A stretch of DNA of 64,000 nucleotides. Source: an uncultured bacterium. GTDB taxonomy: Bacteria > Bacillota > Clostridia > Lachnospirales > Lachnospiraceae. The number at the start of each line of letters is the position of its first letter. Position 1 is the first letter of the stretch. The stretch spans positions 1 through 64,000 of the forward strand of contig CAMWUN010000010.1 of NCBI GenBank assembly GCA_947177425.1, given 5' to 3'. Positions 1 through 64,000 of this stretch are shown piece by piece. The translations under genes were made by a program, and so were the position numbers. The notes under the pieces were generated by a model. That model searched no databases, was not told the DNA's origin, and saw nothing but the letters and a program-made list of their open reading frames with translations.

Positions 1-184
1 CACTTTCTTACGACCAGCGCAGTAAATGCGCAGGTCTGTGTGAACAGTAACAATTACTCTTCATGAAAAAGCAAAAGGAACCTTTATATTACTTGAAACT
101 TTTTAAAAAATATACTATCATAGATATAATACACATCTGCCCGCCCTGATATGGAGGCTGGCGCGGACAAATTGGAGGTTGAAT

Positions 185-679
185 ATGAACGAAACATATG
201 TAGAATGGCTTGTGAAAAGAAAAACTCCGGCGTATATGACACTTCTTAGGATTTTGTCTATTATGCTGGCAGCCCTGTTTATACTGGTGGGTTTTATAAT
301 CATACCGGCGCTGCTGATTGGTATTGCAATTGGGGTTGCCGCTTATTTTATTTATCTGAACTCGGATTTGGAATATGAATATCTTTATGTGGACAAGGAA
401 CTGACTGTGGACAAGGTCATGGCCAAGACAAGACGTAAGAGAGTAGCTTCCTTTGAACTGGACAAAATGGAAATCGTTGCCCCTTTGAAATCCTGGCATC
501 TGGATAACTACAGAAACCGGAATGATAAGACGGTTGATTACAGTTCCGGGGAGGAGAAGCAGCCGGAAGTACGATACGTATTTTATTATGAAGGAAGCCG
601 GAAGGTTATTTTTGAACCCAATGACGAGATGATCAAGGTAATGCAGCTTGTAGCCCCAAGAAAGGTATTCAGAGACTGA
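185..679 (+). CDS. small membrane protein, DUF6106-like
   Basis: The 164-aa product has two adjacent hydrophobic segments at about residues 18-55 (around LLRILSIMLAALFILVGFII) followed by a soluble, charged C-terminal part of about 100 residues. The ATG at 185 is preferred over the in-frame TTG at 179 because GGAGG at 174-178 lies six bases upstream of the ATG. The N-terminus (ETYVEWLVKRK) and the overall pattern match what I recall of the DUF6106 family in Lachnospiraceae; its function is unknown. It sits upstream of guaB on the same strand with a gap of about 137 bases, so it may be co-transcribed, though a hairpin lies in the gap. A short imperfect hairpin (12-36) precedes it at the window edge and may belong to a gene outside the window. 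No catalytic motif is visible. Confidence 0.7.
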   Translation: MNETYVEWLVKRKTPAYMTLLRILSIMLAALFILVGFIIIPALLIGIAIGVAAYFIYLNSDLEYEYLYVDKELTVDKVMAKTRRKRVASFELDKMEIVAPLKSWHLDNYRNRNDKTVDYSSGEEKQPEVRYVFYYEGSRKVIFEPNDEMIKVMQLVAPRKVFRD

Positions 680-699
680 TACTATCCGGGAACCGGATT

Positions 700-744
700 C
701 CATAGTAAACGGTAAGGGTATTTTCCGTTTATAATAAACTATGG
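700..744 (+). promoter_or_regulatory. inverted repeat in the guaB leader
   Basis: CCATAGT (700-706) pairs with ACTATGG (738-744), and AAACGG (707-712) pairs with CCGTTT (725-730), giving one interrupted stem-loop. A TATAAT-like hexamer (730-735) lies inside it, without a good -35 partner at 17 bases. It could be an operator over the promoter or an RNA hairpin upstream of guaB. It does not match the purine riboswitch consensus. Confidence 0.3.
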
Positions 745-792
745 GAGGATGCAGTATTGTCAGAATATAAATTATGGTAAAGATAAAAGTAA

Positions 793-2271
<1,479 letters not shown>

Positions 2272-2283
2272 GACGGAAGGAGC

Positions 2284-3327
2284 ATGGTCTTTGTGGATAA
2301 GCAGGAAAATCCAATTGGCAGTGAAGGGACTAAGCAGCAGCCGGAGAACTTTTTTGAAGGGAAAGAGTTGGAACGGTGGCAGAGACATTTCTGCGATATG
2401 GCGAATATCTTTGTATGCTGTCTGGACAGTCAGGGAAATCCGTTGACTTCTCTGGAAGGCAACGGGGAAGAAGCTTTAAAAATTAATAAAATAATTGATG
2501 GGGAGCAATTTCAAAACATGTTGCTGCGCGTATCTGAGAGCACGCTTGAGGATCAGGCAATTGAGACGACAGTCTATCCCAATGTACGCCTTGCCGTAAT
2601 ATCCGGCAAGGCGGAAGGGAAACCTGTCATCAATTGGCTTGTTTGTGGCGTGCTTTCTGATGCAGACGACGTGGAAGATTATGAAAAGCCGCCTCTTGAA
2701 GGAATCACCTGCCTGATTGGCAGGAAGCAGTTTGCCAGGGCAGTTGATGCCATAAGAGGTATGACGGACATGATGATCCACGACAGGCGCTGTGCTTTCC
2801 GGGCGGAAGAGGAAAGCCGGAAGAGCCGGAAAAAACAGCAGGAAGCAGAGAAAGAGTCCAGGCGGTCAAAGGTATTTATTGATATGATGCAGCTTCCTTT
2901 AAATGGACACAAGGGGGAAGCCGCAGTAAATAAGCTGTTGGCCTGCATAGGGAGTTTCCTGAATGTAAGCGCCGGAGGACTTTGCCGCAACAAAGGAAAA
3001 AGCGGCAGGGTGGAAATCGTGGCAAGGTGGTGTGATGGTAAAAACCGCTGGGATATGGATAAGGAAACAGAGGGCAGGGAATTTTCTCTTTTTAAGCGGG
3101 AGAGGGCGGTGGTCATTTCGCCCGATTCCATGATAAATGATGTGGAAAAAGAAGAACTTGCGGCGCTGGGGCTGAAATCGGTGATAGTGATGCCGGTAGT
3201 CCTAAGAGGCAGAATCAGTATGCGTGTTTTCTTTGGGGAGACGGAAAGAGAACGTGCATGGGAACTGGATGAAATTAAATTTGTCAATGATTCCGTGAAG
3301 ATTCTGCAGAAAATTCTCCCTTTATAA
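2284..3327 (+). CDS. PocR-like plus GAF sensory protein without an output domain
   Basis: The 347-aa soluble protein has two apparent sensory parts. Residues about 25-165 look like a PocR-type ligand-binding domain (ELERWQRHFCDMANIFVCCLD and following). A highly charged helical linker (about 170-198, rich in E, K, R and S) leads to a GAF-like domain (about 200-347). That domain has the typical pattern EEELAALGLKSVIVMPVV and ERERAWELDEIKFVNDSVKIL. In relatives such domains feed a GGDEF, kinase or AraC-type output module, but none is present here and the stop is immediate. It follows guaB by 12 bases with AAGGAG upstream. It may act as a partner-binding sensor or be the remnant of a longer signalling protein. 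Domain assignment is from pattern recall, so the function is uncertain. Confidence 0.55.
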   Translation: MVFVDKQENPIGSEGTKQQPENFFEGKELERWQRHFCDMANIFVCCLDSQGNPLTSLEGNGEEALKINKIIDGEQFQNMLLRVSESTLEDQAIETTVYPNVRLAVISGKAEGKPVINWLVCGVLSDADDVEDYEKPPLEGITCLIGRKQFARAVDAIRGMTDMMIHDRRCAFRAEEESRKSRKKQQEAEKESRRSKVFIDMMQLPLNGHKGEAAVNKLLACIGSFLNVSAGGLCRNKGKSGRVEIVARWCDGKNRWDMDKETEGREFSLFKRERAVVISPDSMINDVEKEELAALGLKSVIVMPVVLRGRISMRVFFGETERERAWELDEIKFVNDSVKILQKILPL

Positions 3328-3445
3328 ATTGAATGGGGTATGATATGATAGCAATGGTGTATGTTGCTTTGATATCACATCGTAGGTTATACGAAATTTA
3401 TTGCAGGAGGGAAGGCCCCGGGATAGGCAGTGGGGCCGGAGAGAT

Positions 3446-5149
3446 ATGAGTGAAAATGAAATGAACGTGGGTTATTCAGAAGAAGAAAAAATGGTGGTTT
3501 CCAGAAATTTTATAGAGCAGATTATTGATAAGGATCTGGCAGAAGGCGTATGTGATACCGTGCGCACGAGATTTCCACCGGAACCTAACGGATATCTGCA
3601 TATCGGCCATGCCAAAAGTATCCTTCTTAATTACGGACTGGCAAAGGAATACGACGGCAAATTCAACATGCGTTTTGACGATACAAACCCAACCAAAGAA
3701 AAGACAGAATTTGTGGAATCCATTCTGGCAGATATCAAGTGGCTGGGGGCGGACTGGGAAGACAGACTGTTCTTTGCTTCCGACTATTTTGAGCAGATGT
3801 ATGAGGGAGCGGTAAAGCTGATTAAAAAGGGAAAGGCATATGTATCCGACCTGACTCCGGAAGAAATGCGCGAGTACAGGGGAACTCTTACGGAACCCGG
3901 AAAGGATGATCCTAACCGGGAGCGGAGCATGGAGGAAAACCTTACTTTATTTGAAAAAATGAAAAATGGGGAATTTAAGGACGGAGAGAAAACGCTCCGT
4001 GCTAAAATTGACATGGCATCTCCAAATATAAATATGAGAGACCCGATTATTTACAGGGTGGCCCATATGTCCCATCATAATACCGGGGATAAGTGGTGTA
4101 TTTATCCCATGTATGATTTTGCCCATCCCATTGAGGACGCCATTGAGGGAATCACACATTCCATCTGTACTTTGGAATTTGAGGATCACAGACCCTTGTA
4201 TGACTGGGTAGTAAGGGAACTGGAATATCCCAATCCGCCTAAGCAGATAGAATTTGCGAAAATGTATCTGACCAATGTGGTAACAGGCAAACGGTATATT
4301 AAGAAGCTGGTAGAGGAAGGCATTGTAGACGGCTGGGACGATCCACGTCTGGTGTCTATTGCGGCTCTGCGCAGAAGAGGGTTTACCCCGGAATCCATCA
4401 AAATGTTCGTGGAACTCTGCGGCGTATCCAAGAGCAATTCTTCCGCAGATTATGCCATGCTGGAATACTGCATCAGGGAAGATTTAAAGCTGAAACGGCC
4501 CCGCATGATGGCAGTTCTTGACCCTGTCAAGCTGATTATTGACAATTACCCGGAAGATAAGACAGAGATGCTGGAGGTTGCCAATAATCTTGAAAAGGAA
4601 GAGATGGGAACAAGGCAGGTTCCTTTTGGAAGGGAACTTTATATTGAGAGAGAGGACTTTATGGAGGAACCTCCAAAAAAATATTTCCGTTTATTCCCCG
4701 GAAATGAGGTGCGCCTTATGAACGCTTATTTTGTAACCTGTACAGGGTGTGTCAGGGATGAAAGCGGTAAGGTGGTTGAGGTGCACTGCACCTACGACCC
4801 GGAAACAAAATGTGGCAGCGGATTTACAGGGCGCAAGGTAAAAGGAACCATACACTGGGTTCCGGTAAAGGAAGCGGTAAAGGCGCAGGTACGTCTTTAT
4901 GAAAATATCATTGACGAGGAAAAGGGTGTTTACAATGAGGACGGAAGCCTCAATCTGAATCCGGATTCCCTGATTGTCTTAAAGGACTGTTTCCTGGAAC
5001 CATCCTTAAAGGATGCAAAACCTTATGACAGTTTCCAGTTTGTCCGTCAGGGGTATTTCTGTGTGGATGTAAAGGATTCCAGGGAAGACGCGCTGGTATT
5101 CAACAGAATTGTTTCATTGAAGAGTTCTTATGTACTGCCGAAGGCATAG
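3446..5149 (+). CDS. glnS: glutaminyl-tRNA synthetase
   Basis: Cytosolic class I aminoacyl-tRNA synthetase that charges tRNA-Gln with glutamine. The product has 567 aa from the ATG at 3446. I prefer this ATG because upstream in-frame sequence has only a TTG and the family usually begins close to the [11 protein letters not shown] segment. The HIGH motif is [12 protein letters not shown]. The Rossmann and acceptor-binding segments ([33 protein letters not shown]) and the anticodon-binding beta-barrel half are intact. The KMSKS loop is degenerate: aligned with the E. coli enzyme, the MSKRK position reads TGKRY, with the lysine-arginine core kept. The RBS (GGAGAG 3438-3443) is close to the ATG. 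No T-box leader is visible in the roughly 115 bases upstream. Confidence 0.95.
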
Positions 5150-5218
5150 AGCCCAATAAACAGGAGAGTTGTCTGAATTTGAAGAGTTTAGGATATTTAG
5201 AAAGGAACAGGTATTAAA

Positions 5219-6088
5219 ATGTCAGGGTTATTGTCAGGATTAAGCAAGTTTGGTCTAAAGAATCTGGAAAAAAAGGAGTTGTTCCAGGAGGAGGAGAAGA
5301 AGAAAGAGACTCCGCCGAAGGATACGAAGCCGGCTATGCAGGTCATGAAAGAGGAAGACTATCTTTTTGATAAAACTTACGAATGTCCGGTATGTTATCA
5401 GAAAATAAAAGAAAGAACCATGAGGGTCGGGAAAGCCAAACTCCTGAAAACGGATATGGATCTGCGTCCCGTATACGAAAATATTGAACCGCTCAAATAT
5501 GACGTGATTGTCTGCCAGTGCTGTGGGTATTCCGTTTTGAGCCGCTATTTCATGGGCCTTACCCCGTCCCAGATAAAGGCGGTGAAGGATAGCATCTCCA
5601 TGTCCTTTAAGCCTTATGAGGAGAAAAAAGAGACATACACTTACGAGGAAGCACTGGAGAGATATAAACTGTGTCTTGCCAGCACCATAGTAAAGCACGG
5701 AAAGGCAAGCGAGAAAGCGTATATCTGCTTAAAAGCAGGATGGCTTCTGCGCAGTATGAGGGAAGCGCTTGACGAGGAACTGGAGGGATATGACGAGAAG
5801 GATGCGGAACTGAAAGTTGAGGAGGACGAATTCCTTCAAAATGCATTGGAAGGGTTCCTGAACGCAAGACAGTCGGAAAGCTATCCCATGTGCGGCATGG
5901 ATGAGGCAACGGTGGAATTTCTGATAGCAATGCTTGCCATGGAGTATGAGCAGTTTGATGTGGCAAGTAAGATACTGCCTGCCATCATCACATCGGTGAC
6001 AGCCAACAACCGTATGAAAGACAAGGCAAGGGAAGCAAAGGAAATCCTGCTTGAAAAGATGAAAGAGAAGGAGAAGAACGCCAACTAA
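5219..6088 (+). CDS. DUF2225 family protein
   Basis: The 289-aa soluble protein begins with a short lysine- and glutamate-rich segment. It carries zinc-ribbon-like cysteine pairs CPVC (about residue 60) and CQCC (about residue 100), followed by a helical TPR-like region. The CPVC...VCQCCGY arrangement is typical of DUF2225, a family of unknown function common in Clostridia. A metal-binding role for the cysteines is inferred. The stop codon overlaps the ATG of the next gene by one base (TAATG), so the two genes are translationally coupled. Confidence 0.8.
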   Translation: MSGLLSGLSKFGLKNLEKKELFQEEEKKKETPPKDTKPAMQVMKEEDYLFDKTYECPVCYQKIKERTMRVGKAKLLKTDMDLRPVYENIEPLKYDVIVCQCCGYSVLSRYFMGLTPSQIKAVKDSISMSFKPYEEKKETYTYEEALERYKLCLASTIVKHGKASEKAYICLKAGWLLRSMREALDEELEGYDEKDAELKVEEDEFLQNALEGFLNARQSESYPMCGMDEATVEFLIAMLAMEYEQFDVASKILPAIITSVTANNRMKDKAREAKEILLEKMKEKEKNAN

Positions 6089-7557
6089 TGATGGCCGACC
6101 TGACGATACAATTAACAGATGGGGCAGAGAAATGCCTTTATCAGCAGATTTATGAACATATCAGGGATGAGATAAGAAAAGGGAAGCTTCTTGCAGGTGA
6201 GAAGCTTCCCTCAACTCGTTCCCTGGCGGAGTATTTGCAGGTGGCAAGGAGTACGGTGGATTTCGCCTATAGCCAGCTTGTTGCGGAAGGGTATGTGGAA
6301 GCCCGGCCCTGCAGAGGATATTTTGTCAATCAGGCGGAGGATATGTTTCACCTGCAGCCGGAAGATTTGTCAGAAGCACTGCCGGCGCCAGCAGATATGC
6401 AGACGGCTTTACCAGAAATGTCGAGTGAAATTCTGACGGGAGAGGATCTGGATTTCTCCTATGATTTTTCTCCCCATGCCATCAGCCTTAAGGATTTCCC
6501 CTTTGCTACATGGAAAAAAATCACAAAGAATATTCTGGTGGATGCCAACAGTGAGATGTTTGCCCTTGGGGATGCCCAGGGGGACATGCAGCTAAGGGAG
6601 ACTATCGGCCGGTATCTTCATGCTTCCAGAGGGGTCAACTGCCGCCCGGAACAGATTATCATAGGGGCCGGGACAGATTACCTGCTGATGCTGCTGGAAA
6701 AAATTCTGGGCAGACATGTGCCTGTCGCCATGGAAGAACCCACCTACAAGCGTGCTTACAGGGTATTCCAGTCCTTTGCATATGAGATAGAGGCAATTCC
6801 TATGGACGAAAACGGAATGGATGTGGAGAAACTCCGCCAGACCAAGGCAAGGGCAGTTTATGTAATGCCTTCCCACCAGTACCCCACGGGGGTGGTGATG
6901 CCCATAGGAAGACGGCTGGAACTGCTGAAATGGGCGAAGGAAGAGAAAGGCAGATATTTGATTGAGGACGATTACGACAGTGAATTCCGTTACAGGGGAA
7001 AGCCCATTCCCGCCCTGCAGGCTTCCGACCGGGAGGGCAGGGTGATTTATATGGGAACCTTTTCAAAGTCTATTGCGCCTGCCATCCGTGTGGGCTACAT
7101 GGTGCTGCCCTTAAGCCTTCTGAAAGTTTACAGGGAAAACTGCGGATTTTATGCCTGCACTGTGTCAAGAATTGACCAGCGTATTCTGAATGAATTTATC
7201 AAAGACGGGTATTTTGAACGGTACCTGAATAAAATGAGAAAAATATATAAAGTCAGACATGATTTCCTGCTGAACCAGTTGGGATGTTTTGAGAAAGCCT
7301 TTGACATTTCCGGCGAAAATGCAGGGCTGCATATCCTCCTTACCAGCAGGAAACATATACCGGAGAAAACCCTGACAGATGCGGCGGCCAGGGAGGGTGT
7401 AAAGCTGTACGGCATATCAAAGGACTGTATGCGGAAAGAAAATGCAGAAGGGCTGTCCTATGAGGGCACTGTACTACTGGGTTACGGTGCACTGGAGGAG
7501 CAGGAACTGGAAAAGGGAATCCAACTGCTGAAAAAAGCCTGGAACCCTTACCTATAG
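6088..7557 (+). CDS. MocR-type regulator, GntR wHTH fused to class I aminotransferase domain
   Basis: The 489-aa protein has a GntR winged helix at about residues 10-75 (LPSTRSLAEYLQVARSTVDFAYSQL) joined to a fold-type I PLP domain (about 115-489). In that domain MPSHQYPTG, EDDYDSEFRY and GTFSKSIAPAIRVGY are visible, the last holding the PLP-binding lysine. This is the MocR architecture, of which PdxR is the best-known member, controlling vitamin B6 synthesis. No pdxS/pdxT genes lie nearby, so the target is unknown. An alternative ATG three bases in (6091) is equally possible. The gene is coupled to the upstream DUF2225 gene. About 170 bases with no convincing terminator separate its stop from the convergent minus-strand gene. 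Confidence 0.85.
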   Translation: MMADLTIQLTDGAEKCLYQQIYEHIRDEIRKGKLLAGEKLPSTRSLAEYLQVARSTVDFAYSQLVAEGYVEARPCRGYFVNQAEDMFHLQPEDLSEALPAPADMQTALPEMSSEILTGEDLDFSYDFSPHAISLKDFPFATWKKITKNILVDANSEMFALGDAQGDMQLRETIGRYLHASRGVNCRPEQIIIGAGTDYLLMLLEKILGRHVPVAMEEPTYKRAYRVFQSFAYEIEAIPMDENGMDVEKLRQTKARAVYVMPSHQYPTGVVMPIGRRLELLKWAKEEKGRYLIEDDYDSEFRYRGKPIPALQASDREGRVIYMGTFSKSIAPAIRVGYMVLPLSLLKVYRENCGFYACTVSRIDQRILNEFIKDGYFERYLNKMRKIYKVRHDFLLNQLGCFEKAFDISGENAGLHILLTSRKHIPEKTLTDAAAREGVKLYGISKDCMRKENAEGLSYEGTVLLGYGALEEQELEKGIQLLKKAWNPYL

Positions 7558-7726
7558 CAATGTCTGGTTACTGCGCCGACAGCCGTATCAGGCTGTGAAC
7601 GGACATTTTGTCTGCAGCATATCTTGCTGACAGCAGAAATTGCTGATAAAAGGGGATTCCAGGCTTCTGGCAATTTTAATTCAATAAGCGTTCCTGCGAA
7701 GTGAGGCAGGGATTGCCTTACAACTT

Positions 7727-8263
7727 TTATAAGTCGTCATCAAAAAATTCTTCCACTTTTTCTTCTTCGGAGACAGCGTTTTCAGAAGCGGATTCCGGGA
7801 CGGGTTCCTGGTTAGGAGCCTGTGGTTCTTCCTTAACCGTTTCTTCTGTCTGTTCTGCGGCTGCGTTACCCGTTGCTTCACTTTCGGCTCCGGCTTCCTT
7901 TTCCTTGTTCAGTGCGGTTAAATCTGTGAAATTGCTTTCGGAATTAATCTGATTTTCAGCAACTGACCTTACGGTGTCCTTTACCTGCTGGACAGAGTCG
8001 GCAATGACTTCTTTTGCTTTGTGGAAAGCTTCTGAGGCAATGGCTTCTGCCTTGTCAAGATTTAAAGATACATAAGAACGTTCTTTCGTAACTTCCGTAT
8101 CGTCATCAAGATCTTCACTGAAATCATCAAAATCATCGTCCGTATCTTCACCTTTTTCGGGGGAAGGAGCGTTGTCTTTGGTCTGCATATAGTGATATGC
8201 ACCATAAGCAGCAGCGCCGGCTACAGCAGAGAAAAGTAATAATTTACCAAACTTTTTGGACAT
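7727..8263 (-). CDS. acidic membrane-anchored protein of unknown function
   Basis: The 178-aa protein has a single N-terminal hydrophobic segment (about residues 8-24, LLLFSAVAGAAAYGAYHYM) and then a very acidic region with a run of Asp and Glu (about 38-58). A short amphipathic helical part (about 70-105) is followed by a Glu/Ala/Pro-rich tail ending EEFFDDDL. The helix composition recalls YtxH-like proteins, but the resemblance is loose. AAAGGAG lies about seven bases before the ATG. The low-complexity acidic tail suggests an extracytoplasmic or nucleoid-excluded tether. I cannot assign a function. It lies downstream of the DUF6062-like gene on the same strand with a gap of about 180 bases. 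Confidence 0.75.
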   Translation of the reverse strand: MSKKFGKLLLFSAVAGAAAYGAYHYMQTKDNAPSPEKGEDTDDDFDDFSEDLDDDTEVTKERSYVSLNLDKAEAIASEAFHKAKEVIADSVQQVKDTVRSVAENQINSESNFTDLTALNKEKEAGAESEATGNAAAEQTEETVKEEPQAPNQEPVPESASENAVSEEEKVEEFFDDDL

Positions 8264-8441
8264 ATAAGTACTCCTTTCGATTGTCCGTAACAGTTCAGAT
8301 GCACTGAAATGTTACGAGTGTTCTTCAATAAGCTGGCCCGCAAAGCGTGGCAGCATTTGATTATCTAAGTAATATCTTAATACTATTCTGCGAAATTGAA
8401 AAGAGAATATGTATAAAAAATCCATAAAATTTTAAGGCGCT

Positions 8442-9203
8442 TTATTTATTCATCTTGTATACCGGGTCGGCGGGATAGCCGCCTTTTAATTTCTGCATCC
8501 CCCGCTGTATGGCATCCTTTGAATTTTTCCAGTCTGCATCCTGGTTCCGGTAATCAAATTTCTCCACCAGCCAGGACACATCCTCCCCCAGCCGTTCCAT
8601 GTTCTTTTCCATCAGTGCAAACATGGCAGGATAAAATTCCTTCTTCTCTTTATCATTTAAGCGGCTGTCGCTGTATTCGCACAAGTCACCGAAATGGTGG
8701 AGGCAAAAGCCCTTGCTTCCCAGAATCCGTTCCCTGAAATCCGCATCTTTTTTGTACATGAAAAAGAAAGTATCCAGGTATCTTTCATATGTGTCGGCAA
8801 AACGCCTGCATATATAGCAGGATTTCTCCTTTTCCTGAACCCACAATCCAATAGGGTTTTCCCGCTCAGGGTTTTTCTTAAGCTTTCCCATAAAAGAGGA
8901 CTTAGAGGGCGTAAATTTCTTAAACTGCTCCTTCATTTCCCGGTTGATCTGCATATAGTGGGTTTTCAGAATCCAGCCGTTTCCCAGCGTATTGCCGTAG
9001 TCGAACATTTTCTTGAAATGTGCCCGGCAAAAGCCGGCCTTGTCAGTCTGCTCCCGCACATCGCTTTCCATGTACGAGGAGCCTGACCCTAAGACGAAAT
9101 CCATAAGATCCTGTTCTACAGAACGCTCTATGTAGCAGAAGGGACATTCGTCCCCTGCATTGACTGCATCGTTCAATGGTATGGTATAAAGTGTTTCTTT
9201 CAT
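8442..9203 (-). CDS. DUF6062-like cysteine-motif protein
   Basis: The 253-aa soluble protein carries repeated cysteine/histidine motifs: CPFC near residue 20, CRAH near 58, CYIC near 130 and CLHH near 168. The arrangement looks like two copies of a CxxC...CxxH unit, which would suit metal binding. It matches what I remember of the DUF6062 family in Lachnospiraceae, whose function is not known. GAGGG lies about eight bases before the ATG. The gene starts 39 bases after the stop of the TetR-family gene upstream on the same strand, so the pair probably forms an operon and this protein may be under that regulator's control. Confidence 0.75.
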   Translation of the reverse strand: MKETLYTIPLNDAVNAGDECPFCYIERSVEQDLMDFVLGSGSSYMESDVREQTDKAGFCRAHFKKMFDYGNTLGNGWILKTHYMQINREMKEQFKKFTPSKSSFMGKLKKNPERENPIGLWVQEKEKSCYICRRFADTYERYLDTFFFMYKKDADFRERILGSKGFCLHHFGDLCEYSDSRLNDKEKKEFYPAMFALMEKNMERLGEDVSWLVEKFDYRNQDADWKNSKDAIQRGMQKLKGGYPADPVYKMNK

Positions 9204-9242
9204 TAGTCTGCCCTCTTATTTACCGCTATCTGTCTTTTATAT

Positions 9243-9845
9243 TTATTTGTAACAAAGATTTTTCATCATTTCAAAGTACTGTTTTGTTTCCCTGTAGTAA
9301 ATTTCCGGCTGGAAGGAACCGTTCATGAACTGCTCCCTCATCAGGCCGTCCGCTGTGAATTCAAGTACTTTTGTCAACATTCTGACATCTGTGTCTTTTT
9401 TAAATTTGCCATGGTCAGCCTGCTCCATAATCTGGGCATACTGGCTGGGAAGAATCCCACGCTTTTCTTCTGTTTCAACCAACGCTTCACTGACATCCTC
9501 ATTCTGACTGCTGTTTATGAACTGCAGCATGTAGGGATAATTTTTCATTACCTGTAGCTGGGCAAATTTAATCTGGTCCAGCAGTTTAAAATAGTCTGTC
9601 TCTTTCGCAGATACCCCTGTAGACAGTTCCAGCATGATATATCTGACACTGTAGTCATAAATAAAGGAATACAGGCCCAGTTTGCTGATAAAGTAGTGGA
9701 ATAAAAGCCCTTTGCTGATTGCCGCTTCCTTGACAATATCGTCGGTACTGGCGTGTTCATACCCGTTCATGGCGAACACTTTAAGGGATGCGTTAATCAT
9801 CCTGTCCTGCTTTTCCTTTTTCAGGTCAAAAAACTTTTCATTCAT
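9243..9845 (-). CDS. TetR/AcrR family transcriptional regulator
   Basis: The 200-aa protein has the usual TetR layout. An N-terminal helix-turn-helix at about residues 12-58 (INASLKVFAMNGYEHASTDDIVKEAAISKGLLFHYF) is followed by an all-helical ligand-binding domain with a typical C-terminal helix (FTADGLMREQFMNG). TetR proteins usually repress their own operon until a small molecule binds. The likely targets are this gene and the DUF6062-like gene 39 bases downstream. The roughly 260-base gap to the divergent marR gene holds both promoters. No strong Shine-Dalgarno precedes the annotated ATG (GGGG lies 11 bases away), so the start is slightly uncertain. Confidence 0.9.
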   Translation of the reverse strand: MNEKFFDLKKEKQDRMINASLKVFAMNGYEHASTDDIVKEAAISKGLLFHYFISKLGLYSFIYDYSVRYIMLELSTGVSAKETDYFKLLDQIKFAQLQVMKNYPYMLQFINSSQNEDVSEALVETEEKRGILPSQYAQIMEQADHGKFKKDTDVRMLTKVLEFTADGLMREQFMNGSFQPEIYYRETKQYFEMMKNLCYK

Positions 9846-10042
9846 AAAAATATGTACCCCGAACCTTTACATATGTGCTGTGTAAAATGTATTTGTTGAC
9901 TTTGTGAGTCGAAAATAAATATAACATAATTGACGCTATTCTTCAATCATTTCGGCAAAACTAGTACTGACTTTTTTGGGGGCTACTACATCTTGTGTGG
10001 GCAGGAGGATATGCTGTACTAGGTAAACTGTTTTTTTGCTGC

Positions 10043-10071
10043 TTGACATATTGGTAACTTGTTACTATAAT
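10043..10071 (+). promoter_or_regulatory. sigma-A promoter of the marR-flavodoxin operon
   Basis: A perfect TTGACA (10043-10048) and a perfect TATAAT (10066-10071) are separated by exactly 17 bases. The start of marR is 35 bases downstream of the -10 hexamer. Confidence 0.9.
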
Positions 10072-10092
10072 AAAAGTGTAACAAGTTACCAA
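10051..10092. promoter_or_regulatory. double palindromic operator around the -10 box
   Basis: Two 15-base arms (10051-10065 and 10078-10092) are perfect inverted repeats of each other. Each arm also contains its own palindrome, GTAAC-TT-GTTAC (10054-10065) and GTAAC-AA-GTTAC (10078-10089). The two sites are centred 24 bases apart and flank the -10 hexamer. This suits two dimers of the downstream MarR protein repressing its own promoter. The geometry is seen directly; the identity of the binder is inferred. Confidence 0.8.
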
Positions 10093-10105
10093 TAAGGAGG
10101 GCTGT

Positions 10106-10606
10106 ATGAAACTGGATGATTTAGTCGCAAAATTTTCAGATACCTCAGAAAACCAGCGAAAGGCTGTTTTTAGTACGCTGTTTATTGCTGGGAATAAGCT
10201 GCAGACACTTTTTGATAATCACATCCCGGGAATATCGCTGAAACAGTTTATGCTGTTGTCAATTGTGAGACAGTCGGAAGAACATCTGACATTTACCCAG
10301 TTGGGCAGTCTGCTGGGCTGTTCAAGACAGAATATTAAAAAGATAGCGGATGTTCTGGTGAAAAAGGGCTTCATTACAATTCAGAAAAGTCCCCGTGACA
10401 CAAGGGCTTTGTGTATCTGCCCTACGGAAAAGGTTGCTGTTTTTTTTCAGAACGATTTTGCCCAATATCAGGAAGAACTGAAATATCTCTTTGAAGTTTA
10501 TACGGAAGAAGAACTGGAAATGCTGTTTAGACTCATGTCAAAGTTGTATGCAGGGATTGAAAATTTGGAAGAGAGGATTGCACATGAAAACGATAGTGAT
10601 TTATAA
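10106..10606 (+). CDS. MarR family transcriptional regulator
   Basis: The 166-aa protein has the MarR winged helix-turn-helix (about residues 48-110): LTFTQLGSLLGCSRQNIKKIADVLVKKGFI with the wing KSPRDTRALCICPTEK, flanked by dimerisation helices. AAGGAGG (10094-10100) precedes the ATG by five bases. It lies behind a consensus promoter overlapped by two GTAAC-N2-GTTAC sites, so autorepression is very likely. The flavodoxin gene overlaps its 3' end by 23 bases, so the two are co-transcribed and the regulator probably controls flavodoxin. The inducer is unknown; many MarR proteins respond to oxidants or phenolic compounds. Confidence 0.93.
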   Translation: MKLDDLVAKFSDTSENQRKAVFSTLFIAGNKLQTLFDNHIPGISLKQFMLLSIVRQSEEHLTFTQLGSLLGCSRQNIKKIADVLVKKGFITIQKSPRDTRALCICPTEKVAVFFQNDFAQYQEELKYLFEVYTEEELEMLFRLMSKLYAGIENLEERIAHENDSDL

Positions 10607-11105
10607 TTCACAGACTGGCTTTACAAAGCGGTATGCCGGATGGATAGCGGAGGCGGCAGGAGCCGACTGTATGGAGCTGCAGGCAGCGAAAAAGAAAAAC
10701 ATGGAGGCATATGAAGCGGTTATTTTCGGGGGATGGGCGCGTGCTGGGGGCATCAGTGGAATTAACTGGTTTAAAAGCAATATGGACAAATGGGCGGATA
10801 AGAAGCTGCTGGTATTCTGTGTAGGCGCAAGCCCCATAGACAGCCCGGATATTGCGCCGGCCCTAAAGCAGAACTTTACAGACGCACAATGGAAAAAGGT
10901 AAGTGTGTTTTACTGTCCGGGGGGATTAAATTATGAAAAGATGTCCGTTCCCTCAAAACTTATGATGAAAATGTTTGTCAAGGCCCTCAAGGCAAAAAAG
11001 GGCAGGACGAAAGCAGAGGAAGAAATGATAAAGGCAATTTCCTCATCCTACGATATTTCAGATAAGAAATACGTGGAACCGATACTGAATTGTCTAAGGA
11101 AATAG
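10584..11105 (+). CDS. flavodoxin domain protein
   Basis: The 173-aa protein begins KTIVIYNSQTGFTKRYAGWIAE, the FMN phosphate-binding loop of flavodoxins (here SQTGFT). It continues with the second flavin loop (FGGWARAGGISG) and the FCVGASP segment. The length and pattern fit the single-domain flavodoxins of the protoporphyrinogen-oxidase-like group, which act as electron carriers or quinone/FMN reductases. The ATG at 10584 is chosen because the fold starts there; reading overlaps marR by 23 bases, implying translational coupling. A strong hairpin terminator follows at 11137-11180. Regulation by the MarR protein is inferred from the operon. Confidence 0.85.
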   Translation: MKTIVIYNSQTGFTKRYAGWIAEAAGADCMELQAAKKKNMEAYEAVIFGGWARAGGISGINWFKSNMDKWADKKLLVFCVGASPIDSPDIAPALKQNFTDAQWKKVSVFYCPGGLNYEKMSVPSKLMMKMFVKALKAKKGRTKAEEEMIKAISSSYDISDKKYVEPILNCLRK

Positions 11106-11136
11106 CAATCTGCGGTAATCGTGTATTGCCGGATAG

Positions 11137-11180
11137 AAAAGAACTGCCTGGAAGAGAAAGGTTTTCCAGACAGTTCTTTT
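11137..11180. terminator. bidirectional terminator
   Basis: AAAAGAACTG (11137-11146) pairs with CAGTTCTTTT (11171-11180), and CTGGAA (11148-11153) with TTCCAG (11164-11169). The T-rich arm serves the flavodoxin gene and its complement serves the convergent spoVAC. Confidence 0.85.
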
Positions 11181-11192
11181 AAATGGTTCTTT

Positions 11193-11672
11193 TTAAAACC
11201 ACCCAAGGGCTTTTCCAATCCAGTAGCAAAGCCCCAGAATCCAGCTTGTAAAGATTCCGTATAAAATAACCGGCCCTGCAATGGTGAAAATTTTGCACCC
11301 AATGCCGAACACCTGTCCTTCTTTTTTGAATTCCACGGCGGGAGCGGCTACCGAATTGGCAAATCCGGTAATGGGTACCAGCGCTCCGGCGCCGCCGAAT
11401 TTCACGATGGAAGGGTAGATGTTAAAGCCTGTCAGAAGTACGCTTATCAGTACAAGTATCAGAGAGCAGAAGCTTCCGGCGGTTTCCTTGTCCATGCCTA
11501 TCTGATTGGAGGCAAGGTTTAACAGGAACTGGCCCACGATGCAGATGATTCCCCCTGTAATGAAAGCTTTAAGCATCTGAAGATACAGGTTGTGGGTGGG
11601 CGTTATCTTTTTCACATATTCTTCATAGTCTTTTTCAAGATTCAGTTGTTCCATGCTTTTTGGTTCACTCAT
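11193..11672 (-). CDS. spoVAC: stage V sporulation protein AC
   Basis: Integral membrane protein of the SpoVA channel that moves dipicolinic acid into the forespore and releases it at germination. The 159-aa product from the ATG at 11672 (SEPKSMEQLNLEKDYEEYVKK) matches the family length. It shows about four membrane segments and the signature KFGGAGALVPITGFANSV, followed by EFKKEGQVFGIGCKIFTIAGPVI. An in-frame extension to 11801 lacks family features. In Bacillus this gene lies between spoVAB and spoVAD. Here it stands alone on the minus strand, 10 kb from spoVAD. Only a weak GGGG-type RBS precedes it. Confidence 0.95.
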   Translation of the reverse strand: MSEPKSMEQLNLEKDYEEYVKKITPTHNLYLQMLKAFITGGIICIVGQFLLNLASNQIGMDKETAGSFCSLILVLISVLLTGFNIYPSIVKFGGAGALVPITGFANSVAAPAVEFKKEGQVFGIGCKIFTIAGPVILYGIFTSWILGLCYWIGKALGWF

Positions 11673-12020
11673 GATTAACCCCGTTTCCGCGCAGTGCATC
11701 TGCGCCTTTGTTGTGTTTTGATGTTTCAACGTGTTTGAAATATCGTTATTGCAATAAGGATGGCTGGCGAAGCCTGACATCTGTTGTCTTGACAATGCCA
11801 TGTTTTTTTAATTATGTTTGATGGAATATAGAATCTGCATGTTAATAAAAAATTATACAGATGAATTTAAGAAACTACGGGAACAAACTTGTAGATTTAA
11901 AACAGGAATGTTACAATAATAAATACAGCATGTCGGAACCTGTCAAAAAAAGCAGGCAGGAAAGCAGGCAGGGCTGTAGCGGCAAAAATGGACATCTATG
12001 GATAAAGGCAGAGGAAGATT
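11673..12020. promoter_or_regulatory. divergent intergenic region with a likely promoter for the MBOAT gene
   Basis: This 348-base gap separates the divergent spoVAC and MBOAT genes. TTGTAG (11889-11894) and TACAAT (11912-11917) with a 17-base spacer make a plausible sigma-A promoter toward the MBOAT gene. I could not place a sporulation-sigma promoter for spoVAC with confidence. No other gene is visible. Confidence 0.4.
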
Positions 12021-13397
12021 ATGGTAAGTTTTTCCAGTTTGGAGTTTTTATTTCGGTTTTTACCGGTTTTTTTGGGGATATATTTTGCAGTTCCGGCTAA
12101 GTACAGGGAAAGTTCTCTGCTTCTGGGGAGCATTATTTTTTATGCGGTGGGAGAACCCGTCTTTATTCTGGCGCTTATTTTATGTACTCTTGTAAACTAT
12201 TATTTTGGAATGGAAATCTGGAAGCTTGGAATAGGTTTCGAGATACACGGATGGCAGAAAAAAAAGCGGAATAGCCTGATGATACAGGCTGTTGTGCTGG
12301 ATACAGCAGTGCTTATCGTGTTTAAGTGCCTTGCCGTATTTGTGGACAGTTCCCTGCTTCCCGTGGGGATAAGCTTTTATATTTTCAAAATGATATCCTT
12401 TCAGGCAGATTTCATCCGGGGTGAAATCTGGAGCAAACCTTCTTTCAGGCAGACGGCGGTGTATTTTACCATGTTTCCCCAGATTGTGCAGGGGCCGATT
12501 ATGCGGTATCATGAAGGTGACTTTGAACATGAAAAGCATGTGAGTCTGGAGCAGCTTGAGGAGGGCCTTGCTTATTTCGTGATGGGGCTTGGGATGAAAG
12601 CGCTTTTGGCCGACCGTCTGGCGATTTTGTGGAAAGATTTGCAGATGATAGGGTTTCAGAGCATTTCCACGCCGCTGGCATGGCTGGGAGCATTCGGTTA
12701 TTCCTTACAGTTATATTTTGATTTCTGGGGGTATTCCCTGATGGCATCGGGGCTTCTGGTAATGCTGGGATATCCTTTCGTTGAAAACTTCAATCACCCT
12801 TATGCGTCCAGAAGCATCAGCGAGTTTTACAGGAGATGGCATATGACACTGGGGAGCTGGTTTCGGGATTACGTCTATATTCCGATGGGGGGAAGCCGGG
12901 GAAGGAAGCCGAGGATAGTCTTTAACCTTGCCCTTGTATGGATTCTCACGGGGCTTTGGCATGGAAATGGTTTCAATTATTTGATCTGGGGCGGGATTCT
13001 TGGATTGTTTATTATTCTGGAAAAGCTTTTTCTGGGAAATATGCTGAAAAAAATTCCGGCGGCAGGGAATATTTATGTGCTGGCGTTGATACCCCTGACA
13101 TGGGTGGTATTTGCCATAACGGATTTGAAGAAGCTGGGTATTTATTTCAGCCGGCTGTTTCCCTTTATGGGCGGCCCGGGCATTGCGGTGAACCAGCAGG
13201 ATATTATTACTTACGGAATGAATTATGGAATTTACTTTATTGTGGGTATTGTGCTGTGTATTCCGGCAGTATTTAAATTTGTTGATAAACATAAGAAGAA
13301 TCCTATTACTGTGCTGGCATTAGCGCTGGTTTTCTGGGCTTCGGTCTATTTTCTGTCCAGCAGCGCGGGGAATCCCTTTATGTATCTGAACTTTTAA
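12021..13397 (+). CDS. MBOAT family membrane O-acyltransferase (AlgI/DltB/PatA-like)
   Basis: The 458-aa protein has about ten membrane segments. It carries the family core around HPYASRSISEFYRRWHMTLGSW, FRDYVYIPMGGSRG and the invariant-histidine motif LTGLWHGNGFNYLIWG. Such proteins pass an acyl group, usually acetyl or D-alanyl, across the membrane to an extracytoplasmic partner. The next gene, 13 bases downstream, encodes a membrane-anchored SGNH hydrolase, the usual partner that transfers the group to the polymer. The pair therefore resembles PatA/PatB or AlgI/AlgX-type systems acting on peptidoglycan or a surface glycan. The substrate cannot be told from sequence. Confidence 0.9.
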   Translation: MVSFSSLEFLFRFLPVFLGIYFAVPAKYRESSLLLGSIIFYAVGEPVFILALILCTLVNYYFGMEIWKLGIGFEIHGWQKKKRNSLMIQAVVLDTAVLIVFKCLAVFVDSSLLPVGISFYIFKMISFQADFIRGEIWSKPSFRQTAVYFTMFPQIVQGPIMRYHEGDFEHEKHVSLEQLEEGLAYFVMGLGMKALLADRLAILWKDLQMIGFQSISTPLAWLGAFGYSLQLYFDFWGYSLMASGLLVMLGYPFVENFNHPYASRSISEFYRRWHMTLGSWFRDYVYIPMGGSRGRKPRIVFNLALVWILTGLWHGNGFNYLIWGGILGLFIILEKLFLGNMLKKIPAAGNIYVLALIPLTWVVFAITDLKKLGIYFSRLFPFMGGPGIAVNQQDIITYGMNYGIYFIVGIVLCIPAVFKFVDKHKKNPITVLALALVFWASVYFLSSSAGNPFMYLNF

Positions 13398-13410
13398 AGA
13401 GGTAACAGGA

Positions 13411-14511
13411 ATGGAATATATAAAGAAGTGTCCGCTTTTTATCGTATTGATGGGCACAGGACTTTTTTTTACATTGATTGGAATGCTGGGTAAAAGTAAT
13501 ATATACGCGGGGCAGGAGTATGACCCGGTGACTACGCCCGCTCTTGCTCTGATGTTCCGGGGGGTTAACGATGATATTTACCCATGGCAGATTCTGGACG
13601 GGGGCAGCACACCAGTGATGGCTGTAAGCAGCGGACAGAAGGACACAGAAACTTCCGCAGAGGACGGAACTGGGAGTGAGGGACAAAAGGAAGCCGGAAT
13701 CTCCGCCCAAAATGACGGGCAGGGAGAAAATGGAACCGTAGGGGAAAATGATGGACAGAAAAAGCCAGGGGAAGAGGCAAGCCCATCCCCAAGCCCGGCG
13801 CAGGAAACAGACGACGCGCCTTTAGAGCGGCTGGCTCCTTTGAGGGAGAGTACCCATGACGAATACCTCAATCATATATCGGCAGATATTTACGGCGATG
13901 CAGGAGTCCGGCGGGCTGCAGCCTATGAATTTGACAAGGTGGATGAAAGCTATTTTGATGATGCCCTTTTTATTGGGGATTCCCGGACAGTGGGTCTTAG
14001 GGATTATACGGATTTGTCAGACCATGGGGACTTTTACTGTGAAACATCCCTTACCATTCATAAGGTGATGGAGGAGGACTTTGGAGGAAAGGGAACCATT
14101 GAGGACGCTTTGGAAAACAGGGATTATGGAAAAATTTATCTGATGGTGGGCATCAATGAACTGGGCAGGGGAACCACGGAAAACTATATGGAGGCTTATA
14201 CGGAGGTAGTGGATAAGCTACGGGAACTGGAACCGGAGGCAAAGATTTTCGTCCAGGCAGTCATGCGGGTTTCCGGGGAGAAAAGTGATTCGGACGCTAT
14301 TTTCAATAATAGCAATATTAATGCAAGGAATAATGCCATAGCGACCCTGGCGGACAACAGACAGATATTTTATATTGATGTGAATGAGGTTGTGTGCGAT
14401 GAGGAAGGAAATCTGAACGCAGAATATACACATGATAAGATTCATCTGTTGGGGATGTATAATGAATTGTGGAAGGAGTTTTTGCTTGCGCATGGGGTAC
14501 TTAATGATTAA
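13411..14511 (+). CDS. membrane-anchored SGNH-fold acyltransferase or esterase
   Basis: The 366-aa protein has an N-terminal membrane segment (about residues 8-27). A long low-complexity linker rich in Gly, Glu, Gln, Ser and Pro follows (about 70-130). The SGNH domain starts at about residue 180. Block I is FIGDSRTVG with Ser191 as the probable nucleophile, block III is MVGINELG, and block V is DKIHL with the Asp-x-x-His pair. The linker would hold the catalytic domain away from the membrane. It follows the MBOAT gene by 13 bases and is almost certainly its partner in polymer O-acylation. A free-standing esterase role is possible but less likely given the operon. Confidence 0.85.
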   Translation: MEYIKKCPLFIVLMGTGLFFTLIGMLGKSNIYAGQEYDPVTTPALALMFRGVNDDIYPWQILDGGSTPVMAVSSGQKDTETSAEDGTGSEGQKEAGISAQNDGQGENGTVGENDGQKKPGEEASPSPSPAQETDDAPLERLAPLRESTHDEYLNHISADIYGDAGVRRAAAYEFDKVDESYFDDALFIGDSRTVGLRDYTDLSDHGDFYCETSLTIHKVMEEDFGGKGTIEDALENRDYGKIYLMVGINELGRGTTENYMEAYTEVVDKLRELEPEAKIFVQAVMRVSGEKSDSDAIFNNSNINARNNAIATLADNRQIFYIDVNEVVCDEEGNLNAEYTHDKIHLLGMYNELWKEFLLAHGVLND

Positions 14512-14638
14512 ATAGATAATGAGATAGCGTTGAAACTTTAATGGTGACAGAAGGGATTGAATAACAGAAATTTATGTGTCTGGGATATTGATTTATGTAA
14601 TGAATAAGTACCAGCAGTAAAAAATAGAAGGTGATTTT

Positions 14639-15418
14639 TTGGATAGAACAGGGATAAAATGGTCAAAAGAAGAAACGATACTAGCATTTGATTTATATTG
14701 TAGAACATCGTTTGGCAAAATTAGTTCATCAAATAAGGATATAAAGGAATTGGCTGGTTTATTAGGAAGGACTCCTGGATCAGTGGCGCTTAAAATGCAT
14801 AATCTAGCTCATTATGACCCAGAACTTAGAAAAAGAAATATTACCGCAATGGCCCATGGAAGTAAGCTGGATGCTTTGGTGTGGGAAGAGTTTAGTAGTA
14901 ATTGGGAAGAGTTATCTTATCAAGCAAGATGCATACTGGCAGACCTAAAGAGAGAAAGTATTGATAAAATTGTTGATGAACCAGAAATTTGCATACTGCC
15001 AGAAGGTGGAGTTCGGGAACAGTTAGTAAAAAATCGAATTGGTCAGTATTTCTTTAGGATGGCAGTGTTAAATTCATATGAGTATAAATGTTGTATTACT
15101 GGCATGGCAATTCCTGAACTTCTTGTGGCAAGTCATATTAAACCATGGAAAGATGCTGATAGCAGGACAGAGCGGACAAATCCGATGAATGGACTTACGC
15201 TGAATGCACTCCATGATAAAGCATTTGATAGGGGACTTATAACGGTTACTACTAATTATATAATCAAGGTTTCGACCAAAATAAAATCCTCTGTAGGTGG
15301 AGACACTATGGAGGATTGGTTGTTGAATTTTGCTAATCATAAAATTAGGATGCCAAATAAATTTTTTCCCAAGAAGGAATTTCTGGAATTTCATAATGAT
15401 GTAATTTTTAAAATGTAA
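14639..15418 (+). CDS. HNH endonuclease, McrA/ScoMcrA-like
   Basis: The 259-aa protein has an N-terminal DNA-binding-like region (KWSKEETILAFDLYCR, then GRTPGSVALKMHNLAHYD, about residues 8-65). The C-terminal HNH_2-type nuclease domain (about 150-225) carries KCCITGM, ASHIKPWKDA and NGLTLNALHDKAFDRGLI, which supply the His-Asn-His residues. The start is TTG at 14639 with AGAAGGTG about seven bases upstream. The gene looks more AT-rich than its left neighbours, which suggests transfer. Similar proteins are found next to C5 methyltransferases, either cutting modified DNA or serving as type II nucleases. It is the first gene of the restriction island, 15 bases upstream of vsr, so the two probably share a transcript. 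Confidence 0.85.
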   Translation: MDRTGIKWSKEETILAFDLYCRTSFGKISSSNKDIKELAGLLGRTPGSVALKMHNLAHYDPELRKRNITAMAHGSKLDALVWEEFSSNWEELSYQARCILADLKRESIDKIVDEPEICILPEGGVREQLVKNRIGQYFFRMAVLNSYEYKCCITGMAIPELLVASHIKPWKDADSRTERTNPMNGLTLNALHDKAFDRGLITVTTNYIIKVSTKIKSSVGGDTMEDWLLNFANHKIRMPNKFFPKKEFLEFHNDVIFKM

Positions 15419-15433
15419 TTTGAGGCCGATAAA

Positions 15434-15895
15434 GTGGATAATCTTACCAAGGAACAAAGACATAAGAATATGCGGAATATCAGGTGCAGTGATACCAGCA
15501 TTGAATTGGTGTTGCGAAAGGAGTTGTGGGCAAAAGGATTCCGGTATAGGAAGAATTATTCTGCCCTGCCTGGAAAACCGGATATTGCATTGACGAAGTA
15601 TAAGATAGCTATTTTTTGTGATAGTGAATTTTTTCATGGGAAAGATTGGGAGGTCTTGAAGCCGCGCTTGGAGGCCGGAAACAATCCGGAATATTGGAAA
15701 AAAAAGATAATGAGAAACATGGAGCGGGACGATGAGGTGAATAAAGCGCTTATGTTTATGGGATGGACTGTGATTCGGTTTTGGGGAAAAGATATTTTGA
15801 AGAACTGTGGGGAATGCATCCGGATGATTGAAGAGTGTATTTTTGAATTGAATGTGCAGGGAGGCAGAATGATTCTTTGGGAGAACGATGAGTGA
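15434..15895 (+). CDS. vsr: Vsr-fold endonuclease, divergent and lacking zinc ligands
   Basis: Vsr nicks beside T:G mismatches created when 5-methylcytosine deaminates and so protects methylated sites. The 153-aa product has the family core: RHKNMRNIRCSDTSIELVLR (with the conserved Glu), GFRYRKNY, GKPDIALTKYKIAIF (catalytic Asp) and the ERD...GWTVIRFWGKDI end. Where the E. coli enzyme has FVHGCFWHHHHC, this protein reads FCDSEFFHGKDW. The catalytic histidine is kept, but the zinc-binding Cys, His and Cys are replaced, and the fourth ligand (in WECAL) becomes WGKDI. The start is GTG at 15434. The C5 methyltransferase at 19971-21035 makes a repair role sensible. It could instead be a restriction nuclease of the same fold. 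Confidence 0.85.
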   Translation: MDNLTKEQRHKNMRNIRCSDTSIELVLRKELWAKGFRYRKNYSALPGKPDIALTKYKIAIFCDSEFFHGKDWEVLKPRLEAGNNPEYWKKKIMRNMERDDEVNKALMFMGWTVIRFWGKDILKNCGECIRMIEECIFELNVQGGRMILWENDE

Positions 15896-15958
15896 TGGTA
15901 GAAATGTTTGGGGATGTCTGCTATAATCGCAGTGATTGCTGAGGATGGAGAAGAGAAA

Positions 15959-17107
15959 ATGCGTTTATTATATTCTAACATGCTCCCGCTGAAGCTGGGA
16001 AACGGGCAGACAGCTTTTATAGATTATTTTATGGATGCTGTGCATGAGGCGGATGAAATACATATTGCAGTGGGGTATGTGTCGAAGGCAGCTTTAAAAG
16101 AGTTACAGGTGCTGGTTGATGAGGCCGGAATAAAGAGGATCTGTCTGACAATCGGCATGTATTATCATGAGGGCATGCCGGAGGGTACATATAATGTAGC
16201 GGCGGCTTTGAATGAGGACTGGACCGGGCGCGGGATTGGTGAAGTGCGTCTGGTAAGGGCGTTTAAATATCATGGGAAAGCGTATGTTTTTTATAAGAAT
16301 GGAAAGCCGTTTTCTGCTGTGGTTGGTTCACATAATCTGGGAGCAATCAAGCTGGAGGCATCCAATCTGCGCCAATATGAATTGTCAGCGGTGACGGAGG
16401 AACCGGAGGAACTGCAAGAGATTTCTGCTCATGTCAGGGACATTATGCTTCCAAAGTGTTCGGCTAATATAGCTGACCTGTGGGATATGCCTTTGCTCCG
16501 CGAGGTCAACCGGGCGCTGGTGGATCAGGAATTCGTGTCCAAGGTTACGCCGGAGGAAGTAGATGCTTATAAGAAAAGGATGACGGGCGTTTCCTTTGAA
16601 CTTCCGTTGAAAGTGCCGGAGGATGAGAACGATAAGTCTATGAGGGGTTCCAATATCAATGTCTGCTATGCAAGCGGAAGAAAGCGTGTCTGGTGGGAGA
16701 TTGAAATGGTGGTTAGTAAGTCCATCAGGGACCTGCCGGGTTATCCTCTGCATCAGCAGCCTTTTATGGCGGTTACTGATGATGGCTGGAAATTCCAGGC
16801 CTGGACCTGCGGACAGAACAACAAAAATTTGTATTCAAAAGACGATTTGAAGATTATGGGGCGTTGGATTAAAGGGCGTCTTGTAGCGGCCGGCCTGGTG
16901 GAGCCTGTGAACCGGGTAGAAAGTGACCAGGGCGGGAAAGGCGTAATCACACATAAGATGCTGAATAAATATGGGCGTGATACGATTACGCTGACAAAGA
17001 CAGATGTTGTGACAAAGGCGGAGGACGGTACGGAACTGGAAGTATGGATGCTGTCTTTCCTTCCAGAGAGCAGGCATCAGCAGGAGGCGGCAGATGAAAT
17101 ATCTTGA
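15959..17107 (+). CDS. PLD-type restriction endonuclease subunit R1 (NgoFVII/CglI R-like)
   Basis: Probable nuclease subunit of an ATP-dependent restriction system. The 382-aa protein (ATG at 15959, GGAG about nine bases upstream) has an N-terminal phospholipase-D-fold domain. One HKD-like active site is formed by His105 and Lys107 (FKYHGKAYVF) with GSHN (Ser124, Asn126). The C-terminal region (about 215-375) includes FMAVTDDGWKFQAWTCGQNN and is the likely B3-like DNA-recognition domain known from BfiI, CglI and NgoAVII. It overlaps the Z1 ATPase gene by 14 bases. A related but shorter nuclease follows that ATPase, an unusual duplication. A longer in-frame start (15908, TTG) is possible but has poor translation signals. 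Confidence 0.85.
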   Translation: MRLLYSNMLPLKLGNGQTAFIDYFMDAVHEADEIHIAVGYVSKAALKELQVLVDEAGIKRICLTIGMYYHEGMPEGTYNVAAALNEDWTGRGIGEVRLVRAFKYHGKAYVFYKNGKPFSAVVGSHNLGAIKLEASNLRQYELSAVTEEPEELQEISAHVRDIMLPKCSANIADLWDMPLLREVNRALVDQEFVSKVTPEEVDAYKKRMTGVSFELPLKVPEDENDKSMRGSNINVCYASGRKRVWWEIEMVVSKSIRDLPGYPLHQQPFMAVTDDGWKFQAWTCGQNNKNLYSKDDLKIMGRWIKGRLVAAGLVEPVNRVESDQGGKGVITHKMLNKYGRDTITLTKTDVVTKAEDGTELEVWMLSFLPESRHQQEAADEIS

Positions 17108-18947
17108 AGCATACTTGAAGACGATAGAGGGGCGCGGAAATCAGCAGCTAGCGGATTCCATCCGGAAAACAGTGGATAATATTGCGCCGAAATATTTAGA
17201 AGGTTTTTCTTTTTGCGAGCATGAGGTGGGGCTTCTTTTTGGAAACGTGCAGTCCGGAAAAACGGGGCAGATGTTCGGAGTGATTTCTGTGGCGGCGGAT
17301 TTGGGGTTTCCAGTATTTCTAATTTTGACAACAGATAATGTCATACTGCAGCAACAGACGATTGAGCGTGTGAGGGAGGATTTAAAAGGGTTCTGTATAT
17401 GTGATGAATATGATTCGGAGGTTTTTGCAGAGAACTGTCTGATGCAGCCAGCCATTATTGTGTTAAAGAAGAATGTAAGGACTTTGAAGCAGTGGTCCAA
17501 TATTCTGGGGGCTACGGGCTTTATGAGGGGGAACCCGTTGTTTATTATTGATGATGAGGCAGATGCGGCTTCTCTGAATACGATGGTCAACAGAAGCAGC
17601 AGGTCTTCTATCAACAGGTATCTGGATGATATTAAGGCGAGAACTGCGTGTAGTATTTATCTGCAGGTTACGGGGACGCCGCAGGCGTTGCTGCTACAGA
17701 CAATGTCATCAGGGTGGCATCCATATTTTGCATATTATTTTCAGCCAGGGAATGGGTATCTTGGGGGAGATTTTTTCTTTCCGGCAGAGGGAGCCGGGGA
17801 GTGTATTTCTTATATAGATTCTTTGAGCGATCCGCTGGAAGAGGCATTGATGCATCACTTGGTGGTATCGGGTATCATGTTGACAGCGGGAAAAAGGGTA
17901 TCAAATTTTTTGATACATCCCAGTGTACGGAAGGCGGTGCATTGCAAATATCAGCAGGATGCGTTCAAGGTTTTGGCAGATTTTAAGGAAAGATGCAGGG
18001 ATGAAGGATTTGTTGCGCAGGTCATGCAGCGATATGAGCGGCTGAATCCGGTTAAGTTTGACAAAAAGGCGTTTGGCGAGGTTCTGGATTTTATACAAAA
18101 ACTGCTGGAGAATGATGAGGTCAAGGTTTTAGTTATGAATGGAAATTCTGGCGTGGATAGTGATGATTATGCATCAGGTTCTAATGTGATTATCGGCGGG
18201 AATACGCTTGGACGGGGCGTTACTTTTGCGGGGCTACAGACAATTTATTATACCAGAACAGCTAAGAAGCCGCAGGCAGATACGATGTGGCAGCACAGTC
18301 GTATGTTCGGATATGATAGAGATGCCGGGCTTATGAAGGTGTTTATTGACGAGCATTTGTATAAGTTGTTTGCGGATATCAATGCAACAAATAATTCAAT
18401 TATTTCTCAGGTGGAGAGGGGGACGGCGAATGTAAAGATTTATTATCCAGAGGGATTGAATCCGACAAGGAAGAATGTTCTGGATAATAAGAAGCTGGCA
18501 ATGATTTCAGGGGGGACAAATTACTATCCGTATTCACCGGAGAATGATACGATTTCTGATATTGATCGGCTTCTGGAAGCATTTGATGAGTCGCAGCCGT
18601 GCTATCAGGTGAGCCTTCGTCTGATGCAGGAGGTTTTTTCCCATATTAAGTCAGAGGATGATTTTAAGGTCAATGTTTTCCGCGCTATTATTAATATGGT
18701 GCTTGCTGAAAAACCGGCAGGCCAAGGGGTTCTGATTGTCAGAAGGAACAGGAATGTGGCGAAGGGTACGGGTGCGTTGCTGTCTCCCAATGATTGGCAA
18801 TTAGGCGCATCTGTCACGGACAAGATTGTTCTTACGATGTACCAGATGACAGGAGACAAAGGCTGGGGCGGAGAGAAGATCTGGGTTCCGAATATCAAAC
18901 TGCCGGATAAGATGATGTATTATGATATAATAGATGACAGTGAATGA
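17094..18947 (+). CDS. Z1-domain ATPase/translocase, restriction N-protein
   Basis: The 617-aa protein is a helicase-like ATPase: Walker A GNVQSGKT (residues 50-57), DDEAD box (153-157), TGTPQA motif III (193-198), and later GGNTLGRGVTF and DTMWQHSRMFGY as motifs V and VI. The region around and after motif V matches the Z1 domain. In the CglI and NgoAVII systems the equivalent N-protein hydrolyses ATP, binds the PLD nuclease and drives cleavage of unmethylated DNA. It overlaps R1 by 14 bases and precedes R2 by 30, with AGGAGG upstream. Function is assigned from motifs and neighbours; I recognise no nuclease motif in it. Confidence 0.88.
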   Translation: MKYLEAYLKTIEGRGNQQLADSIRKTVDNIAPKYLEGFSFCEHEVGLLFGNVQSGKTGQMFGVISVAADLGFPVFLILTTDNVILQQQTIERVREDLKGFCICDEYDSEVFAENCLMQPAIIVLKKNVRTLKQWSNILGATGFMRGNPLFIIDDEADAASLNTMVNRSSRSSINRYLDDIKARTACSIYLQVTGTPQALLLQTMSSGWHPYFAYYFQPGNGYLGGDFFFPAEGAGECISYIDSLSDPLEEALMHHLVVSGIMLTAGKRVSNFLIHPSVRKAVHCKYQQDAFKVLADFKERCRDEGFVAQVMQRYERLNPVKFDKKAFGEVLDFIQKLLENDEVKVLVMNGNSGVDSDDYASGSNVIIGGNTLGRGVTFAGLQTIYYTRTAKKPQADTMWQHSRMFGYDRDAGLMKVFIDEHLYKLFADINATNNSIISQVERGTANVKIYYPEGLNPTRKNVLDNKKLAMISGGTNYYPYSPENDTISDIDRLLEAFDESQPCYQVSLRLMQEVFSHIKSEDDFKVNVFRAIINMVLAEKPAGQGVLIVRRNRNVAKGTGALLSPNDWQLGASVTDKIVLTMYQMTGDKGWGGEKIWVPNIKLPDKMMYYDIIDDSE

Positions 18948-18977
18948 CGGTACTAATGTGTTTGAAAGGAAGGTGTC

Positions 18978-19934
18978 ATGAAGTATTCAGAACTGGCGAG
19001 AAGGATATTGTTTGAGCCGCTCCGCACAGGGGCAGACAGGCTGTGTATTTTGTCAGGGTACGCAACGCCGAACATGGCTTCGTGGCTGATAAAGAATTTG
19101 AAGGAGTTTAAATCTGGGCCTATAGATATATCTTTGATTGTGGGAATGGTTCCTTTTGACGGTCTCAGCATTGCTGTTCATGAGGGATTTAAGGAGTTGC
19201 AGAAGGAGAAGATGCCCCAGGAAGTGGCGCATTATCAGTGCAGTTATGTGTATGATTCTGCGCCGGTACATGCGAAAGTGTATGTCTGGCTTAAAGGGGA
19301 TGAGCCGGTTGTGGCATTTGCCGGTTCGGCAAATTTTGCGCAGAGTGCATTTGGGGAAATGCGCAGGGAATATATGGTGGAGTGTGACGCCCTGGAGGCG
19401 TACCAGTATTACTGTAGTGTAGAGAATGATACGATATTCTGTAATCATGCCGAAGTTGAGGAATATGTTGTGCTGTATCCCACGCACAGCGTTTTGGATA
19501 TGGAAAATAAGCCGGTCGGCAGTCTGTCAGGTGAAAATATAGAAAAAATCACGCTTTCCCTGCTTTCGGAAAATGGGGAAGTGGGGACTAAATCGGGGCT
19601 GAATTGGGGGCAGAGAAACAGGCGGAATAAGAATGAGGCGTACATACCGCTTCCTGCGTCTATGGCCAGGACGGGCTTTTTCCCGTTGAATAAACAGCAT
19701 TTTACAGTTGTTACGGATGATGGCCATCAGCTGATATTGAGGGTGGAACAGCAGGGGAATAAGGCGATTACAACACCGCTTAGTAATGCACAGCTTGGGG
19801 AGTATTTCAGAAACCGGCTGGGACTGGCGAATGGCGCTTATATTTGGAGAAGTGATCTGGAGGCATATGGACGTACAGATGTTACGTTTTATAAGCTGGA
19901 TGATGAACAGTTTTATATGGATTTTGCAGTGTAG
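18978..19934 (+). CDS. PLD-type restriction endonuclease subunit R2 (NgoFVII-like)
   Basis: The 318-aa protein has the same plan as R1 but diverges strongly from it. The PLD domain active site is His98 and Lys100 (VHAKVYVW) with AGSANFAQ (Ser117, Asn119). The C-terminal domain (about 208-318) contains FTVVTDDGHQLILRVEQQGN, parallel to FMAVTDDGWKF in R1, and ends DLEAYGRTDVTFYKLDDE, parallel to the R1 segment LNKYGRDTITLTKT. AAGGAAGG precedes the ATG. Standard CglI/NgoAVII loci, as I recall them, carry one R gene. Two copies on either side of the N-protein gene could give a heteromeric nuclease or two specificities. A terminator follows directly. Confidence 0.85.
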   Translation: MKYSELARRILFEPLRTGADRLCILSGYATPNMASWLIKNLKEFKSGPIDISLIVGMVPFDGLSIAVHEGFKELQKEKMPQEVAHYQCSYVYDSAPVHAKVYVWLKGDEPVVAFAGSANFAQSAFGEMRREYMVECDALEAYQYYCSVENDTIFCNHAEVEEYVVLYPTHSVLDMENKPVGSLSGENIEKITLSLLSENGEVGTKSGLNWGQRNRRNKNEAYIPLPASMARTGFFPLNKQHFTVVTDDGHQLILRVEQQGNKAITTPLSNAQLGEYFRNRLGLANGAYIWRSDLEAYGRTDVTFYKLDDEQFYMDFAV

Positions 19935-19962
19935 TAAAACCGGGGCTGAAGCTCCGGTTTTA
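19935..19962. terminator. bidirectional terminator between R2 and the methyltransferase
   Basis: TAAAACCGG (19935-19943) pairs with CCGGTTTTA (19954-19962). Inner pairs G-T, G-C and C-G close on a TGAA loop. The A and T ends make it usable in both directions for the convergent genes. Confidence 0.85.
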
Positions 19963-19970
19963 CGATAAGG

Positions 19971-21035
19971 TTATTCATTGATGTTTGGTTCAATGCTGGG
20001 GTATTCAACGCCGGCGAAACTTTTTAGAATAGCTTCAAAAATTATTTTTGCCCCATCACACGGAACAGCCATTCCAATCTGTTTCCTGACGCTTTCTTTA
20101 CTCCCAAAGAATTTAAAAGTATCAGGAAAAGTTTGAAGTCGGGCACGTTCCCGGTTTGTTAATGCTCTGGACTCTTTCCAGTGGTAAATGTGCGTTCCGC
20201 CGCCTCCGCTTCCAGTGACAGTATATGCTGGTTTTTTAGGGTCCAGCCGTTTGTATATCTGGCTGATTTTTGCACCATGGACATTTAGTTTCAGTTCGTC
20301 CGGCAGATCGGCAGTAAAGGCATTCTGGCCGGGAAGGATATGCTCAAGCCTTTTTATGACGGTTTCAGATTGTTTTGTCAGTTCGTTATTAAAGGCATCT
20401 GCCGGGATAGGCGGCTCTTCTATTGCTTTCCGGCAGGTATTATCAATGTCTGCATACGGTTTCGGAGAAGGAACATGATATGCAACACTAATATCTTTTC
20501 TGATGCCTACTATGATAATCCGGTGGCGGGCCTGGGGTATTCCGTATTCCTCAAATTTATATAAATGCGGGACTACGGTATATCCACCATGGGTTCCTGC
20601 TTTTTTCAATTCATCAATGATTTTGGTAAAGGCTTTTCCGTCATTGGCATTTCGGAGTCCGCCTACATTTTCTGCAACGAACCATATAGGGTTGTATATA
20701 TTTAATACTTTTACTCCGTAGGAATAGAGGGGGCCAAAGACGCCGTTCATGCCTTTCTGCTCTCCGACTACACTGTAATCATTGCATGGGAATCCAAAAG
20801 CCAGAGCGTCAATTTCCGGCAGGTTTTCTAGGTTAAATTCACGGATGTCTTTGTGATATACACTTTTTGGATCATCGCGGCAAATGTTATACCGGTATGT
20901 TTCGCAGGTGTCTTTATCATAGTCATTTGCCCATTGGTGGACAATCTTATAGTTATCATCCCCGATATCGGCATTAAGGGCTCCCCACGCAATTCCGCCA
21001 GGACCGCAGAACAACTCTCCTAATCTATAAATCAT
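19971..21035 (-). CDS. DNA (cytosine-5) methyltransferase
   Basis: The 354-aa enzyme transfers methyl from SAM to cytosine C5. Motifs in order are: I, LGELFCGPGGIAWGA (residues 5-19); IV, GFPCNDYS with catalytic Cys84; VI, ENVGGLRN; VIII, QARHRIIIVGIRKD; and the C-terminal IX-X part with LTNRERARLQTFPDTFKF. The length is short for the family, leaving a compact target-recognition region between VIII and IX. It is transcribed toward the nuclease genes and overlaps the regulator gene upstream by 11 bases. Its role is to protect host DNA from the R1/N/R2 complex; the recognition sequence cannot be read from the protein. Confidence 0.95.
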   Translation of the reverse strand: MIYRLGELFCGPGGIAWGALNADIGDDNYKIVHQWANDYDKDTCETYRYNICRDDPKSVYHKDIREFNLENLPEIDALAFGFPCNDYSVVGEQKGMNGVFGPLYSYGVKVLNIYNPIWFVAENVGGLRNANDGKAFTKIIDELKKAGTHGGYTVVPHLYKFEEYGIPQARHRIIIVGIRKDISVAYHVPSPKPYADIDNTCRKAIEEPPIPADAFNNELTKQSETVIKRLEHILPGQNAFTADLPDELKLNVHGAKISQIYKRLDPKKPAYTVTGSGGGGTHIYHWKESRALTNRERARLQTFPDTFKFFGSKESVRKQIGMAVPCDGAKIIFEAILKSFAGVEYPSIEPNINE

Positions 21036-21384
21036 TTTGGCCCTCTCTTTCTTTTTCGTGCTGATAAATTAAATAGTCAATTTGGTTTTGTATTTGTTTT
21101 CTGTCTTCTAGGCTTAATTTTTCTATGCCTTTAAAGCAGGTTTCCATGTAGGCATCTATATCTTCGGGGCCTAAGTATCCGGCTTTTTGAAACAAATCGG
21201 TAAGTTTGATATTATAAAATAAAGCTAGTTTTTTTAAGGCTTTGGGGGAAGGATTCCGAGTGATATTGCATTCTAAGCGGCTTAGCTGAGAAATTGTTAT
21301 TCCGGTTTCCTTTTCCACATCCCTTGTGCTTAAATTATTTTGTATCCTCATTGTCTTTAGATATTGTCCAAGTGTTTCAGCCAT
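21025..21384 (-). CDS. Xre-type HTH regulator of the restriction-modification locus
   Basis: The 119-aa protein from the ATG at 21384 has an N-terminal Cro/C1 helix-turn-helix (residues about 8-65: LKTMRIQNNLSTRDVEKETGITISQLSRLE) and a helical C-terminal tail. GAGGTGA precedes the ATG. The reading frame stays open far upstream to 22173, but that part runs antisense to spoVAD and is not coding. Its stop overlaps the methyltransferase start, so it is co-expressed with it. The role recalls controller (C) proteins that time methylation before restriction, though it is longer than classical C proteins. Half-sites in its promoter support autoregulation. Confidence 0.88.
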   Translation of the reverse strand: MAETLGQYLKTMRIQNNLSTRDVEKETGITISQLSRLECNITRNPSPKALKKLALFYNIKLTDLFQKAGYLGPEDIDAYMETCFKGIEKLSLEDRKQIQNQIDYLIYQHEKEREGQNDL

Positions 21385-21404
21385 ATCATCACCTCTATTA
21401 TGGA

Positions 21405-21433
21405 AGTATATCACATATGCTGCGAAAATGCAA
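21405..21433 (-). promoter_or_regulatory. promoter of the regulator-methyltransferase operon
   Basis: On the minus strand TTGCAT (21428-21433) and TATACT (21405-21410) are spaced by exactly 17 bases, about 20 bases upstream of the regulator ATG. The -35 hexamer overlaps the first GCAACAAA half-site. Confidence 0.7.
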
Positions 21434-21470
21434 CAAAAAAGGATATTTGTTGCGATAAAGCAACAAATAT
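21430..21470. promoter_or_regulatory. operator with three GCAACAAA half-sites
   Basis: GCAACAAA occurs at 21430-21437 and 21460-21467, and its complement TTTGTTGC at 21446-21453. The inner pair extends to a perfect 11-base inverted repeat (21443-21453 with 21460-21470, six-base gap). The sites cover the -35 region and its upstream flank, as expected for an autoregulating Xre/C-type protein. The binder is inferred from position. Confidence 0.65.
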
Positions 21471-21682
21471 TATAAAATAAAGTGCCTGAAAATATATGGA
21501 GATTGTACGAATTTATGATATGATGGATAAAATACGAAAAAGTATAGTGAGATAGAACTGCAATAGAGAAGAGACATGGTGTGAGGATATGGCTTATATA
21601 ATAAGGAGAATAAGGAAGAAGGTTATGAGACATTGAAATCATTGGAAAAACTGCTGGCGGCTTTACAAAAATAAAACGAATA
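21471..21682. other. AT-rich intergenic stretch between the RM island and spoVAD
   Basis: No complete gene is visible. A 28-codon open stretch without a start (about 21589-21675) ends EEGYETLKSLEKLLAALQK before a stop and could be the tail of a lost gene at the island edge. That reading is weak. Confidence 0.3.
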
Positions 21683-21735
21683 AAAATCTCCAGATGCGTA
21701 AAACTAATGGAAAGTAAATCATCTGGAGGTTTTTT
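21683..21735 (+). promoter_or_regulatory. hairpin containing the spoVAD ribosome binding site
   Basis: AAAATCTCCAGATG (21683-21696) pairs over 14 bases, with one T-G wobble, with CATCTGGAGGTTTT (21720-21733). The 3' arm contains GGAGG, six bases before the spoVAD ATG, and runs into a T-tract (21730-21735). It therefore looks both like a terminator and like a Shine-Dalgarno trap. Confidence 0.6.
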
Positions 21736-22770
21736 ATGGAAACAACGGTTGGAGCAATTTTTGAGCAGGGACAGCGCAGTATCAAGGTGCCAGTTCCCGT
21801 TTATATAAGGGCAAGTGCGTCGGTAGTGGGAACCAAGGAAGGGGAAGGGCCTTTTGGGGACTGCTTTGACATGGTGGGAACAGATGATAAGTTTGGCTGT
21901 GATACATGGGAAGAGGCGGAAAGTACGCTGCAAAAGGAAGCCCTTTCCATTGCCATCGGCAAATCCGGATTGAGAAACGAGGACATCAAGTATTTGTTTG
22001 CAGGGGATTTGCTGGGACAGTCGATTGCAAGCAGCTTCGGCCTTGGGTCTTTTCAGATTCCTCTGGTGGGGATGTATGGCGCCTGTTCCACATGCGGGCT
22101 GTCCATGTCCATGGCGGCAATTATGATTGCGGGAGGAATGGCGGAACATGCCGCCTGTGTGACTTCCAGCCATTTTGCCAGTGCGGAAAAGGAATTCCGC
22201 TTTCCTTTAGGATATGGGAATCAAAGACCTCTTTCCGCTACCTGGACGGTAACGGGCAGCGGCGCTTTTATTTTAAGCAGCATAAAGAGCAATACGGACA
22301 GGGCGATGATTGACGGCCTGACAATCGGAAAAATTGTGGATTTCGGTCTGAAAGACTCCATGAATATGGGCGCATGCATGGCGCCTGCGGCTGCTGATAC
22401 CATTTACCAGCATCTGGTGGACTTTGACAGGAAGCCTTCTGATTACGATAAGATTATTACTGGAGATTTGGGAAGCGTAGGGCAGAAAGCCCTTTGGGAT
22501 ATGATGAGGGAAAAAGGGATGGATATTTCCAAGGTCCATATGGACTGCGGCATGGAAATTTATGACCAGAGCCAGGACGCCCATGCAGGGGGAAGCGGAT
22601 GCGGATGCAGCGCTGTGACCCTGTCGGCCTACATTTTGAAACAGCTTGAAGAAGGGAAGTGGAAGAGGGTTCTGTTTGTGCCCACAGGGGCGCTTCTTTC
22701 CAAGACCAGCTTTAACGAAGGACAGAGTATTCCGGGGATTGCCCATGGAGTGGAATTGACAGGATGCTGA
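21736..22770 (+). CDS. spoVAD: stage V sporulation protein AD
   Basis: Soluble thiolase-fold protein of the SpoVA complex that binds dipicolinic acid at the spore inner membrane. The 344-aa product has the family length. It has typical segments EGPFGDCFDMVGTDDKFG, GMYGACSTCGLSM, HFASAEKEFRFPLGYGNQRP, GDLGSVGQKALWDMM and DAHAGGSGCGCSA. In Bacillus it lies directly between spoVAC and spoVAE; here those genes are 10 kb to the left (inverted) and 15.5 kb to the right. The GGAGG is inside a 14-base-pair hairpin, so expression may be controlled after transcription starts. A terminator follows. Confidence 0.97.
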   Translation: METTVGAIFEQGQRSIKVPVPVYIRASASVVGTKEGEGPFGDCFDMVGTDDKFGCDTWEEAESTLQKEALSIAIGKSGLRNEDIKYLFAGDLLGQSIASSFGLGSFQIPLVGMYGACSTCGLSMSMAAIMIAGGMAEHAACVTSSHFASAEKEFRFPLGYGNQRPLSATWTVTGSGAFILSSIKSNTDRAMIDGLTIGKIVDFGLKDSMNMGACMAPAAADTIYQHLVDFDRKPSDYDKIITGDLGSVGQKALWDMMREKGMDISKVHMDCGMEIYDQSQDAHAGGSGCGCSAVTLSAYILKQLEEGKWKRVLFVPTGALLSKTSFNEGQSIPGIAHGVELTGC

Positions 22771-22815
22771 TTAAAAAGGCCGGCCGGGCTTTCTGATAAT
22801 TGATTTTAGTATTTT

Positions 22816-22850
22816 AAAAGGCTATGACGTTGACAGTTATAGTCTTTTTT
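22816..22850 (+). terminator. terminator after spoVAD
   Basis: AAAAGGCTATGAC (22816-22828) pairs with GTTATAGTCTTTT (22836-22848) with two G-T wobbles, and the T-run continues to 22850. Confidence 0.85.
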
Positions 22851-22949
22851 GTATAGTGATAAATGGATTTTACCAAGGGCTGGAAAAAATCCAGATTAAG
22901 TGCTAAAGTATAATTCGGTATGTACATATGCGGAAAGGACTGGAATGTT

Positions 22950-23969
22950 ATGATTGAGGTAAAGAATATTTCCAAGGATTTTGTATCGCCAAAGAAATAT
23001 CCGGGATTAAAGGGCGCCGTGAAGGGACTGTTCTCCAACGAAAAAGTTGTAAAAACTGCGGTAGACGATATTTCTTTTTCCATTAGAAAAGGAGAGATCG
23101 TGGGATATATAGGCAGTAACGGGGCGGGGAAGTCCACCACGATTAAAATGATGACAGGAATTCTGACGCCCACGAAGGGGACGTGCAGGGTAGCTGGTAT
23201 CAATCCAAACCAGAACCGGAAGGAAAACGCAAAGAACATCGGCGTTGTATTCGGCCAGAGGACACAGCTCTGGTGGGACTTGCCGCTGGGGGAATCATTT
23301 ACCATATTGAAAGAGATTTATGATGTTCCAGCGGAGGATTTCAGTGCACGGATGGATTTCCTCAATGACGTGTTGGAACTGCAGGATTTTATTGACAGGC
23401 CCGTGCGGACTCTTTCTTTAGGCCAGCGGATGCGTGCGGACTTGGGGGCGGCTTTATTGCACAATCCTAAGGTGCTGTATCTGGATGAGCCTACCATAGG
23501 GCTGGATTTGGTAGTGAAAGATAATATAAGGAGAGCCATTAAACAGATTAATGAAAAATACCAGACTACAGTTATCCTGACGACCCATGATATCGGGGAT
23601 ATTGAGGAACTTTGCAGCAGGATTATCATTATTGATGAGGGAAAACTTATTTATGACGGTTCCCTTGCAAATCTAAAGGATACTTATGGAAATAAGAGGA
23701 AGATTTCTATGGAAATCAGGCAGCCCTGGAAACTGAAAGAACTCCATCTTGAAGAAACTTTTGGGGTGGGGGAAGATGGATGCAGTACGGAATTTATTGA
23801 GGAAACTAACAGCTTCTGTGTGACCTTTGACAAACACAGGATACAGGTTCCCCAGGTTCTTTCGGCGGTGATGGAAGTGACGGAAGTGAAAGACGTGCAG
23901 ATTCAGGAGACGGAGCTTGCCCAGATTGTAAAGGAAATTTATAATCACGGGACTGCGGAGGGAAGATAA
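22950..23969 (+). CDS. ABC transporter ATP-binding protein (ABC-2 export type)
   Basis: The 339-aa ATPase has Walker A GSNGAGKST (residues 55-63), Q-loop GVVFGQRTQLWWD, signature LSLGQRMRADLG, Walker B VLYLDEPTIGLD and the switch TTHDIGDIEE. A C-terminal extension of about 90 residues follows. The ATG at 22950 is preferred to the in-frame 22920 because the conserved domain begins at IEVKNISKDF. The stop overlaps the ATG of the first permease by one base. With the two ABC-2 permeases downstream it forms an exporter of the group whose two permeases are each about 270 aa. The substrate is unknown; no adjacent regulator or biosynthetic genes give a clue. Confidence 0.93.
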   Translation: MIEVKNISKDFVSPKKYPGLKGAVKGLFSNEKVVKTAVDDISFSIRKGEIVGYIGSNGAGKSTTIKMMTGILTPTKGTCRVAGINPNQNRKENAKNIGVVFGQRTQLWWDLPLGESFTILKEIYDVPAEDFSARMDFLNDVLELQDFIDRPVRTLSLGQRMRADLGAALLHNPKVLYLDEPTIGLDLVVKDNIRRAIKQINEKYQTTVILTTHDIGDIEELCSRIIIIDEGKLIYDGSLANLKDTYGNKRKISMEIRQPWKLKELHLEETFGVGEDGCSTEFIEETNSFCVTFDKHRIQVPQVLSAVMEVTEVKDVQIQETELAQIVKEIYNHGTAEGR

Positions 23970-24787
23970 TGGGAAGACTTCTTAAAATTTACATGCCCTT
24001 TGCCTCCAACGAACTGAAAAGGCAGTTGGCCTACAGGGGCGCTTTTTATCTGTTTATTATAACCAGCCTGTTCAGCTCCTTTATCAGTTATTATTTGTGG
24101 ATGGCGGTTTATGGCAGTTCCGGGCAGGGGGTTCTGGGGGGACTGACGCAGAATGAAATGGTGGTCTACATTTTCATGGTTTATGTGACTTCTTCCATAG
24201 TAACTGTCTCGTTGTCTACCTGGGTCAGCGACGATGTGGTACAGGGTACGGTTGCCATGAATCTTATCAAGCCCATTGACTACCGTCTCAGCCTGATTGC
24301 AAAGGCTCTTGGCAGGGTGTCTTTCCAGTTTCTGGCCCCCGCTGTTTTTGTCTGGATTGGACTGGAAATTTATAAAGTGACGGTTCTGGACATGGCGCCG
24401 GTTTCCGTAATGGGAGTTGTTTTATATCTATTCAGCAGCGGTATGAGTTTTCTGCTTTTTGTGCTTTTTGATTTTTGTTTTGGGATGATTGCCTTTTTTA
24501 CGACTTACATTTTCGGGCTTAGAATGGTAAAAGAAGCGCTGCTCGGCTTTCTGACAGGGCAGTTGATTCCCATCAGTTTCTTCCCGGAGGCAGTACAGAG
24601 GGTATTTGGTTTTCTTCCTTTTTCTTCCATGATTTATACGCCGGTGATGATTTATCTGGGCAAATATACAGGGAGGACACTTGCCTTTATGCTTCTTAGA
24701 CAGGGAATATGGGTTCTGGCTCTTTACGGGCTTGGAAGCCTGATATGGAAAATGGTTACAAAGCGTCTGGTGGTGCTGGGAGGTTGA
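23969..24787 (+). CDS. ABC-2 family permease, first subunit
   Basis: The 272-aa protein has about six membrane segments, starting with AFYLFIITSLFSSFISYYLW, and the cytosolic segment VSDDVVQGTVAMNLIKPIDYRLSLIAKALGR typical of ABC-2 permeases of the DUF990-like group. It is translationally coupled to the ATPase gene by a one-base overlap. It probably forms a heterodimer with the next permease. Confidence 0.88.
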   Translation: MGRLLKIYMPFASNELKRQLAYRGAFYLFIITSLFSSFISYYLWMAVYGSSGQGVLGGLTQNEMVVYIFMVYVTSSIVTVSLSTWVSDDVVQGTVAMNLIKPIDYRLSLIAKALGRVSFQFLAPAVFVWIGLEIYKVTVLDMAPVSVMGVVLYLFSSGMSFLLFVLFDFCFGMIAFFTTYIFGLRMVKEALLGFLTGQLIPISFFPEAVQRVFGFLPFSSMIYTPVMIYLGKYTGRTLAFMLLRQGIWVLALYGLGSLIWKMVTKRLVVLGG

Positions 24788-24828
24788 AAAGAGTCCGGGC
24801 GGTATGTCATGAAGGGAAGGAGTTTTTT

Positions 24829-25629
24829 ATGAATGCTTGTAAAAGATATATGCGTCTGTACAGGGTGCTGGCAGCGCAGTTTTTTAAGACAGTCATGCAG
24901 TCAAAGGTGGACTTTCTGATGGGGTTGTTTGGGTTCTTTTTTACCCAGATTATGGGAATTGCCTTTCTGTATCTGGTGTTTGATCAGATTCCATCCCTGC
25001 AGGGGTGGACCTTGGACCAGCTTATTTTTATCTATGGGTTTGCGCAGATACCAAGGGGAATCGATCATCTTCTTACAGATAATATCTGGCTGGTGGCGTG
25101 GCGGCTGGTACTGAACGGGGATTTCGACCGCTATATGCTCCGGCCCATGAATATTTTTTTCCAGATTATTGCAGAAAAACTCCAGCCTGACGCGCTGGGA
25201 GAACTGCTGGTTGGAGCCATTTTGGTAGTGCGCTCGCTGGCAAAGGGGATTGTGACTGTGGATGCGGCTCATGTGGTATTGTTTTTTGTATCCGTTATGG
25301 CGGGGGCACTGATTTATACCTCCATTAAGCTGTTTTTTGCGGCATTGGCGTTCTGGCTGAAAACCAGCGGCCCTTTTTTGCAGGTAGCCTATCAGATGTC
25401 GGATTTTGCCAAGTATCCTACGGAAATTTATGCAAAAGGAGTACGCTTTCTCATTACATGGGTAATTCCGTTTGCATTTGTAGCTTATCTGCCTGCAAGC
25501 TTCTTTTTGAAAAGCGGCGCAGGAGCCGGGGTGATTGGATTTGAGTGGGTGATTGCAATTGTATTCTGGTGTATTGCCTATTATGTGTTTAACAGGGGAA
25601 TCCGTGTGTATGAAAGCGCCGGGAATTAA
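24829..25629 (+). CDS. ABC-2 family permease, second subunit
   Basis: The 266-aa protein has about six membrane segments and the matching cytosolic motif LVAWRLVLNGDFDRYMLRPMNIFFQIIAEKLQPDALGE. This is the equivalent of the nucleotide-binding-domain contact loop of the first permease. The ATG at 24829 has AAGGAG upstream; an in-frame extension to 24709 overlaps the first permease and has no family features. A DUF990-type annotation is likely. No terminator is obvious in the 190 bases that follow. Confidence 0.88.
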   Translation: MNACKRYMRLYRVLAAQFFKTVMQSKVDFLMGLFGFFFTQIMGIAFLYLVFDQIPSLQGWTLDQLIFIYGFAQIPRGIDHLLTDNIWLVAWRLVLNGDFDRYMLRPMNIFFQIIAEKLQPDALGELLVGAILVVRSLAKGIVTVDAAHVVLFFVSVMAGALIYTSIKLFFAALAFWLKTSGPFLQVAYQMSDFAKYPTEIYAKGVRFLITWVIPFAFVAYLPASFFLKSGAGAGVIGFEWVIAIVFWCIAYYVFNRGIRVYESAGN

Positions 25630-25682
25630 TGCTGTCATGTATGGGATGAATCTCAGCAATCCAGCGGCGCGGGGTAGGAAAA

Positions 25683-25696
25683 TGTTACCGGTAACA
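25683..25696. promoter_or_regulatory. 14-bp perfect palindrome, LacI-type operator candidate
   Basis: TGTTACCGGTAACA is a perfect palindrome with a central CG step, the form of LacI-family operators. It lies between the second permease and the EEP hydrolase gene. The only LacI-family gene in the window is 32 kb away. Function is inferred from shape only. Confidence 0.4.
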
Positions 25697-25819
25697 CAGG
25701 AAATCAGTTTTCTCACCTTCTGGCAGTTATGCGCTACAACTGGAGGAGGATTTGTGCTATAGTAGGTAGTAGCCGGGAACGATGCGGATAAATTTTCAGA
25801 AATCAGAGGAGATGGCAGA

Positions 25820-26899
25820 TTGAAAAAGATAGTGAAGCGTATTCTTGTTATTTTGCTGGCACTGGCGGCGGCCCTGGGGGGATATGTGATTTATGTTTTT
25901 AAAGCATATTACCGCCTGCCGGATAATTTGACTCTTGAAGTCAAAAGGAACGGCGAGAATTCTTATTTTGACGAGGATTTCGCACTTAAGTCCAAAGGAG
26001 CCTATTTTATTATGACCTATAATATCGGGTTCGGCGCTTACCGGAGGGACTACAGCTTTTTTATGGATGGAGGGAAGTCCTCCTGGGCGAAGGATGAGGA
26101 AAGCGTGATGGCAGCAGTCAGCGCCATGGGGGAGATTGTAGATATGGTCAGCCCGGATTTTGTGCTTTTGCAGGAGATAGATATTGACGGCACCCGTTCT
26201 TACCATGTTAACGAACTTGAACTGTTGAACCAGTTTATCAAGGGGTATTATTATGACTTTGCGCAGAACTATGATTCTCCTTTCCTGTTTTTCCCGCCAT
26301 GGGAGCCCCATGGGGCGAATCAGGCCGGGCTTGCAACTTATTCAAGGGCGGAAATCAGGCAGGCCATGCGAAGGAGTCTTCCGATTTCGGAGTCGTTCAG
26401 CAAATTTGTGGATTTGGACAGATGCTATTCCATTTCCCGTATTCCTACGGAAAATAAGAAGGAACTGTGCATTTATAATGTTCACACGTCGGCCTATGGG
26501 GGCAGTGATGAAATCAGGCAGGCCCAGTTGTCCATGCTCTATGAGGATATGACAGAGGATTACAAAAAAGGCAATTATGTTATCTGCGGCGGCGATTTTA
26601 ACCATAATCTGAAGGTGGGCGCCCAGGAAAACGCCCCTGAGTGGGCTTATCCCTTTCCCAGGGAAACTCTTCCGGAGGGGTTTCATATGGCCATTGACAG
26701 GGTAAGGGATGAGGAGGATGTGGCGCACAATACCTGCAGGAGCGCCGAGACTCCTTATGATGAGGAGACGACTTATACGGTAACGCTGGACGGATTTATT
26801 GTTTCAGACAATGTGATTGTGAACTACTACCAGAACATGGACTGGGGGTATGAATTTTCAGATCATGACCCGGTTCTCATGCAGTTTATACTTGATTAA
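25820..26899 (+). CDS. membrane-anchored endonuclease/exonuclease/phosphatase (EEP) family hydrolase
   Basis: The 359-aa protein starts with TTG at 25820 (AGAGGAGATGG upstream). It has an uncleaved-looking N-terminal anchor (about residues 6-28) placing the domain outside the membrane. EEP motifs are MTYNIGFG (metal/substrate Asn at about 68), LLQEIDIDG (metal-binding Glu), CGGDFNHN (Asp and Asn) and the terminal SDHDPV with the catalytic His. An extracytoplasmic location argues for a phosphodiesterase or phospholipase-like role more than DNA repair. It stands alone between the exporter and a lipoprotein gene 54 bases downstream. Confidence 0.85.
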   Translation: MKKIVKRILVILLALAAALGGYVIYVFKAYYRLPDNLTLEVKRNGENSYFDEDFALKSKGAYFIMTYNIGFGAYRRDYSFFMDGGKSSWAKDEESVMAAVSAMGEIVDMVSPDFVLLQEIDIDGTRSYHVNELELLNQFIKGYYYDFAQNYDSPFLFFPPWEPHGANQAGLATYSRAEIRQAMRRSLPISESFSKFVDLDRCYSISRIPTENKKELCIYNVHTSAYGGSDEIRQAQLSMLYEDMTEDYKKGNYVICGGDFNHNLKVGAQENAPEWAYPFPRETLPEGFHMAIDRVRDEEDVAHNTCRSAETPYDEETTYTVTLDGFIVSDNVIVNYYQNMDWGYEFSDHDPVLMQFILD

Positions 26900-26953
26900 G
26901 GCATAATAATGGCGTCAGGGGCCGTGTGGAAAGTGAAAAGCGATGGAGGAAAA

Positions 26954-28234
26954 ATGATTGAAAGAAAGAAATTGCTGATTATTGTCTTTCTGTTTCTTTG
27001 CTTCATTGGGGGATGCGGAAAAAGTGGGAAAAATGAAGAGAATGCGGATAATATGGAAGGGATGCAGGTGCAGGAACAGGAAGAAGACGGGGAGTCTGTA
27101 GAGGGAATCATAACAAAGCAGAGTTTTGAGGTGGAACTTGACGAATGGGGAACTGTTACATTTATATCTATTGCTCCCAAGGATAATAAAGGAGCGCCGC
27201 GTTTTTTACTGACAAAATCAGATGCGGTTGTTTATACTTTTCCAGAAGACAGCTATCTGAAATCAGACGATTTTGTGGAGGTCAGTGCAGTGTCGTTTGG
27301 GGATTATAATGAAGACGGGAAAAAAGATGTGATTGTGTTGATTCAGTATTGTAACGGCCCGGATGTGTGGAATGAAGCACAGATTTTTTTGCAGGAAAAT
27401 TCTGATAATATGTTTTATATGGATTATCCGGATCTGGAAAGTTACCGTAAGGATGCGCCAACAGATAACGGCCCGGCATTTTACAGGGATAGTCTGCTGG
27501 AAGAATATCTGCTTACCCAGAAACTGACCGACACAGTGGCTTCCGTAATGGGAACATGGAAAGATTATATAGATTATGTAGACAGCCTTCACGGCTATAT
27601 CAGCAGTGACAGACAGCTTACATTGTTGGCCGAAAGCCGGGACATATGGGCTGTTCCGATAGAGTATGCAGATGAAAGATATTGCTTTACGGTCAGGGAT
27701 CTGAATTATGACGGCCGCCTCGAATTGATTGTTGCTAATCAGGGAGGTACGGGTCATTATACTTACAGCAGATTCTATGGGATAGATGGAGACGGGAATC
27801 TGAAAGAACTGGAAACTTTTTTTGCGGAAGCAGATTCACAACCTGACATTATCGAAGAGCAAATGACAGTTTACAGTTCTTTTTCACCAGAAGGCATGCG
27901 GGATTATTATATTGTGTACGATGAAATCAAAGCAGCGCCGGATTGTTATGTGTATCGGATTAGTTCCTTATGTATGATAGGTGATTATATTGCACAGACG
28001 CCTCTTGCCAGCCAGACTGTCACATATGAAGGAGATGATTATGCTGCCCATACGGTCAGCGAAGACTATAACGGAAATGCGCTTACAGAAGAAGAATTCC
28101 GGGACTTTGCGGAGACTTTTTACAGTAATATGGGACTGCAAAAAAAGACAGTATCCCTTCACTGGACCGATGTAAATGAACTTACAGGGAAGAATGACGA
28201 GGAAGTGGCAGAACTGTTAAGGCAAGCTTATTGA
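26954..28234 (+). CDS. lipoprotein with calcium-loop-like repeats
   Basis: The 426-aa protein from the ATG at 26954 (GGAGG upstream) has a type II signal peptide with a lipobox-like CFIGGC, giving a lipid-modified cysteine near residue 20. An acidic linker follows. Two segments, GDYNEDGKKDVIV and RDLNYDGRLELIV, have the D-x-N-x-D-G pattern of EF-hand-like or FG-GAP calcium loops. The rest has no enzyme motif that I recognise. It is probably a surface-exposed binding protein. It follows the EEP gene closely and may be co-transcribed. Confidence 0.75.
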   Translation: MIERKKLLIIVFLFLCFIGGCGKSGKNEENADNMEGMQVQEQEEDGESVEGIITKQSFEVELDEWGTVTFISIAPKDNKGAPRFLLTKSDAVVYTFPEDSYLKSDDFVEVSAVSFGDYNEDGKKDVIVLIQYCNGPDVWNEAQIFLQENSDNMFYMDYPDLESYRKDAPTDNGPAFYRDSLLEEYLLTQKLTDTVASVMGTWKDYIDYVDSLHGYISSDRQLTLLAESRDIWAVPIEYADERYCFTVRDLNYDGRLELIVANQGGTGHYTYSRFYGIDGDGNLKELETFFAEADSQPDIIEEQMTVYSSFSPEGMRDYYIVYDEIKAAPDCYVYRISSLCMIGDYIAQTPLASQTVTYEGDDYAAHTVSEDYNGNALTEEEFRDFAETFYSNMGLQKKTVSLHWTDVNELTGKNDEEVAELLRQAY

Positions 28235-28270
28235 GGATTTTAATGGTAATGCAGAAAGTGGGAAAATGAG

Positions 28271-28384
28271 ATGAAAAGATTACCGGATTCGGAACTGGAG
28301 ATTATGATGATTATCTGAGGACTGGACAGAGCGGTGGCGCGGTTTGAGATTGAAGAAAAGATGGATGGGGGAAGAAATTTTTAA
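28271..28384 (+). pseudogene. broken BlaI/MecI-type repressor remnant
   Basis: From the ATG at 28271 the frame reads MKRLPDSELEIMMII, then TGA at 28316-28318 where family members have Trp (TGG). It continues in the same frame with GLDRAVARFEIEEKMDGGRNF and a TAA at 28382. This is the N-terminal third of the winged helix of BlaI/MecI/CopY repressors, here with a nonsense codon and missing the rest. No BlaR-type sensor lies nearby. It lies immediately upstream of spoVAA, in a 250-base gap with no other gene. Confidence 0.75.
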
Positions 28385-28484
28385 ACACGCTCAAGGAAGA
28401 ATTGATAAATTATTCCAGTGTATAAAATCATTCCAATAAATACATAATAAAAGCAATCAAAAAAGAGAGAGGCAAGAAAAGATT

Positions 28485-29120
28485 ATGTCCACAAACAGCG
28501 TAACCCTCTATTTAAAAGCGGAGCAGAACATAGAATTACAATCAGAGGATGTTTATATCAAAGACATTGGAAAAATAACATGCACGGATGAAAATATAAT
28601 GGCAAAGGTTAAAACCATCAAATTGCATCACTTTAAAGAGGGGGAATCCCAAAGGCAGGTCATCAGTATATTAAAAGTAATTGAAGAAATCAACAAGGTT
28701 TATCCCAATATAACAGTAGAGAATCTTGGGGAAGCAGAGATGTTGATTGAGCACATCAATGTAGATAAGCATAAAGGTTTTGGGCAGTGGATCAAGCTTG
28801 TTTTTGTTGCGGCAATCAGCTTTTTCGGAACAGGATTTACGATTATGGCTTTTCACAACGATATCAGTATTAATAAAATATTTTCCCAGGTGTACGAGCA
28901 GGTTATGGGATATCCGGCTGACGGATACAGTATAATGGAGGTTTCCTATTCAATAGGGCTGGCGGTGGGCATTATTTTGTTTTTTAACCATATCGGCGGC
29001 AGGCGTATCACAAAGGATCCGACACCTATTGAAGTGGAGATGCGGGTGTATGAGACAGATGTAAACAAGGCTCTTATTGAGACGGCTGACAGGGAGGGCA
29101 AGACTATTGATGTTTCTTAA
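28485..29120 (+). CDS. spoVAA: stage V sporulation protein AA
   Basis: The 211-aa product has the SpoVAA plan: an N-terminal soluble domain (NSVTLYLKAEQNIEL, QSEDVYIKDIGKITC) followed by two membrane segments (WIKLVFVAAISFFGTGFTIM and VSYSIGLAVGIILFFNHIGG). Its final short segment includes DPTPIEVEMRVYE. It belongs to the SpoVA dipicolinic acid channel. The start at 28485 has an AGAGAGG motif upstream at rather long spacing. spoVAB overlaps its end by 11 bases, as in the ancestral operon, but spoVAC does not follow. Confidence 0.93.
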   Translation: MSTNSVTLYLKAEQNIELQSEDVYIKDIGKITCTDENIMAKVKTIKLHHFKEGESQRQVISILKVIEEINKVYPNITVENLGEAEMLIEHINVDKHKGFGQWIKLVFVAAISFFGTGFTIMAFHNDISINKIFSQVYEQVMGYPADGYSIMEVSYSIGLAVGIILFFNHIGGRRITKDPTPIEVEMRVYETDVNKALIETADREGKTIDVS

Positions 29121-29604
29121 ACAGCTTTTTTTGGGAGTCTGTGGATTAAGCTTTGGCCTTCTTGCATCGGCAGGCGTCTTTACCGTATTGGTTTCTGTAG
29201 GGCTGATTCCAAGGTTTGCAGGGAAAATGCATGTGGCGAAGAAGGTGTTCGCGCTGGAAGAAGCGGTGGTTTTCGGTACCCTTGCCGGGGGATTTTTAAG
29301 TGTGTTTGGCCGATATGGGGAAATTGGAAGCTTTGTTTTGTCAAGACAGATATTCGGGCCGGAGACAGTGGGCATATGGAAATGGGCTGGCAATATCTTT
29401 TTATGCGCAGGAGGGTTCTTTGCAGGGATGTTTGTAGGCTGTCTCGCCCTTGCCATTGCGGAGATGCTAAATTCCATCCCGATTTTTTCAAGGAGAATCG
29501 GTTTCCGGCATGGGCTGGGTGTGGCGATTGCGGCGGCGGCCTTAGGAAAACTGACGGGAAGCCTGCTTTATTTTGCACGGGGAATTTATATGTCGGGGAT
29601 GTAG
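29110..29604 (+). CDS. spoVAB: stage V sporulation protein AB
   Basis: The 164-aa product from the ATG at 29110 has about four membrane segments with the SpoVAB features: FLLASAGVFTVLVSVGLIPR-like opening, LEEAVVFGTLAGGFLSVF, and FVGCLALAIAEMLNSIPIFSRRIG. AGGGAGGG lies upstream inside spoVAA, and the genes overlap by 11 bases. It is part of the SpoVA channel. The next gene on the strand, 260 bases away, belongs to an unrelated AT-rich cassette, so the operon is cut here compared with Bacillus. Confidence 0.93.
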   Translation: MFLKQLFLGVCGLSFGLLASAGVFTVLVSVGLIPRFAGKMHVAKKVFALEEAVVFGTLAGGFLSVFGRYGEIGSFVLSRQIFGPETVGIWKWAGNIFLCAGGFFAGMFVGCLALAIAEMLNSIPIFSRRIGFRHGLGVAIAAAALGKLTGSLLYFARGIYMSGM

Positions 29605-29813
29605 GATGAACTGTCTCATTTCATTATCCCTGCATAGAGTATATATGTATGAACAGAGGGCAAATTTTAGTATTATAGAATATTTATAATAATCCATATT
29701 TTTAGAAGTGCATTGGTCATATTAATGACTGATGCATTTTTATGATGGTAGAATAGGCATAAACTATATCAGAGCAGAATATGCGGTGAAGTGGTCAAAA
29801 AATAAATTATATA

Positions 29814-29842
29814 TAGACGCAATGCGTGATGCGTGATATAAT
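29814..29842 (+). promoter_or_regulatory. promoter of the helicase cassette
   Basis: TAGACG (29814-29819) and a perfect TATAAT (29837-29842) are spaced by 17 bases. The first gene starts 22 bases later behind AGGAGG. A direct repeat (ATGCGTG twice around 29822-29835) sits in the spacer and could be an operator for the small HTH protein. Confidence 0.65.
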
Positions 29843-29863
29843 CCATAAAGAGGAGGAAGGTTA

Positions 29864-30070
29864 ATGGAAGAGAGAGAACAATTAATAAAACTAAAGGAAG
29901 AAAGTGGACTCAATTGGAAAGAATTTTCGGCATACTTTGATATACCTTACCGGACTGTGCAGGATTGGGAACATGGAAAAAGAAAAATGCCTTCCTATTT
30001 ACTCCGTCTCATGGAATATAAGTTAAAAATGGATGCAGGAATTAAAGAAAAAGGAGATATAAATGGATAA
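29864..30070 (+). CDS. small HTH protein, first gene of the helicase cassette
   Basis: The 68-aa protein is almost entirely one helix-turn-helix (LKEESGLNWKEFSAYFDIPYRTVQDWEHGKRKMPSYLLRLMEYKL), of the kind found in Xre-like or YdaS-like domains. It has no partner domain. Its last eight bases overlap the ATG of the helicase gene. A regulator of the cassette is the simplest reading; the repeat in its promoter supports this. It could also be an antitoxin-like or DNA-targeting subunit. Confidence 0.8.
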   Translation: MEEREQLIKLKEESGLNWKEFSAYFDIPYRTVQDWEHGKRKMPSYLLRLMEYKLKMDAGIKEKGDING

Positions 30071-32060
30071 CAGTTTATTTTATATAAATTTTGAGCCGGA
30101 TGATGAGCAGAGAATATTTATTGAACGAGTGAAAGCAGTGACAACAGATAACATAGATCCATTTTATGTTGTCAAAAAGCCTGTTATTGAGAAAAAGAGT
30201 GATTATGAGTATGAGGGAGCATTTGTTATCCTTGTTCCTAAACATAAAATGATGTTTTTTGATTTTGGAAAGAATAATGAAATGTTCGATGAATATGTAT
30301 CGGATTTTATTGAAGATATTGGATATATTGCCAAAAAATATGAGTTTTTAAAATTAATTGGCCGTCCAAGACAATGGAAAGAAGATTTTGTTGTTAAAAT
30401 AAGTAAAAAGCAGTGTAAAGAATCTTCCTTTGATGAACTGCTTAAAGAAAACTGTATTAAGGATGTAGAACTTATTCGAAAAGGTGAAATTCTTATATCT
30501 TTGGCTACAGGCAGTATAAATGAAGCAGAAAGACTGGGAGAAGGTATTCCTGATAATGTTCTGGATCAAATAAAAAGAAAAATAATTCTATTTGACGGTG
30601 AGCAGACCAAGTTCGTTTTTGATGAACCGGCTAAAAAAAGAATTACCATTCAAGGATTGGCCGGAACAGGGAAAACAGAATTGCTGTTGCATAAAATTAA
30701 AGAATTATATATATCCTCAGAGGAAAACAGAATTGTTTTTACCTGCCATAATGAAATTCTTGCAGACAGCTTACGGAAACGCGTACCAGAATTTTTTAAT
30801 TTTATGAAAGTGGAGGAACAGATTAAATGGAATGAAAGACTTTGGGTTATGAGAAGCTGGGGAACACAAACGGATTGTAACTCCGGTGTATATAGCTATA
30901 TATGCCATTACTACAGTATTCCTTTTAGCAGATTTTCATATAATACAACGTTTGATTCCATTTGCAAAACAGCTTTATATAATCTTAGCATGATTGAAGA
31001 TTTTGAATGCTGTTTTGATTATATATTAATTGATGAGAGTCAGGATTTTTCGGACGGCTTTTTTAAACTTTGTGAAAAAGTATCAAGGAAGTGTGTATAT
31101 GTAGCCGGAGATATTTTTCAGGATATTTTTGAGAATAAATCTTTGAGTGTTGTCAACCCCGATTTCCTTTTAAACAAATGTTACAGAACTGACCCGAGAA
31201 CATTAATGGGTGCTCACGCAATTGGTATGGGACTCTTTGAAAATAAATTGCGCTGGCTTAAAGATGAAGAATGGGAAGCCTGTGGATATGATATTAGAAA
31301 AGAGAACGGAATTGTTGAACTTCATAGAAAACCACTGAAAAGATTTGAGGATATTGATATTGATACCACAAATGGAATTGAATTATGTCAGGTTAATGAT
31401 ACAGAATATTTAGAAACAACTTTGAATATTATTGATGAGATTAGGAGGAAAAACCCCACGGCAGCTCCAGATGATATTGGAATTATGTTCATGGAAAATA
31501 TTGAGAAGAATTATAAATTAGCTTCTCAATTACAATTTTTAATTAAAGAAAAGTTTAACTGGGATGTAAATATTGGATACGAAACAAAAGAAAAAAGAAA
31601 AGGTATGCTTTTTATCAGCAATAGAAATAATGTTAAGGGACTGGAATTCCCATTTGTTATATGTATTATGCAGGGGGAACTGACGGATGATTTTCAAATC
31701 AGAAATTCTGTTTACATGATGTTGACGCGTTCCTTTTTAACCTCATATTTTGTCGTGCCATTAGCAAATAAATCATTGGATAAACTTATGCAGGGAATAA
31801 AATTTGTCAACAGGAAAGGATTCCTAAAAGTTACAGAACCTTCGGAAGAGGAAAAAGCCAAACTATATAATGCAATTATTAATAGAAAGAATGTCCACAA
31901 ATCACAATATGAGTTAGTGGAAGAAATTATGGACGAATTGGGTATAAGCAAAAAGGATAGAAAAAAGATGCATAAAATAGTCGAAGTAATGTGTAGTAAA
32001 GAGACTGACAGAGAGAAACTTTATGATGTAATCCAGACAAATTACGCATTGATGGAGTAA
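30063..32060 (+). CDS. UvrD-like SF1 helicase with unassigned N-terminal region
   Basis: The 665-aa protein has a complete SF1A-type motor: Q-motif-like ILFDGEQTKF (about 175-184), Walker A GLAGTGKT (198-205), Walker B ILIDESQDF (321-329), motif III VAGDIFQDIF (347-356), motif IV NKCYRTDP (371-378), motif V NVKGLEFPFV (523-532) and motif VI YMMLTRS (551-557). The first 170 or so residues and the C-terminal 75 match no domain that I know. No nuclease motif is evident. The coding sequence is visibly more AT-rich than the flanking chromosomal genes. It is tightly packed with an HTH gene and an unknown gene, and is probably a defence ATPase. It is not the standard UvrD or PcrA, which is larger and lacks this N-terminal region. 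Confidence 0.85.
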   Translation: MDNSLFYINFEPDDEQRIFIERVKAVTTDNIDPFYVVKKPVIEKKSDYEYEGAFVILVPKHKMMFFDFGKNNEMFDEYVSDFIEDIGYIAKKYEFLKLIGRPRQWKEDFVVKISKKQCKESSFDELLKENCIKDVELIRKGEILISLATGSINEAERLGEGIPDNVLDQIKRKIILFDGEQTKFVFDEPAKKRITIQGLAGTGKTELLLHKIKELYISSEENRIVFTCHNEILADSLRKRVPEFFNFMKVEEQIKWNERLWVMRSWGTQTDCNSGVYSYICHYYSIPFSRFSYNTTFDSICKTALYNLSMIEDFECCFDYILIDESQDFSDGFFKLCEKVSRKCVYVAGDIFQDIFENKSLSVVNPDFLLNKCYRTDPRTLMGAHAIGMGLFENKLRWLKDEEWEACGYDIRKENGIVELHRKPLKRFEDIDIDTTNGIELCQVNDTEYLETTLNIIDEIRRKNPTAAPDDIGIMFMENIEKNYKLASQLQFLIKEKFNWDVNIGYETKEKRKGMLFISNRNNVKGLEFPFVICIMQGELTDDFQIRNSVYMMLTRSFLTSYFVVPLANKSLDKLMQGIKFVNRKGFLKVTEPSEEEKAKLYNAIINRKNVHKSQYELVEEIMDELGISKKDRKKMHKIVEVMCSKETDREKLYDVIQTNYALME

Positions 32061-32062
32061 AT

Positions 32063-32707
32063 ATGGAAAAAGAAGCAAGTTACAGCATGAGTAAAGGAAT
32101 CTTTGAAATGGCAAGCAGGCCATTGCGAAGTAGGCAGGAAGCAATCTTGCTATTACTTTATACCATTAGAATGTTTGAAGTTGATGAATTGATTGCAGAG
32201 AACAAAACGATAAAAGTGGTTATTTCAATCAATAAAATGAATCGTATTTTTTATGTTTTAGAAGATAAAATATTTTCTATGCAATTCCCATTTTTTGTGG
32301 AAATGGAACATGATAAAATTGCCAGAATCTATGATACCAGAACAGGTTTAGATATTGATTCACGGCTTGTTTCAACGCTTATTGGAATATTTGAAAAAAC
32401 GAATACTGGCAATTCTTCGTTCGATAGTCTTTTTGATGAAATAATGTATTGTGGGGATAATCTGCCAAATGTTGGTATAGAGCAGATATGGGAGGTAGTA
32501 AAATTTATATCTACATATGATTTGGGATATTTAAGATATGATTATGATGAAAAACATAAAAAAGGTTTATTGCATCCGGTTAACCATCTGGATATTTGTC
32601 TGGATACGGCAGCAGCGTATAAAATTGGATTAAAAAAGTCTCTTAATTATGAAATGTTCAAGGACATTCTTGATACAACAACGAACTGCTTTTTCTTAAA
32701 TGTATAG
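32063..32707 (+). CDS. unassigned 214-aa protein of the helicase cassette
   Basis: The protein begins two bases after the helicase stop, with GGAG upstream, and is in the same operon. It appears soluble and mixed alpha/beta; I see no membrane segment or recognisable catalytic motif. The opening part (MASRPLRSRQEAILLLLYTIRMFEVDELI) is helical, and the middle (DTRTGLDIDSRLVSTLIGIF) could be a binding or effector module. Composition is AT-rich like the helicase. It may be the effector or partner of the helicase in a defence system. A MITE-like palindrome starts directly after its stop. Confidence 0.75.
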   Translation: MEKEASYSMSKGIFEMASRPLRSRQEAILLLLYTIRMFEVDELIAENKTIKVVISINKMNRIFYVLEDKIFSMQFPFFVEMEHDKIARIYDTRTGLDIDSRLVSTLIGIFEKTNTGNSSFDSLFDEIMYCGDNLPNVGIEQIWEVVKFISTYDLGYLRYDYDEKHKKGLLHPVNHLDICLDTAAAYKIGLKKSLNYEMFKDILDTTTNCFFLNV

Positions 32708-32794
32708 TAAGGAACTGTTAAAAAATTACTTTTAATATTGCTTGTCTTTTTCGCCAATAGTACTATTTAAAAGTAATTTTCAAACAGTTCCTAA
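32708..32794. repeat. 87-bp palindromic element, MITE-like or terminator
   Basis: A 29-base left arm (32708-32736) and the reverse complement of 32766-32794 agree at 25 positions, with a 29-base centre. The outer ends carry AGGAACTGTT and its complement. It starts immediately after the stop of the third cassette gene. The length suits a small non-autonomous mobile element; it could also end transcription of the cassette. Confidence 0.6.
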
Positions 32795-32895
32795 GTACGG
32801 TCAGAAGTTATCTGCTGCAGGCTGGATATGTTTAGAAGGAATAACGAAGCTGTTATATTTACGTAAAAAAGCATAAGGATGAATGGAGGGACAAT

Positions 32896-33126
32896 ATGCG
32901 GCAGATGGAATTCAAAATGGAGCGCCCCGGCCTTTTGCAGGAGGGTGATGAAGTTACTGTTACGGAAGGGGTGCTGCCAAGCAATTACTACTATACCATC
33001 GACCCGTCTTTAGCCATGTCGGGTAATTTCCCTTTTAGGGAGAGGATGCTGGCCCGGAAAGGGAAAGTGGTAAGCGTCATTGAAAATGAGCGGGGATTTT
33101 ATGTAACGGCAGAATTCGATGAATAG
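32896..33126 (+). CDS. small conserved-looking protein of unknown function
   Basis: The 76-aa protein has GGAGGGACAAT upstream of its ATG. It has a beta-rich, KOW/SH3-like feel (EGDEVTVTEG at the start, and GKVVSVIENERGFYVTAEFDE at the end), which would suit a small nucleic-acid or protein-binding barrel. I cannot assign it to a family. Composition resembles the flanking housekeeping genes, so it lies outside the helicase cassette. ridA follows after 66 bases on the same strand. Confidence 0.7.
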   Translation: MRQMEFKMERPGLLQEGDEVTVTEGVLPSNYYYTIDPSLAMSGNFPFRERMLARKGKVVSVIENERGFYVTAEFDE

Positions 33127-33192
33127 AATAAACTGTAAATTTTCAGTCCGGGCAACATTCCGGGCTGTTATAAAGAAATGGAGGATAAATTT

Positions 33193-33570
33193 ATGTTAAA
33201 AAAAGTAGAGACAGCAAAAGCGCCGGCGGCTATCGGGCCTTATTCACAGGGAATTATTGCAGGCGGTTTCCTTTTTGCATCGGGGCAGATTCCCATTATT
33301 CCGGAGACGGGGGAAATCGCCCAGGGGGATATTCATGTGCAGGCTGAGCAGGTTATGAAGAATGTTGGTGAAATTTTAAAAGAAGCCGGTACAGACTATG
33401 AGAAGGTAGTGAAGACAACCTGCTTTCTTGCCGATATGGCTGATTTTGCCGCTTTTAACAGTGTCTATGAAAAGTATTTTACGGGGAAACCGGCCAGAAG
33501 CTGTGTGGCAGTGAAGGAACTGCCTAAAAATGTGCTTTGTGAAGTAGAGGTCATTGCGGCAGCGGAGTAG
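33193..33570 (+). CDS. ridA: RidA family enamine/imine deaminase
   Basis: The 125-aa protein from the ATG at 33193 (GGAGG upstream) has the RidA signature: KAPAAIGPYSQGI, FASGQIPIIPETGEI, and the C-terminal PARSCVAVKELPKNVLCEVEVIAAAE with the substrate-binding Arg and Glu. RidA hydrolyses reactive 2-aminoacrylate and similar intermediates released by PLP enzymes. It normally forms a trimer in the cytosol. The gene is six bases from aroK, so they form an operon. Confidence 0.95.
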   Translation: MLKKVETAKAPAAIGPYSQGIIAGGFLFASGQIPIIPETGEIAQGDIHVQAEQVMKNVGEILKEAGTDYEKVVKTTCFLADMADFAAFNSVYEKYFTGKPARSCVAVKELPKNVLCEVEVIAAAE

Positions 33571-33575
33571 GACGG

Positions 33576-34088
33576 ATGAAGAATATAATACTAATCGGGA
33601 TGCCGGGGGCGGGCAAGAGTACTGTGGGCGTGGTGCTTGCCAAGAAGCTGGGATACAGGTTTCTTGACTGTGACCTTGTCATTCAGGAGAAGTGCGGAAA
33701 GCTGCTTTACCAGCTTATTGAAGAGCAGGGGGAAGCAGATTTTCTTGCGCTTGAAAATAAGATAAATGCAGGAATTTCAGAAGAGAAGACTGTGATAGCC
33801 ACAGGCGGCAGTGCGGTATACGGAAAGGAAGCTATGGCTCATTTCAAGGAAACCGGAACAATTGTCTATCTGAAGCTTTCCTGCAGAAAATTGCAGGAGC
33901 GTCTGGGGGATCTTCACCAGAGGGGTGTAGTGCTTAAAGAAGGATATACGCTGGAAGATTTATATAAAGAGAGAGTTCCCTTGTATGAAAAGTATGCAGA
34001 CATTACGATTGACTGCGACGGGCAGGATATAAGAAACGTGATGGAGAAAATTGCCGCAGACATATTATGCAGGGAATACCGTCTGTAA
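33576..34088 (+). CDS. aroK: shikimate kinase
   Basis: The 170-aa enzyme phosphorylates shikimate at the 3-OH in aromatic amino acid synthesis. Visible are Walker A GMPGAGKST (residues 8-16), the shikimate-binding FLDCDLVIQ, the GGSAV segment in place of the usual GGGxV, and the LID around LGDLHQRGVVLKEG. The GGS variation replaces one glycine, and the LID lacks a typical RP motif. It may therefore be a shikimate-kinase-like protein with altered specificity, although the length and fold agree well. It follows ridA by five bases. Confidence 0.85.
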   Translation: MKNIILIGMPGAGKSTVGVVLAKKLGYRFLDCDLVIQEKCGKLLYQLIEEQGEADFLALENKINAGISEEKTVIATGGSAVYGKEAMAHFKETGTIVYLKLSCRKLQERLGDLHQRGVVLKEGYTLEDLYKERVPLYEKYADITIDCDGQDIRNVMEKIAADILCREYRL

Positions 34089-34163
34089 GTCTGGATTTGC
34101 TGCTCTGACAGGGCAGGATGAATCCTGATGTACGGACAATGATGGTTTAAAGTGAGGAGTCAT

Positions 34164-35087
34164 ATGAAAAAAGTATCTTTGAGAAACAGTTTTATGCTGT
34201 TTTTGGCAGCTTTTATCTGGGGCGTGGCATTTGTGGCCCAGAGTGTGGGAATGGATTATATGGGGCCGTTTACTTTTAACGGGGCGAGATTTCTGATGGG
34301 AAGCATGGTGCTGCTTCCGCTGGTATATGTCCGCAGGAAAAAGGACAAAGAGAGGAACATCCCAAGGGCAGGGCTTAGGATTACCCTGAAAGGGGGCGTC
34401 TGCTGTGGGCTTGCACTGGGGACGGCGGCATTATTACAGCAGTTCGGGATTATATATACGACTGTGGGAAAAGCGGGATTTATTACCACCCTGTACATTA
34501 TTATTGTTCCGGTTCTGGGTATATTTATAGGGAAAAAGATAGCCGGAAAGGTTTGGATTGGCGCGGCGGCAGCAGCTTTTGGCATGTACCTTTTATGCAT
34601 GAGCGAGCGGCTTGCGCTGGGAAAGGGCGATACGCTGGTCTTTTTGTGCGCCATTATTTTTTCCATACATATTCTGGTGATTGACTATTTTTCGCCTAAG
34701 GCTGACGGCGTGGAACTTTCCTGTATACAATTTCTGACAGCGGGAATGATAAGCAGTATTCTTGCGTTTGTTTTTGAAAAGCCGGAGCTTTCCAACTTTG
34801 TTGACGGTATCATTCCTCTTGCTTATGCAGGCATTATGTCGAGCGGAGTTGCCTATACCTTACAGGTAGTGGGACAGAAGGACATGGATCCTACCGTGGC
34901 CTCGCTGATTCTTTCCTTAGAGTCGGTGGTTTCCATGCTGGCAGGCTGGATAATTTTGGGGCAGGCTTTGAACGGCAGGGAACTGGCAGGGTGCGCGCTG
35001 GTATTTGGGGCGGTCATTCTGGTACAGCTTCCGGACCGGAAACCCATACAGGGCGGAAATGAAATGAATGACAGCGTGAAGGTTTAA
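34164..35087 (+). CDS. DMT superfamily EamA-type transporter
   Basis: The 307-aa membrane protein has about ten helices in two EamA repeats. The opening FMLFLAAFIWGVAFVAQSVGMDYM and the second-half GVAYTLQVVGQKDMDPTVASLILSLESVVSMLAG are typical. Such proteins export or import amino acids or other metabolites; the substrate is not deducible. The ATG at 34164 is preferred to GTG 34152 because AGGAG lies just before it. Confidence 0.92.
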   Translation: MKKVSLRNSFMLFLAAFIWGVAFVAQSVGMDYMGPFTFNGARFLMGSMVLLPLVYVRRKKDKERNIPRAGLRITLKGGVCCGLALGTAALLQQFGIIYTTVGKAGFITTLYIIIVPVLGIFIGKKIAGKVWIGAAAAAFGMYLLCMSERLALGKGDTLVFLCAIIFSIHILVIDYFSPKADGVELSCIQFLTAGMISSILAFVFEKPELSNFVDGIIPLAYAGIMSSGVAYTLQVVGQKDMDPTVASLILSLESVVSMLAGWIILGQALNGRELAGCALVFGAVILVQLPDRKPIQGGNEMNDSVKV

Positions 35088-35140
35088 AAAGAAGGGAAAA
35101 GAAAAGGTGCATGAATATTGTGCACAAAGGAGAGGAAAGT

Positions 35141-37450
35141 ATGTTTGAAAAACTGAAAGAGTATTGCGTCCAGGGCGCAAAGGTGTATTTCACTTATGAA
35201 GGAACCCATGATGCAGGGGTAAGGCCCTGTGTGGAGGTGATTAACGAAAACATTTTTAATGTATTTGTTGACTATGCCGGTACGGGTCATTGTACAAGAG
35301 CCATTGAGGGTGAACTTGGAGAAAGGCTCAATGCCGGAGCAGAAGGGGATTTACAGAAACTGGAAAGTGTGTCACATGAGGAGGCAGGGGTTGTCATTAA
35401 GACAAAGGAAATGACTGCTGTAGTCAGTGACGGTTTCAAGGTTGATTTCTATGACGCTGACGGAAATCTGTTAAGCGCTGCTTATCAGGGAAAAAGGAAA
35501 AGCGGCACAAGGGTAAGCGAGGAGGCTCTTGCCCTGCTTGCAGAGGAAGGCCACGAGGTGTCGGGCGTGGCAAATGACCATAAGATTCAGGAATTAAGAT
35601 GCCTGGATGCCGGGGACTGCATCTATGGACTGGGGGACAAAACCGGATTTTTAAATAAAAGGCACTATGAGTATGAAATGTGGAATACGGATAATCCGGA
35701 TCCCCAGGAGGATAACTTCAAGGCTCTTTATAAAAGTATCCCATTTATGATGGTTCTTGGGGAAAAGGGAGTTTACGGTATTTTCTTTGACAATCATAAC
35801 AGGACATTCTTTGATTTGGGAAAAGAAAACAACGACTATTATATGTTTGGCGCAGAGGCAGGAAATCTGGATTACTATTTTATTGGAGGAAAGAGCCTTA
35901 AGGATGTGATTTCGGGTTATACTTATCTGACAGGCCGCGCTCCCATGCAGCAGATGTGGACGCTTGGCTACCATCAGTCAAGGTGGGGATATGATTCGGA
36001 GGAGGAAATCCGTGGTATTGCCCGTAAGATGAGGGAGCACGGATTGCCCTGCGACTGCATCCATTTTGACATTGACTATATGGATCACTTTAAAGTCTTT
36101 ACATGGAACAAGGAAAGATACAAAGACGGCGCAAAGGTAATCTCAGATTTTAAAGATATGGGAATTAAGGCGGTTACGATTATCGATCCCGGCGTTAAGG
36201 TAGAGAAAGACTATTATGTTTATGAAGAAGGGGTAAAAGAAGGATATTTTGCCAAGACCCCGGATGGTGAAATTTATGTCAATCAGGTGTGGCCGGGGGA
36301 TGCGGTATATCCCGATTTCGGGAATCCCAATGTGCGCAAATGGTGGGGAGAGAAGCAGAAGTTCCTGATAGATATGGGAGTGGCCGGGGTGTGGAATGAC
36401 ATGAACGAACCTGCAAGCTTTAGAGGGCCGCTGCCAGACGATGTGGTATTTACCGATGAAGAGCAAAAATCCTGTCACGCGCAGGTACACAATATTTACG
36501 GTCACAACATGGCAAAGGCCACTTATGAGGGATGGAAAGAACAGACAGGCAGGCGCCCCTTTGTAATTACGAGAGCCTGCTACAGCGGTTCCCAGAAATA
36601 TACCACAGCATGGACAGGGGATAACCACAGCATCTGGGCCCATATCCGCATGGCGATTCCCCAACTCTGCAATCTGGGCATGTCGGGGATGAACTTTGCC
36701 GGTACGGATGTAGGGGGCTTTGGAAGCGACAGCACGCCGGAGTTGTTTGCAAGGTGGATGCAGATAGGATGCTTTTCCCCGTTATTCCGTAACCACTGCG
36801 CGTTGGGATGCAGGATGCAGGAGCCATGGCAGTTCGGGGAGGAAGTCCTTGCCATCAGCAAAAAGTACATCAGTCTGCGCTATGAACTACTCCCCTATAT
36901 CTATGATTTAATGCGGGAAACGGAGCAGACCGGAATTCCCATGGTGCGTCCGCTGGTTCTGGAATATGACAGGGATGAAAACGTCAAAAACAGGAATGAT
37001 GAGTTCATGCTGGGAGACAGGATATTAATTGCGCCGGTAGTAGAACAGGGCGCCAGGGAAAAGCTGGTTTATCTTCCGGAGGGAATCTGGTATGATTACT
37101 GGACTGGCAAGCGCGTGGAGGGAGGCTACTTTTTTGTAAGGGAAGCGCCTCTGGATGTATGTCCCATGTATGTGAAGGCAGGAGCCGTTATCCCCAAATA
37201 TCCCGTGAGAATGTATGTGGGAGAGGACAAGGACGATTGTCTGATTCTGGAAGCCTATCCCGGGGAAGGGACCTATGTCCACTATCAGGACAACGGAGAG
37301 GACTTCGGGTACCGTGAAGGGGCTTACAATGAGTACAGGATGGTAAACCGGGACGGTAAAGTGGATGTGGAAAAGATTCATGATGGATATAAGGAATATG
37401 GAAAAATAGAAATAAAGAAAGCAGGAATCACAGACGCGGAAATGGGGTAA
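35141..37450 (+). CDS. GH31 family alpha-glucosidase
   Basis: The 769-aa enzyme hydrolyses alpha-glucosidic or related bonds. The catalytic nucleophile is the Asp at about residue 420 in VWNDMNEPASF. The acid/base lies in the FAGTDVGGFGSDSTPELFARWMQIG region. The N-terminal beta-sandwich with YGLGDKTGFLNKR, the TLGYHQSRWGYDSEEE segment and the C-terminal beta domains (around IWYDYWTGKRVEGG) are all present. It has no signal peptide, so it acts inside the cell on imported oligosaccharides. An MBL-fold gene follows four bases after the stop. Alpha-xylosidase or sulfoquinovosidase specificity cannot be excluded. Confidence 0.95.
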   Translation: MFEKLKEYCVQGAKVYFTYEGTHDAGVRPCVEVINENIFNVFVDYAGTGHCTRAIEGELGERLNAGAEGDLQKLESVSHEEAGVVIKTKEMTAVVSDGFKVDFYDADGNLLSAAYQGKRKSGTRVSEEALALLAEEGHEVSGVANDHKIQELRCLDAGDCIYGLGDKTGFLNKRHYEYEMWNTDNPDPQEDNFKALYKSIPFMMVLGEKGVYGIFFDNHNRTFFDLGKENNDYYMFGAEAGNLDYYFIGGKSLKDVISGYTYLTGRAPMQQMWTLGYHQSRWGYDSEEEIRGIARKMREHGLPCDCIHFDIDYMDHFKVFTWNKERYKDGAKVISDFKDMGIKAVTIIDPGVKVEKDYYVYEEGVKEGYFAKTPDGEIYVNQVWPGDAVYPDFGNPNVRKWWGEKQKFLIDMGVAGVWNDMNEPASFRGPLPDDVVFTDEEQKSCHAQVHNIYGHNMAKATYEGWKEQTGRRPFVITRACYSGSQKYTTAWTGDNHSIWAHIRMAIPQLCNLGMSGMNFAGTDVGGFGSDSTPELFARWMQIGCFSPLFRNHCALGCRMQEPWQFGEEVLAISKKYISLRYELLPYIYDLMRETEQTGIPMVRPLVLEYDRDENVKNRNDEFMLGDRILIAPVVEQGAREKLVYLPEGIWYDYWTGKRVEGGYFFVREAPLDVCPMYVKAGAVIPKYPVRMYVGEDKDDCLILEAYPGEGTYVHYQDNGEDFGYREGAYNEYRMVNRDGKVDVEKIHDGYKEYGKIEIKKAGITDAEMG

Positions 37451-37453
37451 AGT

Positions 37454-38215
37454 ATGAGCAGGGTGACATATCTGTACCACAGCGGTTTTGCGGTGGAATT
37501 GCAGGAGAGGATGCTTATCTTTGACTACTATGACCCTGACCAGACCGGGGACAGGGTGTATAGCGGCCGTAAAAATGCGCCTGTGGTGCCGGAGGGTAAG
37601 CAGTTAATTATGTTTTTCAGCCATAAGCACCCGGATCATTTCCAGCTATCTGCAGTCAGGTGGGCGGAAAAAGTATCTCCTAATCCCATATACTTTCTGG
37701 GAAATGATATCAGACTCAATGCAAACTATCTGGAAAGGAAGGGACTGTCTGCCCTCATTTTAGAGCGCATGAACCGGATGGCAGCAGGAGGGGGTTATGA
37801 AAGTCCCCGAAAAGACTTTCGGGTTGAGACGCTGCGTTCCACCGACCAGGGAGCCGCCTTTTTGGTGTATACGGAAGGGACAGCCATCTACCACGCAGGT
37901 GATTTAAACGACTGGCGCTGGGAAGGGGAATCAGAGGAATGGAATACCCGGATGGCCCGGGATTACAAAAAAGAAATTGATAAAATTGCCGGAAAACATT
38001 TTGACATGGCATTTGTCCCGCTGGATCCCAGACAGGAAGGCAATTATCACCTTGGCATGGACTATTTTTTACAGAATGTGGATGTGGATAAAGTTTTTCC
38101 TATGCATATGTGGGATGACTATGATGTGATACAAAGATATAAACAGACAGAAACGGGAAGCCTTTTTGCGGAAAAGATTGTAGACGTTTCAGACAAAAAC
38201 AGAGAATTTTCATAA
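37454..38215 (+). CDS. MBL-fold metallohydrolase, UlaG-like
   Basis: The 253-aa protein has a beta-lactamase fold core: YHSGFAVEL near the start, the metal-binding FFSHKHPDHF in place of the HxHxDH consensus, YHAGDLNDW, and a C-terminal HMWDD. The first histidine of the usual motif is present as SHKHPDH, so two metal sites are probable. It lies directly after the GH31 gene with which it is surely co-transcribed. It resembles predicted lactonase or exonuclease relatives; no substrate can be assigned. Confidence 0.85.
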   Translation: MSRVTYLYHSGFAVELQERMLIFDYYDPDQTGDRVYSGRKNAPVVPEGKQLIMFFSHKHPDHFQLSAVRWAEKVSPNPIYFLGNDIRLNANYLERKGLSALILERMNRMAAGGGYESPRKDFRVETLRSTDQGAAFLVYTEGTAIYHAGDLNDWRWEGESEEWNTRMARDYKKEIDKIAGKHFDMAFVPLDPRQEGNYHLGMDYFLQNVDVDKVFPMHMWDDYDVIQRYKQTETGSLFAEKIVDVSDKNREFS

Positions 38216-38284
38216 AAAAATAATTTTTGCACATAATAATCCATGAAAACAATCCGGCTAAGGAACGCCGTCAAGGAGGTTATC

Positions 38285-38641
38285 ATGGATTATTTTAATG
38301 CATTCTGGGTAGGCGGGCTTATCTGTGCGCTGGTTCAGATATTAATGGAAAAAACGAAAATGATGCCCGGGCGCATTATGGTGCTGCTGGTATGCTTAGG
38401 TGCAGTCATAGGCGTTTTCGGGTGGTATCAGCCTTTTGTGGAATTTGCAGGCGCAGGAGCATCGGTGCCCCTGCTGGGATTTGGCAATGTACTGATGAAA
38501 GGCGTAAAGGAAGCGGTAGACCAGGAGGGATTTATGGGGCTGTTTTCCGGCGGCTTTAAGGCGGGGGCCGTGGGAACATCGGCTGCGCTGGTTTTTGGCT
38601 ATCTGGCAAGTCTGATATTCAATCCCAAGATGAAGAAATAA
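38285..38641 (+). CDS. spoVAE: stage V sporulation protein AE
   Basis: The 118-aa membrane protein from the ATG at 38285 (AAGGAGG upstream) has the SpoVAE (SpoVAEB) pattern: FWVGGLICALVQILMEKTKMM, GRIMVLLVCLGAVIG, EFAGAGASVPLLGFGNVL, and a glycine-rich end. It works with SpoVAC and SpoVAD in dipicolinic acid transport. It stands apart from spoVAD by 15.5 kb. A strong terminator follows. Confidence 0.95.
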   Translation: MDYFNAFWVGGLICALVQILMEKTKMMPGRIMVLLVCLGAVIGVFGWYQPFVEFAGAGASVPLLGFGNVLMKGVKEAVDQEGFMGLFSGGFKAGAVGTSAALVFGYLASLIFNPKMKK

Positions 38642-38677
38642 TTTTACAGCCGCCTTTATACGCATGTATACAAAAAA

Positions 38678-38725
38678 GCCGCCTGTCAGTGTAGTTTCCT
38701 ATAAGGAATTACACCAACAGGCGGC
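38678..38725. terminator. bidirectional terminator between spoVAE and the chemoreceptor
   Basis: GCCGCCTGT (38678-38686) pairs with ACAGGCGGC (38717-38725), and an inner stem GTGTA...TACAC extends it. The A-run before it gives the minus-strand gene a T-tail. Confidence 0.9.
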
Positions 38726-38826
38726 AGTTCTTTTGCTATGGAATTTGCTGTATGAAGATTTCTTACAGTTTACTTTAATGGTGTCTGCCATAAGTATTTA
38801 CAATTCCTGAGGCTTATGGCGGAATG

Positions 38827-40848
38827 TCACCTGTGATATTGGAAATTCCCAAGCAGGTCTTTGAGCAGGTCGGCCTGGCTGGACAGTTCTTCCGATGCCG
38901 CCGCGCTTTCCTGGGAAGTTGCAGAGTTGGACTCCACAACGGATGCTATCTGGTTGATGCCCTCTGTGATCTGGGCGGCAGCTTCCGCCTGATTGTCTGA
39001 GGCAGCCGCAATTTCTGTGATAGATTCGTTGACCATCCTTGCATTATCCACAACGGCAAGCAGGGATTCGGCTGTAGACTGGGTCAGCCTGGTTCCTTCC
39101 TCCACCGCCGCAATTGAGTTTTGGATTAAATCTTTTGTGTTTCTGGCAGCTTCCGAACTCTGGTCGGAGAGAATGCCCACCTGTGTGGCAACCACTGCAA
39201 ATCCTTTGCCGGCTTCCCCGGCCCGTGCGGCTTCGATGGATGCATTTAATGCGAGAAGGTTGGTCTGGTCGGCAATTTCCTCAATACTGCTGATAATTTC
39301 AGCAATTTTGTTGGATGACTCCCTGATTTTGACCATGGCATCCGTATTCCGTTTCATCTGCTCATTGCTGTCAATGACCTGATTATTCATGGTGTCAACG
39401 ATGGTTCTTACTTTTTCTGCATTCTGGGCATTGATGCGGATTTTCTCTGAAATATCCGTAATGGTAGCCGTCAACTCTTCGATGGCACTTGCCTGGTCTG
39501 TGGCGCCTTCTGCAAGGGACTGCGCAGCGCCGGCCAGATCCGTGGCTCCCTTCTGGACGCTTTCCGCATTGCTGTCAATGTTTCTCATGGCGTTATTTAA
39601 AGAAGCGACAATCCCCCGGAAGGATTCGCTGATTTGTGCAAAATCTCCCTTATAAGTTTCATCAATGGAGATTTTAAAGTTTCCGGCGGACAGTTCTTCC
39701 AAATGACGGCTGATATCGGCAATTACTGTGTTCAAATCCTGAATCGTCCCGGAAAGGCTGTCCATCAGCAGGGCTGTCTCATCATTTGTCTCCGGTATGG
39801 GTGCAGCGGAATGTAAATCCCCTGCGGCTAAAAGTTTCAGACGTTCAACAGATGTAACAATCGGTTTTGCAACTGCTTTACCTAAACTTATCCCATTTTT
39901 GATTCCGATGAAAGTGAAGATGATGACAGCAGCAACAGTAAAAATCAGGGACAGGAAAAATTTACCCAGAAAATTGTTTCTAACTGCGGCAACGCCGATG
40001 CTCCATCCGTCGGTACCGGGAACCGGGGAGTATGCCACTACCTTCGTCACGCCGCCATAAGAATAGGTGCCGACACCGTCCTGGCCGGCCACCATTTTTT
40101 TACAGATATTGCTGAAATCTTTAAGCTTGGGATCCGTATTTCCCAGGTTAATGCAGTCTTCCACGCCGACAACTTCTGAATTGATGTCTGCGATGGTGAT
40201 TCCCTGTGCATTAATCATGAAAGCAGTACCCCCTTCGCCTACCTGTATGGAACGCATGATATCGTTGAGATACTCGCCGTTTGGCACATAGACAACCACG
40301 CCTACCGGAGTGGTGTGGGGGATGCCGCCCTCCCACAAAGGCGCGGCCACTGCAAAAGATACGGCATTCGTAATATCACTGTATACTGGTGTGGAAATAT
40401 AGGTATTTCCTTTCATACCTTCTTTGAAGTAATCCCTGTCAGACAAATCCTGCCCTGTCAGTACGTCAATGCCGTTACTGTCGAGAAGGAAACCGCCGTC
40501 AAAATTGTGGTCCTTAATTCTCTGGTTCAGGATGTCGCCCTTTTCCTCTGCGGACTTTTCGGGATCCGCAAGCCGGGCAATACTGCCTGTCTCATAAGCA
40601 ACTTTCACGTAGGTGTCTAATGCGGCGGCTACATAATCGGCTGCAATGTTGGAAGCGTCATTGATACTTTCCGAAACCGCACTGATAGAAGAAATATAGT
40701 TTAAGACAGATGTAATGACACCCAGCACAATACAGCTTACGATGATTACCTGTCCGAATCGTCTGGAGATTTTCTTCTCAATACCTATAAACTGCGTATG
40801 ATTACTCCCTGATTTTTTACGTGTGCCATCCCCATTTTCTTTTTGCAT
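38827..40848 (-). CDS. methyl-accepting chemotaxis protein with dCache domain
   Basis: The 673-aa receptor has an N-terminal membrane segment (about residues 33-58), an extracellular dCache-type domain (about 60-290), a second segment (around [20 protein letters not shown]), a HAMP region and a long coiled-coil signalling domain. Typical receptor landmarks are [12 protein letters not shown] and the hairpin tip [31 protein letters not shown]. The ligand region has [23 protein letters not shown]. The start at 40848 has AGGG correctly spaced, unlike the ATG 12 bases upstream. It senses an unknown compound; no chemotaxis kinase genes lie in the window. Confidence 0.95.
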
Positions 40849-41172
40849 AATAACCCTCATTTCTGCGCTGCTGTCAAATTAACGTGTAGTTTTTTGCTGA
40901 AAGAAACTGTGCAGAAATAAATTTATCTTTTGGGGCTTATAAACTTATTTATGAATAGTTCCTGATTTTATGCCGGATGAACATATGTCAGGCAGCGCGC
41001 AGCTTCTGCTCATCCATTAATCTCCTTTCCTGAAAAATATCCCATGGTCGCCTATAAGGAAAAAATAATAAGTTTATTATAACAAATTTGAGTGAGGGTT
41101 TCTACTTTTTTTTTGTATGTGGTATACTATATCCGTGTGAAAAATAAATTACAGAACAGGAAAACAGGTCAT
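40849..41172. promoter_or_regulatory. divergent intergenic region with extended -10 promoter for the aminopeptidase
   Basis: TGGTATACT (41120-41128) is an extended -10 element (TG-n-TATACT) upstream of the aminopeptidase gene, without a strong -35. The rest of the roughly 320 bases is AT-rich with no gene or clear RNA structure. A flagellar-type sigma promoter for the receptor was not convincing. Confidence 0.5.
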
Positions 41173-42978
41173 ATGATACAGGAAAGACTAAGCAGACTTA
41201 GGGAAAATATGCAGAAAGCCGGGATAGACTGGTATCTGATTCCCACATCGGATTATCACGACAGTGAGTATGTCAGTGATTTTTTTATGGTGAGAAAATA
41301 TTTCAGCGGCTTTACCGGCTCGGCAGGGACGCTGGCAGTGGGGCAGGAGGAAGCGGCTCTTTTTACCGACGGAAGGTACTTCATCCAGGCGGAAAAAGAA
41401 CTGGCCGGGACAAAGATACGTCTGATGAAAACAGGGGAGAAAGGCGTTCCCACCCTGAAAGAGTATCTTGGCCTTTCTTTAAAGGAAGGGCAGGTTCTTG
41501 GATTTGACGGGAGAGTAGTCAAAGCGGACGATGCAAAGTCTTATGCAGAAATTGTAAATAAAAAACAGGGAAAGATTGTCTGGGACAGAGACATTGCCGG
41601 GGAAGTCTGGGAAGGACGTCCGGAACTTGTCCATGGTCCGGTTTTTGTACTGGAAGATGTATACAGCGGCGAGGGAGCTTTATCAAAAATTGGACGGGTA
41701 CGGGAAAAGATGAAGGAAGAAGGGGCGGCCATGCATATATTGACTGCTCTGGACGATATTGCCTGGCTCTTAAATCTCAGGGGGGACGATGTAGCATGCT
41801 GCCCGGTAGCTCTGGCATATGCGGTGATTACCATGGAAAAAACGCTTCTTTTTGCCGGAGGGAACACAGGCGGCCTGGAGGTATGGAATTCAAGAGTGCG
41901 GCAATATCTGAAGGAAAATAAGGTGACGCTCCTTCCCTATGATGATTTTTACAGGTTTGTGCCCCAGATTCAGGAGGAAAAAGTACTGCTCTGTGGAGGC
42001 CGTATCAGTTACCGTCTGCTGAAAGAACTGCCGCCTTCCGTCACCCTGATTGACAGGCCAAACCCCACGGCGCTGATGAAAGCGGTGAAGAATCCCACAG
42101 AGATGGAAAACTTAAGGAAAGCCCATTTGAAGGACGGCATTGCCGTCACCCGTTTTATGTACTGGCTGAAAAAGAATGTGGGAAAGATTCCCATGACGGA
42201 GGTCAGTGCGGCGGCCCATCTGGAATCTCTGCGCAGACAGGAAGAACACTTTATCGAGCCAAGTTTCGAGACAATCTGCGCTTATGGAGCAAACGGCGCC
42301 ATCGTCCACTACAGTGCGGCGGCCGGTGCCTGCGCTGAAATCCGCCCGGAAGGGCTTCTCATGGTGGACAGCGGGGGCCATTATCTGGAAGGGACGACGG
42401 ACATTACCAGAACCTTTGTCCTCGGCGGCATCACAAAAGAGATGAAGGAGCACTTTACCTTAGTGCTCCGGGCAATGCTGAATCTGAAAAGCACCAGATT
42501 CCTTCACGGGTGCAGGGGTGTGAACCTGGATATCCGGGCAAGGGAAATTTTCTGGGAGAGAGGGCTGGATTACAAACACGGTACAGGACACGGCGTAGGC
42601 TATCTGCTGAATGTCCATGAGGGGCCCAACAGCTTCCGGTGGAGACTGATGCCGGATTATCAGGATAATGCGGTTCTTGAGGAGGGCATGGTGACTACCG
42701 ACGAACCGGGTATTTATATCGAAGGAAGCCATGGGGTCAGGATAGAAAACGAACTTCTGTGCCGGAAAGGGGAAAGCAATGAAAACGGACAGTTTATGTA
42801 TTTTGAGGATTTAACTTATGTGCCTGTTGACCTTGAGGGCGTGGAAGTCTCTCTTCTTGAGGAAAAAGACAAAGAGAGGCTGAACGCCTACCACAGGGAA
42901 GTGTTTGAAAAGCTGTCGCCTTATTTTGAAGGGGAAGAACTGAACTGGCTTAAGGAAGTCACCAGAGCAGTCACATAA
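41173..42978 (+). CDS. Xaa-Pro aminopeptidase, M24 family
   Basis: The 601-aa cytosolic peptidase removes N-terminal residues before proline. It has two creatinase N-terminal domains (about 1-300) and a pita-bread catalytic domain. The metal ligands appear in LLMVDSGGHYLEGTTDITR (two Asp), HGTGHGVGY (His), ITDEPGIYIEGSHGVRIENE-like (two Glu) segments. The three-domain length matches the long eukaryote-like form rather than E. coli PepP. ATG 41173 is chosen over the in-frame 41092 because the upstream part lacks family features. Confidence 0.93.
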   Translation: MIQERLSRLRENMQKAGIDWYLIPTSDYHDSEYVSDFFMVRKYFSGFTGSAGTLAVGQEEAALFTDGRYFIQAEKELAGTKIRLMKTGEKGVPTLKEYLGLSLKEGQVLGFDGRVVKADDAKSYAEIVNKKQGKIVWDRDIAGEVWEGRPELVHGPVFVLEDVYSGEGALSKIGRVREKMKEEGAAMHILTALDDIAWLLNLRGDDVACCPVALAYAVITMEKTLLFAGGNTGGLEVWNSRVRQYLKENKVTLLPYDDFYRFVPQIQEEKVLLCGGRISYRLLKELPPSVTLIDRPNPTALMKAVKNPTEMENLRKAHLKDGIAVTRFMYWLKKNVGKIPMTEVSAAAHLESLRRQEEHFIEPSFETICAYGANGAIVHYSAAAGACAEIRPEGLLMVDSGGHYLEGTTDITRTFVLGGITKEMKEHFTLVLRAMLNLKSTRFLHGCRGVNLDIRAREIFWERGLDYKHGTGHGVGYLLNVHEGPNSFRWRLMPDYQDNAVLEEGMVTTDEPGIYIEGSHGVRIENELLCRKGESNENGQFMYFEDLTYVPVDLEGVEVSLLEEKDKERLNAYHREVFEKLSPYFEGEELNWLKEVTRAVT

Positions 42979-42998
42979 GGGAAGATGAGTGGAAAAAT

Positions 42999-43808
42999 AT
43001 GATACCTACAGTTAATACAGATAAAAACGGAATTTTAAAAAGAATTACCTGCTTTGCGCTGGATATGGACGGGACGATCTACTTAGGCGACAGGTGGATT
43101 GAGGGCGCAAGGGATTTCCTGCGTGCGGTGGAAGCGGCCGGGAAAAAGTATGTGTTCCTGACCAACAATTCTTCCAAAGACCCACAGAGTTATATAAGGA
43201 AGCTTGGGAAGATGGGGCTGGAAATTAGCAGGGAAAAAATTGTCACATCGGGGATGGCCACGATTGATTATCTTAAAAAGAACTTTCCTGGAAAGAGGGT
43301 TTATCTTTTGGGAAATGAGCTTTTGCAGGAGGAATTTCTGGAGGAGGGGATCGTTCTGGATGATAAAAGCCCGGAAGTGGCGGTGGCGGGGTTTGACACA
43401 TCCCTTACCTACCGGAAAATGTGCATAATCTGCGATTTGGTAAGGGAGGGACTTCCCTATATTTCCACCCACCCGGATTACAACTGTCCTACAGAAACCG
43501 GGTTTATCCCGGATGCGGGGGCCATCCATGCCTTTATCCATGCCTCGGCAGGACGTTACCCGGATCACATTATTGGAAAGCCCAACAGTTATATCATGGA
43601 CTATCTGGCACAGAAAGCCAGTGTGACGAAGGATAAGACAGCTATGGTGGGAGACAGACTGTATACGGATGTGGCGGCAGGGGTGAACAATGGCTATACA
43701 GGGATTCTTGTACTCAGCGGAGAAGCGGGAATGAAGGATGTGGAGGAATCGGAAGTGGTTCCCAGTCTGATATTTTCTTCTGTGAGAGAGATGATTCCCT
43801 TTTTGTAA
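42999..43808 (+). CDS. HAD-IIA family phosphatase
   Basis: The 269-aa protein has motif I FALDMDGTIYLGD with the nucleophile Asp, motif II FLTNNSSK, and the C-terminal MVGDRLYTDVAAGVNNGYTGILVLSGE (motif IV). The IIA cap sits between. This is the NagD/phosphoglycolate phosphatase-like group that acts on small phosphorylated metabolites. The substrate is not known. It is 20 bases after the aminopeptidase gene on the same strand. Confidence 0.93.
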   Translation: MIPTVNTDKNGILKRITCFALDMDGTIYLGDRWIEGARDFLRAVEAAGKKYVFLTNNSSKDPQSYIRKLGKMGLEISREKIVTSGMATIDYLKKNFPGKRVYLLGNELLQEEFLEEGIVLDDKSPEVAVAGFDTSLTYRKMCIICDLVREGLPYISTHPDYNCPTETGFIPDAGAIHAFIHASAGRYPDHIIGKPNSYIMDYLAQKASVTKDKTAMVGDRLYTDVAAGVNNGYTGILVLSGEAGMKDVEESEVVPSLIFSSVREMIPFL

Positions 43809-43929
43809 GGCCGGCACCCTCAATTGGAGAAGCGGCACACCGCCCTGTTGCGGCAGCCGCCCGCCTGCAGCGGGGGATGCCTGCAGAATGGGATTGGCAA
43901 AACACAGTAATTACAAAACAGGAGTGCAT

Positions 43930-46900
43930 ATGGGATTACAGTTTTACTTCGGCGCATCAGGCGCTGGAAAGAGCAGACAGCTTCATGATGATATTACCAG
44001 GCAGGCGAAAAAGGAACCGGAGCGCAATTTTCTGTTTCTGGTGCCTGACCAGTTTACCATGCAGACCCAGGTGGATCTGGTGAATGCCAGTGACTGCGGC
44101 GGTATTATGAACATTGATGTGCTAAGCTTCGGCCGTCTTGCCCACCGGATTTTCGAGGAAACAGGGTACGGCGGCAGGCCGGTTCTGGACGATACGGGAA
44201 AGAGTCTTGTACTGCGCAAAGTGGCGGCTTCTCTAAAAGATGACATGCCTGTCATAGGTAAAAATCTAAATAAAATAGGGTATATCCATGAAGTCAAGTC
44301 TGCCATTTCTGAATTTATGCAATATGGTATCAGTGTCAGCCAGGTAGGGGAACTGGCCGAATTTGCCAAAGGCCGGGGGGCGCTGCACAGCAAGCTGAAG
44401 GATTTGGAAGTGATTTACAGGGGATTTACCGATTACATACAAAACCGTTTCATTACCACAGAAGAAACTCTCGACCTTTTGACAAAAGCCGTGGGAAAAT
44501 CGAAGATTATTAAAGGCAGCGTTGTCATTTTTGATGGATTTACAGGATTTACGCCTATCCAGTACCGGCTGATTCAGGAACTGCTTGTATTGACTAATAA
44601 GGTCATTGTATCCATAACCATTGACAGCCATGAAAACCCTTTCCAGATGAAGGGGGAGCAGGAATTGTTTTATTTAAGCAGAAAGACTGTAAACGACCTT
44701 TGCCGTCTTGCGGGGGAGGGCGTACCGGGACGGGGTAAGTCTGCCGGTAGGCAGGGACAGGAAGGCAGAATAAGCGGGACACAGGCGAAAGCGGAAAACA
44801 AAGCAGTGCAGCCAGGCGGGATAAAAGGGATACAGCCGGGCAGGCAGGTACAGGCAGGAGGGCAGAAACGGGGAGATGTGTACATAAAGAATGACCCGCT
44901 GCCCAGATTTAAGAACAATAAGGAAATGGCACATTTGGAGAAGCATCTGTTCCGTTATCCGGTAAGTCCCTATGAGGGCGAAGGGGGGCAGAACATTTAT
45001 CTGACACAGGCCCTGAATCCTGCGGAGGAAGTGCGTCAGGTCAGCATCCAGATTAAGAAGCTGGTGCTGGAGGAGGGCTATTGTTACCGGGATATTGCGG
45101 TTGTCACCGGGGATTTGGAAACCTACGGGGATTATTTCGAGAGGGAGGCCCTTGTGTATGACATTCCCGTATTTATAGACAGAACCAGAGGGCTGTTGCT
45201 GAACCCCTTTATTGAATACATACGCAGCGCGCTCAAAATCGTGCTGTATGATTTTTCCTATGAGACGGTTTTTCATTTTCTAAGATGCGGCGTTACAGAT
45301 TTTTCCCCGGAGGAGATTGACAGGCTGGAAAATTATGTGCTTGCCCTTGGGATTAAGGGAAAGAAAAAGTGGAGCCAGATATTTGTGCGCAGGGCGGATT
45401 TTGGGCCCTGTGCAGGGAAGGATGAAGAGGAAGCAGGGGGGGAGGAACAGAGACAGATCCTGTATCTGGAAGGGCTGAATGATACAAGGGCCCGGTTCAT
45501 GGAACAGATCTCTCCCCTGCTTGTGCGTAAGAAGACTGCCGGGGAGATGGTGCAGACGCTTTATGACTTTATCGTGGCCGGAAGGATTCAGGAAAAGCTG
45601 TCGGGATATGAACAGTATTTTAAGGAAAACCAGGCGCCGGAGAGAGCCAGGGAGTATGCCCAGATTTACAGGCTGGTGATGGAACTTCTGGAGCAGGTAA
45701 TTGGGCTTCTGGAAGAAGAGTCTGTAAGTCTTAAGGAATTTGCGGATATTCTGGACGCTGGATTTGCGGAAATTGAGGTGGGAACTATTCCAGGCAGTGT
45801 GGACAGGATTGTGGTGGGAGACATGGAAAGAAGCCGCTTAAAGCAGGTGAAGGTTTTGTTTTTCTTAGGGGTAAATGATGGCAATATCCCAAGAAGCGGC
45901 AGCCGGGGAGGCATCATTTCCGATATCGACAGGGAATTTTTACAGCAGTCGGAGTTTGAACTTGCGCCCACCCCCAGACAGCAGATGTATACCCAGCGGC
46001 TTTACCTTTATATGAATATGACCAAGCCTTCGCATCGGCTTTATCTGTCTTTTTCAAGGATAAACAGCCAGGGAAAGAGCATCCGCCCTTCCTATCTGGT
46101 GGATATGATTGAGAAGCTTTTTCCACAAATAAGGGTCAAATCCGCCAGCGATGAAGAACAGCCCTTTGACTTTATTGTAGGGAAAAGGGACGGACTGATT
46201 CTGCTTGCGCAGGAACTCCGGGACTACAGCGCCGGGCGGGAAGGGGGCTTAAGCCGGGAAGAACTGCGCAGCCTGTACAGGATTTATGAAAAGGATGAAA
46301 AATATACAGATTTTGCAGACAGGCTGAAAGAGGCTGCCTTTTCCAGATATGAACATAAGCCTCTGGCCCAGGCGGTGGCGAAAGCCTTGTATGGCAGTAT
46401 GCTGGAAAGCAGTGTGAGCCGTCTGGAAAAATATGCGGCCTGTGCCTATTCCCATTTCCTGCAGTACGGCCTGATGCTGAAAGAACGGGAAGAGTTCAGC
46501 TTTGAGCAGGCGGATTTGGGAAATATTTTCCACGGGGTTTTAGAGACTTTTGCCGCAAAACTCACAGAAAACGGTCTTACGTGGTTTGACTTTACGGAGG
46601 AAGAGGGGGACAGACTGTTAAAAGAAGCGCTGGAAGTCCATACTGTGTCCTATGGTGAGACGATTCTTTACAGCAGCGCCCGCTATGAGTATATGGTGGA
46701 ACGGATGTACCGGATCTTGAAAAGAACCATACGTACCCTGAAAGCCCAGTTAAGGGAAGGGGAGTTTGTCCCGGCCTCCTTTGAGATGTCCTTTTCACGG
46801 GTGGATAAACTGGAATCCGTGAATATTGCCTTGTCCGATGGGGAAAAGATGAAACTGCGGGGAAGGATAGACAGAATCGATACCTGTGAGGACGAAGGCA

Positions 46901-47526
46901 AAATTTATGTGAAGGTGATTGACTATAAGTCCGGCAGCAGGAAATTTGATTTAGCGGCCCTGTACTACGGATTACAACTCCAACTGGTAGTGTATATGAA
47001 TGTGGCCGCAGAGGTCACAAAAAGGAGCCATCCGGACAAGGAAGTGGTTCCGGCAGCCCTTTTATATTATCATGTGAGCGACCCGCTGGTGAAAAGCGAG
47101 GGAGAGATGACGCCGGAGGAACTGAATCATGAAATATTGAAAGAACTCCGCACTACCGGGATTGTCAGTGAGGATGAGAGGGCGGTCAGTCTCCTGGACA
47201 AAAATTTTTCCGGCAAGTCACTGGTCATTCCGGTGGAGCGGAAAAAAGACGGAAGCTTTTCCCTGCGCTCTGCAACTGTGGGGAAGGAAGATTATGAGAC
47301 GATTTCCCAATTCGTCAGCCATAAAATCAGACAGTTCGGCAGGGAAATCCTTTCCGGCAATATCGAAGTTAACCCCTGTAAGCAGGGGGGGAGGGATTCC
47401 TGCACCTACTGTGCCTACAAGGGAGTCTGCGACTTTGAGGAAAAGACGCCGGGGTACCATACCCGTGTGCTGGGGAATATCCCAGAGGATGAAGTATTTA
47501 AAAGAATGAGAGAAGAACTGCAATAA
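43930..47526 (+). CDS. addB: AddB subunit of the AddAB helicase-nuclease
   Basis: The 1198-aa protein works with AddA in recombinational repair of double-strand breaks. It has a Walker A-like YFGASGAGKS near the start (ATG 43930, ACAGGAG upstream). The C-terminal nuclease domain has VIDYKSGSRKFDLAALYYGLQLQL. Iron-sulfur cysteines are visible as CTYCAYKGVC near the end, with the fourth likely in KYAACAYSHF. A Gly/Gln/Lys-rich insert at about residues 261-317 interrupts the helicase-like region and makes the protein somewhat longer than the roughly 1150-1170 aa usual for the family. addA follows 73 bases downstream. Confidence 0.95.
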   Translation: MGLQFYFGASGAGKSRQLHDDITRQAKKEPERNFLFLVPDQFTMQTQVDLVNASDCGGIMNIDVLSFGRLAHRIFEETGYGGRPVLDDTGKSLVLRKVAASLKDDMPVIGKNLNKIGYIHEVKSAISEFMQYGISVSQVGELAEFAKGRGALHSKLKDLEVIYRGFTDYIQNRFITTEETLDLLTKAVGKSKIIKGSVVIFDGFTGFTPIQYRLIQELLVLTNKVIVSITIDSHENPFQMKGEQELFYLSRKTVNDLCRLAGEGVPGRGKSAGRQGQEGRISGTQAKAENKAVQPGGIKGIQPGRQVQAGGQKRGDVYIKNDPLPRFKNNKEMAHLEKHLFRYPVSPYEGEGGQNIYLTQALNPAEEVRQVSIQIKKLVLEEGYCYRDIAVVTGDLETYGDYFEREALVYDIPVFIDRTRGLLLNPFIEYIRSALKIVLYDFSYETVFHFLRCGVTDFSPEEIDRLENYVLALGIKGKKKWSQIFVRRADFGPCAGKDEEEAGGEEQRQILYLEGLNDTRARFMEQISPLLVRKKTAGEMVQTLYDFIVAGRIQEKLSGYEQYFKENQAPERAREYAQIYRLVMELLEQVIGLLEEESVSLKEFADILDAGFAEIEVGTIPGSVDRIVVGDMERSRLKQVKVLFFLGVNDGNIPRSGSRGGIISDIDREFLQQSEFELAPTPRQQMYTQRLYLYMNMTKPSHRLYLSFSRINSQGKSIRPSYLVDMIEKLFPQIRVKSASDEEQPFDFIVGKRDGLILLAQELRDYSAGREGGLSREELRSLYRIYEKDEKYTDFADRLKEAAFSRYEHKPLAQAVAKALYGSMLESSVSRLEKYAACAYSHFLQYGLMLKEREEFSFEQADLGNIFHGVLETFAAKLTENGLTWFDFTEEEGDRLLKEALEVHTVSYGETILYSSARYEYMVERMYRILKRTIRTLKAQLREGEFVPASFEMSFSRVDKLESVNIALSDGEKMKLRGRIDRIDTCEDEGKIYVKVIDYKSGSRKFDLAALYYGLQLQLVVYMNVAAEVTKRSHPDKEVVPAALLYYHVSDPLVKSEGEMTPEELNHEILKELRTTGIVSEDERAVSLLDKNFSGKSLVIPVERKKDGSFSLRSATVGKEDYETISQFVSHKIRQFGREILSGNIEVNPCKQGGRDSCTYCAYKGVCDFEEKTPGYHTRVLGNIPEDEVFKRMREELQ

Positions 47527-47599
47527 TGCAGTCAGTAACGTCATTCCACGGCCGAATGACATTGGGCCGGACTATGAAAAAATGATGCAGGAGGAAGAA

Positions 47600-50500
47600 A
47601 TGGCAATAGCATTTACACCGGAACAGCAGAAAGTGATAGAATTGCGGGATCGGAATATTCTGGTGTCGGCGGCGGCAGGGTCGGGAAAGACGGCGGTGTT
47701 GGTGGAGCGTATTATCCGCATGATCACGGACGAATCCCATCCTATGGACATTGACCGTCTTCTGGTGGTGACGTTTACCAATGCGGCGGCGGCGGAGATG
47801 CGGGAGAGAATCAGTCAGGCAATCGGCCGGAAGCTGGAAGAAAATCCCGAAAATATCCATCTCCAAAGGCAGGTTTCCCTGCTTCACAATGCCCAGATTA
47901 CCACCATAGACAGTTTCTGCCTGTTTATTATACGGAATAATTTCAACGATATAGGGCTTGACCCTGGCTTCCGGGTGGCCGACGAGGGGGAACTGAAACT
48001 TCTTGGGCAGGATGTGATGCGGGAACTTTTAGAGGAACAGTATCAGGAGAAAAATGCTGTTTTTACAGACTGTGTGGAATATTTTACAGGAGGAAGCAAC
48101 GATAAACTTCTGGAAGAATATATCAGCCGGCTGTATGAGTTCTCCATGAGTTATCCCTGGCCGGAAGACTGGATTAGTCAATGCATGCAGGACTATCGGC
48201 TGTCAGATGTGTCAGAACTGGAAAATACTCCCTGGTGCAGATACCTCACTGATTATATAAAGACAGTCATTGAAGAGTGCATGGAAGAAATCGACAGGGC
48301 TGTCAGAATCGTCCAGAGGCCGGACGGTCCCTATATGTATGGGGAAACTCTCGAACGGGAGAAGGAAATGCTGGAACGGCTCCTGGGCGTCCATGACCTT
48401 GCAGGCTGGTATGAAGCCTTTGAAACTATTTCCTTTGGACGGCTTCCCTCCAAAAAGGATGATACAGTCAGTCCCATGTGCAGGGAAAAGGTACAGAAGA
48501 TACGTAAGGACATCAAAAAGCAGTTGGATGATATCCGAAATTCCTTCCTCCTGTTGTCCCCCGCACAGGTGGCGGAGCGGATGGAAAAGGCCGCCCCCAA
48601 TGTGGAGGAACTGCTTCAGCTTGTGCTTTTATATAAGGAAAAACTCGATGGGAAGAAGCGTCTGGAAAACGTCATTGATTTCCATGACATGGAGCACTTT
48701 GCCCTAAACATCCTTTTAAAAAAAATGGAGGACGGGACTGTCATCCCATCCCCTGCGGCGCTGGAATACAGGCAGTTTTTTGGGGAAATCCTGATTGACG
48801 AGTATCAGGACAGCAATCTGGTGCAGGAACTGCTTCTGAAAAGCATTTCCGGGGAAGAGGAAGGAAACTACAACCGTTTTATGGTGGGAGATGTTAAACA
48901 AAGTATTTACAAATTCCGTCTGGCAAGGCCGGAACTTTTTATGGAGAAATACAACAGCTACTTAAAAGAGGATTCTGCCTGCCAGCGGATAGATTTACAT
49001 AAGAATTTCAGAAGCCGCCCCCAGGTCCTTGCCAGTGTCAATGAACTTTTCCGGCGCATTATGGGAAGGAAAGTGGGGGGCGTGGAGTACGACCGGGAAG
49101 CGGCTCTTTACCCGGGCGCTTTGTATCCTGACGCATCTGTCCCGGATATTTCAAAGGCCGGTACTGATAGTTTTGGCACAGAGCCTTTGGGGGCAGCGGA
49201 GGATTTTGCCCCTGGGTTTTTTGATGCTGATACCGGTACTTCCGGCTCTGGCGGCTTTTCATCTGCTTATGACACGGAATACATTATTATAGGGAAGGAT
49301 GAAGACTCGCCTCTTACAGCAAGGGAGCAGGAGGCAGCGGTGATTGCCGGGAAGATACAGGATTTATACCGGACTTTTAAGGTGACGGATAAGGACAGCG
49401 GACAGATGCGTCCTGTGAGATACAGCGATATGGTGATTCTTCTGCGCACCACGTCGGGGTGGGCGGAGGAATTTAAAGGCATTCTGGAAAAAGAAGGGAT
49501 TCCGGCCTACGTGTCCTCGCGGACGGGTTATTTCCAGACCGTGGAAATAAAGGCGCTGATGCAGTATTTGAATATTATTGATAATCCCCTCCAGGATATC
49601 CCTCTTTACGGAGCGCTGAAATCTTTCTTTGGAGGATTTTCCGAACAGGAAATTGCATACATCCGGGCGGAAAATAAAAGGATTCCCCTCTATGACCGTC
49701 TGGTTTCACATGATGGGGCGCTTAGGGAGCGGATACAGCAGTTTTTAGAACAGCTTTTTTATTACAGGCAGAAGACCGCTTATACCCCTATCCACAAGCT
49801 GATTCAGGAAATCCTGTGGGATACGGGGTACCTGGACTACGTGACGGCATGTCCGGGAGGAAGCCAGAGAAGGGCCAATGTGGAAATGCTCCTTACCCGG
49901 GCGGCGGCCTTTGAGAGTACCAGCTATTACGGCCTTTTCCACTTCCTTAGGTATATGGAGCAGTTGGAGAAATACGAAGTGGATTACGGGGAGGCCGATG
50001 TGCTGGATGAAAATGCCGATGTGGTGCGGATTATGAGTATTCACAAGAGCAAAGGTCTTGAGTTTCCGGTCTGCTTTGTGGCGGGCCTTTCCAAGAAATT
50101 TAATATGCAGGACACAGGAGGCAGGCTGATTGCCGATGTGGATATGGGCATTGGTGTGGATTATATTGACAGCAGTCTCCGGGTGCAGAGCCATACCCTG
50201 AAAAAAAATGCGGTGGCCCTTAAGATGAGGATTGACGCTTTGGGGGAGGAACTGCGGGTGCTTTATGTGGCCATGACCCGTGCAAAAGAAAAGCTGATTC
50301 TTACAGCCATGACTCCGGATATTGAGAAATTCTGTGAAGCCATGGAGGGGAAAAAGGAATTTGAAAAGCAGGAGGAGAAGAGGAAAGGGAAAGTGCCTTT
50401 TTCTGTGCTGGCAGGGGCAGGATGTTATCTGGACTTTATATTTCCCTGCCTGGAAGAGCCGGTTCTGATCGATCCAAAAGAGCTGATGCACAGGGACATC

Positions 50501-51379
50501 AGGGAGGCTGCATACCAGATAGACCGGAAGCAGAAACTGTTTTTGGAAGCAGCGGATGAAGGGACAGTGACCGGGCGGGATAATGAAATACTGACACAAC
50601 TGTCAGAACGCTTCGGGCGGGTCTATCCTTATCAGTATCTGTCGAATCTTTTTGTAAAGACTACCGTGTCGGAATTGAAGAAGAAGGCAATCCATGATTT
50701 ATCGGAACAGTCAATGGAAGAGATGGAAATGACCGGCAGCGGCGGATCGGGAAAACGTCTGGCCCAGGCATTTACCAGGCAGTTGTTTGAAGAGCAGGAG
50801 GTGGTTCCCTATATTCCCTCCTTCATAGACAATACCGCAGGCATGTCAGGAACCGACCGGGGAAGCGCTTACCACAAAGTTATGGAACTTCTTAACTTTG
50901 GAAAACTGGCGGGTTTACAGGGGCAGGATCTTGAGCAGCAGCTAAAGAGAGAACTTGACGCCTTTGAAGGGCAGGGACTGATAAGCAGTCAGTGGCGCAG
51001 CAGCATTTCCCTTTCCAAAGTCGGGACGTTTCTGGGAAGCAGTCTTGCCCGCCGTATGGCAGACGCTGAAAGAACAGGAAAGCTGTATCGGGAACAGCCT
51101 TTTGTCCTAGGGCTTAAAGCGGACCGCCTGGGCGGAGGATTCCCTTCTGACGAGCAGGTTCTGATACAGGGGATCATAGACGTTTTCTTCGAGGAGGACG
51201 GAAAAATTGTGGTGGCAGACTACAAAACCGATGCAGTGAAGAGGGCGGAGGAACTGGTGAAAAGATACCAGGTTCAGCTTGACTATTATGCCGAAGCACT
51301 TTACAGGCTGACAGGCAGAGAAGTGGCGCAAAAAATTATATATTCTTTTGCACTTGGTAACGAAATTGTGTTATACTGA
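47600..51379 (+). CDS. addA: AddA subunit of the AddAB helicase-nuclease
   Basis: The 1259-aa protein is the UvrD-like helicase and nuclease subunit. Visible are the Q motif FTPEQQKVI, Walker A AAAGSGKTAVLV, FTNAAAAEMRERI, EILIDEYQDSN, GDVKQSIYKFR, IMSIHKSKGLEFPV, LYVAMTRAKEKL, and the C-terminal nuclease segment VVADYKTDAVKRAEELVKRYQVQLDYYAEAL. The ATG at 47600 has GGAGGAAG upstream. A low-complexity segment rich in Gly, Ser, Asp and Ala (about residues 503-555) lies after REAALYPGA, where relatives have a short loop. It is in an operon with addB. Confidence 0.97.
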   Translation: MAIAFTPEQQKVIELRDRNILVSAAAGSGKTAVLVERIIRMITDESHPMDIDRLLVVTFTNAAAAEMRERISQAIGRKLEENPENIHLQRQVSLLHNAQITTIDSFCLFIIRNNFNDIGLDPGFRVADEGELKLLGQDVMRELLEEQYQEKNAVFTDCVEYFTGGSNDKLLEEYISRLYEFSMSYPWPEDWISQCMQDYRLSDVSELENTPWCRYLTDYIKTVIEECMEEIDRAVRIVQRPDGPYMYGETLEREKEMLERLLGVHDLAGWYEAFETISFGRLPSKKDDTVSPMCREKVQKIRKDIKKQLDDIRNSFLLLSPAQVAERMEKAAPNVEELLQLVLLYKEKLDGKKRLENVIDFHDMEHFALNILLKKMEDGTVIPSPAALEYRQFFGEILIDEYQDSNLVQELLLKSISGEEEGNYNRFMVGDVKQSIYKFRLARPELFMEKYNSYLKEDSACQRIDLHKNFRSRPQVLASVNELFRRIMGRKVGGVEYDREAALYPGALYPDASVPDISKAGTDSFGTEPLGAAEDFAPGFFDADTGTSGSGGFSSAYDTEYIIIGKDEDSPLTAREQEAAVIAGKIQDLYRTFKVTDKDSGQMRPVRYSDMVILLRTTSGWAEEFKGILEKEGIPAYVSSRTGYFQTVEIKALMQYLNIIDNPLQDIPLYGALKSFFGGFSEQEIAYIRAENKRIPLYDRLVSHDGALRERIQQFLEQLFYYRQKTAYTPIHKLIQEILWDTGYLDYVTACPGGSQRRANVEMLLTRAAAFESTSYYGLFHFLRYMEQLEKYEVDYGEADVLDENADVVRIMSIHKSKGLEFPVCFVAGLSKKFNMQDTGGRLIADVDMGIGVDYIDSSLRVQSHTLKKNAVALKMRIDALGEELRVLYVAMTRAKEKLILTAMTPDIEKFCEAMEGKKEFEKQEEKRKGKVPFSVLAGAGCYLDFIFPCLEEPVLIDPKELMHRDIREAAYQIDRKQKLFLEAADEGTVTGRDNEILTQLSERFGRVYPYQYLSNLFVKTTVSELKKKAIHDLSEQSMEEMEMTGSGGSGKRLAQAFTRQLFEEQEVVPYIPSFIDNTAGMSGTDRGSAYHKVMELLNFGKLAGLQGQDLEQQLKRELDAFEGQGLISSQWRSSISLSKVGTFLGSSLARRMADAERTGKLYREQPFVLGLKADRLGGGFPSDEQVLIQGIIDVFFEEDGKIVVADYKTDAVKRAEELVKRYQVQLDYYAEALYRLTGREVAQKIIYSFALGNEIVLY

Positions 51380-51486
51380 AAACTGATGAGAGCGCAATAG
51401 TAAAAATGTACTGGTCATGGAGTGAACAGTAGTGTAAAAGTGCTCTTTTAAGACAATTCTATAAAACAAATGAGGAGGAAGTTGTC

Positions 51487-52041
51487 ATGAAACTCAAATT
51501 TGGTATCAAAGAGGTTGTAGCTATCGGTATTGGTACGGCGCTGTTCGTAGCCCTTACACAGATTCAGATTCCCACACCCATTCCCAATACCTATTTACAG
51601 CCCCGTATGGCAGTCATGGCCTTTTTGGCGGCAGTGTTCGGGCCGGTAGTAGGGGGAATCGTAGGACTGCTGGGCCATGCGCTGGGTGATGCGCTCTTTT
51701 ATGGGAGCGTATGGTGGAGCTGGGTATTCCCTGACGGCGTGGTGGGCCTTATCATCGGGCTTTTCGCCGCAAAGTATGCCATCAGGGAAGGCGGATTTGG
51801 ATCCACCAAAAGCATTGTATTCTTTAATGTGATTCAGGTTGTGTCCAACGCAGTGGCATGGATCGTGGTAGCGCCCCTTCTGGATATCATTATCTATGCA
51901 GAGCCGGTCAGTAAGGTATTTGCACAGGGCGCCTTTGCCTTTGTGGGAAATATTATTATCATCGGCATATTGGGAACCCTTTTGTGTGTGGGCTATTCAT
52001 CCATCGGAGCCAAGTCTTCCAGTCTTACCAAAGAGGATTAA
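51487..52041 (+). CDS. ECF transporter S component, UPF0397-like
   Basis: The 184-aa membrane protein has about five or six helices and the family landmarks VVAIGIGTALFVALTQ, YLQPRMAVMAFLAAVFGPVVGG and WSWVFPDGVVGLI. This S-component family is often annotated as UPF0397 or as a vitamin/riboflavin-like substrate binder; the real substrate is unclear. AGGAGGAAG precedes the ATG. It heads an operon with a double ATPase and EcfT, three bases apart and overlapping, so it has a dedicated energy module. Confidence 0.85.
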   Translation: MKLKFGIKEVVAIGIGTALFVALTQIQIPTPIPNTYLQPRMAVMAFLAAVFGPVVGGIVGLLGHALGDALFYGSVWWSWVFPDGVVGLIIGLFAAKYAIREGGFGSTKSIVFFNVIQVVSNAVAWIVVAPLLDIIIYAEPVSKVFAQGAFAFVGNIIIIGILGTLLCVGYSSIGAKSSSLTKED

Positions 52042-52044
52042 TAC

Positions 52045-53772
52045 ATGGAGCCTATTATCGAGTTTAAAGATTTTTCGTTTAAATATCGGGCACAGGCGGA
52101 ACCTACTCTCCGGGACATCAACCTTTCGGTTATGCCCGGAGAGAAAGTATTGATTGTAGGGCCTTCCGGCTCGGGAAAGTCAACCCTTGCCCACTGCATT
52201 AACGGCCTTGTCCCATTTTCTTATACAGGGGATATTACGGGAAGCCTTAAGATCGGAGGGAAAAATCCTGCGGATTTAGGGCTGTTCGGTATGTCCAAAA
52301 TTGTGGGAACTGTCCTGCAGGATACGGACGGGCAGTTTATCGGCCTGACGGTGGCTGAGGATATTGCTTTTGCCCTTGAAAATGATATGGTGCCTCAGGA
52401 GGAAATGTTTAAGAAGGTTGACGAAGTGGCGGAAATGGTGGATGTGAAACAACTCCTTGGCCACGCGCCGGGGGAGATGTCCGGGGGACAGAAGCAGAGA
52501 GTATCCATGGCAGGCGTCATGGTGGACGATGTGGATATCCTGCTTTTTGACGAACCGCTGGCAAACCTGGATCCGGCCACCGGAAAGCGGGCCATCGCCA
52601 TGATTGACCAGATACAGAAGAACAAAAAAACTACCATTTTAATTATTGAGCACCGTCTTGAGGACGCCCTTTACCGGGATGTGGACAGGATTGTGGTGGT
52701 GGGGGAAGGACGGATTGTGTCGGACACCACGCCGGACGAACTGCTGGCAGGAGATATCCTTGAGAAACAGGGAATCCGGGAACCTCTTTATATTACTGCC
52801 ATTAAACATGCAGGCTGTGTCATTTCTCCTTCGGATCATCCCCAGCATATTGAAACCATGAATCTGGAAAGTTATAAACAGCCGCTTAAGGACTGGTTTG
52901 CCAGTGCAGAGGGGAAAAAGCCCGGAAAAGAAACGGCCTCTGTCCTTAAGGTGGAGGATTTGTATTTTTCTTATGTGGAAGGCAGCCCTATTTTACAGCA
53001 TATCCATTTCGACATTAAGAAAGGGGAGATGGTCAGCATTGTAGGTAAAAACGGTGCAGGCAAGTCCACCCTCTCCAATCTGATATGCGGCTTTTATAAG
53101 CCCACGAAAGGGAAGATTCTCTTAAATGGGGAGGATATAGCCCCTCTTTCTATCAAAGAACGGGGAGAAAAAATCGGGCTGGTGATGCAAAGCCCTAACC
53201 AGATGATTTCCAAGCCCATGATTTTTGACGAGGTGGCTTTAGGGCTTGCGGTAAGAGGTGTGCCGGAAGAGGAAATTAAGGAGAGAGTCTACCGCACCCT
53301 TAAAATCTGCGGCCTGTATCCATTCAGGAACTGGCCTGTTTCCGCCTTAAGCTTCGGGCAGAAAAAGAGGGTGTCCATCGCCTCTATTCTTGTGATGAAC
53401 CCGGAAGTGCTTATCCTCGATGAACCTACGGCCGGACAGGATTACAGACACTATACGGAAATCATGGAATTTCTAAAGGAAATCAATGAAACCTATGGAA
53501 TTACTATTATCATGATTACCCATGATATGCACCTTATGCTGGAATACACGGACCGGGCTATTGTTATTGCAGACGGACACTTGATTGCGGACGATACGCC
53601 GGCAAAAGTATTGACCAATGAAGTCATTGCAGATAAGGCATATCTGAAAAAAACATCCTTGTATGACCTGGCGGTTAACTGCCAGATAGATAACCCTTCT
53701 GAGTTTGCGGAACGGTTTATTACATATGAGCGGGAACACAGAATATTAAAGGAGAACCGGGCAGATGGCTAA
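52045..53772 (+). CDS. ECF transporter double ATP-binding protein
   Basis: The 575-aa protein is a fusion of two ABC domains. The first has GPSGSGKST, MSGGQKQRVSMAG and LLFDEPLANLD. The second has GKNGAGKST, LSFGQKKRVSIAS and LILDEPTAGQD. Both catalytic sites look intact, so it corresponds to EcfA plus EcfA' in one chain. It begins three bases after the S-component gene and overlaps EcfT by eight bases. Confidence 0.95.
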   Translation: MEPIIEFKDFSFKYRAQAEPTLRDINLSVMPGEKVLIVGPSGSGKSTLAHCINGLVPFSYTGDITGSLKIGGKNPADLGLFGMSKIVGTVLQDTDGQFIGLTVAEDIAFALENDMVPQEEMFKKVDEVAEMVDVKQLLGHAPGEMSGGQKQRVSMAGVMVDDVDILLFDEPLANLDPATGKRAIAMIDQIQKNKKTTILIIEHRLEDALYRDVDRIVVVGEGRIVSDTTPDELLAGDILEKQGIREPLYITAIKHAGCVISPSDHPQHIETMNLESYKQPLKDWFASAEGKKPGKETASVLKVEDLYFSYVEGSPILQHIHFDIKKGEMVSIVGKNGAGKSTLSNLICGFYKPTKGKILLNGEDIAPLSIKERGEKIGLVMQSPNQMISKPMIFDEVALGLAVRGVPEEEIKERVYRTLKICGLYPFRNWPVSALSFGQKKRVSIASILVMNPEVLILDEPTAGQDYRHYTEIMEFLKEINETYGITIIMITHDMHLMLEYTDRAIVIADGHLIADDTPAKVLTNEVIADKAYLKKTSLYDLAVNCQIDNPSEFAERFITYEREHRILKENRADG

Positions 53773-54592
53773 GATATTATCCTATGAAGAAAAAGATACC
53801 TGGATCCACCGGTTAAGCGGCGTGACCAAGCTGGTATTTTTCCTGCTTTGGTGTCTTACAAGCATGCTGACCTATGATACCAGAGTGCTGGCTGTAATGG
53901 TGGCATTCAGCCTTGTGATATTCAAAATTTCAAAAACCCGGTGGAAACAGGTGGGGGCAGTTTTTAAGATGATTATGCTGTTCCTGGTTCTGAATGTGAC
54001 TGCCATTTTCTTATTCTCACCAGATCAGGGAACCCATATCTATGGGACAAGGACGGTGCTGTTCCATATTGCAGGCCCCTATGACGTGACGAAAGAACAG
54101 CTTTTCTACGAACTGAATGTGATTATCAAGTATTTTACCGTCATTCCCGCTGTGTTTATGTTTCTGGTGACAACCAATCCCAGTGAGTTTGCCGCTTCCA
54201 TGAATAAAGTGGGCATCAGCTACAACGTGGGATATGCTTTCTCCATCGCCCTACGTTACATTCCCGACGTACAGGGAGAGTTCACCAAAATCAAACACGC
54301 GCAGGAAGCAAGGGGCATAGAGATGTCCGGCAAGGCATCCTTTATCAGCAGGATTAAGAATACATCCTCCATCATATTCCCGCTGATTTTTTCCAGCATG
54401 GACAGAATTGACACCGTCAGCAATGCCATGGAACTGCGGGGATACGGTAAACATAAAAAGAGAACCTGGTACATGGAGCGGAAATTACAGCGCAACGACT
54501 ACCTTGTTATTGCGTTTACGGTGGTGTTCATGGTCATTGCCCTGGCTGTTACCTATTCCAACGGGAGCAGATTTTATAATCCTTTTGTATAA
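53765..54592 (+). CDS. ECF transporter transmembrane protein (EcfT)
   Basis: The 275-aa protein has several membrane helices and the two coupling motifs of EcfT with Ala-Arg-Gly: KHAQEARGIEMSG and NAMELRGYGKHKK. Its start overlaps the ATPase gene by eight bases. It links the S component to the double ATPase. It may also serve ThiT encoded downstream, since ThiT has no private energy module visible here. Confidence 0.95.
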   Translation: MAKILSYEEKDTWIHRLSGVTKLVFFLLWCLTSMLTYDTRVLAVMVAFSLVIFKISKTRWKQVGAVFKMIMLFLVLNVTAIFLFSPDQGTHIYGTRTVLFHIAGPYDVTKEQLFYELNVIIKYFTVIPAVFMFLVTTNPSEFAASMNKVGISYNVGYAFSIALRYIPDVQGEFTKIKHAQEARGIEMSGKASFISRIKNTSSIIFPLIFSSMDRIDTVSNAMELRGYGKHKKRTWYMERKLQRNDYLVIAFTVVFMVIALAVTYSNGSRFYNPFV

Positions 54593-54681
54593 AAATGCCG
54601 TAGATATTTGGGTAAATATTTTTAATACATACTTGACATTTACGTCAAATAAGTATATTTTTAATAACAATAACAGAATAA

Positions 54682-54785
54682 ATCGCTAGGGGAGCATAAG
54701 CTGAGAGTGCTTATGTCTCATAACAGGACATAAGCTGACCCTCATCACCTGAACCGGACAATACCGGCGTAGGGAAGCAGAATTT
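54682..54785 (+). ncRNA. TPP riboswitch (THI element)
   Basis: The conserved TPP aptamer is clear: CTAGGGGAGC, then CTGAGAGTG, GACCCTCATCACCTGAACCG, and ACAATACCGGCGTAGGGAAGC. It lies upstream of thiT and would switch that gene off when thiamine pyrophosphate is plentiful. The distance to the thiT ATG is about 250 bases, long for this class. Confidence 0.97.
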
Positions 54786-54876
54786 TGTATGATGATTGTA
54801 ATGTGCCATGTATAAGTTAGAATCATGTGCCATGGAAACTATACATTACGGACATAATATAATGGAATAATAAATT

Positions 54877-54954
54877 ATGAAATAGTATATTGTTATATAA
54901 TGTATTATAAAATAATATATTTATGAAATAATATATTTATGAAATAATATATTT
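54877..54954 (+). repeat. 16-bp AT-rich tandem repeat between riboswitch and thiT
   Basis: ATGAAATAATATATTT occurs exactly at 54923-54938 and 54939-54954, with a one-base variant at 54907-54922 and a degenerate copy near 54877-54892. It lies in the expression platform of the TPP riboswitch. Confidence 0.8.
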
Positions 54955-55002
54955 TGCGAATCATATATTATGTTACATCATGTACATGCAAAGTTTGAAT
55001 CT

Positions 55003-55033
55003 CCTCCTGTGATGAAAACAAGGAGGTTTTTTT
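55003..55033 (+). promoter_or_regulatory. thiT Shine-Dalgarno in a terminator-like hairpin
   Basis: CCTCCT (55003-55008) can pair with AGGAGG (55021-55026), followed by a T-run (55027-55033) and the ATG at 55034. The strong thiT RBS is therefore the 3' arm. The likely riboswitch output is sequestration of this RBS or termination at this T-run. Confidence 0.6.
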
Positions 55034-55711
55034 ATGTCATTTTTTGCGAAAGAAATTGTGGATGAAACTTATGGTAACTATTTTGAACTGACCGGGGCCG
55101 GGTACGGCGCGCTGGTGGCGGCAATGGTTTTTATCCTGCTTTTGGGATGTATGGCCGGCGGCGCCAAGGACAAGAAAAAGGTAAGCACAAAGCAGCTTGT
55201 ATTTTCTGCAATGGCAATGGCGCTTGCCACGGTCACAAGCATGATTAAGCTGGCAGATTTGCCCATGGGAGGCTCGGCAACATTACTTAGTATGCTATTC
55301 ATCTGTCTTATCGGATATCTGTTCGGCCTGCGGGCAGGACTGATGACGGCTGTTGCCCACGGGGTTCTGCAACTGGTGATAGACCCTTACATTATCAGTA
55401 TTCCACAGATATTTACGGATTATATCTTTGGTTTTGGAGCGCTGGGGCTTTCAGGCATATTTACCAACAAAAAGAACGGTCTTATCTGGGGATATCTTCT
55501 GGGTGTTCTTGGCAGATTCTTCTTTACGTTCCTGTCGGGGATGATATTCTTTGGAAGCTATGCATCCGCTTACAATATGGCTGTTCCGGTTTATTCCCTG
55601 CTGTACAACGGTTCCTACATTGGGCTGGAAGCTTTCATTACAGTTATCATCCTTGCACTGCCTCCGGTTTCCAAAGGGCTTCTCAAAGTAAAAACCATGG
55701 CCGCCAGTTAA
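55034..55711 (+). CDS. thiT: thiamine transporter ThiT, ECF S component
   Basis: The 225-aa membrane protein has an N-terminal helix followed by the ThiT-type six-helix S-component core: KQLVFSAMAMALATVTSMIKLADLPMGGSATLLSML, then YLFGLRAGLMTAVAHGVLQLVIDPYI, and later YLLGVLGRFFFTFLSGMIFF. It binds thiamine and needs an ECF energy module; one is encoded just upstream. A TPP riboswitch controls it. A terminator follows at 55756. Confidence 0.93.
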   Translation: MSFFAKEIVDETYGNYFELTGAGYGALVAAMVFILLLGCMAGGAKDKKKVSTKQLVFSAMAMALATVTSMIKLADLPMGGSATLLSMLFICLIGYLFGLRAGLMTAVAHGVLQLVIDPYIISIPQIFTDYIFGFGALGLSGIFTNKKNGLIWGYLLGVLGRFFFTFLSGMIFFGSYASAYNMAVPVYSLLYNGSYIGLEAFITVIILALPPVSKGLLKVKTMAAS

Positions 55712-55755
55712 AAAGCAGTCGTTACAGCCTAAATTAATGTAATGAAATTAGAATT

Positions 55756-55793
55756 ACCACTTGCTAATCAGTCTTGCAAGTGGTATTCTTTTT
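55756..55793 (+). terminator. terminator after thiT
   Basis: ACCACTTGC (55756-55764) pairs with GCAAGTGGT (55776-55784), followed by ATTCTTTTT. Confidence 0.85.
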
Positions 55794-55839
55794 ATGTGGT
55801 TCGGAAACGATACCAGAAGTAAAAAGTAGGAGAAGAGAT

Positions 55840-57336
55840 ATGAGAGCGAGCGGCATTTTATTACCGGTATCCAGTATTCCCTCGAAGTATGGGATTGGAA
55901 CATTTTCTAAGGAAGCGTATGAATTTGTTGATTTTTTGAAGAAAGCAGGACAGAGGTACTGGCAGATACTGCCTTTAGGGCCTACAGGATACGGGGATTC
56001 ACCGTACCAGTCTTTCTCTACCTTTGCGGGAAACCCGTATTATATAGATTTGGAAGACCTCATCGGGAAAGGGATGCTTACCAGCGCAGAGTGTGAGGCA
56101 TGTGACTGGGGCGGAAGCGAAGCCTATGTGGATTATGAGAAAGTTTATTTATCCCGGTTTAAGATTCTAAGGAAAGCATTTGAAAACAGCCATATTGAAG
56201 AGGATGAAGGCTTTCAGGCTTTTGTGAAAGAAAATGATTTCTGGCTTGCCAATTATGCGCTTTATATGGCGGTAAAGGATTCCTTTGAAGGCAGAAGCTG
56301 GTCGCAGTGGGATGAGGATATACGCCGCAGAAAACCTGAAGCGGTATCAAAGTACCAGGAACAGCTTAAGGAAGAAATTCTTTTCTACGAATTCCAGCAG
56401 TATTTGTTTGCGAGCCAGTGGATGAAGCTGAAAAAATACGCCAATGACAAGGGCATTCAGATTATTGGGGATATTCCTATTTACGTTGCCTTTGACAGTG
56501 CAGATACATGGGCGAACCCGGAACTGTTCCAGTTCGACGGGGAGGGGATGCCTACAGGGGTGGCAGGATGTCCGCCTGATTCATTCTCCGCCACAGGACA
56601 ACTTTGGGGCAATCCTTTATACAGATGGGATTACCATAAAGAAACCGGATATGCGTGGTGGATGCAGAGGATTTCCTACTGTTATAAGCTTTATGATGTT
56701 GTAAGGATTGACCATTTCAGGGGATTTGATGAATACTACAGTATTCCTTACGGGGACCCTACTGCGGAAAAGGGCCAGTGGGAAAAGGGCCCTGGCTATG
56801 ATTTGTTTAAGGTTATGAAAGAGAAAATAGGCGACAAGCCCGTGATAGCGGAGGATTTGGGATTTTTGACTCCTACGGTCATTGAACTGGTAAAAAAGAC
56901 TGGATATCCGGGCATGAAGATTCTGCAGTTTGCTTTTGACTCCCGGGAAGAGAGCGATTACCTTCCCCATACCTATACACCCAATTCCGTTGTGTATACC
57001 GGAACCCATGACAATGACACGACTTATGGATGGTTCTGCTCTATTAATTTCAGGGACAGAAACTTTGCCAAGAATTACCTGAGCAGATTTTTAAATGAAA
57101 AGTTTGATAAAAAGGATATAGTCTGGAACTTCATCCGGGCGGCTCTTGCAAGCGTGTCGGATACGGCAGTCATACCCATGCAGGATTATTTAGGGCTGGG
57201 CGGGGCTGCAAGGATTAATACGCCTTCCACGCTTGGAAATAACTGGAAATGGCGGATGGTTAAAGGGCAGGCCTGCGGCAGTCTTGCAGGGAAAATTTAC
57301 AAAGTCTGTAAAAGATACGAGAGGGTAGAAGAATAA
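55840..57336 (+). CDS. malQ: 4-alpha-glucanotransferase (amylomaltase)
   Basis: The 498-aa GH77 enzyme transfers alpha-1,4-glucan chains in maltodextrin use. Visible are GILLPVSSIPSKYGIGTF, YWQILPLGPTGYGDSPYQS, GDIPIYVAFDSADTW, RIDHFRGFDEYY, IAEDLGFLTPTVIEL and GTHDNDTTYGW. The length matches the family. ATG 55840 (GGAGAAGAG upstream) is chosen over an in-frame upstream ATG. The LacI regulator follows after 32 bases and probably controls the operon. Confidence 0.97.
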   Translation: MRASGILLPVSSIPSKYGIGTFSKEAYEFVDFLKKAGQRYWQILPLGPTGYGDSPYQSFSTFAGNPYYIDLEDLIGKGMLTSAECEACDWGGSEAYVDYEKVYLSRFKILRKAFENSHIEEDEGFQAFVKENDFWLANYALYMAVKDSFEGRSWSQWDEDIRRRKPEAVSKYQEQLKEEILFYEFQQYLFASQWMKLKKYANDKGIQIIGDIPIYVAFDSADTWANPELFQFDGEGMPTGVAGCPPDSFSATGQLWGNPLYRWDYHKETGYAWWMQRISYCYKLYDVVRIDHFRGFDEYYSIPYGDPTAEKGQWEKGPGYDLFKVMKEKIGDKPVIAEDLGFLTPTVIELVKKTGYPGMKILQFAFDSREESDYLPHTYTPNSVVYTGTHDNDTTYGWFCSINFRDRNFAKNYLSRFLNEKFDKKDIVWNFIRAALASVSDTAVIPMQDYLGLGGAARINTPSTLGNNWKWRMVKGQACGSLAGKIYKVCKRYERVEE

Positions 57337-57368
57337 AAGAGGGTGCAAAGACGAGGGGTATTTTTTGA

Positions 57369-58424
57369 ATGGAAGAAATTACAATTAAAGATATAGCCAG
57401 AAGATGCGGCGTAGGAATCAGTACGGTTTCCAGGGCGATAAACAATCACCCGGATATCAATACGGAAACCAAGCAGATGGTCATGCGTGTTATCCGTGAG
57501 ACGGGGTATATCCCGAATAACAGCGCCAGAAATTTAAAGCGTACAGATGCAAGGTGTATTGCAGTACTGATTAAGGGCATCACCAATCCGTTTTTCAGTT
57601 CCGTGATCCAGATTATTGAAACCCAGGTCCAGAAAAAGAAATACGCGATGGTCATGCAGCATGTGGAGACTTATGAGGATGAACTGGACGTTGCCCTTGA
57701 ACTGATAAAAGAAAAGCGGCTGCGGGGAATCATCTTTCTGGGAGGAGCCTACCGTCATGACAGCCAGAAACTGGCAAAGCTGAATGTACCTTTTGTGTTC
57801 AGCACCATAGGAACGGGGCAGGACGAAGGGGAGAAGACTTATTCCAACACAGCGGTGGACGATTTTGCAGAGAGCCAGAAAATGGTTAATTACCTGCTGG
57901 ATTTGGGACACAGGCGGATTGCTATTATTGCGGAAGGGTCGGATGCCGAATCTGTAGGCCAGCTCCGTCTGGAGGGATACAAAAAGGCACTTAAGGACAG
58001 AGAAATTGAAATAGATGAAAGACTGATTTATGAGGTAAAGGATCAGGCAGATCCTTACTCCATGCAGAACGGCTATGCCATGGCGCAGCAGCTTCTTGCT
58101 TCCGGCGTGGACTTTACGGCGGTCTTTGCCATTGCAGATTTTCTTGCGGTGGGAGTCTGCCGGGCTATCCATGAGGCAGGGCTCCGCATCCCGGAAGACA
58201 TTTCCGTGGCAGGCTTTGACGGGATTGCAATCGGAGAATTTTACACGCCCCAGCTTACCACCATTAAACAGCCGGTGGAAGCCATGGCGGAAAAGACGGC
58301 GAAGCTTTTATTCAATCTGATAGAAGGAAAATGTGGGCATGAACACATTATTTTTCCGGCCGAACTGGTGGAGCGGGAATCCACCGGAAAGCCCAATCCG
58401 GAAATGCTTTTCCCACATATATAA
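57369..58424 (+). CDS. LacI family transcriptional regulator
   Basis: The 351-aa repressor has the HTH and hinge helix ITIKDIARRCGVGISTVSRAINNHPDINTETK...IPNNSARNLK (residues 3-60), and a periplasmic-binding-like effector domain. The latter contains GITNPFFSSVIQIIE, LGHRRIAIIAEG, FAIADFLAVGVCRAI and SVAGFDGIAIGEFYTPQLTTI. It lies 32 bases after malQ on the same strand, so a maltodextrin-responsive regulator is likely. The terminator at 58433 ends the unit. Confidence 0.93.
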   Translation: MEEITIKDIARRCGVGISTVSRAINNHPDINTETKQMVMRVIRETGYIPNNSARNLKRTDARCIAVLIKGITNPFFSSVIQIIETQVQKKKYAMVMQHVETYEDELDVALELIKEKRLRGIIFLGGAYRHDSQKLAKLNVPFVFSTIGTGQDEGEKTYSNTAVDDFAESQKMVNYLLDLGHRRIAIIAEGSDAESVGQLRLEGYKKALKDREIEIDERLIYEVKDQADPYSMQNGYAMAQQLLASGVDFTAVFAIADFLAVGVCRAIHEAGLRIPEDISVAGFDGIAIGEFYTPQLTTIKQPVEAMAEKTAKLLFNLIEGKCGHEHIIFPAELVERESTGKPNPEMLFPHI

Positions 58425-58432
58425 TATGTATA

Positions 58433-58467
58433 AAAACCAGCGGCATATCTGTATGTCCGCTGGTTTT
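58433..58467 (+). terminator. terminator after the LacI gene
   Basis: AAAACCAGCGG (58433-58443) pairs with CCGCTGGTTTT (58457-58467). Confidence 0.9.
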
Positions 58468-58511
58468 GCCACATAAGCCGGCTCGCGAAACATAGCAGCG
58501 TTTGTTCCTGG

Positions 58512-58668
58512 TATGATTCAACTTAATTACCTTAATGTTTCACGCAGGATAAATTTTCATGTGCAAGGCGGCTGAATGAGGCGATGCCGGTAGCATCGTC
58601 GATTGAAGCCAACGCAGCAGATGGAAATTCAGACAAGTGAAACATAAGGTTAATTAAGTTGAGTCATA
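58512..58668. repeat. 157-bp palindromic element, MITE-like
   Basis: The 32-base left arm (58512-58543) matches the reverse complement of 58637-58668 at 29 of 32 positions. Internal smaller palindromes (GATGC...GCATC, GGCT...AGCC, CAT/ATG) continue the fold toward the centre. The right arm ends one base before the stop codon complement of the CYTH gene. The layout suits a non-autonomous inverted-repeat element or a structured RNA. Confidence 0.75.
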
Positions 58669-59172
58669 CTAGAGCGTGTTTGAAAATATTTTCCGGGACA
58701 TATTGGAGTTATGGTATTCCACATTGGTGGTCACGTCCTCCCCAAGCCATGGGGGCGGAAGAAAGGCATCTGCGGTTTCCACATCGGGGAATTCGACCTC
58801 CGCCAGAATAAGGGGCGCAAAGGGAGGTTCAAAGATATCCAGTTCCACGGTAAGAGAGGGAAGTTCTCCTGCAGGTTTGTAATGAGAGGAAAATGCAGGT
58901 GCATCAATGGGAATCAGATACCTTTTTTTGGAAATGATGTTGCCGTCTGCTTTGGCGAGAAGATGCCCGTAGGATTCCTTATCCAAAGGCAGATTATATT
59001 CCTCCCTTGCCATAAGCCCTTTGCCTTTATAAGTCAGATAATACTCCTCATTTTGTCTGCGGATGCGGACCACCGGGCTGGTACACAGATACGCCTGCTC
59101 AATTACAAGGCATGTGAAAGCGGAAAGGCGCCCGGGCACTTCCCTGACTAAAAATTTGCGTTCAATTTCCAT
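58669..59172 (-). CDS. CYTH domain protein
   Basis: The 167-aa protein from the ATG at 59172 carries the signature MEIERKFLV and several charged strands, for example VVRIRRQNEEYYLTYKGKG and SLTVELDIFEPPFAPLILAEVEFPD, that line the triphosphate tunnel. CYTH enzymes hydrolyse inorganic triphosphate or make cyclic AMP; in Firmicutes the role is often unclear. An upstream in-frame ATG (59190) has no better signal. Its 3' end touches the palindromic element. Confidence 0.88.
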   Translation of the reverse strand: MEIERKFLVREVPGRLSAFTCLVIEQAYLCTSPVVRIRRQNEEYYLTYKGKGLMAREEYNLPLDKESYGHLLAKADGNIISKKRYLIPIDAPAFSSHYKPAGELPSLTVELDIFEPPFAPLILAEVEFPDVETADAFLPPPWLGEDVTTNVEYHNSNMSRKIFSNTL

Positions 59173-59395
59173 ACTGTCTGTTCCTTCCATATATATTCTG
59201 AAAAATTTAGTAATTAAAAAAATATACTATTAAAATAATATAAAGATAGTATACCTTTCCTTAATAAAGTTTACAAATCATTAATTGGTAATTCTGGGTG
59301 ATTAATGGTAAAATATTCACATAAGGTTATATTAAATTACATTTATAAATGATATATATAAAATTTATAAAAATAAATAAAAGGTGGGTTATGCT

Positions 59396-59947
59396 ATGAG
59401 CAAAGTATGTGTATTTTTTGGTACAGGTTATGAGGAGATAGAAGCCCTTACCGTGGTAGATCTTCTGCGCAGACAGGGAATAGATACGGAAATGGTTTCC
59501 ATTACAGGGACGAGAACTGTCACAGGATCCCATAACATTGAAGTTTCTATGGACTGTCTCCTTGAAGAGGTTGATTTCTCCAAAGTGGATATGATTATCC
59601 TTCCCGGAGGCGGCGAGGGCACGAAGAATCTGGAAGCCTGCCAGCCCCTTATGGAGCAGGTGGATACTTTTGCAGCGGAAGGGAAAGCAGTATGCGCAAT
59701 CTGTGCGGCGCCGTCCATACTAGGGCACAGAGGCATTCTGAAAGGAAAGAAAGCAATTGCATATCCGGGATTTGAAGACCAGCTTGAAGGCGCCGTGGTT
59801 ACTTACGAACCGGCAGTGCGGGACGGGAATATTATTACAGGAAGGGGTATGGGATGTTCTATTGACTTTGGACTGGCAGTCATAGAATATCTGGCAGACA
59901 GTAAGGCCAGCGCAGCCATGGCGGCAAAAATTGTATATAAGCAATAA
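59396..59947 (+). CDS. DJ-1/PfpI family protein
   Basis: The 183-aa protein from the ATG at 59396 (AAGGTGGG upstream) has the DJ-1 pattern: FGTGYEEIEALTVVDLLRR with the conserved Glu, DMIILPGGGEGTKNL, and the nucleophile elbow AVCAICAAPSILG with the reactive Cys. Such proteins act as deglycases, glyoxalases or chaperones in oxidative stress. The exact activity is uncertain. A CBS gene follows after 19 bases. Confidence 0.92.
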   Translation: MSKVCVFFGTGYEEIEALTVVDLLRRQGIDTEMVSITGTRTVTGSHNIEVSMDCLLEEVDFSKVDMIILPGGGEGTKNLEACQPLMEQVDTFAAEGKAVCAICAAPSILGHRGILKGKKAIAYPGFEDQLEGAVVTYEPAVRDGNIITGRGMGCSIDFGLAVIEYLADSKASAAMAAKIVYKQ

Positions 59948-59966
59948 GATTTAAGGAAGGATACAA

Positions 59967-60407
59967 ATGAATATATTATTTTTTTTGACGCCGAAAAGTG
60001 AAGTGGCCTATGTCTATGACACGGACACCCTGCGGCAGGCCATAGAAAAAATGGAAAACCACAGGCACGCGGCGATTCCTGTCATAAGCAGGAAGGAAGG
60101 ACGGTACATAGGCACCCTGACAGAAGGGGATCTGCTCTGGTATATTAAGGAGCATGGCGATTTGTCCGTTCACAGGGCGGAAGATGTTTCCATTATGGAA
60201 GTGCCCCGTAACTGTGATAATGAGCCGGTAGACGTGGATGTGGACATGGAAAATCTGCTGAATAAGGCAATGAACCAGAATTTCGTTCCGGTCATTGACG
60301 ACAGGGACAGATTCATCGGGATTATCACCAGAAAGGCGCTGATACAATATCTGTGCAGGAAGCTGGTAACAGTCCAGTTGGAAGCCGGAGGAATGAGTAT
60401 CCGGTAG
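59967..60407 (+). CDS. CBS domain pair protein
   Basis: The 146-aa protein is a stand-alone Bateman module. The first CBS has LRQAIEKMENHRHAAIPVISRKEGRYIGTLTEGDLLW. The second has LLNKAMNQNFVPVIDDRDRFIGIITRKAL. CBS pairs bind adenosyl nucleotides and regulate a partner. The N-terminal MNILFFLTPKSEVAYVYD resembles AcuB-like small CBS proteins. It sits between the DJ-1 and greA genes with short gaps. Confidence 0.88.
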   Translation: MNILFFLTPKSEVAYVYDTDTLRQAIEKMENHRHAAIPVISRKEGRYIGTLTEGDLLWYIKEHGDLSVHRAEDVSIMEVPRNCDNEPVDVDVDMENLLNKAMNQNFVPVIDDRDRFIGIITRKALIQYLCRKLVTVQLEAGGMSIR

Positions 60408-60434
60408 AAATGTGAAATCAGTGAGGGGAAATGA

Positions 60435-60938
60435 ATGTATAATCAGTTGACGCGCAAAGATATCGAAGAAATGGAGGCTGAAATCGAGGAAAGGAAGCTT
60501 GTGATACGCCCAAAGCTTCTGGAATCCGTGAAAGAAGCAAGAGCACAGGGCGATTTAAGCGAAAATTTTGAATACTATGCAGCCAAGAGAGAAAAAAATA
60601 AAAATGAAAGCCGCATCCGCTTTCTGGAACGGATGATTAAGACCGCAGAGGTAATACCCGACGATTCCATGGAAGATGAGATTGGCATGAATAATACTGT
60701 TGAAGTGGAATTTGAGGAAGACGGCTCTACAGAAAAATATAAAATCGTGACTACCATGCGGGGAAATTCCCTTGCAGGGCTGGTAAGTATAGAGTCGCCA
60801 ATTGGCAAAGCCCTTATGGGACATAAAGCCGGCGAGCGGGTTTATGTGCAGGTGAACGCCGAATATGGCTACTACCTGAAAATCAAATCTATCGAAAAAA
60901 CAGTAGACGATGGAAGCGATAAAATCAGAAGTTTTTAA
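60435..60938 (+). CDS. greA: transcription elongation factor GreA
   Basis: The 167-aa protein rescues stalled RNA polymerase by stimulating transcript cleavage. It has the N-terminal coiled coil with the acidic tip motif ARAQGDLSENFEYYAAKREKN and the C-terminal FKBP-like domain with SIESPIGKALMGHKAGERVYV. It has the usual length. The gene follows the CBS gene by 27 bases. A GreA-like paralogue cannot be excluded, since the N-terminal TRKDIEEMEAEIEERKL is less typical. Confidence 0.92.
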   Translation: MYNQLTRKDIEEMEAEIEERKLVIRPKLLESVKEARAQGDLSENFEYYAAKREKNKNESRIRFLERMIKTAEVIPDDSMEDEIGMNNTVEVEFEEDGSTEKYKIVTTMRGNSLAGLVSIESPIGKALMGHKAGERVYVQVNAEYGYYLKIKSIEKTVDDGSDKIRSF

Positions 60939-61027
60939 AACGGAAAAACTTACCATAATATTTTCGTGCACACCGTTAATACTATGAACAAGATAAGTGA
61001 TAAGGAAAACGCTTTGAACGGAGGAAA

Positions 61028-61067
61028 CTTCAGGATAAGCGCAGAACTTGAAACGCTTATCTTGAAG
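61028..61067 (+). promoter_or_regulatory. leader hairpin before the SASP gene
   Basis: CTTCAGGATAAGCG (61028-61041) pairs with CGCTTATCTTGAAG (61054-61067) over 14 bases with one wobble and a 12-base loop. No T-run follows, so it may stabilise the spore-protein mRNA or act as a leader control. Function is inferred. Confidence 0.5.
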
Positions 61068-61112
61068 AAGGCTGTTACAGACAGTCAAAAAATATAACGG
61101 AGGTGAATGAAG

Positions 61113-61313
61113 ATGGCAAGCAGCAAATCTAATAGAGTAGAAGTTCCTGAAGCTAAAGCAGCTATGGATCGTTTCAAAACAGAAGTTGCTTCTGAGCTTG
61201 GAGTTAACCTGAAAGAAGGCTACAACGGCGACCTTACTTCTAAGGAAGCTGGATCTATCGGCGGTGAAATGGTCCGCAGAATGATCAAGAAGCAAGAAGA
61301 ACAGATGAAATAA
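61113..61313 (+). CDS. alpha/beta-type small acid-soluble spore protein
   Basis: The 66-aa protein coats spore DNA and protects it from UV and chemicals. The family motifs are clear: the GPR protease site region (TEVASELGVNLKEGYNGDLTS) and the C-terminal AGSIGGEMVRRMI. ATG 61113 is chosen over 61107 because GGAGGTGA (61099-61106) directly abuts the earlier codon. It would be transcribed in the forespore by sigma-G; a matching promoter was not convincing. A strong terminator follows. Confidence 0.96.
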   Translation: MASSKSNRVEVPEAKAAMDRFKTEVASELGVNLKEGYNGDLTSKEAGSIGGEMVRRMIKKQEEQMK

Positions 61314-61331
61314 CAAAATAAAAAAAGAATG

Positions 61332-61365
61332 GCCCGTCTGCATATGCAGGCGGGCTGTTTTTACA
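61332..61365 (+). terminator. terminator after the SASP gene
   Basis: GCCCGTCTGCAT (61332-61343) pairs with ATGCAGGCGGGC (61344-61355), followed by TGTTTTT. Confidence 0.92.
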
Positions 61366-62228
61366 ACGGACAGTTCGCGGAGCGTGCTGTCCGTTGTTTG
61401 GTACACCCCTTTTTCCCTCAAGGTGTTTCAGCGTATAATACAAAGGCTTTCCACAGCGTGGCAACAGTATTTTATGAAAACATGAGAAAAGCAAGAAATA
61501 ATATAAATTGTGCAAAATATATAAAATGTGGAAGGTTTCGGGAGAATATAGAATTATTTAGAAAAACAAACAAATTTTAAAGGGAAAAGAATGGCAAATA
61601 TGATTAAAAAATGTTGAATATTATTAAGAAATATTATATAATTTTTACAAAAGTTAGAGTGGGGATATTGATAGGAAATAAAAGATTTTTATATTTCTTT
61701 TTGCATGTGGGAATTTTCTGTCCGGATTGCTGCATCAGCGGTTTATGAAAGATGGAAGGGTGCGGATAATCGTTTTTATTTGTACATAAAGCAGAGAATC
61801 TGAAGGGGATTCTTTTTGGAAGGCCGGTGCAAGTACGGATTTGAGAAATTATGCAGACGCCGCAGCCAGCAGGGAAAGCATGGGAAAAGAAAGTGTTCTG
61901 GCAGAGGGCAGACAGTGTCCCTGCTGTAAAGAAGGCAGCATTTGTCCGGGATGGGGATCCTGCCGGGCGGTGGAAGGCTGTTGAAATCAGGAGAGGAGAG
62001 ATGGGATGTTGTTACAGGATTATGCAAGTGGTTTTTCATATTCCCTGCAGCAGAAAGGAATTGCGGATGGATAGAACGAAGACAACTGAATAGAAGCAGG
62101 CCAGTAATACTGACATGCAGAAAGGCCATGCGGTCCAGGGCGGAAGGTTTCCGGCCGGCATAAAGGAAAAACGCGGTGCGCAGGGCCCGGGACGAAGTGA
62201 AAATGGGATAAAGGAGAAGAAAGTAACC
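61366..62228. other. long gap before the second chemoreceptor
   Basis: About 860 bases without a confident gene. A perfect 11-base hairpin (61363-61373 with 61387-61397) opens it. An AT-rich part (about 61480-61700) follows, and then a more GC-rich part up to the receptor. A 34-codon cysteine-rich frame (61880-61984) is the only small ORF of note. No c-di-GMP riboswitch signature was found. Confidence 0.5.
61880..61984 (+). CDS. possible cysteine-rich micropeptide
   Basis: A 34-codon frame with AGGGA four to five bases before the ATG (61880) ends in RQCPCCKEGSICPGWGSC and a final Cys, with six cysteines among its last 22 residues. It does not match a known family that I can name and may be a chance frame in a GC-rich stretch. 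A metal-binding or post-translationally modified peptide is a possibility only. Confidence 0.25.
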   Translation: MGKESVLAEGRQCPCCKEGSICPGWGSCRAVEGC

Positions 62229-63929
62229 ATGTTTAAAAAGGATAGGATAGAGAAAAGGCTTACAAAGTCTTTTGTTTTGATAGCAACAATCACAGCCGTA
62301 TCAGCAATTGTGGGAATTATAGCGTTATTTGTTATATCAGCCAGGTATTCTTATGCGCTGACTAATTTCGGATTTGCCCAGGGTGATATTGGAATGGCTA
62401 TGTTTGAATTTGCGGATGTAAGGTCATCCCTCCGGGCATCAATCGGTTATGATAATGAGGACGCCATTAAGGAGGTAGTGGAGCAGCATAGCGAGAGCAA
62501 GGCACGGTTTCTGGAATATTTTGCCGCAGTAGAAAAGACTATTGTGTCAGAGGAAGGAAGAAAAAACTATGATGAAATCGAGGCTGAATTGGAGACATAC
62601 TGGAAGCTGGATGCAGAAATTATAGAACTGGGAGCCACAACAGATGCGGAATTAAGCAGGCAGGCACAGGACATGGCCCTTAATCAGCTTGGGGGAGTCT
62701 ACAACAGTATTTATACAAATCTGCAGGAACTTTTGGACGTAAAGGTTAATGAAGGAAATGAGTTGTCCACCAACCTTAAAATTTTAAGCTGGATTCTGGC
62801 AGTGATAATTGTGGCAGTGATTGTAACTTCAATGGTAGTGGCAACCCGTATAGGAAAGGGAATTGCAAAAGGAATCGCATATCCGCTCAAAGCCCTTGGA
62901 GACAGATTCGATACCTTTGCCAGAGGGGATCTTGCATCACCTTTTACACAGACTGATACCCAGGACGAAGTGGCGGATCTGATAAGGGAGGCTTCCCTTA
63001 TGGCCAATAACCTGAATGCAATCATCAACGATGTGGGAGAACTGCTGGGAGCAATGTCCCAAGGCAACTATGCCGTTAAATCCCAAATTGCCGAGAAGTA
63101 TTCCGGTGATTTTGCAAAGATAATTGAAGCTCTGCGCGAACTTAAGAAACAGATGACCTCCACCATCCGTTCTATCGGAGAGGCATCCAGCCAGGTTTCT
63201 GCAGGCGCCAGCAATCTGGCGGAAGCGTCACAGGCGCTGGCGGAAGGCGCAACAGAGCAGGCAGGTGCAGTGGAAGAACTGCAGGCAACCATTATCAATA
63301 TTACAGAGACAGTGGAAAGAAGCGCAGAAAGTGCGGAAGAATCTTACGAACAGGCTAAGAAGTATGCAGACGAGGCAGACCGCAGCCGGACAGGCATGAA
63401 CAATATGATGGCCGCCATGTCCCGTATCAATGAGACTTCTGCAAAGATTGGAAATATTATTTCAGAAATCGAATCCATTGCATCGCAGACGAACCTCTTG
63501 TCCTTAAACGCATCCATTGAAGCTGCAAGGGCCGGAGAAGCAGGCCGTGGGTTTGCGGTAGTGGCAGACCAGATCAGACAGCTTGCAGAGCAGAGCGCCA
63601 AGGCAGCCGTGGATACCAGGGAACTGATAGAAGGCTCCATGCAGGAAGTTGCAGACGGCAACCGGGCGGCGGAACAGGCAGCGGTTTCCATTGAACTTGT
63701 GGTGGACGGAATCAAACATATGGCATCTTCCTCCAAGGAAATCAGCGTTATGGCAGGGGACCAGGCCGAAACCATGCGTCAGGCGGAGCAGGGGGTAAGC
63801 CAGATTTCAGAAGTGGTACAAAGTAACTCTGCAACTGCAGAGGAAGCATCCGCCACCAGCGAAGAACTGTCCGCACAGGCAATCACGCTGGACGAACTTG
63901 TCAGCCAGTTTGTACTGGAAGGCAGATAG
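62229..63929 (+). CDS. methyl-accepting chemotaxis protein with four-helix-bundle sensor
   Basis: The 566-aa receptor from the ATG at 62229 (AAAGGAG upstream) has two membrane segments (about residues 12-40 and 190-215), an extracellular helical sensor of about 150 residues of the 4HB type, HAMP, and a signalling domain. The tip is [31 protein letters not shown]. The end [12 protein letters not shown] lacks a CheB/CheR tether pentapeptide. The upstream gap of about 860 bases is long and may contain its promoter. Confidence 0.94.
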
Positions 63930-63960
63930 AAATGCTGACAGTAAAATAAAATTATATTGC

Positions 63961-63989
63961 GCCTGCGGAATGTTTTGCATTCCGCAGGC
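63961..63989. terminator. hairpin after the chemoreceptor
   Basis: GCCTGCGGAATG (63961-63972) and CATTCCGCAGGC (63978-63989) form a perfect 12-base stem with a TTTTG loop. No T-run is visible before the window ends. Confidence 0.6.
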
Positions 63990-64000
63990 ACTTGATTCCC

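Follow-up and report, generated by a model that had tools for sequence, protein, structure and literature searches.

The window analyzed here, a 64,000-nucleotide stretch of DNA from an uncultured gut bacterium of the Lachnospiraceae, carries two R-type nuclease genes (R1 and R2) on either side of one ATPase gene (N), whereas the published CglI complex is an R2N2 assembly built from a single kind of R (PMC4267653). The question raised by this locus is what a second R-type protein does beside an R1-N pair. Gene calls together with Pfam, TIGR00632 and PADLOC analyses confirmed the genes, order and strands given in the preliminary description: HNH, Vsr, R1, N and R2 on the forward strand and convergent C5 cytosine methyltransferase and Xre genes on the reverse strand.

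The first two genes encode an HNH endonuclease with a C-terminal HNH_2 domain (14639..15418, forward; Pfam HNH_2, 3.3e-12; PADLOC HNH, 2.6e-81) and a Vsr-type T:G mismatch nickase (15434..15895, forward; Pfam Vsr, 1.2e-28; 127 bits over the TIGR00632 cut-off). The HNH product is likely an accessory nuclease; its gene was present in 5 of the 34 R1-N-R2 loci and 4 of the 35 R2-without-R1-N loci described below. HNH and Vsr genes also adjoin in L021, L033, L034, L046, L061 and L063, which include both kinds of locus, and the pair (14639-15895 in the window) looks like a separate module whose genes travel together. At the other end lie the methyltransferase (19971..21035, reverse; Pfam DNA_methylase, 4.7e-68) and the Xre-type regulator (21025..21384, reverse; Pfam HTH_19, 2e-12), which is possibly a controller of the methyltransferase operon.

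On one side of the island lies a lipase-like gene (13411) and on the other spoVAD (21736). Among 29 other genomes of the genus, fewer than 200 bp separate these flanks in 21, a longer stretch (1.5 to 16 kb) does so in six, and in two the flanks lie on separate contigs. The six longer stretches are different inserts at the site that the window occupies (13411-22770), and two of them (G770 and G780) were read as a sugar-transport cassette, named from the sequences without a family search. Because the flanks are nearly joined in most genomes and enclose other inserts elsewhere, the restriction island is itself an insert, placed at a used site. A further stretch of the window (30063-32707) has a low GC content (~0.32 versus 0.46) and contains a UvrD/AAA-type helicase gene and a gene for a 214-aa protein without a Pfam match.

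R1 (15959..17107, forward) consists of a PLD nuclease domain (RE_NgoFVII, 2.1e-33) and a C-terminal B3-like DNA-binding domain (RE_NgoFVII_C, 3.3e-24) and matches R.NgoAVII (4rct; E value, 4e-40). The likeliest start is the ATG at 15959, because homologues begin with MKLLYSN or MELLYSN and the start of the NgoAVII match agrees with it. N (17094..18947, forward) is a Z1 ATPase in which Walker A (GNVQSGKTG, 17241..17267) and motif II (DDEAD, 17550..17564) were invariant among five of five aligned N proteins. R1 and N both matched solved parts of CglI/NgoAVII, as the preliminary description had proposed, and the locus includes the C5 methyltransferase; judged from sequence, R1 with N is a CglI/NgoAVII-type ATP-dependent restriction enzyme. 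In such enzymes, R is described as binding the site through its B3 domain, N in complex with R as hydrolyzing ATP, and the R dimer as forming one active site from two PLD domains (PMC4267653); communication between complexes along DNA has been proposed (PMC5737866).

R2 (18978..19934, forward) has the same two domains (RE_NgoFVII, 1.3e-49; RE_NgoFVII_C, 1e-44). Its predicted structure (pLDDT 88.0) best matched R.NgoAVII in the PDB, with BfiI (2c1l) also among the structure matches, and both Pfam and the model support a B3 domain in R2. Both proteins carry the active-site pattern reported for them: H105-G-K107 (16271..16279) and GSHN (residues 123-126) in R1, and H98-A-K100 (19269..19277) and GSAN (residues 116-119; 19323..19334) in R2. 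A shared VTDDG motif does lie within both B3 domains, but it is a family feature and nothing peculiar to the R1/R2 pair, since R of NgoAVII has ITDDG at the equivalent place.

PF20731 had matches in 14 of 392 genomes from the order and in 10 of 391 from the class, and N in 15 of 391 genomes of the class, four of which, the window included, scored above 1000 bits. When named genomes were scanned once with an R2 alignment, 44 loci emerged; the viral contigs contributed 12 (R2) and 15 (N). After nine duplicates were removed by contig (L032, L056, L062, L114, L116, L120, L125, L127 and L128), the set comprised 34 loci in which R2 accompanies R1 or N, 35 with R2 and neither, and 15 with R1 and/or N but no R2, where absence refers to the stretch examined and does not imply absence from the genome because several contigs are short. 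The plasmid collection contained one distant record (22% identity) and the phage collection two unannotated phage-labelled records (59% and 53%). All seven genes recur in unchanged order in L033 and L034, and many further genomes have R1-N-R2; the gene set is far from a chance assembly. A literature check, which reached few subscription papers, found no report of the two-R arrangement.

Among the 34 R1-N-R2 loci, three R2 genes were left unread: L026 (a chimera), L054 (a masked stretch, in which HxK reads HAN) and L122 (stops). The 35 loci without R1-N gave 33 readable R2, 27 of them intact, or 29 readable after four B3-only matches (L029, L030, L146 and L147) were set aside. A PLD part is absent from L087 and L088; in L087 (333-1798), a prophage-like contig with an integrase, the gene after the methyltransferase encodes 126 aa of B3 alone, without a nuclease domain. 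Three loci are broken: L026, L057 and L122. In L026 (2033-3294), N is missing and R1 continues, in another frame, as the B3 end of R2, the two B3 regions having been brought together by a deletion or an assembly join. In L122 (1568-10159), R1-N and an R2 full of stops lie next to a second, broken R1-N-Vsr remnant, whose best pieces are 82-86% like the window.

The origin of R2 was addressed by phylogeny. A recent duplication of R1 was excluded, as R2 groups with the R2 of methyltransferase-R2 loci. Its kin are the nucleases of these loci, where neither R1 nor an ATPase turned up in the stretch examined. In a tree of 59 R2 rows, one branch (99/97) separated the 27 intact R2 of methyltransferase-R2 loci from 32 others, namely all 31 R2 of R1-N loci and L083, which is cut by a contig end. 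These 32 form a single starred clade that adjoins, and lies within, the methyltransferase-R2 group, as would be expected from one capture of R2 from that lineage.

R2 is nevertheless dispensable, because R1-N loci without R2 are nested inside the R1-N-R2 clade. Presence of R2 required four changes, at least three of them forced by starred branches (L118 and L122 left out); if R2 was captured once, its history is one gain and about three losses. Where R2 is present, it lies close to N, with a gap of 16-38 bases in 20 of the 24 relatives measured, as if the two were co-translated. R2 and N distances were correlated over 25 loci (r = 0.56; none of 2000 permutations was as high), more weakly than those of R1 and N (0.92).

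The preliminary description held that neither nuclease looks dead. This is true of the window, where both sites are intact, but the window is atypical. The HxK and GSxN residues of R1 were intact in all 46 proteins read (33/33 and 13/13), whereas those of R2 beside R1-N were intact in only 5 of 31 readable loci: the window, its two near relatives L033 and L034, and one other pair, L035 and L041. R2 of methyltransferase-R2 loci retained them in 27 of 29 alignable full-domain rows, the exceptions being L057 (gene cut short, with no R1 or N in the preceding 8 kb) and L083 (R2 from the first base of the contig). Clustering at 95% identity gave 3 of 26 intact beside R1-N versus 26 of 28 without R1-N. 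In the 26 site-less R2, the catalytic lysine is replaced by asparagine (24) or serine (2). In the R1-N-Vsr-R2 clade the lysine alone is replaced, with the histidine and GSAN kept in the five rows read, and some residual function may persist there.

The active and site-less states required two changes on the R2 tree and two on the R1-N tree (30 rows). Two losses of the active site fit best because of the branch order on the R1-N tree, where the window lineage is separate and L035/L041 fall with the R1-N-Vsr-R2 clade (99/94). A single loss with one regain could instead account for the pattern, since the lysine and asparagine codons are one base apart.

Loss of the active site was not accompanied by general decay of the gene. 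The 27 R2 proteins from methyltransferase-R2 loci served as the reference, and positions with at least 90% conservation among them were counted, 31 in B3 and 26 in PLD. Site-less R2 (26 sequences) retain 27 and 10 of these, respectively, whereas the five captured R2 with an intact site retain 30 and 21. The scan patterns fell in B3, which biases toward a conserved B3; without the 11 pattern positions, site-less R2 still keep 17 of 20. Most pairs were saturated at synonymous sites, so that few carry dN/dS values, which for site-less R2 were 0.05-0.11 for PLD (4 of 12 pairs unsaturated) and 0.01-0.07 for B3 (3 of 12). The predicted structure of a site-less R2 still has the fold of R.NgoAVII. With B3 nearly unchanged and dN/dS low, the site-less genes are, by these measures, not pseudogenes. 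Random decay of one copy, which would have spoken against a functional two-nuclease system, is not the general case, the three broken loci notwithstanding, as R1 is unaffected in all 46 read and R2 retains its B3 domain.

These data bear on the idea that the window holds two independent enzymes under one methyltransferase, R1-N being ATP-dependent and R2 cutting alone like BfiI, with loss in relatives reflecting redundancy. Window R2 has every motif residue, and R2 without R1-N, its site nearly always intact, is the commoner state of the family here; redundancy predicts whole-gene decay, however, and both domains of site-less R2 remain under constraint. We regard this idea as unlikely.

The methyltransferase is 95-96% identical to that of the window in L033 and L034 and 70-79% identical in other R1-N-R2 loci. 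In the motifs VIII-IX region, median identity to the window was 0.76 for R1-N-R2 loci (32 rows), 0.75 for R1-N loci (11) and 0.65 for R2 alone (28), and these identities would fit one target class for all loci. The rows compared include L026 and L122, and the L046 row (0.20 identity) is the wrong methyltransferase. A second methyltransferase for a second specificity was rejected: within the C5 class searched, a second match occurred in only 3 of 34 R1-N-R2 and 5 of 35 R2-without-R1-N loci. GCSGC, GCWGC and GCAGC are among the targets given for M.CglI-related methyltransferases (PMC10734518), and a PLD cluster is listed with NgoFVII as a GCSGC enzyme (PMC4081073). R2 might therefore widen the target range, with R1 and R2 reading different members of a degenerate site (e.g., GCSGC and GCWGC) guarded by one methyltransferase. 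The B3 sequences are far apart (R2 is 20% identical to NgoAVII B3), but the target-recognition region is equally close to that of the window with and without R2, and we consider a wider range quite improbable.

Because the R dimer makes one active site, a site-less R2 could not complete one with R1, and its kept value would therefore lie in DNA reading, assembly or control. Control could take the form of a brake, in which R2 dampens restriction by pairing with R1 or by filling sites that it does not cut, for example when the island enters an unmethylated host. A heterodimer with site-less R2 would be dead, given the need for two PLD domains (PMC4267653); the retention of B3 with loss of cutting agrees with this, as does the B3-only protein of L087. 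R2 is intact in the window, however, and pairing is uncertain because the PLD domains of R1 and R2 are only ~20% identical (tblastn), so that we doubt the brake about as much as the independent enzyme. We give roughly an even chance to R2 serving the R1-N machine as a second target reader or assembly part, a role read from sequence comparison, and place this first, followed by the brake, the independent enzyme in the window and, last, the wider range. R2 would then be a captured nuclease that kept B3 and lost cutting in most R1-N loci, and the window would represent a stage before catalysis was lost. A second nuclease losing its cutting residues with its DNA-reading half kept suggests that it is becoming a separate target-reading part. 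The R1-N loci without R2, the stops in R2 of L122 and the weaker R2-N correlation stand against the reader or assembly role. The earlier suggestion of a heteromeric nuclease or a two-specificity system is thus partly supported.

In comparison with CglI and NgoAVII, the window shares R1 and N (with homology along the protein or across the C-terminal domain), the C5 methyltransferase and the three-activity logic; it differs in the extra R2, in the R1-N-R2 order with convergent methyltransferase and Xre genes, and in the added HNH and Vsr genes. BfiI, an ATP-independent type IIS enzyme, has the same PLD and B3 domains and no motor, as does R2 alone with a methyltransferase; window R2 likewise carries both domains and HxK in one chain, but adjoins N. 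In type I systems, a separate HsdS specificity subunit is a non-cutting DNA reader beside the motor and nuclease. This likeness would be one of working only, as no proteins are shared with R1-N-R2, and it differs in that R2, the candidate reader, would once have been a nuclease, and in that R1 brings a B3 domain itself. Tentatively, R2 could be a nuclease midway in conversion to an HsdS-like site-recognition subunit of a translocating ATP-dependent enzyme. Capture would have preceded the loss of catalysis, the window would show an intermediate that is still active, and two branches would have lost the same lysine. R1-N-R2 is a genuine, recurring form of CglI-type restriction that presents an unusual evolutionary series.
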